43,668 nucleotides of DNA, taken from the NCBI GenBank assembly GCA_023256835.1, contig JALREE010000146.1:1-43668 (forward strand). The letters are read 5' to 3'. Shown piece after piece: positions 1 to 43,668 of this stretch (positions are counted from its first letter, which is position 1; each line of letters begins with the position of its first letter). The notes below the pieces were generated by a model. The model was not told the DNA's origin. It was given only the letters and a program-made list of their open reading frames with translations, and did not search any database. Source of the stretch: Pseudomonadales bacterium (lineage in GTDB: Bacteria > Pseudomonadota > Gammaproteobacteria > Pseudomonadales > Pseudohongiellaceae). The position numbers and the translations under genes are program-made.

Positions 1-732
1 TGGGTGTTCAACTGCAACGCTCCCGACGAGGGCAACATGCACACGTTGCTCCACTGGGCGAACGACGAGCAGAAGGAGAAGTACCTGAAGCCGTTGTTAA
101 AGGGTGTCTCGTCGTCGTGCTTCGCGATGACGGAACCCGAAGTCGCCGGCTCGGACCCGACTCTCATCCAGACGCACGCGATCAAGGACGGCGACGAGTG
201 GGTCATCAACGGCCACAAGTGGTTTATCTCGGGTGCGCGCCGCGCCAAATTCGCCATCCTCATCGCACGCACAGAACTCGACGTGCCGCCGGGCTCGCGC
301 GGGGCGAACACCGCGTTCATCGTCGACATCCCGACGGAGGGCTGGAACGACGTGCGCGAGGTGGAGACTATGCACGGCTCCACGGGTCACTCCGAGATCG
401 TCATCAGCGACCTGCGCGTGCACGACCGGCAGGTGCTCGGCGGGCGCGGCAACGGGCACAGGCTCGGCCAGTACCGCCTGGGGCCGGCACGCCTGGCGCA
501 CTGCATGCGCTGGATCGCCCAGGCCGAGACGGCGCTCGACATGATGGTCGACCGCTCGCTGAACCGCTACTCGCACGGGTCGTACCTGGCCGAGAAGCAG
601 GGCGTCCAGTGGATGATCGCCGACTCCACGATGGAGCTGTACCAGTGCAAGCTGATGGTGCTGCACGCCGCGTACCTCATCGACAAGGGCGTGGACTTCC
701 GCAACGAGGTCTCCATGGCCAAGCACTTCGTG
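1..732 (+). other. Acyl-CoA dehydrogenase fragment (both ends missing)
   Basis: The first ~243 codons match the middle of an acyl-CoA dehydrogenase (flavoenzyme of fatty-acyl-CoA oxidation, ACAD10/11-like). FAMTEPEVAGSD is the FAD-binding signature of the family, and WVINGHKWFISGA and MHGSTGHSEI follow in the usual order, then the helical C-terminal domain up to SMAKHFV. The N-terminal helices lie outside the window and the last ~60-80 residues of the family are absent. Codon use differs from the rest: serine is nearly always TCG/TCC here (9 TCG, 4 TCC, 1 AGC by my count) whereas AGC dominates just downstream. That change at the homology break supports a foreign or misassembled segment. Confidence 0.8.
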
Positions 733-3700
733 GAGGATCGCATCCCCGATCTCGAGCAGCGTCTGCTGACCTCGCTGGAATTCACCTCGGACGAACAGGG
801 TGCCGGCCGCTCCGGCGTCTCCAGCCAGTTCGTGCGGCAATTGTGGGCGGACGCCGAGGCTCATGTGCAGGAGCAGCAGGCCCGCGTCGAGCAGGTGGCC
901 GAATCGAAGGCACCCTGGATATCCCTTGGCGCCGCGACGGCTGCCTTCGGGGTCGCCGTGCTGGCCTTGATGCTGTCCGAAGTCATGCTGTCGGCAGCCA
1001 GTCGACTGTTCTGGCCTTTCACGGCCGAACCGCAGGCCGAGATCGCAGTGCAGGAGCAGCCGCGCGAGATCCTGATCAGCCTGGAGCCAGGCGACATCGC
1101 CATGCAGCGTGGCGAATCCGCGACCATCGTGGCTCGCGTCACCAATGCCATGCCGAGCGAGATCCAGCTGCGCATCCAGAGCGACAACGTCAATTGGCAG
1201 GACCTGAGCATGCCGCAGGAAGCCAGCGGCAGTGACAGCGCCAGCTACAGCTACTTCCTGCCGTCCGTGCAGGAGAGCCTGGTGTACTACGTCAACTTCG
1301 AGCAGAACGGCGAACAGCGCTCCGAGCAATTCCGCATCACTGTCTACGACCTGCCCAGGGTCGAGAAGATCGACGTGGCCTATGCTTACCCCGACTACAC
1401 CGGCATCGCGGACAACACCGAAGAGGACGCCGGTGACATGATGGTGCCCGAAGGCACCCAGGTCAGCCTGCAGGTCAGCTTCAACAAGGCCATCGAGACA
1501 GCCAGCATCGAATTCCAGGAAGGTTCCGGTTACAGCAGCATACCCCTGAGCATCGATGGCAGCACGGGCACGGCCAGTTTGACGGTCGCGCAGGACGGGG
1601 TCTATCGCATCGTCGCCCGGGACTTCGAGGATCTGGAAAGCAAGGACCCGGCCGATTACTACATCCGCGCCATTCCCGACATGCCGCCCGAACTGGCGCT
1701 GCGCAGCCCGGGACGCGACACCGACGTGATGCCGCTGGAGGAAGTGGTGCTGGAGGTCGATGCCAGCGACGACTACGGCCTGAGCGAATTCAACCTGCAT
1801 TACAACGTGGTGGGCAGTGATGAAGTGGCCGTGGACTTCCTGCCGCCGGAGCAGACCCGCAGTATCTCCGGCGCCGAGATGCTCTATCTTGAAGACCTCG
1901 GCGTGGCTCCGGGTGACTTCGTCAGCTACTACCTCACCCTCGCGGACAACAATGGCCTGACGGGGCCAGCCCAGGTCGTGTCCGACATTTATTTCCTGCA
2001 GGTCATTCCCACTGACCAGGAGTTCCGCCGTGCCGGCGGGCAGCAAGGCGGGGGGGGTGGCGGTGGCGGACAGCAAGGCGGCGAGAGCAGTGCCCTGGTG
2101 ACCCTGCAGAAGGACATCATCGCGGCCACCTGGAAGCTGCGCAATGTGCCCATCGACACCGATCCGGCCACGCTGGCCGAGGATATCCGCATCATCGCCG
2201 AATCTCAGGCCGAGGCGACCACACGGGCGCAGCAGTCCATCGACCGTCTGGCGGAACGACTGAATTTCTCCGATGACAGTTATGACAATGCGGTGATGAA
2301 CCTGCAACTGGCCATCGAGCAGATGAATCTGGCCATTGCCGAACTCGAGAAGCAGCAGGTCACCAGCGCCCTCAAGCCGGAACAGGTGGCCCTGCAGTAC
2401 GTGCTCAAGGCGGAGGCCGAGATCAATCGCACCGACATCAGCACCCAGCAGGCGGGTGGTGGCGGGGGAGGCGGCGGTGCGCAGCAGGAACGCGAGGATC
2501 TGCGCGAGCTGTTCGAGATGGAAATGGGCCAGCTCGAAAACCGTTACGAAACCCCGCAAAGTGCCGGTGGCGGCGGCGCCCAGGCCACTGAGGAAGAGAA
2601 CAAGCTGGAGGAGCTGGCACGTCGCCAGGAGGGGCTCACCCGCGCGCAGCGTGATCTGGCGCGACGTCTGGAAGCCATGAACGAAGAGCAGCGCCGACGC
2701 GAGCTGGAGCGGCTGCAGCGTGAGCAGGAGCAGCTGTCTCAGGAAGTGCAGCAACTGGCGCAGCAGCTCTCGCGCCAGCAGGGCGGACAGCGCAGCCAGC
2801 AGAGTCAGCAGCAGCCCGGCCCCCAGGGGCCGCAGGGCGGACAGGTCGGCCAGTCCCAGCAGTCCGGACAGTCGCAGCAGAGCGGGCAATCCCAGCAGGC
2901 CGGCGCTTCCGGCGGCCAGTCATCGCCAGAGCAGCAGGGCGGACAGCAGACTGCCCAGCAGTCCGGGGGACAGAGCGGGCAGAGTCAGCTGGAGCGTGCC
3001 GCGCAGCAAATGGCTGAAGCCGCGCAGGCAGAATCGCCAGCCCAGGCAGCCGCCCGCAGTCAGCGTGCGCTGGAGAGCCTGCGCGAGCAGCAGCGCCAGA
3101 TGCGCGCCGAGCAGACCACGTCCGTGAGTCAGTTGGCGCAGAATGCCGCGCAGCGCGGCCAGCAGTTGCTCGAGGATCAGCGTGAGTTGCAGCAGGCCCT
3201 GGAGGCCGCCAATCGCGAGCAGGGTCTGGGCCAGACCCGGCAGACGGCCCGTGGCGACGAGGAATTGCAGGCACTGGTGGCGGAGCAGCAGCAGCAGCGC
3301 CGCGAGCTGGAAGAGATCGAGAAGATGCTGCGCGCCATCATCGCGCGCGGTGAAGCCGAGGATCAGCAGTTGCTGTCCCAGGCCCAGCAGGCCAGCCGCG
3401 CCATTCGTCCGCTGCGCGAGACCATGGACACCAGTGGCCGCGTCCTGAGCAATGGCATGGTCAATCTGGCGGTCGATCTTGAACGCGAGGTCGGTGACTC
3501 CCTGGAGGAACTGGGCGCCAGTCTGCAGGCCATGAACTCTGCCAACCAGCCGCGCTCTGCCGATCCGATCCAGCAGGCGGCACGCGACGCGGCGGAACTG
3601 ATGGAGCAGATGCAGGCCCTGCAGAATCAGGTGCAGGCCTTGAACGGCGGCAATCAGAGTGAAGCGTCCGTCGCCCAGATGCGGCAGCAGCTGGAACGCT

Positions 3701-4197
3701 CGCAGCAACTCTCCCAGCAACTGGCCGAACAGCTGCAACAGCAGCAGATGGCCGAGCGCACCGCAGCCCAGCGCGGCCAGCTGGCCCAGGGTGGTCAGCC
3801 CGGTCAGCAGGGGCAGCAGGGGCAACAGAGCCAGGGCGGACAGCAGTCCGGCGGTCAGCAGGGACAGGCGCAGCAGGGCCAGAATGCCGGTGGCGGCGAT
3901 GGCCGTCCCGGCACGGGCGGCACCACACTGGCGCTGGGCAATGCCCGCTCGATTCGCAGTGAGATCACCCGTCAGGGCATCGAGGATTTCCTGAGTCAGC
4001 CGGAACTGTTCGAGGCCCTGCTGCAGCCGATCATGGAACTGGAAGCCGCACTGCGGGCGCAGGCCGAGCTGGACCGCATCAATCAGAAACTCTACGCCTC
4101 GGCTGACGAAGACGTACCTGATCAATACCGCCGCCTTGTCGAGGAGTATTATCGCGTGCTGTCCGAGAACAACGGGGCGGGCGGTACGGCACCCTGA
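1..4197 (+). CDS. DUF4175-like membrane protein with an acyl-CoA dehydrogenase fragment fused in frame at its N-terminus
   Basis: One uninterrupted frame enters from the left edge and stops at 4197. Residues up to about 243 (counting from the GTG at 4) are acyl-CoA dehydrogenase. From about residue 243 (EDRIPDLEQRL onward) the protein resembles the large DUF4175 family of Gram-negative bacteria: a membrane segment at about 305-335, an Ig-like/beta-rich periplasmic region to about 670, glycine runs near 680-690 and 818-825, then a long Q/E/R-rich coiled coil and Q/G low-complexity region to about 1300, and a conserved-looking C-terminus. The DUF4175 N-terminus, which normally carries further membrane helices, is missing and replaced by the dehydrogenase. 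It is first in an eight-gene operon; the next gene starts 2 bases after its stop. Function is unknown; position with MoxR/VWA genes suggests an envelope role. The fusion is probably artificial. Confidence 0.75.
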   Translation, partial: WVFNCNAPDEGNMHTLLHWANDEQKEKYLKPLLKGVSSSCFAMTEPEVAGSDPTLIQTHAIKDGDEWVINGHKWFISGARRAKFAILIARTELDVPPGSRGANTAFIVDIPTEGWNDVREVETMHGSTGHSEIVISDLRVHDRQVLGGRGNGHRLGQYRLGPARLAHCMRWIAQAETALDMMVDRSLNRYSHGSYLAEKQGVQWMIADSTMELYQCKLMVLHAAYLIDKGVDFRNEVSMAKHFVEDRIPDLEQRLLTSLEFTSDEQGAGRSGVSSQFVRQLWADAEAHVQEQQARVEQVAESKAPWISLGAATAAFGVAVLALMLSEVMLSAASRLFWPFTAEPQAEIAVQEQPREILISLEPGDIAMQRGESATIVARVTNAMPSEIQLRIQSDNVNWQDLSMPQEASGSDSASYSYFLPSVQESLVYYVNFEQNGEQRSEQFRITVYDLPRVEKIDVAYAYPDYTGIADNTEEDAGDMMVPEGTQVSLQVSFNKAIETASIEFQEGSGYSSIPLSIDGSTGTASLTVAQDGVYRIVARDFEDLESKDPADYYIRAIPDMPPELALRSPGRDTDVMPLEEVVLEVDASDDYGLSEFNLHYNVVGSDEVAVDFLPPEQTRSISGAEMLYLEDLGVAPGDFVSYYLTLADNNGLTGPAQVVSDIYFLQVIPTDQEFRRAGGQQGGGGGGGGQQGGESSALVTLQKDIIAATWKLRNVPIDTDPATLAEDIRIIAESQAEATTRAQQSIDRLAERLNFSDDSYDNAVMNLQLAIEQMNLAIAELEKQQVTSALKPEQVALQYVLKAEAEINRTDISTQQAGGGGGGGGAQQEREDLRELFEMEMGQLENRYETPQSAGGGGAQATEEENKLEELARRQEGLTRAQRDLARRLEAMNEEQRRRELERLQREQEQLSQEVQQLAQQLSRQQGGQRSQQSQQQPGPQGPQGGQVGQSQQSGQSQQSGQSQQAGASGGQSSPEQQGGQQTAQQSGGQSGQSQLERAAQQMAEAAQAESPAQAAARSQRALESLREQQRQMRAEQTTSVSQLAQNAAQRGQQLLEDQRELQQALEAANREQGLGQTRQTARGDEELQALVAEQQQQRRELEEIEKMLRAIIARGEAEDQQLLSQAQQASRAIRPLRETMDTSGRVLSNGMVNLAVDLEREVGDSLEELGASLQAMNSANQPRSADPIQQAARDAAELMEQMQALQNQVQALNGGNQSEASVAQMRQQLERSQQLSQQLAEQLQQQQMAERTAAQRGQLAQGGQPGQQGQQGQQSQGGQQSGGQQGQAQQGQNAGGGDGRPGTGGTTLALGNARSIRSEITRQGIEDFLSQPELFEALLQPIMELEAALRAQAELDRINQKLYASADEDVPDQYRRLVEEYYRVLSENNGAGGTAP

Positions 4198-4199
4198 CG

Positions 4200-6509
4200 A
4201 TGAATTTCATTCTGGACCAACACTATCTGGAGGCTATCGCGCAGGGGCGTTTCACCTTTGCCTACGGCCTCAGTCCCTGGCTCGCGCTGCTGCTCGTGGT
4301 GGCGCTTGTCGGCGTGGTCTGGTGGTCCTATCGCAAGACCACTCGCGCACTCTCGCCGGCCTGGAAGACGGGCCTGATCACGCTGCGCTCGCTGGTACTG
4401 ATCCTGCTTTTCGTCTGTCTGCTGCGGCCCGTGGTCACCACAGAGCAGGTCGTGCCGCAGGAGACCTATCTCGCCATCCTGGTCGATGACTCCCAGAGCA
4501 TGAGCATTCCCGATCTGGCCGGCTCGCAGACCCGGGCGGCGGCCGTCAGCGATCTGCTGTATGGCGATGCCGGCATCGTCGAGGGTCTCGGCGACACTTT
4601 CCAGGTGCGCACCTTCCGTTTCGACAAGAACACCCAGCGCGTCTCCGAGCCCGGTGCCCTCACGGCAGCGGGCACAGCCTCGTCGCTCGATCAGGCGCTG
4701 CAGTACGTGGACGAGCAGCTGAGCGGTCTGGCCCTGGGGGGCGTCCTGCTCATCAGCGACGGTGCCGACAACGAAGGCGTCGACCCGCTGCCGCGCGCCC
4801 AGAGCTTCGGCGCTCGCGAAATTCCGGTGTTCACCGTGGGCGTGGGGCAGGAGAACATTCCCCGCGATGTGGGCATCGTCGACGTGGTGGCGGCCAAGAC
4901 GGTGCTGGAAGGCTCGGTCTTCAATGTGGACATCGCCCTCAGCAACCAGGGCTATGCCAATCGTTCCGTCGAAGTCGCCGTGCTGGATGGCGAGACGGTG
5001 GTGACCACGCAGCAGGTGGTGCTGGGCGACGACAATTCCACGCGTCGCGTCAGCATCGAGCTGGAGCCGGAGCGGCGCGAGGCCATCGTCTATACGCTGC
5101 AAGTCGCGGAACAGGAAGACGAGATCGTCCTGCAGAACAATCGCTACAGCTTCCTCGTCGACAACTCCGAACGCCCGGCGCTGGATGTGCTCTACGTCGA
5201 CGGACACCCGCGCAACGAGTACAAGTTCATCCGCCGCGCCGTGGAGGGCGACACCTCGCTGCGTCTGGCCACCTATCTGCAGACGGGGCCGGGCAAGTTC
5301 TACCGCCAGGGCATCGAGTCTGCGCTGGAGCTGTCTGCCGGGTTTCCCACCACGCGCGAGGAACTCTATCAGTACGAGGCGGTGATCCTGGGCGACATCG
5401 ACCGCGACTTCCTCACTGACGAGCAACTGGAAATGCTGCAGGACTTCGTTGCCGAGCGCGGCGGCGGCCTGCTGGTGGCCGGCATGCTGCAGGACGAGTT
5501 CGTCGACACCGTGCTGGCCGACATCCTTCCCGTGACCCTGGTGCCCTCCACCGTGCTGCCGCAGAACCTGCAGGGCGGCATCACGCGCGGCACCCATCTG
5601 ACCGGCGAGATCTTCACGCCGAAGCTCACCACGGCGGGCGAGTTCTCCGAGCTGCTGCGCCTGCACAGCGACGATGCCGAGAACCGTCGCCTCTGGGCTG
5701 CCATGCCCGATCTGCAGGGCGCCTATGTCACCGGGCGCGCCAAGCCCGGCGCCACGGTGCTGATGGAACACAATGCGCTGCAGTTCCAGAACCAGGCGCT
5801 GCCCATCATCGCCATGCAGCGCTATGGCAGCGGTCGCAGCATGACCATCACCAGTGCCAGCACCTGGCGCTGGCAGATGATGATGCCCGCCGAGGACCAG
5901 TCCCACGAACGCGTCTGGCGTCAGCTGCTGCGCTGGCTCTCGGTGTCAGCGCTCGAGCGCGTCACCGTCGAGTTCGATCGCGAGTTCTATCACGTGGGCG
6001 ACACTGTCGAAGTCACCGCCACCGTGCGCGACATCAATTATCAGCCCGACAACAAAGCCTCCGTCTGGGTGCATCTGACCGGGCCACAGGGGGAACTGCT
6101 GGATGCCGCCATGGAGTGGGACATCGACCGCGACGGCGTCTATCGCACCAGTTTCGAGGTGCAGAACGAGGGCGTATTCAATCTGCTGGTGGATGTGCCC
6201 AGCGCCGCCGGCGAGGCGGATCGCAGCGACACCGAGCGCATGAGCGCCTTCGTTGTCACGCCTTCGCTGCGTGAGTTCACCTCCGCCGGCCGTGACACCG
6301 CGCTGCTGCAGCGCATCGCCGAGGTCAGCGCCGGGCGTTACTACGACCTGGAGCAGTCGTCCTCGCTGGTGAACGACATCACCTACACGCCGAACGCCTA
6401 CTCCGTGGAGGTGCAGGAAGACTTGTGGGACACCCCGGCCCTGCTGTTCCTGCTGATTCTGTTGCTGTGCGCCGACTGGGTCGCACGTCGATTCAAGGGC
6501 TTGTCATGA
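4200..6509 (+). CDS. Membrane protein with VWA and glutamine-amidotransferase-like domains
   Basis: The 769-residue protein has two N-terminal membrane helices (about 20-40 and 55-80), a periplasmic von Willebrand A-like domain with the metal-site motif DDSQS near residue 98 and a GGVLLISDGADN strand, then Ig-like sequence, a class I glutamine-amidotransferase-like fold (LDVLYVDGHPRNEY, ERGGGLLVAG, RYGSGRSM) and one C-terminal helix followed by RRFKG. This arrangement is close to BatA/BatB-type proteins encoded with MoxR ATPases. VWA domains bind partner proteins through a metal ion; the amidotransferase-like part is probably structural. ATG lies 2 bases after the preceding stop, and its own stop overlaps the next start (ATGA), so it is translated as part of the operon. 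No enzymatic activity can be claimed. Confidence 0.82.
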   Translation: MNFILDQHYLEAIAQGRFTFAYGLSPWLALLLVVALVGVVWWSYRKTTRALSPAWKTGLITLRSLVLILLFVCLLRPVVTTEQVVPQETYLAILVDDSQSMSIPDLAGSQTRAAAVSDLLYGDAGIVEGLGDTFQVRTFRFDKNTQRVSEPGALTAAGTASSLDQALQYVDEQLSGLALGGVLLISDGADNEGVDPLPRAQSFGAREIPVFTVGVGQENIPRDVGIVDVVAAKTVLEGSVFNVDIALSNQGYANRSVEVAVLDGETVVTTQQVVLGDDNSTRRVSIELEPERREAIVYTLQVAEQEDEIVLQNNRYSFLVDNSERPALDVLYVDGHPRNEYKFIRRAVEGDTSLRLATYLQTGPGKFYRQGIESALELSAGFPTTREELYQYEAVILGDIDRDFLTDEQLEMLQDFVAERGGGLLVAGMLQDEFVDTVLADILPVTLVPSTVLPQNLQGGITRGTHLTGEIFTPKLTTAGEFSELLRLHSDDAENRRLWAAMPDLQGAYVTGRAKPGATVLMEHNALQFQNQALPIIAMQRYGSGRSMTITSASTWRWQMMMPAEDQSHERVWRQLLRWLSVSALERVTVEFDREFYHVGDTVEVTATVRDINYQPDNKASVWVHLTGPQGELLDAAMEWDIDRDGVYRTSFEVQNEGVFNLLVDVPSAAGEADRSDTERMSAFVVTPSLREFTSAGRDTALLQRIAEVSAGRYYDLEQSSSLVNDITYTPNAYSVEVQEDLWDTPALLFLLILLLCADWVARRFKGLS

Positions 6510-7564
6510 TGCATGCGATGCGCAGATCGTTTCGACGAAAGCTTGCACGGGGCCTGACACTGGGTCTCAGTGTGCTGGCCACTTCGGCGCTTGCCCAGAG
6601 CGGGGACCAGGAAGACGTCTGGTTCCGCGGCGGGCCCGAGGCGGCGCGGCATGCCCTGATCATCACGGGAGCTGCGGCTTCGGACGAGATCCGCGCCCGC
6701 TTCTCGCAATGGTCCAATGCGCTGCATGACGTGCTGGCGCGCGACTATGGCTACAGCTCCGACACCATCACGCTGCTTCTGGACGACGGCAGCACGGCGG
6801 GCACGAACCCGCGCGTGGATGGCAGTTCGCGGCGCGAGGACATCGAGGCGGCCGTGAACCGGCTCCAGCAGACTCTTGCAGCCGGAGATCAGCTCACCAT
6901 CGTCATGATCGGCCACGGCTCCTCGTCGGACGCCGCCGCCAAGTTCAACATCGTCGGGCCCGACATCACCGGCGCCGAGTTCGCCACGCTGCTGGCCGCG
7001 TTCCGGCAGCAGGATCTCGTGGTCATCAATACGACGAGCGGCAGCTTCGAGTTCTCGGCGGCACTGGCCGCGCCGGGGCGTGTCATCCTCTCGGCCACGC
7101 GTACGCGCGCCGAGCGCTACGACCCGATGTTCGCCCGTTATCTCATCGAGGCGCTCGATGCCCGTACTGGCGATCGCGACAAGAATGGCCGCGTCTCCGT
7201 GCTGGAAGCCTGGACCTTCGCCAGCCAGAGCGTGCAGGGCTGGTATTCCGAACAGGGCCGGCTGCCGACGGAGCGTTCGGTGATTGATGACAACGGCGAT
7301 GGCAATTTCAGCCTGGAGCCCTCGGCCAGCGCCGGGGATGGCAGCCTTGCCGAGATCGCCTATTTCGACAACCACAGCGCCGGGCCGCAGAAGAGCTCGC
7401 CTGAGGCGCGTGCCCTGCTGGCCGAGATGCAAGAGCTGGAACGCGCGATCTTCCTGCTGCGCGGCCAGAAGGCCAATTATCTGGAAGAGGACTACTGGAC
7501 CAGGATGGAAACTCTGTTGATCGATCTGGCAAGAAAGACAGGACGGTACCATGAACTTCCCTGA
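6506..7564 (+). CDS. Secreted caspase/legumain-fold (C13-like) protein lacking cysteine
   Basis: I chose ATG 6506 because it overlaps the previous stop as ATGA and gives a typical signal peptide (basic start, hydrophobic core, cleavage near ALAQ). The 352-residue product resembles clan CD cysteine peptidases: a beta strand ending TIVMIGHGSS carries the expected catalytic histidine (H137), and the next strand (VVINTTSGS, residues 172-180) occupies the place of the catalytic cysteine motif, usually D-A/T-C-x-S-G. Here the cysteine position is T177, and I find no cysteine anywhere in the protein. It is therefore probably a non-catalytic binding or regulatory member, exported to the periplasm. 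An acidic EF-hand-like stretch (DRDKNGR near 223; DDNGDGN near 261) could bind calcium. The C-terminus overlaps the next gene by 14 bases. Confidence 0.75.
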   Translation: MMHAMRRSFRRKLARGLTLGLSVLATSALAQSGDQEDVWFRGGPEAARHALIITGAAASDEIRARFSQWSNALHDVLARDYGYSSDTITLLLDDGSTAGTNPRVDGSSRREDIEAAVNRLQQTLAAGDQLTIVMIGHGSSSDAAAKFNIVGPDITGAEFATLLAAFRQQDLVVINTTSGSFEFSAALAAPGRVILSATRTRAERYDPMFARYLIEALDARTGDRDKNGRVSVLEAWTFASQSVQGWYSEQGRLPTERSVIDDNGDGNFSLEPSASAGDGSLAEIAYFDNHSAGPQKSSPEARALLAEMQELERAIFLLRGQKANYLEEDYWTRMETLLIDLARKTGRYHELP

Positions 7565-10253
7565 GCGCTCCGCACTTCGTGTTGCCCTTCGCCCCCTGAG
7601 CCTGTGCCTGCTGCTGCAGGCCTCCCTGCTGGCCCTGCCGGCCACGGCTCAGGAACCCATCGTCCAGATGCAGCCGGCGCTCGAACGGGCGGAGGAGCTG
7701 CTGCAGTCCGGCTCCTATCTTGCGGCCATCGAGCTGTTCCAGCGTGTCGACGGCCTCGATGAGGAAGCCGGCTTGCTGGGCCTGAGCAAGGCCCTCGCCC
7801 AGACGGGTGAATACGAGCGCGCCATCGAGGCCCTGGAAGACGCCATCTCCGATTACGCCGCCTCGGCCCGCCTCGCGACGCAGCTGGCGGAACTCAAGCG
7901 CGCCACTGGTCAGTCCGCCGAGGCGCTGCAGATCCTGGAAGCCGTCGTCACCGGCAACACAACGCCGCCGGTGCGCGCCCTGGTGCAGTACGGCAGTCTT
8001 CTGCAGTACACGGGACGTCGCGACGAGGCCCGGGTGCAACTCGAGGCGGCGATCGGCCGCTACGATGCCGGCCTGGTGTTCGACGCCGAGGAAATTGCCA
8101 TGGTGGCGCAGGCCAGCTGGCTGCTCGACCGCTTCCATGACGCCAACAGCCTGTTCACTGAGGCCGTGCGTCTGGACGCGCAGAACCTGGAAGCCCAGGT
8201 GCTGTGGGGCGATCTGTTCATGGAGAAATTCAATGTCGTGGACGCAGAACAGTCCTACAACGCCGCCCTGGAGATCAACCGCCGCTACACCCCCGCGCTG
8301 GTGGGGCAGGCGAAGATCAGTGGCGGCGAGCGTTCCCTGGCCTTCGCCCTCGATGTAAACCCGAACGATGTCGCCGCGCTGGAGACCATGGCGACATTGC
8401 TGGCCATGAACGACCGCGCCGAGGAGGCGGTGGAGTACGTCGAGCGCGCGCTGGAGGTGAATCCGGAATCCCTCAAGTCCCTGAGCATCCTGGCTGCCCA
8501 GGCCGCTCTGCACGAGCGTTTCGACGAGTTCGCCGAGCTGGAGGCCCGGGTGAACGCCTTCAGCCCGGGCAATGCCCGCTTCTACGGCGATCTGGCCGAC
8601 GCCTTCGGCAATGCCTATCGTTTCACCGAGGCCGTGGGCTATGCCGGGCAGGCCGTGGCCGCCGACCCTAACTACTGGCAGGGTCACACCCTGCTCGGCA
8701 CCAATCTGATTCGTCTGGGCCAAGAAGAAGAGGGCCGCGTGGCCCTGGAACTGGCCTTCGACAACGACCCCTTCAACGTGATGACCTCCAACATGCTCAA
8801 GGTCTTCGACACCCTGGAGGAATACGCCACGCTGCGCACGGAGCATTTCGAGGTGCGCATGAGCCAGCGCGACGCCCGCGTGCTGTGGCCCTACATGGCA
8901 CCCCTGCTGGAGGAGAGCTGGGCCACTCTGACCGCCAAGTACGGCTTCGAGCCCGAGGCGCCGGTACTGGTGGAAGTCTTCGAACGCACCGATGACTTCG
9001 CGGTGCGCTCCGTTGGCCTGCCCGACATCGGACCGCTGGTGGGCATCTGTTTCGGCAAGGTGGTCACGCTGATCTCGCCGCAGACTCTGGATGCCAACTG
9101 GCAGGAAATTCTCTGGCACGAACTGGTGCACGTCTTCACCCTGCAGATGACCAACAATCGCATGCCGCGCTGGCTCTCCGAGGGTATCTCGGTGTGGGAG
9201 GAACGCGAGGCACGGCCCGAGTGGGGACGTCGTCATGGCATGGAGCTGGTGCGCGCCGCCCAGCAGAACAAGCTGCTGCCAGTGAGCAATCTCAATGCCG
9301 GCTTCACCGGTGCGGACAGTAATGAGGATCTGGGCTTCGCCTACTTCCAGTCCTACCTGGTGGTGGACTACATCTCCCAGGAATACGGCTTCGACAAGCT
9401 GATCGAACTGATCAAGCAGTACGCCCTCATCAAGGAAGAGTCGGCGATGTTCGAGACGGTGTTCGCCATGTCCATCGATGATTTCGATGCGGGTTTCCGA
9501 GCCTGGGTCGACCGCCGCGTGCAGGAGATCAATGTCTACGTGCATACCGAGGATGCTGCCGACGAAGGCGCCGCCCATGGCCACGGTCAGCGCGAGAATT
9601 CCAGTGCCGTGATGGCCGAGCTGTACAACAACGCCTCGCTCAAGCAGCACATGCGTCAGCGCGTGCAGGACCAGCCGCGGGACTTCCAGGCCCATCTGCA
9701 ACTGGGCATCGTGCTGTTCAAGGAAGAGGCCTTCGACGAGGCCAAGGTGCATCTGCAGATCGCCCACGACATCCTGCCGGATTATTCCGGCTACCCGAGC
9801 CCCTCCCTGGTTCTGTCGCAGATCTACGAGCGCGAGGGCAATCAGGCGGCCCGTCTGGAGCAGCTGCGCATCATGCTGCAGAACCAGCAGCATGACGATG
9901 ATTCCACCGTGCTGCTGGCCACGGCGGCGCTGGAGAGCGGCGATCTGGAGAGCGCCCGTTACTACATGGATCGCGCCCTTGCCATCACCCCTTACCGTCT
10001 GGATGTGCACCGCATCGGGGCCGAGATCGCCCGTCGGCAGAATGACCCGCATATGGCGGTACGTGAACTGGAAGTGCTGGTGGATCTGGACGTGAACGAT
10101 CCGGTGGAAGCCCGCACCGATCTGGCCGAGGCGTATCTGGCCAATGGTCAGGCACCGGAGGCACGGCGCAACATCCTGAATGCGCTGGAGATCGCGCCGA
10201 GTTATCTGCGTGCCCAGCAAGTATTGCTGCAGGCGGTGGATGCCACGCAGTGA
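7551..10253 (+). CDS. Exported TPR protein with gluzincin-type (MA-like) metallopeptidase domain
   Basis: This 900-residue protein begins with a signal peptide cut near ATAQ. Residues ~40-400 and ~640-895 are helical repeats with TPR spacing (A/G-x-A... YxxAI patterns), and the middle (~415-660) is a metallopeptidase domain: HELVH at 523-527 gives two zinc ligands and the catalytic glutamate, and WLSEGISVWEE at 541-551 gives the third ligand glutamate (E544), as in gluzincins of clan MA. The site is intact, so peptidase activity in the periplasm is plausible; the substrate is unknown. The ATG at 7551 follows an AGGACGG ribosome site and overlaps the upstream gene, so translational coupling is likely. 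Within this operon it is the only enzyme with a complete proteolytic site. Confidence 0.8.
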   Translation: MNFPERSALRVALRPLSLCLLLQASLLALPATAQEPIVQMQPALERAEELLQSGSYLAAIELFQRVDGLDEEAGLLGLSKALAQTGEYERAIEALEDAISDYAASARLATQLAELKRATGQSAEALQILEAVVTGNTTPPVRALVQYGSLLQYTGRRDEARVQLEAAIGRYDAGLVFDAEEIAMVAQASWLLDRFHDANSLFTEAVRLDAQNLEAQVLWGDLFMEKFNVVDAEQSYNAALEINRRYTPALVGQAKISGGERSLAFALDVNPNDVAALETMATLLAMNDRAEEAVEYVERALEVNPESLKSLSILAAQAALHERFDEFAELEARVNAFSPGNARFYGDLADAFGNAYRFTEAVGYAGQAVAADPNYWQGHTLLGTNLIRLGQEEEGRVALELAFDNDPFNVMTSNMLKVFDTLEEYATLRTEHFEVRMSQRDARVLWPYMAPLLEESWATLTAKYGFEPEAPVLVEVFERTDDFAVRSVGLPDIGPLVGICFGKVVTLISPQTLDANWQEILWHELVHVFTLQMTNNRMPRWLSEGISVWEEREARPEWGRRHGMELVRAAQQNKLLPVSNLNAGFTGADSNEDLGFAYFQSYLVVDYISQEYGFDKLIELIKQYALIKEESAMFETVFAMSIDDFDAGFRAWVDRRVQEINVYVHTEDAADEGAAHGHGQRENSSAVMAELYNNASLKQHMRQRVQDQPRDFQAHLQLGIVLFKEEAFDEAKVHLQIAHDILPDYSGYPSPSLVLSQIYEREGNQAARLEQLRIMLQNQQHDDDSTVLLATAALESGDLESARYYMDRALAITPYRLDVHRIGAEIARRQNDPHMAVRELEVLVDLDVNDPVEARTDLAEAYLANGQAPEARRNILNALEIAPSYLRAQQVLLQAVDATQ

Positions 10254-10283
10254 ATCGGCGGGGTGTCCCGCGGAGACGAGTCG

Positions 10284-11207
10284 ATGGACGGCAATCGGGT
10301 GACAGGCATATTCCTGGGCAGGGCGCTGCGACCATGGCTCGCGGTGTCGGCTGCACTGCTGTGCAACGCCAGTCTGCAGGCCCAGACCACGGCCGTGCCG
10401 CTGGATTTCGACCCGGAGTCGTTCCTGCGCGAGGCGAACTCCGAGGTGGCCGTGCCCACCGAGTTCACCTGGATCCGCGGCCGCTACACCAACTATGGCG
10501 GCGGAGGCGGGCGCCGTGGTGGTGGCTTCTCCGGAGGGGATTTCGGCGGCTTCGGCGGTGGTGGACGGCGCGGCGGCTGGTGGGACACCGACTATCCGGA
10601 TGCCGAATCCAACTTCCTGCGCGGCGTGCAGCGCTACACGAACATCGACGCCAACAGCAAGAGTTACGACTTCCTGGAACTCACCGATCCGCGCCTGTTC
10701 GAGCACACGTTCCTGTACATGAACATGAAGCGCGTGCCCATCGGCAGCACCATGAGCGGCCCGGATTTCAGCCCCGAGGAAATCGAGGCGATGCGCGAAT
10801 TCATGTTTCGCGGCGGCTTCATCCTGCTCGACGATTTCTGGGGCGATGCGCATCTGGAGGACTTCCAGACCGAGATGGTCAAGCTCTTCCCGGAACGGCC
10901 GCTGGTGAAGCTCGATACCGATCACGAGATCTTCCACACCTTCTTCGACGTCGAGGAAGTGGTGCAGGTGCCAGGTCGCGCAGTCACCTGGGATTTCAAC
11001 GGCGGCTTCAGTCTGGATGATCCGAACTATCCGCCGGCCGTGTACGCGATTCTCGACGACGACGGCCGTGTTATGCTCGTGGCCAATCACAATGCGGACC
11101 TTGGCGATGGCTGGGAACACACGTTCTTCGAGCCCTACCCCACGCGCTACAGCAACGAGGCGTACAAGATCGCCATCAACTACTTGATATACGCATTCAC
11201 ACACTGA
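10284..11207 (+). CDS. DUF4159 exported protein
   Basis: The 307-residue protein has a signal peptide (hydrophobic core ending SLQAQ), a short glycine/arginine-rich stretch (about residues 73-97) and the DUF4159 core: WWDTDYPDAESNFL, then FLYMNMKR and FMFRGGFILLDDFWGD. DUF4159 has a glutamine-amidotransferase-like fold and usually sits next to MoxR, DUF58 and VWA genes, as here. I prefer ATG 10284 over the upstream GTG at 10263 because GGAG at 10272-10275 is well spaced from 10284. Function is unknown. Sixty bases separate it from the MoxR gene, the widest gap in the operon; I see no convincing terminator there. Confidence 0.82.
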   Translation: MDGNRVTGIFLGRALRPWLAVSAALLCNASLQAQTTAVPLDFDPESFLREANSEVAVPTEFTWIRGRYTNYGGGGGRRGGGFSGGDFGGFGGGGRRGGWWDTDYPDAESNFLRGVQRYTNIDANSKSYDFLELTDPRLFEHTFLYMNMKRVPIGSTMSGPDFSPEEIEAMREFMFRGGFILLDDFWGDAHLEDFQTEMVKLFPERPLVKLDTDHEIFHTFFDVEEVVQVPGRAVTWDFNGGFSLDDPNYPPAVYAILDDDGRVMLVANHNADLGDGWEHTFFEPYPTRYSNEAYKIAINYLIYAFTH

Positions 11208-11267
11208 GACGGACACAAAGACCGCCACAACATCCACAGGAACCATAGCGAAAACAGGAATCACCCC

Positions 11268-12311
<1,044 letters not shown>

Positions 12312-12332
12312 GCCTGGGGCGGACGCATCCTC

Positions 12333-13226
12333 ATGACGAGCAACACGACATTCATCGACCCGACGGTTCTCTCCAGTCTCAACAACCTGGAGCTGCGCGC
12401 CCGCGTGGTGGTGGAGGGCTTTGTCTCTGGTCTGCACAAGAGTCCGCACCGCGGCTTCAGTGTGGAGTTCACCGACTACCGTCACTACTACCGTGGCGAC
12501 GACATGCGCCATGTGGACTGGAAGCTGTATGCCCGCAGCGACAAGTTCTACATCAAGCAGTACGAGGACGAAACCAATGTCCGCTGCTATGTCGTGCTGG
12601 ATTCCAGTGCGTCCATGGGCTATGCCTCCGGCGCGATGAGCAAGCTGGAGTATGGTCGCACGCTGGCCTCGGCGCTGGCCTATTTCATCATGCGCCAGCG
12701 CGATGCCGTGGGGCTGATCACCTTCGACGCGAAAGTGAACGAGTACATTCCCGCCCTGTGCCGGCAGCCGCATCTGATTCGCATCCTGCGCGTGCTGGCG
12801 GGACTGCAGGCCGGAGCCCGCACGGACGTGGTGCGCCCGCTGTCCGATCTGGCCACCAATCTCAATCGCAAGAGCATGGTGATCCTGATCAGCGACATGC
12901 TGGAAGACGAGGAGCAGATCATCAAGACGCTGCAGCGCCTGCGCTCCATGGGCAATGACGTGATCGTGTTCCATGTGCTGGACGATGCGGAGCTGCACTT
13001 CCGCTTCCAGGAGGCCACCGAATTCATCGATGCCGAGACCCGCGAGAGCTTCATCACCCAGCCGCAGTCCATCCGCGCTGCCTATCTGGAGAATCTCGCC
13101 AGGTACCTGGAATTCTGCAAGAAACAGTGCCAGAGCAGCGGCGTGGACTACTGTCTGCTCAACACCTCGCAGCCGCTGGATACCGCGCTGTATTCCTATA
13201 TCGCGCGCCGCGCCAGGAGTTTCTGA
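12333..13226 (+). CDS. DUF58 / VWA-like protein
   Basis: This 297-residue cytoplasmic protein has the DUF58 signature (GFSVEFTDYRHYYRGDDMRHVDWKLYAR pattern near residues 46-72; only the core YRxGDDxRxIDW is meant) and a VWA-like core with the metal-site motif DSSASMG near residue 92, then TFDAKV and ILISDMLEDEEQ. DUF58 proteins are the usual partners of MoxR ATPases. The gene starts 21 bases after the moxR-like stop, and its own stop TGA is followed at once by the ATG of the BatA-type gene, so the three genes are surely co-expressed. Confidence 0.92.
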   Translation: MTSNTTFIDPTVLSSLNNLELRARVVVEGFVSGLHKSPHRGFSVEFTDYRHYYRGDDMRHVDWKLYARSDKFYIKQYEDETNVRCYVVLDSSASMGYASGAMSKLEYGRTLASALAYFIMRQRDAVGLITFDAKVNEYIPALCRQPHLIRILRVLAGLQAGARTDVVRPLSDLATNLNRKSMVILISDMLEDEEQIIKTLQRLRSMGNDVIVFHVLDDAELHFRFQEATEFIDAETRESFITQPQSIRAAYLENLARYLEFCKKQCQSSGVDYCLLNTSQPLDTALYSYIARRARSF

Positions 13227-15257
13227 ATGAGTTTCCTGAGCCCGCTGTTTCTGTTCGGTCTGCTGGCAGCGGCACTGCCCATCGCCATTCACCTGATCCG
13301 CAAGGAAACGCCGCCGAAGATGGTGTTCGGCACGCTGCGCTTTTTGAAGAACACCTCGAAGAAACTCATCCTGTTCCAGCAGATCCAGCAGTGGCTGCTG
13401 CTGCTGTTGCGGGCGGCCGTGATTTCCCTGCTGGTGTTCGCCTTCGCCCGTCCGTTGTTCGATGGCGCGATCGCGTCCCTGGTGGATGCCGCGCCCGAGT
13501 CGTCGGTGATTCTGCTCGATGTGTCCATGAGCATGCGCTATGGCGAGCGCAACGCGCAGGCGCGGGCGGCCGCACAGGATCTGCTCGCAGGCATGTCGGC
13601 CGGCGACGAAGTGGCCATCGTGGCTTTCGGCGGTTCGGCGCTGCAGGTGCGTGAGCTGAGCACCGATCTGGACGGTGCCCGCGCCTTTCTCGATGGCCTG
13701 GCGGAACCGGGCTATGACGTGACCCGTTACATGCCGGCACTGCGGCTGGCCAATGATTTGCTGGAGTCCGCACGCCATGACACCCGCAACGTGCATCTGA
13801 TTTCCGACTTCCAGGCCAGCGGCATGGGCAATGACGATTCCGGCTGGGTGATGTCGGCCGGGGTGCGCCTGAACCCGGTGGATGTGGGCGAGGGGCCCAC
13901 CCGCAATCTGCTGCTGACCGATGTGCGCTCGCCCGATCAGCTCATCGAGAATCAGAGCGAATACGAGATTCTGGCCCGCGTGCGCAGCACGGGCAGTGTG
14001 CATGTCGATCAGGCCGAGGTGCGGCTGCTGCTGGACGGCGTGGAAACCGCGCGCAAGCCGGTCAATCTCACCGATCTCTCCGAGGAAGTCGTGCGTCTGC
14101 CCGCCGTGTTCGATACCGCGGGCACCCATCGCGGCGAGATTCGCGTGGGCACCGACGATTTCGCCATCGACAACAGCTATTTCTTCACCGTGGATGTCAT
14201 GGCGAAGATCCGGGTGCTGCTGGTCAATGGCGAGCCCTCGCCGGACTGGTACGAGGATGAGGCTCACTGGCTGGGTCTGGCCATCGGTGGTACGGCCGAG
14301 TCGCCCTTCGTGCTCACCCGCAGCACGCCGCGCGATCTCGATGCCGAATTGCTCGCGCAGCATGACGTGGTGGTGCTGCTCAATGCCGGCAGTGATGTCA
14401 ATTCCACCCAGGCCGGTGCGCTGAACGAATTCGTCCGCGCGGGCGGCAGCCTGCTGCTGGCGCCGGGAGATCGCGTGACAGCGGGCCCGTTCAATCAGCT
14501 GTTCGGAGCCATCAGTCCCGCTGCCCTGGAGCAGCCCGTGCGCCTGGCAGCCGGTGACTATCTGCTGATCGCCGACATCGACCAGCGTCACCCCGTCCTG
14601 TTGCCGCTGGGCACCGACTGGGGCGTGCGCTTCGAAGGCTACTGGGCGGCCACGGCCGCGGCCGATGCCGACGTGCTGATGCAGTTCGACAACGGCAACC
14701 CTGCGCTGCTGGAGCGTGCCGTCGGGCAGGGACGTGTGCTGCTGTTCGCGTCTGCGCTGGACACCGAGTGGAACAATCTGCCGCTGCAGGGACTGTTTCT
14801 GCCCTTTGCGCACGAGTCCCTGCGTTACCTGGCCCAAGCGACCGAGAAGGAGCGCGCCTACCGGGTGGGGGACGTGATCGACCTGAGCACCGCCGTAGCG
14901 GAAGACGCGACTCTGACCATCACCGATGGCGCTGGCGTCAGCACGCAATTGCTGGCGGGCAATCGCCTGCTCACAGTAAGCACTGCCGGCTTCATGAACA
15001 TCGATGATGGGGCCTCGGTGCAGTTCTATGCTGTCAATCCGGACCCGCAGGAATCCGCTCTCGAACGCATCGCGCCTTCGGCCCTGCAGGATGCCGTCAC
15101 CAATCCCGAAACCGAGCCGATGCAATCCGAGGAAGTGCGCACCGCGCAGTTGATCGCGGAGATCGAAGGGCCCCAGCGTGTGTGGTGGTGGCTGCTGCTT
15201 CTGGTCATGTTCATGCTGCTCGCCGAGACACGCGTCGCCAATACCACCTACCGCTGA
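13227..15257 (+). CDS. BatA-type membrane protein with VWA domain
   Basis: The 676-residue protein starts with the BatA N-terminal region: helix 1 (LFLFGLLAAALPIAIHLI) and helix 2 (LLLLLRAAVISLLVFAFARP). A periplasmic VWA domain follows with metal-site motif DVSMSM near residue 98, then beta-rich sequence, a GATase-like part (RAGGSLLLAPGD, GQGRVLLFAS) and a final helix (WWWLLLLVMFMLLAE). This is the standard architecture of the 'aerotolerance regulator' proteins encoded with MoxR/DUF58. It ends the operon; a hairpin follows 3 bases after the stop. Confidence 0.9.
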   Translation: MSFLSPLFLFGLLAAALPIAIHLIRKETPPKMVFGTLRFLKNTSKKLILFQQIQQWLLLLLRAAVISLLVFAFARPLFDGAIASLVDAAPESSVILLDVSMSMRYGERNAQARAAAQDLLAGMSAGDEVAIVAFGGSALQVRELSTDLDGARAFLDGLAEPGYDVTRYMPALRLANDLLESARHDTRNVHLISDFQASGMGNDDSGWVMSAGVRLNPVDVGEGPTRNLLLTDVRSPDQLIENQSEYEILARVRSTGSVHVDQAEVRLLLDGVETARKPVNLTDLSEEVVRLPAVFDTAGTHRGEIRVGTDDFAIDNSYFFTVDVMAKIRVLLVNGEPSPDWYEDEAHWLGLAIGGTAESPFVLTRSTPRDLDAELLAQHDVVVLLNAGSDVNSTQAGALNEFVRAGGSLLLAPGDRVTAGPFNQLFGAISPAALEQPVRLAAGDYLLIADIDQRHPVLLPLGTDWGVRFEGYWAATAAADADVLMQFDNGNPALLERAVGQGRVLLFASALDTEWNNLPLQGLFLPFAHESLRYLAQATEKERAYRVGDVIDLSTAVAEDATLTITDGAGVSTQLLAGNRLLTVSTAGFMNIDDGASVQFYAVNPDPQESALERIAPSALQDAVTNPETEPMQSEEVRTAQLIAEIEGPQRVWWWLLLLVMFMLLAETRVANTTYR

Positions 15258-15260
15258 GAG

Positions 15261-15290
15261 CAGGGCCGGATGCCGGCCCTGTCATATTTG
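15261..15290 (+). terminator. Terminator hairpin after the MoxR/VWA operon
   Basis: CAGGGCCGG (15261-15269) and CCGGCCCTG (15273-15281) form a perfect 9-bp stem with a 3-base loop, directly after the last stop codon of the operon. The trailing sequence (TCATATTTGTC) is only moderately T-rich, so termination may be partial or Rho-aided. Confidence 0.6.
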
Positions 15291-15463
15291 TCACAATCCC
15301 ATCCTCTTGTTTTTCCTTATCTTTCATTTCGAATCTGTCATGGCTGTGCAATATGGCGGTCACATGTCACGAAAAATTCATGCAATGACGGCAGTTTTCG
15401 ATTGCCTGTGGCGGGTTCCTGGAGGATATTTCCTGCACAAAAACTAGAAACACGGTATTGGAG

Positions 15464-16195
15464 ATGAACAACAAGAATGGCTTTCTTCGCACTTTTTTCT
15501 ACACGGCAATCCTGACAGCGTCCTGCTCATTCGCTCATGCACAGGACGATGGTCTCTCTTCCGCCTCCACTGTCGCGCCGCAACTTCAGGCGCAGGCAGC
15601 AAAGCATGTCGCGCTGGTCGGCGACATGGCGGCGGAATTCGGCCCCTATGATCTGCGTCTGACGGAGCCGCTGCTCGCAGCGGCCGACCGGCAGGCGGAA
15701 GCGGGGCTTTTCACGCAGGCTCTGGAGGGCTATCAACAGGCCCTGCAGATCACGCGCATCAACACGGGTCTCTACAGTGAGCAACAGATTCCCCTGGTGG
15801 AACGCATCATCGACTGCCACGTCTCGATGGCTGACTGGCCGAACGTGGACGAACAGTTTCGCTACCTGGAGTTGCTGTATTCCCGGGTCTACGAGCCGGG
15901 TTCCGAAGGCTGGGCGCGCGGTATCGCCCAGGTGTCGGACTGGCATGTGCTCGTGATCAATCACGGGCTGGCCACCAATCGCCAGGACCATCTGAAAGAG
16001 GCACACGACTTGCTGACCAAGCGACTCGAGTACACGCAGAAGATGGAAGGCGTGGATGAACGTGTGCTGGAGGTGCTGCGGCGCAATGTCGAACTGACCA
16101 CGCATTACTTGCGGCTGGCGGCACGGCGTTCGGCGCAGGAGGCGTTCGACGGCGCCAGGCTCAGTCTGGTGGATCAAGTGGCCTGGACGAACTGA
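15464..16195 (+). CDS. Small exported TPR-like protein
   Basis: The protein has about 243 residues, begins with a signal peptide (KNGFLRTFFYTAILTAS..FAHAQ) and continues with helical repeats of TPR type (AEAGLFTQALEGYQQALQI near 74-92; WPNVDEQFRYLELLYSRV). No enzyme motif is visible. The start is uncertain: ATG 15464 has GGAG touching it, and an in-frame TTG at 15458 would add two residues. The ~170 bases upstream (15291-15460) are clearly richer in A+T than the surroundings (runs such as TTTTTCCTTATCTTTCATTTC), so it probably has its own promoter there, though I cannot name clear -35/-10 boxes. It stands alone between the long operon and the convergent RND pump. Confidence 0.7.
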   Translation: MNNKNGFLRTFFYTAILTASCSFAHAQDDGLSSASTVAPQLQAQAAKHVALVGDMAAEFGPYDLRLTEPLLAAADRQAEAGLFTQALEGYQQALQITRINTGLYSEQQIPLVERIIDCHVSMADWPNVDEQFRYLELLYSRVYEPGSEGWARGIAQVSDWHVLVINHGLATNRQDHLKEAHDLLTKRLEYTQKMEGVDERVLEVLRRNVELTTHYLRLAARRSAQEAFDGARLSLVDQVAWTN

Positions 16196-16493
16196 TGAAG
16201 CGTGATGCGGGGTGAAGGTCGCTGAGGATCGGAACCTGCAGACTGCTCAGTGTCAGAAAAGGGGGGGGGACAAAGATCGGCCTGCAGGCCCGCTCCTCAG
16301 CTGTTTCTGCCCGGTTGCCACACTCCCTGGCGGCGGTTGAACAGAAAGTGAACAGATAGTAGCACAGGGGTTTCGCGCAGAAGTTCGAGCGTTACAATCT
16401 GTTGCAAACCCTCAATCTGTGACACGTGGGCACTGCCGTGCCCACGTGACAAAGTCGAACGCTCGTTCTCTATTTTCTGCGTTTCACCGCAAC
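16196..16493. other. Non-coding spacer between convergent genes
   Basis: These ~300 bases separate the TPR-like gene (+) from the RND gene (-). I see no credible ORF. It contains a run of four A and nine G (about 16257-16269) and a perfect long inverted repeat (described separately). The strand-neutral setting suggests transcription termination for both sides. Confidence 0.6.
16423..16448. terminator. Perfect 11-bp inverted repeat, candidate bidirectional terminator
   Basis: CACGTGGGCAC (16423-16433) and GTGCCCACGTG (16438-16448) are exact reverse complements with loop TGCC. It lies between convergent genes, 46 bases from the end of the RND gene. No T-run follows on either strand, so it is not a textbook intrinsic terminator; it could also be a protein-binding palindrome. 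Confidence 0.45.
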
Positions 16494-19400
16494 TCAGTGG
16501 CCAACTCCCGGCGTCATCCGGGGTTTGGAGGTGTCATTGCCACTGCCGAATCGGCTGCGCAGGCTGCGCAGATGCTCGCGCAGCCTGCTCGGCAGGGCCA
16601 GCATGGCCGGCGTGATGATCAGCGTCAGAATCGTGCCGAAGGTCAGGCCGTACACGATCGCACTTGCCAGCTGGACCCACTGCGACGTGATCGGCCCGCC
16701 CACTTCCACTTCGGCCAGGATCAGATCGATCGAGACGTGCATGGCCAGCGGCAGCAGCCCGAACCCCGTCGTGAATGTTGTCAGGAACACCGGGCGCAGA
16801 CGCTGCACCCCTGTCTGCACGATCACTTCCTCCAGGCTCCAGTCCTGGCGCGTTCTGCGCAGATAATTGAACGTGTCGATCAGGATGATGTTGTTGTTCA
16901 CGATGATGCCCGCGAGTGCCACGATGCCCACACCTGTCAGGATCACGCTGAAGGTCTGCCCCGTGAGAAGCAGGCCGAGCAGCACGCCAGTGGTCGAGAG
17001 CAGCACGGCGGAAAGGATAAGCAGTGTCTGGTAGAAACTGTTGAACTGAGTCACCAGCAGAATTGCCATCAGCATCAGGGAAATGCCGAAGGCCTGCATC
17101 AGGAACGCGAAGGACTGCTCCTGCTCCTCATTGGCCCCACGGAACTGATAGTCAACGCCGGGCATCATCGGGTTGGTTTCCAGCCACTGCTCCAGCTCCA
17201 CCAGCTTGTTGGCCGTGACCACGCCGGGTGCCGGGTTGGCGCGCACGTAGATGACCTTGTTGCCATCCACGCGCTGGATCGAGCTGACCTTCGGTTCTGG
17301 AACACGGGTGATGAAGCTGCTGACCGGGGCCGGGCCGCTGTTGGTGTTCACCATGATCTTCTCGATCTGCTCGAGGCCACGATACTCCTCGGGGTAGCGC
17401 ACACGAATGTCCACTTCTTCTTCCGTGTCGTCCGGACGGTAGTCGCCCATGCGCACGCCTTCGGTGAGCAGCTGCACAGCGGTGCCCACTTCGGTGATGT
17501 TCGCGCCGAACATGGCGGCGCGGGCACGGTCGACATTGATGGCCCATTCGATGCCGGGAATCGGCGTGGTGTCATCGATGTCGATCAGGCCTGTCATGCC
17601 GGTTTCCAGATGCTCCCGCACTCGATTAGCCTCGGTGATCAGATCATCGAGATTGTCTCCGAATATCTCGATCTGCAGCTCCTTGCCCACCGGCGGGCCC
17701 TGCTCGATGGTGGCAATCTCCGCGCGAACGCCGGGGATGTTGCTGATGGCCTCACGGTAGAGGTTCTCGATCTCGAAGCCATTGACGTCCCGGATGCGGC
17801 GGTCGGTGAACTCCACGAAGATCGTGCCCACCAGATCCGGTGCGGAACTCTGTCCGCCGCCCAGGCTCTGCCCGGCACCCGACTGGGTGACGACGTTCTT
17901 GTAGAAGCCCACGTCCATGATGCGCTGCTCGACATCCACCACCATGTCACGGATTTCCTCAGGCGAGAAATTACCTCGGGCGAACACCTGCACGCGCGTC
18001 TGATTGGGCTCTACGGCAGTGAAGAATTCCACGCCGGCGCCGTAGTTGAAGTAGGCGAGCACGATGCCGATCAGAGTGCCGAAGCTGCCCAGGAACACCA
18101 GCCCAGGCGAGCGTGCTGCAGTGCGCAGGACATTGGCGTAGAGGCGACTCACGCCTCGCAGACGCGAGGAATCCACTTCGTCGTGATGGACTGCGGTGAC
18201 GTTGCCCGCCACCTTGGGCTCCTTGGCGAACAAGGCACCGATGACGGGGGCGAACCAGAGTGCATACAGCAGGGATCCCACCAGCACCGCGAACACGGTG
18301 ATCGGCAGATAGCGCATGAATTCGCCTGCAACCCCCGGCCAGAACATCATGGGCAGGAAGGCCGCCAGTGTGGTGAGCGTGGACGCGATGATCGGCCAGA
18401 ACATGCGGTTCACGGCCTCTGCGTAGGCGTCTTCCTTGCTGTAGCCCTCGGCCATTCGCGTGTCGGCGAATTCCACCATCACGACCGCCCCGTCCACGAG
18501 CATGCCCAGACCGAGCAGCAGGCCGAAGATCACCATGAAATTGTAGGTGAAGCCCAGCATGGAGATGACGATGAAGGCGAAGAAGAACGAGAAGGGCACG
18601 GCCAGAGTCACGATGATGCCTGAGCGCACGCCGACGGCCGCGATGATCACGATCAGCACCAGCACCATCGAAGAGACCATGTTGCCCTGCAGGCCCAGGT
18701 TCTGCTCGATCACGATAGGCGCCGTGTTGTTCAGGTAGGCAATGGTCACGGCGGGAGGCAGTGTGGGCAGCATCTCCTCCACGATCACATCGATCTTGTC
18801 CATGGCCTCGATGAGGTTGGCGCCCTTGCGCTTCTGCACATCAATGGAGATGGAGCGCTCGCCATTGGCGTAGGAGTAGCGCTGCGCATCCTTGAAGGTG
18901 CGGCGCACTTCCGCGATGTCGCTGAGCGTCAGCACGCCGAACTGGTTCGCCGCGATGGGAATGTCGAACAGGTCTTCCTGCGTCTCGATCAGGCCTGGCA
19001 GCTTCACGGAAAAACTGCCTTGGCCTGTGTTCACGGCGCCGGCGGGGATCAGCCGGTTGTTGCTGGTCACTGCCTGCACGATCTGCTGGTTGGTGAGGCC
19101 GTAGGTCTCCAGCTGGGCGGGGTCGATGATCGCTTCCAGCAATTCCTCGCGATCACCCACCATGTCGGCGGACATGATCTCGGGCAGCGTCTCGATGCGG
19201 CGCTGCAGGTCCTGCGCCACTTGCAGCAGCACGCGTTCGGGCACGTCCTCGCCACTGATGGCGATCTGCACCAGGGGAACGGAGGCGGCCGAGACTTCCT
19301 GCACGATGGGTTCCTCGGTGGACTGCGGGAAGCGTGCCTGGGCGCGGTCGATGGCGGTGCGGATTTCCTGCAGGGCAATGGTCGAATCCAGCGTCACATC

Positions 19401-19685
19401 GAACTCGGCGATGATGGTCGCCGCGCCTTCACTGGAGAAGGAACTCACCTCGGTGATGCCTTCGACAGTCTTGAGCTCCACTTCCGCGGGCTTGGCCAGC
19501 AGTCGCTCGGCATCCTCGGGGGAAATGCCCTCGTGAATGATCGTGGTGACGATGATCGGCACCGACACATCCGGATTGAGCTCGACGGGAATGGTCAGAT
19601 AGGACACGAAGCCCGTGGCCATGATGGCCGCGAAGATGCTCAGTGTGGTTCTGGCCCGTGATACAGAGGCACGTATGTAGCGCAT
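16494..19685 (-). CDS. RND-family (AcrB-like) efflux transporter
   Basis: The 1063-residue inner-membrane protein has the RND plan: helix 1 (STIFAAIMATGFVSYLTIPVELNPDVS-like start), large periplasmic loop, helices 2-6, second loop, helices 7-12. It shows VELNPDVSVP, FPQSTEEP and, in helix 4 (about residue 395), LGMLVDGAVVMVEF. AcrB has two aspartates at this proton-relay site; here the second is glycine, as in a subgroup of HAE-1/CzcA-like pumps. It would export hydrophobic compounds by proton antiport with the adaptor encoded 13 bases upstream. No outer-membrane channel gene is adjacent, so a TolC-like protein elsewhere is presumably used. Substrate unknown. Confidence 0.93.
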   Translation of the reverse strand: MRYIRASVSRARTTLSIFAAIMATGFVSYLTIPVELNPDVSVPIIVTTIIHEGISPEDAERLLAKPAEVELKTVEGITEVSSFSSEGAATIIAEFDVTLDSTIALQEIRTAIDRAQARFPQSTEEPIVQEVSAASVPLVQIAISGEDVPERVLLQVAQDLQRRIETLPEIMSADMVGDREELLEAIIDPAQLETYGLTNQQIVQAVTSNNRLIPAGAVNTGQGSFSVKLPGLIETQEDLFDIPIAANQFGVLTLSDIAEVRRTFKDAQRYSYANGERSISIDVQKRKGANLIEAMDKIDVIVEEMLPTLPPAVTIAYLNNTAPIVIEQNLGLQGNMVSSMVLVLIVIIAAVGVRSGIIVTLAVPFSFFFAFIVISMLGFTYNFMVIFGLLLGLGMLVDGAVVMVEFADTRMAEGYSKEDAYAEAVNRMFWPIIASTLTTLAAFLPMMFWPGVAGEFMRYLPITVFAVLVGSLLYALWFAPVIGALFAKEPKVAGNVTAVHHDEVDSSRLRGVSRLYANVLRTAARSPGLVFLGSFGTLIGIVLAYFNYGAGVEFFTAVEPNQTRVQVFARGNFSPEEIRDMVVDVEQRIMDVGFYKNVVTQSGAGQSLGGGQSSAPDLVGTIFVEFTDRRIRDVNGFEIENLYREAISNIPGVRAEIATIEQGPPVGKELQIEIFGDNLDDLITEANRVREHLETGMTGLIDIDDTTPIPGIEWAINVDRARAAMFGANITEVGTAVQLLTEGVRMGDYRPDDTEEEVDIRVRYPEEYRGLEQIEKIMVNTNSGPAPVSSFITRVPEPKVSSIQRVDGNKVIYVRANPAPGVVTANKLVELEQWLETNPMMPGVDYQFRGANEEQEQSFAFLMQAFGISLMLMAILLVTQFNSFYQTLLILSAVLLSTTGVLLGLLLTGQTFSVILTGVGIVALAGIIVNNNIILIDTFNYLRRTRQDWSLEEVIVQTGVQRLRPVFLTTFTTGFGLLPLAMHVSIDLILAEVEVGGPITSQWVQLASAIVYGLTFGTILTLIITPAMLALPSRLREHLRSLRSRFGSGNDTSKPRMTPGVGH

Positions 19686-19698
19686 GTCAGTTGTCCGT

Positions 19699-20817
19699 TC
19701 AGAGGGTTGACCAGGAAGAATCGGGAATCACGGTCTGGCCGGCGAAGACAATCTCCTGACCATGAGTGATCACCTGCACGCTGGCGGGCAGGCCGGTCAC
19801 CCACATGCCGGGATCGACGCTGGTGTTCTCGCCCACGATGGTGACCGGTGCGAAGTGCACCAGGTTGCTGGCATCGACATGCTTGATGCCGATCAGGCCT
19901 GCGTCATCCATGGTGAGTGCAGAGGCCGGCACCAGATGGGCCTGGGTCTCGCTGGCGGCGATGTAGATCTCGGCAGTGATGCCCTGGCGAATCGACTGCT
20001 CGGTCGGGTCGATCTCGACTTCGATGGCGTAGCTTCGCGAGGTGCTGTCGGCCGCGCGGGAGATGTAGGTGACCTTGCCCGTCACGGATTCGCCGGAGAG
20101 CAGTGTGGCACTCACCGGTGCGCCAAGCGTCAGCTTGCCGACGTCCTGCTCCGCCACAAGGCCAGTCAGCAGCATTGGCGTGTCGTCGAGCAGGGAGGCG
20201 CACTGACCGCCCATGTCCATCAGATCGCCCACTTCCACGGCGCGGGTTTCCATGATGCCGGCGAACGGTGCGGTGATGCGGGTACGCTGCAAGGAGAGTT
20301 CGGCACGCTTGACGGCGGCGGTGGAGGAATCGAGCGCCGCCTTGAGCTGGGCCAGGCCCACTCGGGACTGCAGGCCGCGCGCCTGCAGATCAAGGGCCCC
20401 TTGATACTCCATGCGCGCCTGCTCTTCTCGGCTGATGGCTTCCTGCAGATCGGTGGCGCGGGTGTCGATGGCGATCTCGCACAGCACGTCGCCGGCGTTC
20501 ACACGGGCACCACGTGTCACCGGGGTGGCCACCACGCGGCCGGCAGCTTCGGCGCGCACATCGACCAGGCGGAAGGCCTTGGTCTGGCCACGCACGCGCA
20601 CCTGCTGAGTGTAGTTCTGTGCGTCGATACGAGCCACTCGCACGGTGAAGGTCTGATTGTCACTGGTAATGGGAGTGTCGCCTGCGACAGCCGTCACCGC
20701 TGCATCGCTTGCCGGCAGCGCGTAACCGTCGTCCAGTGCGCCGCGCTCGCGCGGCCAGGCCATCCATACCACAACGACAACAACCAGCGCGATGGCTGTC
20801 ACATGTTTGATTTTCAC
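19699..20817 (-). CDS. RND periplasmic adaptor (membrane fusion protein, HlyD-like)
   Basis: The product (~372 residues) has an N-terminal membrane anchor (AIALVVVVVVWMAW), a biotinyl-lipoyl half (VRAEAAGRVVATPVTRGARVNAGDVLCEI), a coiled-coil hairpin (LQEAISREEQARMEYQGALDLQARGLQS), the second lipoyl half (ITAPFAGIMETRAVEVGDLM) and beta-barrel and membrane-proximal domains. It links the RND pump to an outer-membrane channel. I prefer the GTG at 20817 because GGAG lies 6 bases upstream; a TTG at 20829 in the same frame is possible but would put that ribosome site inside the gene. It precedes the RND gene by 13 bases. Confidence 0.9.
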   Translation of the reverse strand: MKIKHVTAIALVVVVVVWMAWPRERGALDDGYALPASDAAVTAVAGDTPITSDNQTFTVRVARIDAQNYTQQVRVRGQTKAFRLVDVRAEAAGRVVATPVTRGARVNAGDVLCEIAIDTRATDLQEAISREEQARMEYQGALDLQARGLQSRVGLAQLKAALDSSTAAVKRAELSLQRTRITAPFAGIMETRAVEVGDLMDMGGQCASLLDDTPMLLTGLVAEQDVGKLTLGAPVSATLLSGESVTGKVTYISRAADSTSRSYAIEVEIDPTEQSIRQGITAEIYIAASETQAHLVPASALTMDDAGLIGIKHVDASNLVHFAPVTIVGENTSVDPGMWVTGLPASVQVITHGQEIVFAGQTVIPDSSWSTL

Positions 20818-21187
20818 GTCGATCTCCAATTATCGAAAGGTTTGCGCGGCCGCCACTCTGGCCGCCCATGGCATCCGTTGTCCTGCTTTCCGGGCAAGTT
20901 GTACGACAGAAACACGGGAAGTGGTCGCTACGGCCCTCATCAAAAAGGCGCCGTGTGTCTCTGGAATGGTTAGCTTGGACTGCTGATTTATTTTGGGAAT
21001 GGCAGAAGTGACATGGCACTGCATTGTGGGCCCACGGCAGCAGCGTTCAGGGATACCCACTTTTTTGTGAGCGCATTGTAACCGAGCAGGCAAGCATTGC
21101 AACGCCGTGATTCTCCTCCGCCAGAGGCATTCACTGCGATTCTCTGGTCAATAATTGGCCTGTCTACGCGGGAAGGTGGAGTCTGGA
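20818..21187. other. Intergenic region upstream of the efflux operon
   Basis: About 370 bases separate the response regulator stop from the adaptor start, both on the - strand. No credible ORF is present. It holds one reasonable - strand promoter (21075-21102) and would be the place for operators of the efflux operon. The long leader this implies (about 250 bases) leaves room for another promoter closer to the gene that I could not identify. Confidence 0.5.
21075..21102 (-). promoter_or_regulatory. Candidate sigma-70 promoter for the efflux operon
   Basis: Read on the - strand: TTGCAA (21102-21097), 16-base spacer, TACAAT (21080-21075). The -10 box matches the consensus at 5 of 6 positions, the -35 at 4 of 6. 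Predicted start near 21068, leaving a long untranslated leader before the adaptor gene. Confidence 0.4.
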
Positions 21188-21724
21188 TCAGCGCTGCACA
21201 GGGCGCTTCTGCAACTTGCGCTGCAGGGTCCGGCGGTGCATCTTCAGCTGGCGTGCGGTTTCGGAGATGTTGCCGTCGTTTTCCTTCAGCACTTTCTGGA
21301 TGTGTTCCCATTCCAGGCGTCGGACCGACATGGGTTCCTGCACGGCCGCGTCGTCGAGGTGGACGGTGGGCTGCGCGGTCAATGCCGCGAGGATTTCGTC
21401 GGCATCGGCTGGTTTGGCGAGGTAATTGTCGGCACCCAGCTTGATGGCATCCACGGCCGTGGCAATACTGGCATATCCGGTCAAGACGAGAATGTGGATG
21501 CCGGGATACTGCTCCTTCAGCACAGGGATCAGTGGCAGTGACGAGTGGCCGCCAAGATTCAGGTCAAGCACCGCCAGATCGAAGTCCTGTTCACTCAGCA
21601 AGGCCGCGGTGTCGCCAAGGCTGGTGGCATGGTGAACCATAAGGCCGCGTTGACGCAGCGCGCGACTGATCACATGGGCGAATGCCTCGTCGTCTTCCAC
21701 CAGCAACAGATTCAACCCTTCCAT
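21188..21724 (-). CDS. regA: RegA/RoxR-type redox response regulator
   Basis: The 178-residue protein has a receiver domain with the acidic pocket VEDDE, phospho-acceptor D54 (AVLDLNLGG) and the conserved lysine in LAKPAD, joined by a short linker to a Fis-type helix-turn-helix (NISETARQLKMHRRTLQRKL). This short HTH ending is diagnostic for RegA/PrrA/ActR/RoxR regulators, which control respiration, carbon and nitrogen genes in response to redox state. It is encoded just after its kinase, whose 3' end it overlaps by 13 bases. Its position upstream of the efflux genes suggests, but does not show, that it regulates them. The regA name is by family; roxR is used in pseudomonads. Confidence 0.9.
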   Translation of the reverse strand: MEGLNLLLVEDDEAFAHVISRALRQRGLMVHHATSLGDTAALLSEQDFDLAVLDLNLGGHSSLPLIPVLKEQYPGIHILVLTGYASIATAVDAIKLGADNYLAKPADADEILAALTAQPTVHLDDAAVQEPMSVRRLEWEHIQKVLKENDGNISETARQLKMHRRTLQRKLQKRPVQR

Positions 21725-23109
21725 GGCATCTCCCCCGGGTTGCCGGCGCCTGGCGCATTGCCTTCGGCGGCGGTGGTCGGCAGGCGAATGATGCTCATGG
21801 CGCCTCCAGATTTGCGATTGAACATCTCGATGCTGCCGGCATGACGCGTGATGGCCGCATTGGCCAGAAAGATGCCCAGCCCCATGCTGTCCTTGCGGGT
21901 GGAGATGAAAGGCTCGCCCATGTTCTCCATGACCGAGGCCGGAATGCCGGGGCCATCATCCTGGATACAGATCTCCATGCACTGGCCGCGCTCACGTTCG
22001 GCAGGGCAGGGGCGACAAAACACGTCAACCTGACTGCTGGCCGCCTTGATGGCATTCTCGATCAGGTTGATGACGGCGTGACGCAGGCTCAGGTCGGCGG
22101 CGATGCGCAGCGTGTCTGCCGCGGCATCCACCTGAAACTTCACGCTGGCGCGGGGGTGAATGTTGACGATGTAGTCGCGAATGTCAGCGATCAGCTCGGC
22201 ACCCGTACTCCCTTGCAGCTCCGCGCGATTGGACTTGTTGTAGAACTGGGTCAGCTGATTGAGCGACTCCTTGCAGCGCACCACCTGTTGACGAAGCAGG
22301 CTGATGTCTTCCTTGAGCGGCGTGCGGGCGAGTTCGTCCGCGCTGAGCTTGTCCAGATCCGTGAGCAGGACCGACATGGTGGCCAGTGGTGTGCCGAGGG
22401 CATGGGCAGTGCCGGCTGCCAGGGTGCCTATGGCCACCAGTTGTTCATTGCGCATCTCGTTCTCGCGCGCCTTGGCCAGCGTCAGTTCGCGGCTGCGGAT
22501 GGCGGCCGCCATGCGCGTGACGAAGACAGTGATGAGCATGGCACTGAGCACGAAGGTGACCCACATGCCTACCAGGTGCAGTTGAAAGTTCACCATCATG
22601 TGATCGGTGTGTTCATTCTGCAGTTCACTCAGCAGGAAGAACGTGTACGTCAGGATGCTGCCGACGGAGTACAGGGTGACATAGCCCTGATTCAACAAGG
22701 TCGCGCCCACCGCCAGCAGCACCAGCAGGTAGGAAATCATGGGATTGCTGGCGCCGCCGGTGTCCAGCAAGAGCACGATCAGGAAGGCGGCATCCACCAC
22801 CAGTTGGGCAAACAGCTCTTTCTGGGTGATGAGCGTGGCTCGACGCAGCCGCCAGTAGCCGACGGCAAGCGATGCCGCGATGCCAGCCACCAGGCCCAGC
22901 AGGAACAGCGGGGCGATGTTCAGCGGCGAGAAGGCGTGAAAGATCGCTGCGCCTGTCAGGCCCAGCAGGGTCACGAGCAGACGCAGCAGCAACAGTCTTT
23001 GCAGGGCCTGTCGCGCCGAGCTCTCGGTGCCGGCCGGTTCCGGCCGCAGGATCTCCAGTACGCGCTCGCGCAGGGAGGGACGTGTCACGGGGCTTGTCAT
23101 GGTCGGCAT
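21712..23109 (-). CDS. regB: RegB/RoxS-type redox-sensing histidine kinase
   Basis: The 465-residue inner-membrane kinase has about six helices in residues 35-198. The loop GGASNPM (118-124) corresponds to the RegB quinone-binding motif GGxxNPF with F replaced by M. The H-box AAGTAHALGTPLATM holds the phospho-histidine H236, and C279 in VVRCKESL corresponds to the redox-active cysteine of RegB (C265). N, G1 and G2 boxes follow (NLIENAIKAA, DDGPGIP, GLGIFLANA). It should sense quinone/redox state and phosphorylate the regulator encoded next to it. Start 23109 or the in-frame ATG at 23100 are both possible. It is divergent from the methyltransferase-acetyltransferase gene. Confidence 0.92.
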   Translation of the reverse strand: MPTMTSPVTRPSLRERVLEILRPEPAGTESSARQALQRLLLLRLLVTLLGLTGAAIFHAFSPLNIAPLFLLGLVAGIAASLAVGYWRLRRATLITQKELFAQLVVDAAFLIVLLLDTGGASNPMISYLLVLLAVGATLLNQGYVTLYSVGSILTYTFFLLSELQNEHTDHMMVNFQLHLVGMWVTFVLSAMLITVFVTRMAAAIRSRELTLAKARENEMRNEQLVAIGTLAAGTAHALGTPLATMSVLLTDLDKLSADELARTPLKEDISLLRQQVVRCKESLNQLTQFYNKSNRAELQGSTGAELIADIRDYIVNIHPRASVKFQVDAAADTLRIAADLSLRHAVINLIENAIKAASSQVDVFCRPCPAERERGQCMEICIQDDGPGIPASVMENMGEPFISTRKDSMGLGIFLANAAITRHAGSIEMFNRKSGGAMSIIRLPTTAAEGNAPGAGNPGEMPWKG

Positions 23110-23189
23110 TCTACCCCAGGTCCGTGTCAGTCAGGGTGCGACAAAATGCTGCAGTCTGGCATTGATTTCGCCCGACCTTGAGGCTGGGG

Positions 23190-23195
23190 TATAGT
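23190..23195 (+). promoter_or_regulatory. Possible -10 box upstream of the methyltransferase-acetyltransferase gene
   Basis: TATAGT at 23190-23195 lies 35 bases before ATG 23231 in the 121-base divergent spacer. I see no good -35 box at 17 bases, so an activator may be needed, or the match is chance. Confidence 0.3.
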
Positions 23196-23230
23196 GCAGG
23201 CTGTTCCCGCACCCGGTTGTCAGCATCTCC

Positions 23231-24979
23231 ATGAATCCCCGCCTTCTGCCCTTTCCCTTGAATGTGTATGCACAGACGCTGGCCCTAGCGTCGGGCGCGC
23301 CGGCTGAACTGCTGCACTTCGGGGTGTTCGATACCGAGGCCGAACTGGCGGAGGGCTACCCTGCAGCAGAGCGCAGGGCACAGCGGCACCTGCTGACGCT
23401 CGTGTTGCCACCTCCGGCCCGCGTGCTGGAAGTGGGCTGCGGTTCGGGCAGCCTGGCGCGCGATCTGGCCCTGCAGGGCTACGAGGTCACGGCCATCACC
23501 GAGATCGAGGAAGAGTGGCGCAGCGCGTGTGCCCTGCCAGGGCAAAAGGCTCAGTGCGAATGGGTCAGCCTGAAGGAGTTTGCCGATGGCCGGCTCTTCG
23601 ACATCGTCCTGCTGCAGCAGTCCTCGCAGTATCTCGACCCCTTGCTGCTGTTCTCCCGTGCCGCTGCCCTGCTGGGGGAAGGCGGACAACTGCTGCTGGC
23701 CGATGAATTCCTGCTCGATGACAGTCGCATGGAGCCGGAGTCCCGCCCGCTGCTGAGCAATTTCCTGCAACTGGCCGAGCGCTGCGGGTTTCAGGTGGCG
23801 CGGCAGCGTGAACTGGGCCGCCAGGTGGCCCCCGGCCTCACGCTGTTCGCCGCGCTGCTGGAGCGTCAACGCGCCGCCATTGCGGCCAGTCTGTCCATGA
23901 GCGAGGCGGTCTTGCAGGACTTGCAGCAGGCACTGCAGACGCAGGCCGGGAAATTCGCGCTGGCCCGGCTGGGCTATACCCTGCTGGATCTGCGCCGCGG
24001 GCCGGTCGAAGCGCTGCGCACGGAGTATGGCAGTGCCGGCTCCTTCACCCTGGACGAAGTGTGCCCCTTGTTCGAGCGCAGTTTCGAGGTGCCCTTCAGT
24101 GCGGCCGTTTGGCAGTGGAAGTATGGCGACGGCCGCGGGCGCGCCGTATGTGCGCGCCAGCAGGGGGAATTGATCGCCCACTACGGCGGGGCACCGCGCG
24201 CGATCCGCTATTTCGGCACCCCCTCGCGCGCTGTGCAGATCTGCGATGTGATGGTGCTGCCGGAGTATCGCAGCTTCGTGAGTCGCGACACGCTGTTCTT
24301 CAAGACGGCCGCGACCTTTCTGGAACAGCAGATCGGCAATTGTGCCGAACACTTGCTGGGCTTTGGCTTTCCGAATGCCCGCGTCTTGAAGGTGGCCTGC
24401 CGGCTTGGCTTGTACGATGTCACCGACAGTTTCATCGAGCTGCACTATCCGCGCGAGGGCACCGACGCCCGGGATGGCCTGCAGGTGCGGCCGCTGGCCC
24501 TGGCGAGCGAGGACTCTCGCTCCGCCGTCAGCCTGTGCTGGCAGCGCATGGCCGAGTCCCTGCAGACGGCCATTGTCGGCGTGCGCGACCTGGACTATCT
24601 GCAGTACCGCTATTGCCGCCACCCCTTGTGGGCGCAAGGCGTGTACGAGAGTCTGGCCGTGTGGGCCGAAGACGAGTCAGCGCCCGTGGCGATTGTCGTG
24701 CTGAAAACAGTGGGGCAGGAGCGGCTGTTGATGGACATCGTCGCCGCCGTGCAGGACATGCCCGGCGCGCTCACAGCCTTGCGTCACGCGCTGGCGGCGC
24801 AACAGCTTGGTCTGCACGCCAGGATCACCCGGGCGCAGTCCGCCGCTTTGCTCTTGCCGGGTACGCAGGTGCACGACCTGGACATCGAGATTCCCTGCAA
24901 TGTCTGGACGCGCGGCCCGTCTGCCGCCACCCTGGCGGGTGCCTGGTGGCTGACGGCGGGCGACATGGACTTCCTCTGA
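23231..24979 (+). CDS. SAM-dependent methyltransferase fused to GNAT-like acetyltransferase
   Basis: In this 582-residue protein residues ~40-220 are a class I methyltransferase: motif I VLEVGCGSG (about 65-73), an acidic residue after the second strand (ITEIEEEW) and post-motifs FDIVLLQQSSQYL and GGQLLLADEF. A linker (~225-265) leads to a GNAT-like part (~270-580): RSFEVPFSAAVWQWKYGDG, a strand VQICDVMVLPEYRSFVSRDTLFF (about 333-355) with the acetyl-CoA-loop position, FGFPNARVLKVACRLGL, and a second weaker repeat towards the end. The N-terminal residues before 40 are unassigned. A soluble bifunctional enzyme is likely; the substrate is not evident. It stands alone, divergent from regB and convergent with the TonB receptor. 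Confidence 0.75.
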   Translation: MNPRLLPFPLNVYAQTLALASGAPAELLHFGVFDTEAELAEGYPAAERRAQRHLLTLVLPPPARVLEVGCGSGSLARDLALQGYEVTAITEIEEEWRSACALPGQKAQCEWVSLKEFADGRLFDIVLLQQSSQYLDPLLLFSRAAALLGEGGQLLLADEFLLDDSRMEPESRPLLSNFLQLAERCGFQVARQRELGRQVAPGLTLFAALLERQRAAIAASLSMSEAVLQDLQQALQTQAGKFALARLGYTLLDLRRGPVEALRTEYGSAGSFTLDEVCPLFERSFEVPFSAAVWQWKYGDGRGRAVCARQQGELIAHYGGAPRAIRYFGTPSRAVQICDVMVLPEYRSFVSRDTLFFKTAATFLEQQIGNCAEHLLGFGFPNARVLKVACRLGLYDVTDSFIELHYPREGTDARDGLQVRPLALASEDSRSAVSLCWQRMAESLQTAIVGVRDLDYLQYRYCRHPLWAQGVYESLAVWAEDESAPVAIVVLKTVGQERLLMDIVAAVQDMPGALTALRHALAAQQLGLHARITRAQSAALLLPGTQVHDLDIEIPCNVWTRGPSAATLAGAWWLTAGDMDFL

Positions 24980-24989
24980 ACCAGGCTTG

Positions 24990-25020
24990 TCTGCGCGCGC
25001 CTCAGAAGCTCGCGCGCAGA
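24990..25020. terminator. Hairpin between convergent genes
   Basis: TCTGCGCGCG (24990-24999) and CGCGCGCAGA (25011-25020) are perfect reverse complements with an 11-base loop. It starts 11 bases after the methyltransferase-acetyltransferase stop and covers the last codons of the TonB receptor. No T-run follows on either strand. Confidence 0.4.
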
Positions 25021-27041
25021 GTGACGCGCACGCTGCGCGGTTCAGCCGGGTGGAAATGCAGGTCCTCCACTGGCGCTGCTTCTCCCGGCAGCTGCGATTC
25101 ATAGAAGTAGGTGATGTCGTTGTCGTCGCTGTCCAGCAGGTTCAGCACCTCGACGCTCAGGGACCAGGCCGGGTTGAACTGGTACTGCGCCTGGGCGTTG
25201 AGCAGAAGTGTGGCGTCCGAGCTCATGGAATTGTCCTCGATCAGCGGCGCATCGCCGAGGTAACGCAGGCGCAGCCCGCCGCTGAAATTCTCCAGGTTGT
25301 TGACGATCAGCCCCAGCGAGGCTGTGCGGTCGACGGAATTGGGGATGCGGTCATCCGCACCCACACCCGCCAGGCGTGCCCGCGTCAGGGTGAGGTCGGC
25401 ATCCAGCAGCAGCCAGGGGCGCGGCGCGTAGATGGCCCCGACTTCGATGCCGCGGCGCTTGCTCTCGCCCAGCGCCTCGGTGGTGCCCGCATCGCCCACA
25501 TACAGCAGTTCGGAATCCAGCTTGAGCGAGAACAGCGACACGGCCAGCTGCATGTTGTCCAGCGCCGAGGTGCGCATGCCCAGCTCGAGGCTGCGCGCCT
25601 TGGCCAGCGGATCGATCGGATCGGCCGGGTCCCCGCTCGCCGGGTCGATGGCGATGGTGGTGCCGCGGGCGTCGTTGCTGTGGAAACCCTGCCCGCCGCT
25701 GAGGAAAAACTCGGTGCTCTGCGTCGGCGCATAGATCAGGCTGAACTTCGGGCTGACCAGATTGTCGTTGCCGCTGCCGGCATTCACCGCCATTCCCGCA
25801 TCCACGTCGTAGTCATAGTGATCGGCGCGCAGGGCGGCCACGGTGCGCCACTGCTCGCTCCATTGCTGCTCCAGCGCGGCATAGGCACTGGTGAGACGCT
25901 GCTGCACATTGTCTTCTCGCGTGGTGGCATGGCGCACACGGCGCTGAGTCTTGTGCAGGCCCACATCGATGTCGTCACTGCGATTCTGCAGGCCGAGCGT
26001 CAGCGTCGCCGGGACGCCCAGCTCCAGGGGACGCACATAGGCGGCGTTCATGCCCCACATGCGACGATCTTCCGTCTGTTCGAACTGGTCCCCGCGCACG
26101 GGGTCCTCCAGGAAGTAGGTGAAATTGGAGAACAGATCCAGGCCGTAGTCCATGACATAGCCATCGACACTCAGCACGGTGTCACCATTGTCCTGGCGCC
26201 AGTCGGCCGACAGGCTGCGGCGATAGGTGTCGCCGCCATCGGAGGTGTCGACCGTGCCCCAGGGGCTGAGCGTGCCGTTGCGCACTGCCCGCAGCGGGAT
26301 CTGGTCCGTCGAGTTCCAGGCATTGTCGAAGGACTGTGCCATCACGCTCCAGATCCGGTCGCCAGTCTCCTGGTGGTACTTGAGCAGCAGGTTGCGCTTG
26401 TCCAGGTCCAGATCGTTCTGCCAGGGGCCTTCGTAGCGGGTCACTTCAGCGGCGGCAGTCAATTGTCCTGCACCCGCTTCGAGGGAGCCGCCGCCGAACA
26501 GACGCTGATAGGCATTGCTGCCACCAGTCAGGCTGAGCTCGGGCCGCTCCAGGGCATCGACATAGGTGAATTCGGACGAACCGGCGGTGCCGAAGTCACC
26601 GATCTCAGCGTAATAGGGTCCCTTGCGGTACTCGAGATGATCGACCATCTCCGGCATCAGGAAGTTGAGGTCGGCATAGCCCTGACCATGCGCGTGAGAA
26701 GGCATGTTGACGGGCAGGCCGTCGACCTTGATGGCCAGGTCGGTGCCGTGGTCCAGGTTGAAGCCGCGCAGGAAGTACTGATTGCCCTTGCCCTCGCCGC
26801 TGTGCTGGGTGGCGATCAGCCCGGGCACGAGCTCCAGCAGTTCCGCCGGTCGCGACACGGGACGCTGTTGCAGCTGGGCGCCAAACACATAGCCTTCGGT
26901 GGCAGACAGCGGATTGCCCGTCAGCACCTTGTCATTGCCGTAGACAGTGATCTCTTCGATGGTGTTGCCCGTGATGCCGGCACCCTGGGCACCGCTGGCA
27001 ATGAGCGTGGTGATGGCGGTGGTCAACAGGCGTTGTTTCAT
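25002..27041 (-). CDS. TonB-dependent outer-membrane receptor
   Basis: The chosen ATG (27041) has GAGGA eight bases upstream and begins a signal peptide (MKQRLLTTAITTLIASGAQG); the frame is open further upstream but without a signal. The ~679-residue product shows a TonB-box-like EEITVYG, a plug with RPAELLELVPGLIATQHSG, QYFLRGFNLDHGTDLAIKVDG and PVNMPSHAHGQGYADLNFL, and a 22-strand-type barrel ending in RVTLRASF with terminal phenylalanine. The plug motifs mark a receptor subfamily whose substrate is not settled. The gene is divergent from a BlaI-type repressor and M56 peptidase, which may control it. Confidence 0.93.
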   Translation of the reverse strand: MKQRLLTTAITTLIASGAQGAGITGNTIEEITVYGNDKVLTGNPLSATEGYVFGAQLQQRPVSRPAELLELVPGLIATQHSGEGKGNQYFLRGFNLDHGTDLAIKVDGLPVNMPSHAHGQGYADLNFLMPEMVDHLEYRKGPYYAEIGDFGTAGSSEFTYVDALERPELSLTGGSNAYQRLFGGGSLEAGAGQLTAAAEVTRYEGPWQNDLDLDKRNLLLKYHQETGDRIWSVMAQSFDNAWNSTDQIPLRAVRNGTLSPWGTVDTSDGGDTYRRSLSADWRQDNGDTVLSVDGYVMDYGLDLFSNFTYFLEDPVRGDQFEQTEDRRMWGMNAAYVRPLELGVPATLTLGLQNRSDDIDVGLHKTQRRVRHATTREDNVQQRLTSAYAALEQQWSEQWRTVAALRADHYDYDVDAGMAVNAGSGNDNLVSPKFSLIYAPTQSTEFFLSGGQGFHSNDARGTTIAIDPASGDPADPIDPLAKARSLELGMRTSALDNMQLAVSLFSLKLDSELLYVGDAGTTEALGESKRRGIEVGAIYAPRPWLLLDADLTLTRARLAGVGADDRIPNSVDRTASLGLIVNNLENFSGGLRLRYLGDAPLIEDNSMSSDATLLLNAQAQYQFNPAWSLSVEVLNLLDSDDNDITYFYESQLPGEAAPVEDLHFHPAEPRSVRVTLRASF

Positions 27042-27165
27042 GCGGTGATCCTCGGGTTTGTGCTCTTCTTGTGATGTGCTATCTTCGCGGCGAGTCCGCC
27101 TGGGGCAGTGCCGCCGCGCCATGGGTGCCAGAGTCTAAGCGCCTTGCGCGGGCGCCCTGAAGCCT

Positions 27166-27193
27166 GGCCTTGGGAAGGCCGCGACTGTTTTTT
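27166..27193 (+). terminator. Hairpin with T-run in the leader of the BlaI-type gene
   Basis: GGCCTT (27166-27171), loop GGG, AAGGCC (27175-27180), then GCGACTG and six T (27188-27193). This is a plausible intrinsic terminator on the + strand. It lies upstream of the repressor gene, where it could act as an attenuator or shield the gene from read-through; the divergent receptor gene starts on its other side. Confidence 0.45.
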
Positions 27194-27236
27194 GCAACAC
27201 ATTGAAATAATTAAACTAAAAAGGAAGCAAAAAGAC
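27194..27236. promoter_or_regulatory. AT-rich tract between divergent receptor and repressor genes
   Basis: A stretch such as ACATTGAAATAATTAAACT is strikingly AT-rich against the GC-rich background and sits 40-85 bases before the repressor start. It very likely holds promoter or operator sites. I cannot assign unambiguous -35/-10 boxes, nor a clear BlaI TACA-N2-TGTA box or Fur box. Confidence 0.4.
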
Positions 27237-27278
27237 CGTGCGGCAGTCGGTTTTCGACCGCGCGGTGTGCCGATCCCG

Positions 27279-27695
27279 ATGATCAAGAAACGTTCTGCCT
27301 CGAACATGCTGCCCAATACCCTGGGCGAACTGGAGCTGGGAGTGCTGGAAGCGCTCTGGCAGGAAGCCGACCTGGATGCCAAGGCCATCTGCCAGCGCAT
27401 TCCCGCCATCCGGCAGCCATCCCTGAGCACCGTGCAATCCACCCTGGAGCGACTACACCGCAAGGAGCTGGTCAGCCGCACCAAGTCCGGGCACGCCTAT
27501 ACCTATGCCCCGCGCGTCTCCCGTTCCAATCTGCTGGGACGCCTGATGGGCGACATCATTCACCTGCTGCACGACGGCAAGCTCGAGACCATCCTCAGCA
27601 GTTTCGTCACCGTGGCGGCCGACCTGGACGATTCCTCGCTGGCCGATCTCGAGGCGCTGATCGCCCGCAAGAAGCAGGAAAAGGCGCTGGCATGA
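27279..27695 (+). CDS. BlaI/MecI/CopY-family transcriptional repressor
   Basis: The ~138-residue protein has the family's winged helix: LGELELGVLEALWQE, AKAICQRIPA, SLSTVQSTLERLHRKELVSRTKSGHAYTYAPRVSR. The C-terminal helical dimerisation part follows. ATG 27279 gives normal family length; ATG 27306 is an alternative and neither has a strong ribosome site. Its stop overlaps the M56 peptidase start (ATGA), the classic repressor-sensor pair in which the membrane peptidase leads to repressor inactivation. Likely targets are its own operon and the divergent TonB receptor. Confidence 0.88.
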   Translation: MIKKRSASNMLPNTLGELELGVLEALWQEADLDAKAICQRIPAIRQPSLSTVQSTLERLHRKELVSRTKSGHAYTYAPRVSRSNLLGRLMGDIIHLLHDGKLETILSSFVTVAADLDDSSLADLEALIARKKQEKALA

Positions 27696-28663
27696 TGATC
27701 AACAGCGTCGGCACATTCGCGTCCATCTGGCTGGCCCTGTGGCTGGCACTGAGTGTGCTCTTCGTGCTGGTCTATCCGCTGCTGCGGCCGGCCTTGCTGA
27801 ACCTGCATCCTCGCCATGGCAGCACCTTGCTGCTGGCCTACTGGGTATTGCCCTTCGCGGCCTCGCTGCTCAGCACGCTGATTCTCTTCATGCCGCCGGC
27901 GGAGACGCTGCTGGTGGAGGCCCACTGCCACGAGGATTGCGCGAGTCATGTGCCGCTCATCGACTCTGCAGTGCTGGCGTGGTTCGGAATCGTGCTGGGC
28001 GCCGTGGTGGTGCTTGGCCTGGTCTGGCGCTTTGTCGCGACGCTGCACCGTTCGCGGCAGCTGCACGCCCAGTTCGATTTTCTTGGCCGGCGCCGTGGTG
28101 CCTGGTACGAGATGGAGTCCGACTGCCCGCTGGTCTTCACACTGGGCTGGTGGCGCCCGCGCATCTACCTGAGCAGCGGCTTGCGCGCCGCCTGCAGTGA
28201 GCAGGACCTGGACATCATCCTGCAGCACGAACGGGCGCATCAGGAGCGACGCGACAATCTACGCCTGCTCGTCGCCCGCCTGTGCTGTGCCATCCTGCCC
28301 GCGCCTCTGGCACAGCGTGTGCTGAGCGACCTGCAGGTCGTCACCGAGCAGGCCTGCGATTTTCGTGCAGCCGAACGCTGCGGTGAAGTGGCCGTGGCGG
28401 AGACCCTGCTGAAGATCAAGCGCTTGCTCCTGCAGCGACCGGCCAGCCTGCCGCAGGATGCCATGGCCTTCGCCGAGCGTGACGTGGAGGCCCGCATCAA
28501 GGCGCTGCTGGTGGCCTCCAGCCGTGTCACGCTGCAAGGCTGGCAATTGCTGGCACTGCTGGTCCTGGGCGTCGCTCTGCTCGGCGCCATGGTCGGGCCG
28601 CTGCATCATGGCTCGGAATGGGTCATTGACGCACTGGGGGCCCATGCCACCCTGCCGCATTGA
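27692..28663 (+). CDS. M56-family (BlaR1-like) membrane metallopeptidase without sensor domain
   Basis: The 323-residue protein has about four membrane helices: two at the N-terminus, one near 90-110 (VLAWFGIVLGAVVVLGLVW) and one near 285-300. The zinc site HERAH is at 179-183 on the cytoplasmic loop, and EQACDFRAAE supplies the likely third ligand. BlaR1 carries a periplasmic penicillin-binding domain at its C-terminus; here only about 20 residues follow the last helix, so beta-lactam sensing in the BlaR1 manner is not possible. It is coupled by 4-base overlap to the repressor gene. The signal it senses is unknown; the neighbouring receptor and barrel suggest an envelope or nutrient cue. Confidence 0.88.
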   Translation: MMINSVGTFASIWLALWLALSVLFVLVYPLLRPALLNLHPRHGSTLLLAYWVLPFAASLLSTLILFMPPAETLLVEAHCHEDCASHVPLIDSAVLAWFGIVLGAVVVLGLVWRFVATLHRSRQLHAQFDFLGRRRGAWYEMESDCPLVFTLGWWRPRIYLSSGLRAACSEQDLDIILQHERAHQERRDNLRLLVARLCCAILPAPLAQRVLSDLQVVTEQACDFRAAERCGEVAVAETLLKIKRLLLQRPASLPQDAMAFAERDVEARIKALLVASSRVTLQGWQLLALLVLGVALLGAMVGPLHHGSEWVIDALGAHATLPH

Positions 28664-28759
28664 GCGGGGAACGAAACCGGCGCCACGCACTCCAATGAGC
28701 GTGACTCGATGTCCGCCGCCGGGCACGCCCTGTTCCAGGCTTCACAGGACTTCTGCCGC

Positions 28760-29755
28760 ATGAAAACACTTGCCTCCTTCCGCCGACTGCCCCTGGCTCT
28801 TCTCAGCGCAGCCCTGCTGACCCAGGCTTCGCCGCTGCTGGCGCAGCCCGATGCTGATGCGAGCGGGCGTCTGCGCCTGCCGGAGCTGCCGGCCATCACC
28901 GACACCTCGGCCTGGAGCTGGCTGGAGACGCGACGTGACAATGTCTCGCGCAATGTGTCCGGCATTGGCCGTGGCCTGGACGACTGGTTGTCCGGTGGCG
29001 GGGTGGGAGAGCACAGCAATCAGAGCTATCTGCGCCTCAAGGTGAATCAACAGGTCAGCGAGCAGGGCGACTACCATTCCACTGCGCGACTGAGCGGCCG
29101 CATCGACCTGCCCCAGGCCACCGAACGCTGGAAGCTGGTGTTCGAGTCGGAGCAGACCGAGACCGACTCGTTGCGCGATGAGCGCCTGAGCAATATCCGG
29201 CCTTCGGAATTCTCCGGCGGCTTCAGCTACGAACTGCCCGAGCGGGATGGACTGCGCTTCTCCCACGATGTGGGTGTGAAAGGGCGCATTCCGCTGGACC
29301 CGTTCTATCGCTTCCGCACGCGCTATGGCCTGGAGCTGAACGACATCTGGTACTTCGGCGCCGATCACAAGCTGTGGTACTACCATGCCGAGGGCTGGGG
29401 CCAGGACGGCCGCATCTACTTCAGCCGTGAGTTGAACGACACGATGTTCCTGCGTTTCGACACTGATCTGGACTACAAGGACCGCTACAACCAGTTCGAG
29501 TTCGCCCAGACCGTCTCGGTGCATCAGACCCTGGGCGAGCGCGAGACGCTGACCTACGAGGCCGGCGTGCTCGGGCTGAGTCAGCCCAATCCCAGGGTGG
29601 AGAACTACTACGTGCAGACGGTGTACCGCAAGGCCGTGTACGAGGACTGGCTGGTGATGGAACTGGTGCCGCAGCTGATCATGGCTCGCGACGAAAGCTG
29701 GGACCCGGAGCCGCGTTTCCAGTTCAATTTCGAGATCTACTTCTTCGACTTCTGA
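28760..29755 (+). CDS. Predicted outer-membrane beta-barrel protein
   Basis: ATG 28760 starts a clear signal peptide (KTLASFRRLPLALLSAALLTQ..LLAQ). The mature ~300 residues consist of alternating aromatic/polar strands (YLRLKVNQQV, LRFSHDVGVKGRI, LWYYHAEGWGQ, MFLRFDTDLDYK) and end in FEIYFFDF with a C-terminal phenylalanine, the outer-membrane assembly signal. I do not recognise a named family. It lies 96 bases after the M56 gene on the same strand and may be co-transcribed with the repressor-peptidase pair. Confidence 0.72.
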   Translation: MKTLASFRRLPLALLSAALLTQASPLLAQPDADASGRLRLPELPAITDTSAWSWLETRRDNVSRNVSGIGRGLDDWLSGGGVGEHSNQSYLRLKVNQQVSEQGDYHSTARLSGRIDLPQATERWKLVFESEQTETDSLRDERLSNIRPSEFSGGFSYELPERDGLRFSHDVGVKGRIPLDPFYRFRTRYGLELNDIWYFGADHKLWYYHAEGWGQDGRIYFSRELNDTMFLRFDTDLDYKDRYNQFEFAQTVSVHQTLGERETLTYEAGVLGLSQPNPRVENYYVQTVYRKAVYEDWLVMELVPQLIMARDESWDPEPRFQFNFEIYFFDF

Positions 29756-29759
29756 GTTC

Positions 29760-29771
29760 GCCCGCGCGGGC
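29760..29771. repeat. 12-base GC palindrome between convergent genes
   Basis: GCCCGCGCGGGC is a perfect palindrome in the 19-base gap between the barrel gene and the DUF6351 lipoprotein gene. It may help terminate transcription but has no T-run. Confidence 0.3.
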
Positions 29772-29774
29772 CAT

Positions 29775-31874
29775 TCACTCGCGCAGCGGCAGGCGCAACC
29801 AGGGGCCGTCCACGCGCTGCTGCGCCTCGCCCGGCTGACTGAAATCGCACACCCCCTGAGAGAACACTGCTTCCAGTCTGCTCCATTGCGCGTCGCTGAA
29901 GCTGACTGGGTAAGCGGCCCGTTCCAGAGGCCGGCGCGCACAGGCAATCAGGTCTTCCGCGAGTGCGCCACCGGCTGCGAGGCGGGGGCTGGCATGCACC
30001 GGGTACAGCCCGAGGCACTGTCCCGGGGACGACAGGTCGAGCACTTCCTCGATGCGCTCGTTCGCGGCTGTCCAGCAGGCGTCCACCGCCATGGCCGGTC
30101 GGGCCCGGCTCAGTCGTGTACGTGGCGGGGCATCCGGGTCCTGCGACTGCAAGGCATCCAGCCATCGGGTCATGGTCTGCAGCGCCAGCGTGCGCAGCGG
30201 TTCCAGCGGCAGGCTGGCGGCCTGGACCCAGATGCGCTGATTGTCGGCGTCCCCGTTGGCCTGGCGCAGTCGCTCGCGGATCTGCAGATCATGCAGGAAA
30301 TCCTGGGCATCCCCCTTCCCGTCGGTATAGGCGCGATACTGCAGGATCGGAATGCTGGCGAGCGACCCGGCCCCGCGGTTGATGCGCCCGCTGCGATAGG
30401 CCAGGGCGATACCTGCAGAAGGTGCCTGCGTGCGTTGCGCCACCCAGCGGCCGTCGCGATCCACCCCGCCAAGCCGTTCATTCAACTCCACGAAGGCATC
30501 CGGACCGATGCGGCCGTCGATCAAGGCCTGCAGGCCGTACTGCACGCCACGATTGTCCAGCACTTGATGGGCGAATCCGGTGCTCGGGTCCCGCCCGACG
30601 CTGGCGACATTGGTGTCGAACAAGGTGCAGCGCGCGCCGCCAGGATTGCGTTCGGGGTGGTAGACGAGGGCCTCGTCAATGCCGCACCCGGCTTCTGCCA
30701 CGATGACGTCCATCGGGCTGCTCGCCCAGGCCACGCAGGTGCCCGCGGAGAAGCCTTCCACTGCCTGGCGCTGCTCAGCGCTCCAGGCGAGGGAGGATTG
30801 CTCGAAATAGCGCTGCAGCAGCCGACAGTCGGTCACGGCATTGCGCATGCTGAAGGCGTCGGGCTCACTCATGCCGGGCAGCAGGCCGTTGAGCAGACCG
30901 GGGTAGTTCTGGGCGACGAGCAGAGTCAGTGCGGCGCCGCCTGCCTCGCCCAGTCCCAGGGTCCACACGGGTTCGCCATACTGTTCGATGAAGTGCTCCT
31001 TGAGCAGCATCGTCGTTTCGGCGGCCAGGACGTCATTGCACTGATGGCCCAGCACCATGAATGAGGAAACGGCATGGGCGAAACCTGCCCCGAGCAGCGT
31101 GGCGTCGAGCACGCTCTCCAGCGCGCGCGAGCCCTGGTTGTACTGCGTGCCGCAGCCGCCGCCATAACTGAAGGCCAGTCGCTGGTTCCAGCTGCGCACG
31201 GCATCCCATTCGCCATAGGTGCGGCGCGGGTCGTCCAGCACGGCGATGTGATAGAGCGCCCGATTGCGGGTGCCGGACTCCACGCGCACGATGAAAGGCA
31301 GGCGCTCACCGGGGCGGAACTCGGTGTAGGCCAGATCCTCGGGGTAGGGCGCGGTGATGTCGTTGATCTGCCGGAAGTCGCCCGCTTGGCTGCGGTAGAA
31401 ATGGCGAATCTGCGTCACCGTGGAACAGTCGGCGTCCAGGGGCTCGCCGAACCCCTGTTCTGTCGCGGTACACACGAAGGGCTGCAGGGCAGGGCCGCTG
31501 AACACAGGGCCAGTCGTCGAATGATTCAGCAGAGTGACCTGGGAGCGTGCGCTGCCGGCGCCGTCCATGGCCACCAGTGCGTTAGGGCCGTCACTCAGGC
31601 CGGTGACGAGCGCCTTGAGGCTGTTGTCGCGCGGGTCGAGCGAGAACAACTCGCTGATGTCGCGGCCGTCCAGAGCCACCTGCACGGTGTTGAGGGGTAC
31701 GCCGGCACTGGTGATCGAGATCAGCGCGTCGCCGCCACTCACCATGTCTGGACGAGTGGACAGCACATGAATGGCAATCGCTTGGGCGGGCGCTGGTTCG
31801 GGCGAAGGGGAGTCGCGACTGCAGGCCGTCAGCAAGCTGGCGAGCAGGATGGCGGGCAAGAGGGCGCGTGGCAT
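29775..31874 (-). CDS. DUF6351 (tannase-like) lipoprotein
   Basis: The chosen ATG (31874) has GGAG five bases upstream and starts a lipoprotein signal (PRALLPAILLASLLTAC, lipobox cysteine at ~18). The ~699-residue protein matches the tannase-like DUF6351 family: early IHVLSTRPDMVSGGDALI, later FPFIVRVESGTRNRALYHIAVL-like strands, YGGGCGTQYNQG, and the region TLGLGEAGGAALTLLVAQ followed by NYPGLLNGLLPG. At the nucleophile elbow the usual serine seems to be alanine (G-E-A-G-G), so activity is doubtful. It would sit on a membrane facing the periplasm. Located downstream of amtB on the same strand, behind a strong hairpin. Confidence 0.78.
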   Translation of the reverse strand: MPRALLPAILLASLLTACSRDSPSPEPAPAQAIAIHVLSTRPDMVSGGDALISITSAGVPLNTVQVALDGRDISELFSLDPRDNSLKALVTGLSDGPNALVAMDGAGSARSQVTLLNHSTTGPVFSGPALQPFVCTATEQGFGEPLDADCSTVTQIRHFYRSQAGDFRQINDITAPYPEDLAYTEFRPGERLPFIVRVESGTRNRALYHIAVLDDPRRTYGEWDAVRSWNQRLAFSYGGGCGTQYNQGSRALESVLDATLLGAGFAHAVSSFMVLGHQCNDVLAAETTMLLKEHFIEQYGEPVWTLGLGEAGGAALTLLVAQNYPGLLNGLLPGMSEPDAFSMRNAVTDCRLLQRYFEQSSLAWSAEQRQAVEGFSAGTCVAWASSPMDVIVAEAGCGIDEALVYHPERNPGGARCTLFDTNVASVGRDPSTGFAHQVLDNRGVQYGLQALIDGRIGPDAFVELNERLGGVDRDGRWVAQRTQAPSAGIALAYRSGRINRGAGSLASIPILQYRAYTDGKGDAQDFLHDLQIRERLRQANGDADNQRIWVQAASLPLEPLRTLALQTMTRWLDALQSQDPDAPPRTRLSRARPAMAVDACWTAANERIEEVLDLSSPGQCLGLYPVHASPRLAAGGALAEDLIACARRPLERAAYPVSFSDAQWSRLEAVFSQGVCDFSQPGEAQQRVDGPWLRLPLRE

Positions 31875-31894
31875 GAGGACTCCGGACGAAGCGC

Positions 31895-31918
31895 CGCGCC
31901 GGGACTTGTCCCGGCGCG
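31895..31918 (-). terminator. Hairpin after amtB
   Basis: CGCGCCGGGAC (31895-31905) and GTCCCGGCGCG (31908-31918) are perfect reverse complements 9 bases after the amtB stop. No T-run follows on the - strand, so it may terminate with help or stabilise the amtB message. It separates glnK-amtB from the lipoprotein gene. Confidence 0.5.
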
Positions 31919-31926
31919 GGCAGGTG

Positions 31927-33243
<1,317 letters not shown>

Positions 33244-33254
33244 GGCGGCTCTCC

Positions 33255-33770
<516 letters not shown>

Positions 33771-35000
33771 CTACGCATTCGCGAGCGCCTTCTCGCGCTG
33801 CAGTGCCTGCACCGAGCGAATCAGTGGCAGCAAGAACACAAGGAAAATGACGATCGAGGCAATGCCCAGAGCGCTCAGCGCCACGGGCAATCCCTGGGTC
33901 TCGGCCACGCGTCCCAGCAGCGGGCCGGTCAGCACGAAGCCAAGACGAAAGTTCAGACTGGTGAGCGAGTTCACCGTGGCCCGCACGTTGCCCGGCACGC
34001 GGCGATTGAGCGCATTCACCATGATCACCTGACACAGGCCGCGGCAGAAGAACAGGATGAAACCCACCAGTATTCCCGCCCAGCCTTGCAGCCACGCCAT
34101 GCCGAAATGCCCGAGCACCGGCAGCAGACCGATCAGCGTCAGTGCGAACACCGGCCCGCGACTGCGCTCCAGGTAGCGTCCGCACTGACTCGCCATGCCG
34201 ACGGTGAAGCTCTGGGCGAACCACAGCGAGCCGAACGTCACCAGTGACAAGCCCTGCGCCTCCCAATAGGGCTGCACCAGCCAGGCCACGTGAAACGTGC
34301 AGAGGTTGTAGAGCGGGATCGCGACGAAAGTCTGTCGCAGGATCTTGTCGCCCTGCATCAGGTGCCCATAGATCGCCCTGAAGCCCCGCAACGGTCGGGT
34401 GCCAGGTGCCTCACGACTGGGGGGCTCATGCAGCAGAAGCGCTAGCACCAGACAAACCCAGGCCACGCCGGCCTGTGCCGCCACCATCAGATCGAAGGAG
34501 TTCACGGCCAGTGCCCCGCCAGCCAGGGCCCCTGCGCCCTCTGCAAACGCCTTGGTGGACGACAGATGGGCGATGCTGCCGGTGTGGGCGTCCTCGGAGT
34601 CCGACAAGGCTTTCTCGGTGTCGTACAACAGGGCCAGGTCGGCACCTGACATCATGCTGGCGGCGACACCTAGCAGGCACTCGAAGACCAGCAGTTGCAC
34701 GAAGCTGTCGGCGAACACCAGCCAGCCGTAACCCAGCCCGTGGGCGATGCTGCCGATCAGCAGCACTGTGCGCCGGCCGAAGCGGTCGGCCAGCATGCCC
34801 GAAGGTGCCTCGAGTACCACGATGAAGCCGGCATAGACGGCCTGCAGGTAGAAGATATCGCCAAGGCTCAGTCCCTTCGATTCAAAGAACGGCACGATCA
34901 CCGGCACGATCAGCATGAACATGTGAAAGAAGGCCAGTGCATGAATGATGCGGATGTTGCGTTGCAGCGCCGCAGTGCCGAGCTGGTTTTTTTCAGGCAT
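33771..35000 (-). CDS. MFS transporter
   Basis: The ~409-residue protein has 12 predicted helices and the MFS loop 2-3 signature GMLADRFGRRTVLL (about residues 60-73), with a second-half counterpart. SGADLALLYDTEKAL in the fourth-fifth helix region is typical of a subgroup of poorly characterised bacterial MFS permeases. ATG 35000 is preceded by AGGGGG. The substrate is unknown; drug or metabolite export is a reasonable guess. It is preceded on the same strand by an unusual leader with a 36-codon ORF and an intrinsic terminator 58 bases before its start, which may govern its expression. Confidence 0.88.
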   Translation of the reverse strand: MPEKNQLGTAALQRNIRIIHALAFFHMFMLIVPVIVPFFESKGLSLGDIFYLQAVYAGFIVVLEAPSGMLADRFGRRTVLLIGSIAHGLGYGWLVFADSFVQLLVFECLLGVAASMMSGADLALLYDTEKALSDSEDAHTGSIAHLSSTKAFAEGAGALAGGALAVNSFDLMVAAQAGVAWVCLVLALLLHEPPSREAPGTRPLRGFRAIYGHLMQGDKILRQTFVAIPLYNLCTFHVAWLVQPYWEAQGLSLVTFGSLWFAQSFTVGMASQCGRYLERSRGPVFALTLIGLLPVLGHFGMAWLQGWAGILVGFILFFCRGLCQVIMVNALNRRVPGNVRATVNSLTSLNFRLGFVLTGPLLGRVAETQGLPVALSALGIASIVIFLVFLLPLIRSVQALQREKALANA

Positions 35001-35057
35001 AAGTCCCCCTCTGCACACCCGTTGTGGATGCACACTGGCAATTGTTCAGGTCGAAAA

Positions 35058-35096
35058 AAAAGGCCTCGGAGTTCGGCGGGAACTCGGAGGCCTTTT
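35058..35096 (-). terminator. Strong intrinsic terminator upstream of the MFS gene
   Basis: On the - strand AAAAGGCCTCCGAGTTC and GAACTCCGAGGCCTTTT form a 17-bp stem with one mismatch, a 5-base loop and a run of eight T on its 3' side (down to 35054). On the + strand four T follow, so it could work both ways. It sits between the 36-codon ORF and the MFS gene, both on the - strand, so it either ends a small transcript or attenuates the MFS gene. Confidence 0.85.
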
Positions 35097-35101
35097 CAGG
35101 G

Positions 35102-35117
35102 TTCAATCATTATTGAA
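35102..35117 (-). repeat. Small inverted repeat in the MFS leader
   Basis: TTCAAT (35102-35107), CATT, ATTGAA (35112-35117): perfect 6-bp arms between the stop of the 36-codon ORF and the terminator. It could be an additional leader hairpin or an operator. Confidence 0.4.
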
Positions 35118-35125
35118 TCAGAAGT

Positions 35126-35236
35126 TTACTCCAAGCCACTCTCCCGGGCGTTTTTCACCGCAATATGCAGCGCGCGCACATCGACGCTGGTCGATGTGTG
35201 CATGCAGACTGTGCGGCTGGTGCGTGGGGTGAACAT
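35126..35236 (-). CDS. 36-residue small protein or leader peptide
   Basis: ATG 35236 (AGAGAG 6-11 bases upstream) opens 36 codons ending TAA at 35126; the product begins MFTPRTSRTVCMHTSTS and ends VKNARESGLE. It is basic and not hydrophobic, with no signal peptide or membrane helix. A sigma-70-like promoter lies ~42 bases upstream and a strong terminator 29 bases downstream, which supports a real transcript. An inverted repeat (35174-35201, GTCGAT/ATCGAC arms, 12 bp with one wobble) lies inside the ORF. It may be a free-standing small protein or a leader peptide that controls the MFS gene. I do not recognise a family. Confidence 0.55.
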   Translation of the reverse strand: MFTPRTSRTVCMHTSTSVDVRALHIAVKNARESGLE

Positions 35237-35277
35237 GATGACTCTCTGGTGTTGCAATCTGGTTCAAGACGGCGCGA

Positions 35278-35305
35278 AGTCTATGCCTTTGCAAAGGCAT
35301 GTCAA
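35278..35305 (-). promoter_or_regulatory. Sigma-70-like promoter with a palindromic spacer
   Basis: On the - strand TTGACA (35305-35300) is a perfect -35 box; TAGACT (35283-35278) matches the -10 at 4 of 6 positions; the spacer is 16 bases. The whole spacer, TGCCTTTGCAAAGGCA (35284-35299), is a perfect palindrome, ideal for a repressor or a MerR-like activator bound between the boxes. Predicted start near 35271, 35 bases before the small ORF. Confidence 0.6.
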
Positions 35306-35322
35306 GCAGAAAACTGTTCGTT

Positions 35323-35691
35323 TCAGAAAATAGTTTTGGTGCCTGCCACCATGAAGATGTAGCCGGCCGTCACAAGGGCCAGCGCGAAGCAGGCGATGCG
35401 GGCCTGACGCGTGCGGGCGGTGCGCATCACGGCGACACCGAGACCGATGTAGACCAGCAGACCGACGATCTTGGCCCCGACCCAGGGCGCCACCCAGGGG
35501 TACATGCCGGACATCACCACCAGGGTGATGGCTGTCAGCAGCAGAAAGGTGTCGATGACGTGGGGGAGCACACGCACCAGCTTTTTCTCGACGATGGGGG
35601 ACTCCTTGATCTTGAGGATTCCGCGCACCAGAAAACCGAGGACGGAAATCGAGGCGAGGGACATGTGCAGGATCTTGATGAAGGTATACAT
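35323..35691 (-). CDS. SirB2-like membrane protein
   Basis: The 122-residue protein starts MYTFIKILHMSLASISVLGFLVRG and shows four predicted helices with the SirB2 pattern (SFxLRG-like first helix, LPHVIDTFLLLTAI, MYPWVAPWVGAKIVGLLVYIGLG, and a final helix ACFALALVTAGYIFMVA). SirB2-family proteins are small integral membrane proteins of uncertain role, named from an invasion-gene regulator locus. The start is set by homology; CAGGAG lies 13 bases upstream, rather far. The promoter of the 36-codon ORF begins 18 bases after its stop. Confidence 0.85.
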   Translation of the reverse strand: MYTFIKILHMSLASISVLGFLVRGILKIKESPIVEKKLVRVLPHVIDTFLLLTAITLVVMSGMYPWVAPWVGAKIVGLLVYIGLGVAVMRTARTRQARIACFALALVTAGYIFMVAGTKTIF

Positions 35692-35755
35692 GATGCGCGT
35701 GGGGCTCCTGTTGCTGCGGGTGGTGGGGCAGAGCGGGCGATGATAGAGCAAAGGC

Positions 35756-36424
35756 TCAGCGCAGGGAATCGAGCCAGGGCTGCAGTTCGTCCCAGTCGAT
35801 GGGGAACACATGACTGGCTCCCGGGGCGATACGTGCGTCAACGCGAGCCCCTGCCGAGGTCAGGGCATCGCGAATGGCCGGCAACTGCTTGTCCCAGCGC
35901 AGGTAGTCGTTCTCGCCGATGCGCAGAAACACGGGCAGGTCGGTGAAGTCCCCCGGCGCACTGCTGTCGCGCAGGATGCCCGGCACCGCCACCACGCCGT
36001 AGTAGTTGCCCGGGTTGCGTCCGGCGATCTCCAGCGCCGAGGTGCCGCCGTCGGAGACCCCGACGAGCAGAGTCTTGCCGACCTCGATGGCGGGCAGCTG
36101 CTGCAGATGGGCAATGATCTGGGGAATTCTCTCGCCGTTGCGGCCGGCAAAGCCACCGGCATCGGGAGCCACCGGGAAGGCGATCACCCAGCCACGGCTG
36201 GCCAGTTCATGACCGAGCCAGAATTGCGCGCGCACGATGTATTCATTGGCAGCACCACCGGACATCAGCACGCTGAGCGGCCACGGGCCCTCGCCGCTCG
36301 CCTTGGGATAGAACACGAACACCTTCACCGAGCTGCCATCGTCGAGCATGATCAGCTCCTCCGCCGCCCGGGTCAGAGCGGGGAGCAGCAGGATCAGGAA
36401 TGCAAACGTGCGCAACAGATTCAT
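35756..36424 (-). CDS. Secreted alpha/beta hydrolase
   Basis: The 222-residue product begins with a signal peptide (NLLRTFAFLILLLPALTRAAEE). The alpha/beta hydrolase fold shows LSVLMSGGAAN, the nucleophile elbow GVSDGG with the catalytic serine, an acid in RIGENDYL and the catalytic histidine in GASHVFP. It resembles dienelactone-hydrolase/PHB-depolymerase-like small esterases exported to the periplasm; the substrate is not evident. ATG 36424 follows AAGG. It lies 64 bases before the SirB2-like gene on the same strand; co-transcription is possible. Confidence 0.82.
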   Translation of the reverse strand: MNLLRTFAFLILLLPALTRAAEELIMLDDGSSVKVFVFYPKASGEGPWPLSVLMSGGAANEYIVRAQFWLGHELASRGWVIAFPVAPDAGGFAGRNGERIPQIIAHLQQLPAIEVGKTLLVGVSDGGTSALEIAGRNPGNYYGVVAVPGILRDSSAPGDFTDLPVFLRIGENDYLRWDKQLPAIRDALTSAGARVDARIAPGASHVFPIDWDELQPWLDSLR

Positions 36425-36542
36425 GAGCCTTGCCAGGAGCTTGTAGGATGTCTTGAAGTCTAGCAGCAAACCGCAGGATGCAAGCAGGGATTCGACAAAC
36501 AGCTTGAGTTCTCGGGTCGTCGCAGCACCGCAAGGCTCCGCC

Positions 36543-38756
36543 TCAGTCGGCCGTCAAACGGACGGGCACGGCCTTGAAGCCCGGCGTCTGGCTGCGCGGG
36601 TCGGTGTGCAGCGGCACCAGCACATTGGCTTCCGGGAAATACATCAACAGATTCCCGCGCCGGATATCGAAGGGTTTCACCTTGAGTCCGGCAAGCCTGC
36701 CCGCGCTGCTGGTCAGGGTGACACGCTGATCCTCCTGCAGGCCGGCCGCGCGCATGTCGGCTGGATGCATCATCACGATCTGCCGCTCGCTCTGGCGCCG
36801 GTAGGTATCCTTGTCCGAGTACACGATGGTGTTGAACTGGCCTTCGCTGCGCACCGTGCTGAGCATGAATTCACGATCGCCAAGAACGGGGCGCGCCGCC
36901 TGTGCAGTCGGGCGCAGGAAGTGCGCGCGCCCGTCCGCCGTGGCGAAGCGCGGTTGCTCGAGATGGCGCTCGCCGACATGGAATTCCTGCCTCGTGTCGT
37001 CGATCTCGCCCAGCGCGGCGTACCCGGGGATCACGCGGGCAATCGCCTGGCGGATACTGCGATGTGCCGCGAAGGCCGAAAAATCCAGGATGTCGCGCGG
37101 GATCACCCGCTCGGCAATGCGGCTAAGCAGCTCGACTTCGGAACACAGGCCCTCTATGCGCTCGAAGCCGCCGTCGCTCAGGCGCACGTAATTGAACATG
37201 GACTCCTGCGTGGTGGGCTGTGTCTCTTCGTCACGCACGCGAATCGGCAGCACCAGACATTCCTCGCCGAGACCATGGACGTGGCCGAGGTTGAGTGTCG
37301 AGCTGAACTGGACCCGGAAGGGAATGGCCGCGAGAGCACGCGCCGCGAACTGGCTGTCAGGACTCGCGGCATACAGATTGCCGCCGAGCAGCACGGCCGC
37401 ATCGATGCGCCCCTCCTGCGCGGCACGCAGGCAGGCCAGGGTGTCCATGCCGGCCGTCTGCGGCAGACGTATGCCGAGGCTGGTCTCGAGGCGTTCGAAC
37501 ACCTGCTGTTTCAGCGCCGGGGTGACGCCCATCGAGCCCACGCCCTGCACATTGCTGTGCCCCCGCAGCGGCAGCAGACCCTTGCCGGGTGCGCCCAGCA
37601 TGCCGCGCAGCAGCGCCAGATTGCTGATGGCCTCGATGTTCTCCACGCCGTGTCGATGATGCGTGACGCCCATGCCCCAGGCGAACACGCAGGCATGACT
37701 GCGCTGGTACAGCTGCGCCAGCTGCTGCAGCTGTGCCGGCTCCACGCCGGATTCCTCGCACAGTCGCGACCAGTCGAGTGCGCGCAAGTGATCGGCGTAC
37801 TCGGCAAATCCCGCGCAGTGTTCGGCAATGAAGCGGGCATCCTCGCCGCCATTCTCAAGCACCGCCTTGGCGATGCCTTGCAACAGTGCCAGGTCGCCTC
37901 CGACATGGGGTTGCACATAGAGCGAAGCCACGGGGGCACCCCCGACGATCATGGAATGCAGATGGCTCGGCGAGGCGAAACGCAGCAGGCCAGGCTCGCG
38001 CGCCGGGTTGATCACGATCACCTGGCCACCGCGACGGCGGCACTCGATCAGCACCTTGAGAAAGCGCGGGTGGTTGGACGCCGGATTGGCGCCGATCACG
38101 AAGAATGTGTCGGCCAGCGGCAGATCCTGGAACTGCACTGAGGCCGTGCCGGTCCCGATGGCGGCCTGCAGGCCCACGCCCGAGGCCTGATGGCAGTAAT
38201 AGGAGCAGTTGTTCACATGATTGCTGCCGAACACCCGGGCGAACAACTGCAGCAGAAAGGCGGCTTCATTGGACGACCGGCCGGAGGCGTAAAAGAAGCT
38301 GCGCTGGGGGTCCGTGCCTTGCAGCCGCTCGCTGATCCGCGTGATGGCCTCGTCGTGGCTGATCACCTGATAGCGATCAGCGCCTGGCGCCTTGTACAGT
38401 GGGTGCGCGAGACGGCCCAGCGCTTCGAGTTCGCGGCCGCTGAGGGTGGCGAGATCCTGCAGCGACGTCTGCTCGAACAGGGCCCGAGGAATGGCGGGGC
38501 GCAGATCGCCCGACTGGGCCTGCAGGTTCTTGTTGCAGATCTCGATGCCATGGCTGTGTTCGTTGTGCAGACCGCCGCGCTGACCACCGGTGCCGAACGC
38601 GCAGGCCTTGCAGGTGTTCTTCGAGCGCACTGCTTCGGCCAGCCGGCGCGGACCGGCTTCGGCGGCAAGCCCGAGGACATAGCGCACGGCCTTCAGACCA
38701 CCGCCGGTGGGCAGGGACTTTGTGTCGAGCACCGCGTCGGTGACGGGCGACTTCAC
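36543..38756 (-). CDS. Molybdopterin oxidoreductase of the FdhF/YdeP family
   Basis: The ~737-residue cytoplasmic protein shows KNTCKACAFGTGGQRGG near residue 47, FYASGRSSNEAAFLLQLFARVFGSNHVNN, and YYCHQAS with C188 as likely molybdenum ligand, then the two pterin-guanine-dinucleotide binding regions (FVIGANPASNHPR, FAWGMGVTHHRHGVENI, RGHSNVQG) and the C-terminal MoCo-binding barrel. The N-terminal 4Fe-4S cysteines of true formate dehydrogenases are reduced, as in YdeP-type proteins. The GTG at 38756 is preceded by AGGAA and overlaps the upstream stop as GTGA. Substrate unknown; acid or redox stress roles are reported for YdeP. No fdhD or electron-transfer subunit is adjacent. Confidence 0.88.
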   Translation of the reverse strand: MKSPVTDAVLDTKSLPTGGGLKAVRYVLGLAAEAGPRRLAEAVRSKNTCKACAFGTGGQRGGLHNEHSHGIEICNKNLQAQSGDLRPAIPRALFEQTSLQDLATLSGRELEALGRLAHPLYKAPGADRYQVISHDEAITRISERLQGTDPQRSFFYASGRSSNEAAFLLQLFARVFGSNHVNNCSYYCHQASGVGLQAAIGTGTASVQFQDLPLADTFFVIGANPASNHPRFLKVLIECRRRGGQVIVINPAREPGLLRFASPSHLHSMIVGGAPVASLYVQPHVGGDLALLQGIAKAVLENGGEDARFIAEHCAGFAEYADHLRALDWSRLCEESGVEPAQLQQLAQLYQRSHACVFAWGMGVTHHRHGVENIEAISNLALLRGMLGAPGKGLLPLRGHSNVQGVGSMGVTPALKQQVFERLETSLGIRLPQTAGMDTLACLRAAQEGRIDAAVLLGGNLYAASPDSQFAARALAAIPFRVQFSSTLNLGHVHGLGEECLVLPIRVRDEETQPTTQESMFNYVRLSDGGFERIEGLCSEVELLSRIAERVIPRDILDFSAFAAHRSIRQAIARVIPGYAALGEIDDTRQEFHVGERHLEQPRFATADGRAHFLRPTAQAARPVLGDREFMLSTVRSEGQFNTIVYSDKDTYRRQSERQIVMMHPADMRAAGLQEDQRVTLTSSAGRLAGLKVKPFDIRRGNLLMYFPEANVLVPLHTDPRSQTPGFKAVPVRLTAD

Positions 38757-39145
38757 GGGGTTTCCTGCAGGCCGAGCACTTCCATGCGCTCGCTGGAGGC
38801 GACCGTCACCCGCACGCCCTGCACGGTGGTGAAGGCCCGCTCGTCCAGCTCGCTGCGGCGTACTTCGTAGGTGATCGGCGCGCTGCCGCCCTCGCGGTGC
38901 AGCACGACCTGCAGCACGGCGTTGTCCTGTTGCCACTGCAGATAGTAGAGATAGCTGCCCAGCCCGAGGATCAGGGCCAGCAACAGCCAGGCGGCGAAGC
39001 GGTAATCGTTGAGCTCCGGGGGCGCCGTCTGTGCCAGTGCGCGGCCATGGCCGACAGCATCGCGCAGGCGCTGTTGACGCACCTGGCGCAGCCACAGCAG
39101 GCCGAGCAGCACGATAATGAAAGTCAGAAGAATTTTTCCGAGCAT
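38753..39145 (-). CDS. Small two-helix membrane protein coupled to the molybdo-oxidoreductase
   Basis: The 130-residue protein has helix 1 at 3-20 (GKILLTFIIVLLGLLWL), a basic cytoplasmic loop (RQVRQQRLRDAVGHGR), helix 2 at ~49-68 (FAAWLLLALILGLGSYLYYL) and a periplasmic/beta-like tail with VTVASSERMEVLGL. I do not recognise a characterised family. Its stop overlaps the start of the oxidoreductase gene by 4 bases, so they are translated together; the membrane protein might anchor or supply electrons to the enzyme, though no cofactor ligands are obvious. Confidence 0.7.
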   Translation of the reverse strand: MLGKILLTFIIVLLGLLWLRQVRQQRLRDAVGHGRALAQTAPPELNDYRFAAWLLLALILGLGSYLYYLQWQQDNAVLQVVLHREGGSAPITYEVRRSELDERAFTTVQGVRVTVASSERMEVLGLQETP

Positions 39146-39232
39146 GCCTGGGCCCGCGTGATCGCTTTGCCGGCATCATAGCAGCGTGCTTCGCGGCTTC
39201 GCCAGCACGCAGGCTCTGCGTCCATGCGCGGA

Positions 39233-39262
39233 TTGTGGCCGCCGCCCGGGCAGTGCCATAAT
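39233..39262 (+). promoter_or_regulatory. Weak promoter candidate for the alcohol dehydrogenase-like gene
   Basis: TTGTGG (39233-39238), 18-base spacer, CATAAT (39257-39262). The -10 is good (5 of 6), the -35 poor. It lies in the 194-base divergent spacer before ATG 39340. Confidence 0.3.
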
Positions 39263-39304
39263 ACCGGCCCACACACGCGGGCACTCCCTGCCGACCCCCA
39301 AGCG

Positions 39305-39316
39305 CGAGAATTCTCG
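39305..39316 (+). promoter_or_regulatory. Palindrome in the alcohol dehydrogenase leader
   Basis: CGAGAATTCTCG is a perfect 12-base palindrome 23 bases before ATG 39340 and just upstream of the ribosome site GAGGAA. It may be an operator or a leader structure. Confidence 0.35.
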
Positions 39317-39339
39317 AAGAAAAACAAAGAGGAAGCACC

Positions 39340-40365
39340 ATGAAAGCCGTTGGAGTTCACAATTCACTGCCCGTGACAGATCCCCAGGCCCTGCAGGATG
39401 TCGAGATCCCGGCACCCGTCGCCAGCGGACGTTTCCTGCTGGTGCGAGTGCGCGCCGTCTCCGTCAATCCCGTGGACACCAAGATTCGTCTGAATGCCGG
39501 CAGCCGGCTGGAACAGCCCCGCATTCTCGGTTGGGACTGTGCCGGAGTGGTGGAAGCGGTGGGTGAGCAGTGCTCGCTGTTCAAGCCTGGCGATGAAGTC
39601 TATTACGCAGGGGATGTGACCCGCGCCGGCTGCAACAGCGAACTGCATCTGATCGACGAGCGCATCGTGGGCCGCAAGCCGTCCACGCTGTCCTTCGACG
39701 ACGCGGCCGCAATGCCGCTGACCACGATCACCGCCTGGGAGGCGCTGTTCGAGCGTCTGGGCATCGCGAGGGATCGTGCTGCCAACAAGGGCAAGTCCAT
39801 CCTGATCATCGGCGGTGCCGGGGGCGTGGGCTCCATCGCGATCCAGCTGGCCAAGCAGCTTGCCGGACTGCACGTGATTGCCACCGCCTCGCGTCCGGAG
39901 ACGGAAAAATGGTGCATGGAGATGGGTGCCGACGAAGTCATCAATCATCGCGAGGCGCTGGCCGACGAGTTCAAGCTGATCGGCTGCAGCAGCGTGAACT
40001 ACATCCTTTGCCTCGTGGGCACTGCCCAGCACTGGCATGGCATGGCCGATGTGATCGCTCCCCAGGGCCGCATCTGTCTGATCGTCGACACTGAAGCGAA
40101 CCAGCCAGTCAATATCAACCTGTTCAAGCCCAAGAGCGTGTCCATCAGCTGGGAGTTCATGTTCACGCGTGCCCGCTTCCAGACGCCGGACATGGCGGAA
40201 CAGGGCGTGCTGCTGAACGAGGCCGCACGTCTGCTCGACGACGGGATCCTGCGGCACACCCGCACCGAACACTACGGGCCTCTCAATGCCGCCAATCTGC
40301 TCAAGGCGCATGCGAAGCTCGAGTCCGGCACCATGCTGGGCAAACTGGTACTGACGGTCGGCTGA
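39340..40365 (+). CDS. Zinc-type alcohol dehydrogenase family (quinone-reductase-like) oxidoreductase
   Basis: The 341-residue protein belongs to the medium-chain dehydrogenase/reductase family: GroES-like N-terminal domain (RVRAVSVNPVDTKIR, ILGWDCAGVVEAVG, FKPGDEVYYAG) and Rossmann NADPH-binding domain with GGAGGVGSIAIQLAK near residue 158. The catalytic and structural zinc cysteines of true alcohol dehydrogenases are absent, as in the zinc-independent 'adh_fam_1'/quinone reductase-like branch. It likely reduces quinones or enones with NADPH in the cytoplasm. GAGGAA precedes the ATG at good spacing. Forty-nine bases separate it from the next small gene. Confidence 0.9.
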   Translation: MKAVGVHNSLPVTDPQALQDVEIPAPVASGRFLLVRVRAVSVNPVDTKIRLNAGSRLEQPRILGWDCAGVVEAVGEQCSLFKPGDEVYYAGDVTRAGCNSELHLIDERIVGRKPSTLSFDDAAAMPLTTITAWEALFERLGIARDRAANKGKSILIIGGAGGVGSIAIQLAKQLAGLHVIATASRPETEKWCMEMGADEVINHREALADEFKLIGCSSVNYILCLVGTAQHWHGMADVIAPQGRICLIVDTEANQPVNINLFKPKSVSISWEFMFTRARFQTPDMAEQGVLLNEAARLLDDGILRHTRTEHYGPLNAANLLKAHAKLESGTMLGKLVLTVG

Positions 40366-40414
40366 ACCACGGTGTCTGCGCACACCGCCCCGGCCACCCA
40401 CAGGAGACGATGAA

Positions 40415-40636
40415 ATGGATCGCATGATCGGCATCTTGCAACTGCTGCTGTCCGGGGTGCTCGGCACCATGGCGCTGGCCACGCTCTACAATATCGTGCT
40501 GATCGCCATGCGCCCCGAGACCACGTCGGTCGCGAGTGCCGCCATGGGGCAACTGGTCGTGGTGATCTTCCTGGCCGTCTGGTCCAGGGTGTTCTTCGTG
40601 AAAGGGCAGGAGCGGGTGCGCAGCAGGAAGTCATGA
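40415..40636 (+). CDS. Small two-helix membrane protein coupled to ribF
   Basis: The 73-residue protein has two predicted helices (IGILQLLLSGVLGTMALATLYNIVLIAM and MGQLVVVIFLAVWSRVFFV) and a basic tail. GGAG eight bases before ATG 40415 and the ATGA overlap of its stop with the ribF start argue for a real gene. No family recognised. It may serve as a translational lead-in for ribF. Confidence 0.65.
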   Translation: MDRMIGILQLLLSGVLGTMALATLYNIVLIAMRPETTSVASAAMGQLVVVIFLAVWSRVFFVKGQERVRSRKS

Positions 40637-41592
40637 GAGTCATCGAGGACGTTGCCTCCTTCCGGCAGCATCACCAACGCAGCGTGCTCACCATTGGCAA
40701 GTTCGATGGCGTGCACACCGGGCACCAGCTGATCCTGCAGCAATTGCGCAGCAAGGCCGCCGAACACGGTGCACCTGCCATCGTCGTGCTGATCGAGCCG
40801 CACCCCGAGGAATTCTTCGCCGCCACCCCGCAGGACTGTCCCGCACGCCTGAGTGAGCTGGAGGAAAAGCTGGTGCTGCTGGAAGCCCAGGGCGTCGATG
40901 TCGTGTACAAGCTGCGCTTCGATGCGCAGCTGCAGGCCCAGAGCGCCGAGGACTATGTGCAGGAGTTTCTGGTGGACGGCCTGGGCGTTGTGTGCCTGAT
41001 CATCGGCAGCGATTTTCGTTTCGGGCACAGACGGCGCGGCGATTTTGCCATGCTGCAGGCGTTTGGCGAGCGCCATGGTTTCGAACTGGTGGAGTCAGCC
41101 AGCTGCGAGCACCAGGGCGTGCGCATCAGCAGCACCTATGTGCGGCAGCAATTGCAGCAGGGCCACTTCGACCTGGTGGAGCTGCTGCTCGACCGCCCCT
41201 ACGGCATCGCAGGCACCGTGGTGAAAGGGCAGCAGCTCGGGCGCGACCTCGGCTTCCCCACCTGCAATGTGAAACTCAATCGCAAGTCACTGCCACTGCA
41301 CGGTGTCTATGCCTGTGAAGTGCAGGTGAACAATGCGGACCTGGCCGAGCGTTTCCTCAAGGGCGCGGCCAACATCGGCTATCGTCCGACCGTGACGGAC
41401 AGCAGCAAGGCCGTGCTGGAGGTGCATCTGCTGGATTTCGACAGCGACCTCTACGGCGAACACATCACGGTGATCTTCCGCCACAAGATCCGCGACGAGC
41501 AGAAGTTCGCCTCGCTGGCGGACCTGCAGGCCCGCATCGCCATCGACGTGCAGACGGTACGGGACTTCTTCGCCAGGGACATGCCCCTGTGA
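40633..41592 (+). CDS. ribF: Bifunctional riboflavin kinase / FAD synthetase
   Basis: The 319-residue protein makes FMN and FAD from riboflavin. The N-terminal FAD-synthetase domain has LTIGKFDGVHTGHQ with the nucleotidyltransferase HxGH motif, and the IGSDFRFGHRRRGD and ISSTYVRQQL segments. The C-terminal kinase has GRDLGFPTCNV (the PTAN-type motif as PTCN) and GVYACEV. Length is normal. It is followed 38 bases later by ileS, the common order in gammaproteobacteria. Confidence 0.97.
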   Translation: MRVIEDVASFRQHHQRSVLTIGKFDGVHTGHQLILQQLRSKAAEHGAPAIVVLIEPHPEEFFAATPQDCPARLSELEEKLVLLEAQGVDVVYKLRFDAQLQAQSAEDYVQEFLVDGLGVVCLIIGSDFRFGHRRRGDFAMLQAFGERHGFELVESASCEHQGVRISSTYVRQQLQQGHFDLVELLLDRPYGIAGTVVKGQQLGRDLGFPTCNVKLNRKSLPLHGVYACEVQVNNADLAERFLKGAANIGYRPTVTDSSKAVLEVHLLDFDSDLYGEHITVIFRHKIRDEQKFASLADLQARIAIDVQTVRDFFARDMPL

Positions 41593-41630
41593 TCGATCCA
41601 TGAATTCGAGACCAACGACGAGACTGAGAA

Positions 41631-43668
41631 ATGACTGACTACAAGAGCACCCTGAACCTGCCGCAGACGGACTTCCCCATGAAGGCCGCTCTGGCGCAGC
41701 GCGAACCGCAGATGCTGGCCCGCTGGCAGGCCATGGATCTGTACGGCCGCATCCGGGCGGCACGTGCGGGAGCGCCCCGCTTCATCCTGCATGACGGTCC
41801 GCCCTATGCCAACGGCGAACTGCATCTGGGCCACTCGGTCAACAAGACGCTCAAGGACATCATCGTCAAGTCGCGCACGCTGGCCGGCTTCGACGCGCCC
41901 TATGTGCCGGGCTGGGATTGCCACGGCCTGCCCATCGAGATCAATGTCGAGAAGAAACTGGGCAAGGCCGGCAAGAAGGTCTCCTTCGCCGAGTTCCGCA
42001 AGGCCTGCCGCGAGTATGCCGCGAAGCAGGTCGAGATCCAGAAGGCCGACTTCGTGCGTCTGGGCGTGCTGGGCGACTGGGACAATCCCTACCTGACCAT
42101 GGATTACAAGACCGAGGCGGACACCGTGCGGGCGCTGGGACGCATCGCGCAGAACGGCCATTTGGTGAAGGGCTACAAGCCAGTGTACTGGAGTGTCGTG
42201 GGCGCCTCCGCCCTGGCCGAGGCTGAAGTCGAGTATCAGGACAAGACTTCATTCGCCATCGATGTCCGGTTTGCGGTGGCCGACAAAGCCGGCTTCCTGG
42301 CGTGTTTCGGTGCTGCGGTCTCTGTCCCCGAGGGGGCACCGCTGTCCGTCGTCATCTGGACCACCACCCCCTGGACGCTGCCCTCCAACCAGGCCGTGTG
42401 CCTGAACGCCGAGCTGGATTACGCGCTGGTGGACTGCGAGCTGGAGAACGGCCGCGAGACCCTCGTCGTGGCGGCCGCCATGGTCGAGGACATCCTGCAG
42501 CGCTATGGCTGCGAGAACTACGAAGTGCTGGCCACCGTGAAAGGCAAGGCGCTGGAGAGGCAATTGCTGCAGCACCCGTTCGTGAGCCGTCAGGTGCCGG
42601 TGATCCTCGGCGCCCACGTCACCACCGACGCCGGCACCGGCGCCGTGCACACCGCGCCCGATCATGGAGTGGACGACTTCAACGTCGGTCGCGAATACGG
42701 CATCGGCACGCTCAACCTGGTGGACGACGAAGGCGTGTTCACCGCAGCCGCCGGCGAGTTCGCGGGCGAGCATGTCTACAAGGCCGACGAGCGCGTCATC
42801 GAGGTGCTCAAGCGCGAGCACGCGCTGGTGGCGCTGAAGAAGATCGTGCACAGCTACGCGCATTGCTGGCGCACCAAGACGCCGCTGATCTACCGCGCCA
42901 CGCCGCAGTGGTTCATCAGCATGAACGAGCAGGGGCTGCTCGCCGCCGCGCTCGATGCCACGGCGAAAGTGCAGTGGATTCCCGACTGGGGCCAGGCCCG
43001 CATCGAGCTGATGCTCAAGGGCAGCCCGGACTGGTGCGTCTCGCGTCAGCGCACCTGGGGCGTGCCGATCACCCTGTTCGTGCACAAGGAAACCCAGGCA
43101 CTGCATCCGCGCACGGCTGAACTGGTGGAGGAAGTCGCCCTGCGCATCGAGAAGGGCGGCATCGACGCCTGGTTCGAGCTGAGCGCCGAAGACCTGCTGG
43201 GCGAGGAAGCCGCGCAGTACAGCAAGGTAACCGACACGCTGGATGTGTGGTTCGACTCCGGGGTCACGCACTACGCCGTGCTGCAGCAGCGCGAGGGGCT
43301 GGGCTTCCCGGCCGATCTCTATCTGGAAGGCTCGGATCAGCATCGCGGCTGGTTCCAGTCTTCGCTGAAGACGTCCATCGCCATGTACGGCTGCGCGCCC
43401 TACCGTCAGGTGCTGACCCACGGCTTCACCGTCGACGCCAAGGGCTACAAGATGTCGAAGTCCCTGGGCAACACCATCTCGCCCAAGGAAGTGTTCCAGG
43501 AATACGGCGCCGATGTGCTGCGCCTGTGGGTGGCTTCCACCGATTTCCGCGGCGAGATGACGGCGTCGAAGGAAGTGCTGCAGCGTGTGGCCGACAGCTA
43601 CCGCCGCATCCGCAACACGGCGCGCTTCCTGCTGGCGAATCTCACCGGCTTCGACCCGGCAGTGAATC
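41631..43668 (+). CDS. ileS: Isoleucyl-tRNA synthetase, 3' end cut by window
   Basis: ATG 41631 opens a frame that runs to the window end (679 codons visible of about 930-940). Class I signatures are in frame with each other: HLGH at 65-68 ([17 protein letters not shown]) and KMSKS at 607-611. The CP1 editing domain shows [14 protein letters not shown] and [33 protein letters not shown] is like the pseudomonad-type enzyme. It charges tRNA-Ile. The C-terminal anticodon-binding and zinc region lie beyond the window. The start agrees with [17 protein letters not shown], the family N-terminus. lspA would be expected next. Confidence 0.97.

Follow-up and report, generated by a model that had tools for sequence, protein, structure and literature searches.

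The gene at positions 23231..24979 (+) of the window, by which we mean the whole stretch of 43,668 nucleotides that was analysed, joins a class I SAM-dependent methyltransferase (MT) to a tandem GNAT module, and this fusion is real, conserved and unnamed. We give about an even chance to the reading in which its product is a bifunctional decorator of surface-glycan amino sugars, with a PIG-L (LmbE-type) deacetylase as its partner in trans. This candidate partner was located by phylogenetic profile and not by neighbourhood, and the role as a surface-glycan decorator is a plausible one. The original prediction held that no pathway partner was apparent, which is correct for the neighbourhood of the gene but not genome-wide, where a PIG-L together with glycosyltransferases is suggested elsewhere.

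The open reading frame encodes 582 amino acids followed by a stop, and its ATG start is backed by relatives with the identical opening MNPRxLxFPLNVYA. Pfam, AlphaFold2 and Foldseek agree with what had been predicted, namely a class I SAM methyltransferase joined to a GNAT region sized for two folds. The MT half (residues ~1-250, 23231..23980, +) carries a Methyltransf_11/23 match at residues 48-164 (E ~1.5e-7, above the curated Pfam cut-off), shows a Rossmann-like MT fold by all three methods, and matches BezA, FPP methyltransferases, SpnF, AtmM and MmaA in Foldseek; motif I for SAM binding (E/D-x-G-x-G-x-G) is intact as VLEVGCGSG at residues 65-73 (23423..23449, +). The first GNAT domain (residues ~258-410, 24002..24460, +, with approximate limits taken from the fold) bears the motifs HYGGxxRxIxYFG and DVMVxP and is recognised by Pfam as Acetyltransf_9 (PF13527) at residues 272-348 (E 1.2e-6, above the curated cut-off). 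The second (residues ~415-582, 24473..24976, +) has no Pfam match and is seen as a fold by Foldseek, in which it matches Eis and N-myristoyltransferase (NMT) structures end to end; because Pfam recognises only the first GNAT, we keep the earlier description of the second as degenerate. That there are two GNAT folds is supported by the Foldseek alignments to Eis-type two-GNAT proteins, the best of which run to ~310 columns of the 325 residues (2hv2, E 3e-14, TMq 0.67), while N-myristoyltransferases are weaker matches to the same half. The AlphaFold2 model of the whole protein, built with 50 relatives, has a pLDDT of 92.7 and a pTM of 0.89, and the GNAT half modelled alone (325 aa, ~258-582) has a pLDDT of 94.3. 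In a PDB sequence search with the GNAT half, the best relative was AAC(2')-Ic (E 0.0025), which N-acetylates amino sugars, with nothing significant beyond it, and a search of the gene's own genome for a paralogue returned a generic MT match only.

Our scan for relatives covered 84,980 species genomes and placed them at 80 loci, mostly with a full-length fused open reading frame. The fusion is widespread in the window's family, which we infer to be the one containing Pseudohongiella: the GNAT module is present in 116 of 137 genomes, fused in ~92 and stand-alone in 26 as split by frame length and identity, the stand-alone open frames being ~330-400 codons long. A PIG-L sugar N-deacetylase adjoins the stand-alone module in 22 of these 26 genomes, with 21 of the gaps measuring 66-221 bp. 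Of 14 genomes outside the family that carry the module, 10 have a PIG-L and 8 a Wzt_C no more than 10 kb from it, and at four loci (L110, L115, L116, L118) the module sits beside Wzm/Wzt and glycosyltransferases. Other genomes carry the module as part of longer chains. In L014 (1498-3774, -) and L015 (1498-3750, -) it is appended to the C-terminal end of a Wzt-type ABC ATPase that carries a Wzt_C domain, an unusual union of export ATPase and acyltransferase; PIG-L and Wzm are encoded alongside (full contexts L122 and L123). In L117 (6304-8901, +) one protein of 866 aa comprises PIG-L, GT2 and the tandem GNAT. A PIG-L-containing frame of 1538 aa adjoins a stand-alone module in G614 (L118). The stand-alone, MT-, Wzt- and PIG-L-fused forms of one uncharacterised tandem-GNAT module point to one pathway. 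A sugar substrate, one of those first proposed, gains indirect support from these relatives of the GNAT half, which adjoin PIG-L in surface-polysaccharide clusters, and from the resemblance of the MT half to sugar O-methyltransferases of the AtmM/RebM type, alongside other small-molecule MTs. The MT-only relatives (L016-L018) were discarded as a pathway clue since their surroundings share no common pathway.

The fused gene itself has no PIG-L or glycan cluster beside it; in single-contig genomes these lie megabases away, and in one of them (G225) the distance to a PIG-L/Wzm/Wzt cluster is 1.1 Mb. Across the family, however, module and PIG-L come and go together. Of the family genomes with a completeness of 90% or more, module and PIG-L are both present in 78 and both absent from 11, while 2 have just the module and 1 just PIG-L (Fisher 1.7e-11); across all 137 genomes the counts for both, module alone, PIG-L alone and neither are 108, 8, 8 and 13 (Fisher 4.7e-8). 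These statistics ignore shared descent. The absences are spread over genera g390, g387, g388, g4 and g3, so that more than one event lies behind the pattern. Fused and stand-alone forms occur together in only 2 of 137 genomes, and within genus g3 in 2 where 9.9 are expected (Fisher 5.5e-7, again ignoring shared descent), as expected if both forms do one job. One of the two genomes with both forms (G779) has an in-frame stop in its fused copy, and another genome (G709) combines a stand-alone copy with a broken fused remnant that also has an in-frame stop, though either break could be an assembly error.

In seven genomes with the fused gene (G111, G082, G138, G205, G045, G162 and G225) PIG-L lies ~2 kb from Wzt_C. 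Four clusters that were read (G111, G225, G184 and G082) have PIG-L directly beside Wzm/Wzt, and all of these except G082 additionally contain a GT2-like gene, an epimerase and dTDP-rhamnose-type genes. The window's own genus is arranged differently, its PIG-L sitting among glycosyltransferases and not with Wzm/Wzt. The window's genome has a single PIG-L, on another contig than the fused gene; its open frame, at a contig end, spans 1738 aa or more and includes GT2 and GT1 domains. In a close relative (G689), enough of the same protein is present for all three of PIG-L, GT2 and GT1 to be seen. This giant protein of ~1735 aa is found at L131 7165-12378 and L138 6081-11285 (both -), in the window's genome and its close relative. 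Wzt_C was found in 7 of 14 genomes of the genus, in the cases checked on other contigs than PIG-L, and was not found in the window's assembly, which is 77% complete; nor were Wzm/Wzt found encoded alongside the window's gene, unlike for the non-fused module relatives. The Wzt-linked clusters, moreover, have a PIG-L with another sequence (APHADDETFGMGG) than the one in the window's genus (APHPDDETLGCGG); the latter looks like a separate PIG-L subtype. Because PIG-L and Wzt_C are on separate contigs and the PIG-L differs, the link of the window to ABC export is weak. Its tie to a pathway of PIG-L and glycosyltransferases is of moderate strength.

We infer that the fused form serves the pathway of the stand-alone modules, and the substrate, the acyl donor, the activity of either half and the order of the steps are put forward in the same spirit. 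A surface glycan or lipid-linked precursor would first be built by glycosyltransferases, PIG-L would then strip an N-acetyl group and expose an amine, the Eis/NMT-like tandem GNAT half would place an acyl group on that amine, and the MT half would O- or N-methylate the acylated position or a neighbouring one. An acyl group other than acetyl is plausible here, as a plain acetyl would reverse the PIG-L step. Where relatives bear Wzm/Wzt, the position of the decorated residue would suit a role in the export step or next to it. A bolder version, which we consider rather improbable, is that tandem GNAT and PIG-L together replace the N-acetyl on a terminal amino sugar by a different acyl group, with methylation as well in forms that have an MT, and that Wzm/Wzt recognise this mark. 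The module would then be a new kind of enzyme that modifies glycan termini, and the Wzt-GNAT and PIG-L-GT-GNAT fusions would be single-chain versions of one machine.

The fusion is not a product of chance: 79 of its relatives form one clade (support 100/100), and full-length members reach down to ~31% identity. The window and 26 of 78 scored relatives have an intact motif I, so the SAM-binding residues have not been lost from all homologues; it is kept, as E-x-G-x-G-x-G or close to it, by the window's whole genus and by 15 Pseudohongiella-type rows. In the other 52 of the 78 it is lost. The loss marks one clade of 53 rows (support 100/99) and, separately, L113; it is thus derived and the window is unaffected. 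In the clade without the SAM motif the GNAT half is the better conserved, at 44% identity to the window against 24% for the MT half, and since the motif was lost in this one large clade we regard the GNAT half as the conserved core of the protein. Its retention there suggests that the MT reaction is dispensable in the lineage of 53 relatives and weakens the idea that both halves act jointly on one substrate, as originally proposed. One could go further and hold that the GNAT half is the sole working enzyme and that the MT half is decaying or structural even in the window's lineage, which the repeated loss of the motif, the stronger conservation of the GNAT half and the existence of stand-alone modules that do without an MT would favour; however, the window, its whole genus and the 15 Pseudohongiella-type rows keep motif I and the model of the MT fold is a high-confidence one, and we consider this unlikely, although it is the strongest of the competing explanations. 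As side observations, two contigs labelled Klebsiella pneumoniae and Rhodoferax (L064 and L078), whose close relatives of the gene fall within the window's family by branching, are probably mislabelled MAGs, and a distant MT-GNAT fusion at L124 (7836-9581, -; E 5.6e-9), with motif I intact and a GT2 gene adjoining, is possibly an independent case of the architecture.

The near-invariant motifs of the GNAT half are HYGGxxRxIxYFG, CDVMVxP, LGFGFPN, RLGLY and WWLTAGDMDF, with GFGFPN at residues 377-382 (24359..24376, +) and the C-terminal WWLTAGDMDFL at 24944..24976 (+). The C-terminus lies one residue past the conserved F581 in all 87 relatives checked, which by analogy would fit a catalytic C-terminal carboxylate of the NMT kind, yet this is only suggestive because 2 of 7 control neighbour families likewise have (nearly) constant ends, and we dropped the fixed end as proof of NMT-like catalysis since the control was not clean. 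The position of the CoA pyrophosphate loop reads R347-S-F-V-S-R352 in the window (24269..24286, +), non-canonical against Q/RxxGxG/A, whereas non-fused modules read RG-x-L/V-T/S-K/R; Gly348 is retained in 4 of 29 fused against 12 of 14 non-fused modules. Many GNAT proteins have pyrophosphate loops that deviate from Q/R-x-x-G-x-G/A, so the deviant loop makes the use of acyl-CoA no more than putative but leaves the claim to a GNAT fold as it is.

As was originally reported, a RegB/RegA-like sensor kinase and regulator adjoin the gene, the kinase as its divergent left neighbour (21712..23109, -; synteny kept in 64 of 81 loci) and the regulator, with receiver and Fis HTH, at 21188..21724 (-). This regulator is followed in the window by HlyD-family and RND efflux genes (16497-21724), an order beside the fused gene that is kept at ~60 of 81 loci. 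On the right a TonB receptor is convergent with the fused gene. Further along are a pair formed by a BlaI-like repressor (Penicillinase_R) and a BlaR1-like M56 peptidase (27108-28663) and a tannase-like DUF6351 protein (29778-31991, -; E 2e-216). We considered the RegB/RegA-like, efflux, TonB receptor and BlaI/BlaR1-like genes as pathway partners and none fits; RegBA keeps its place in 64 of 81 loci, yet with the stand-alone modules located elsewhere the association is probably one of position only. In 57 of 81 loci the next gene downstream of the fusion, on the same strand, encodes an AMP-binding acyl-CoA synthetase (e.g. L038 9638-11296, +); in the window its place is taken by the TonB receptor. 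Together with the N-myristoyltransferases among the best fold matches, this gene invites an explanation in which the synthetase makes an acyl-CoA and an NMT-like GNAT half uses it to acylate an amino group on a lipid or small molecule. We think this somewhat less probable still, because no ortholog of the synthetase is present in the window's assembly (best match 36%), its linkage is found mainly in the clade without the SAM motif, the stand-alone modules have no comparable neighbour in the loci read, and the adjacency may be plain conserved gene order like that of regBA. For the same reason of its absence from the window's assembly, we rejected the synthetase as an obligatory partner. It is also compatible with the glycan decorator, but fits that reading only if it is the supplier of the donor; such a supply, speculative with the gene missing in the window, could provide the acyl group. 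That the protein instead serves in detoxification or antibiotic modification, like Eis and the aminoglycoside acetyltransferases, as the Eis-type nearest folds, the AAC(2')-Ic nearest PDB sequence and the nearby RND efflux pump might suggest, is very improbable, given that the gene is nearly universal in the family and fixed in place, unlike resistance genes, and that its module relatives sit in polysaccharide clusters.

Should the glycan-decorator reading be right, N-deacetylation plus re-acylation, with methylation, would join the known decorations of surface glycans. Taken together, the forms of the module already lend a testable role to an orphan gene that is carried by most members of a bacterial family widespread in marine and fresh waters. 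The case also illustrates that phylogenetic profiles can reveal a partner invisible to gene neighbourhood. With the terms used, we found no paper in the open-access literature on a GNAT/PIG-L pair in polysaccharide synthesis. Known systems offer comparisons for the parts of the protein. N-myristoyltransferase, whose C-terminal carboxylate is the catalytic base (PMC4964394), resembles it in the tandem GNAT fold match and perhaps in the fixed C-terminal end, but at only 9-13% identity and a TMq of ~0.5. AtmM, RebM, BezA, SpnF and MitM, which are O- and C-methyltransferases of sugars and small molecules, share the MT fold and motif I at 16-24% identity but are stand-alone. In the mycothiol route, the LmbE/PIG-L deacetylase MshB frees an amino sugar. 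The two-GNAT acetyltransferase of that route is MshD (PMC4964394), and the pairing of a PIG-L deacetylase with a two-GNAT acetyltransferase is a parallel in working and not in membership: the context here is one of glycosyltransferases and Wzm/Wzt, MshD is absent among the top fold matches shown, and PIG-L adjoins the stand-alone modules but is on another contig for the window's gene. A second parallel in working, and again not in membership, is offered by ABC-exported O antigens, whose growing end can be capped with methyl groups that Wzt recognises (PMC9445017; WbdD, PMC3482155). The likeness to WbdD-type capping with Wzm/Wzt is the chemical modification of a glycan terminus by a methyltransferase; however, the fused gene lies outside the cluster and carries an acyltransferase half, and recognition by Wzt is hypothetical here. 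The closest likeness is to Eis-type tandem GNATs (2hv2, 3n7z and M. abscessus Eis2, 6rft), which share the two GNAT folds and Acetyltransf_9 (TMq 0.67). The GNAT half is only 10-16% identical to them with a differing CoA loop, and at 325 aa against chains of 380-407 aa it is ~60-80 residues shorter, with no room for the third, SCP2-like domain; because this domain is missing and the alignment uses up the query, we do not file the protein as an Eis. Set against the Eis type, the module of the window is distinguished by being joined to a methyltransferase and by having relatives in polysaccharide clusters.
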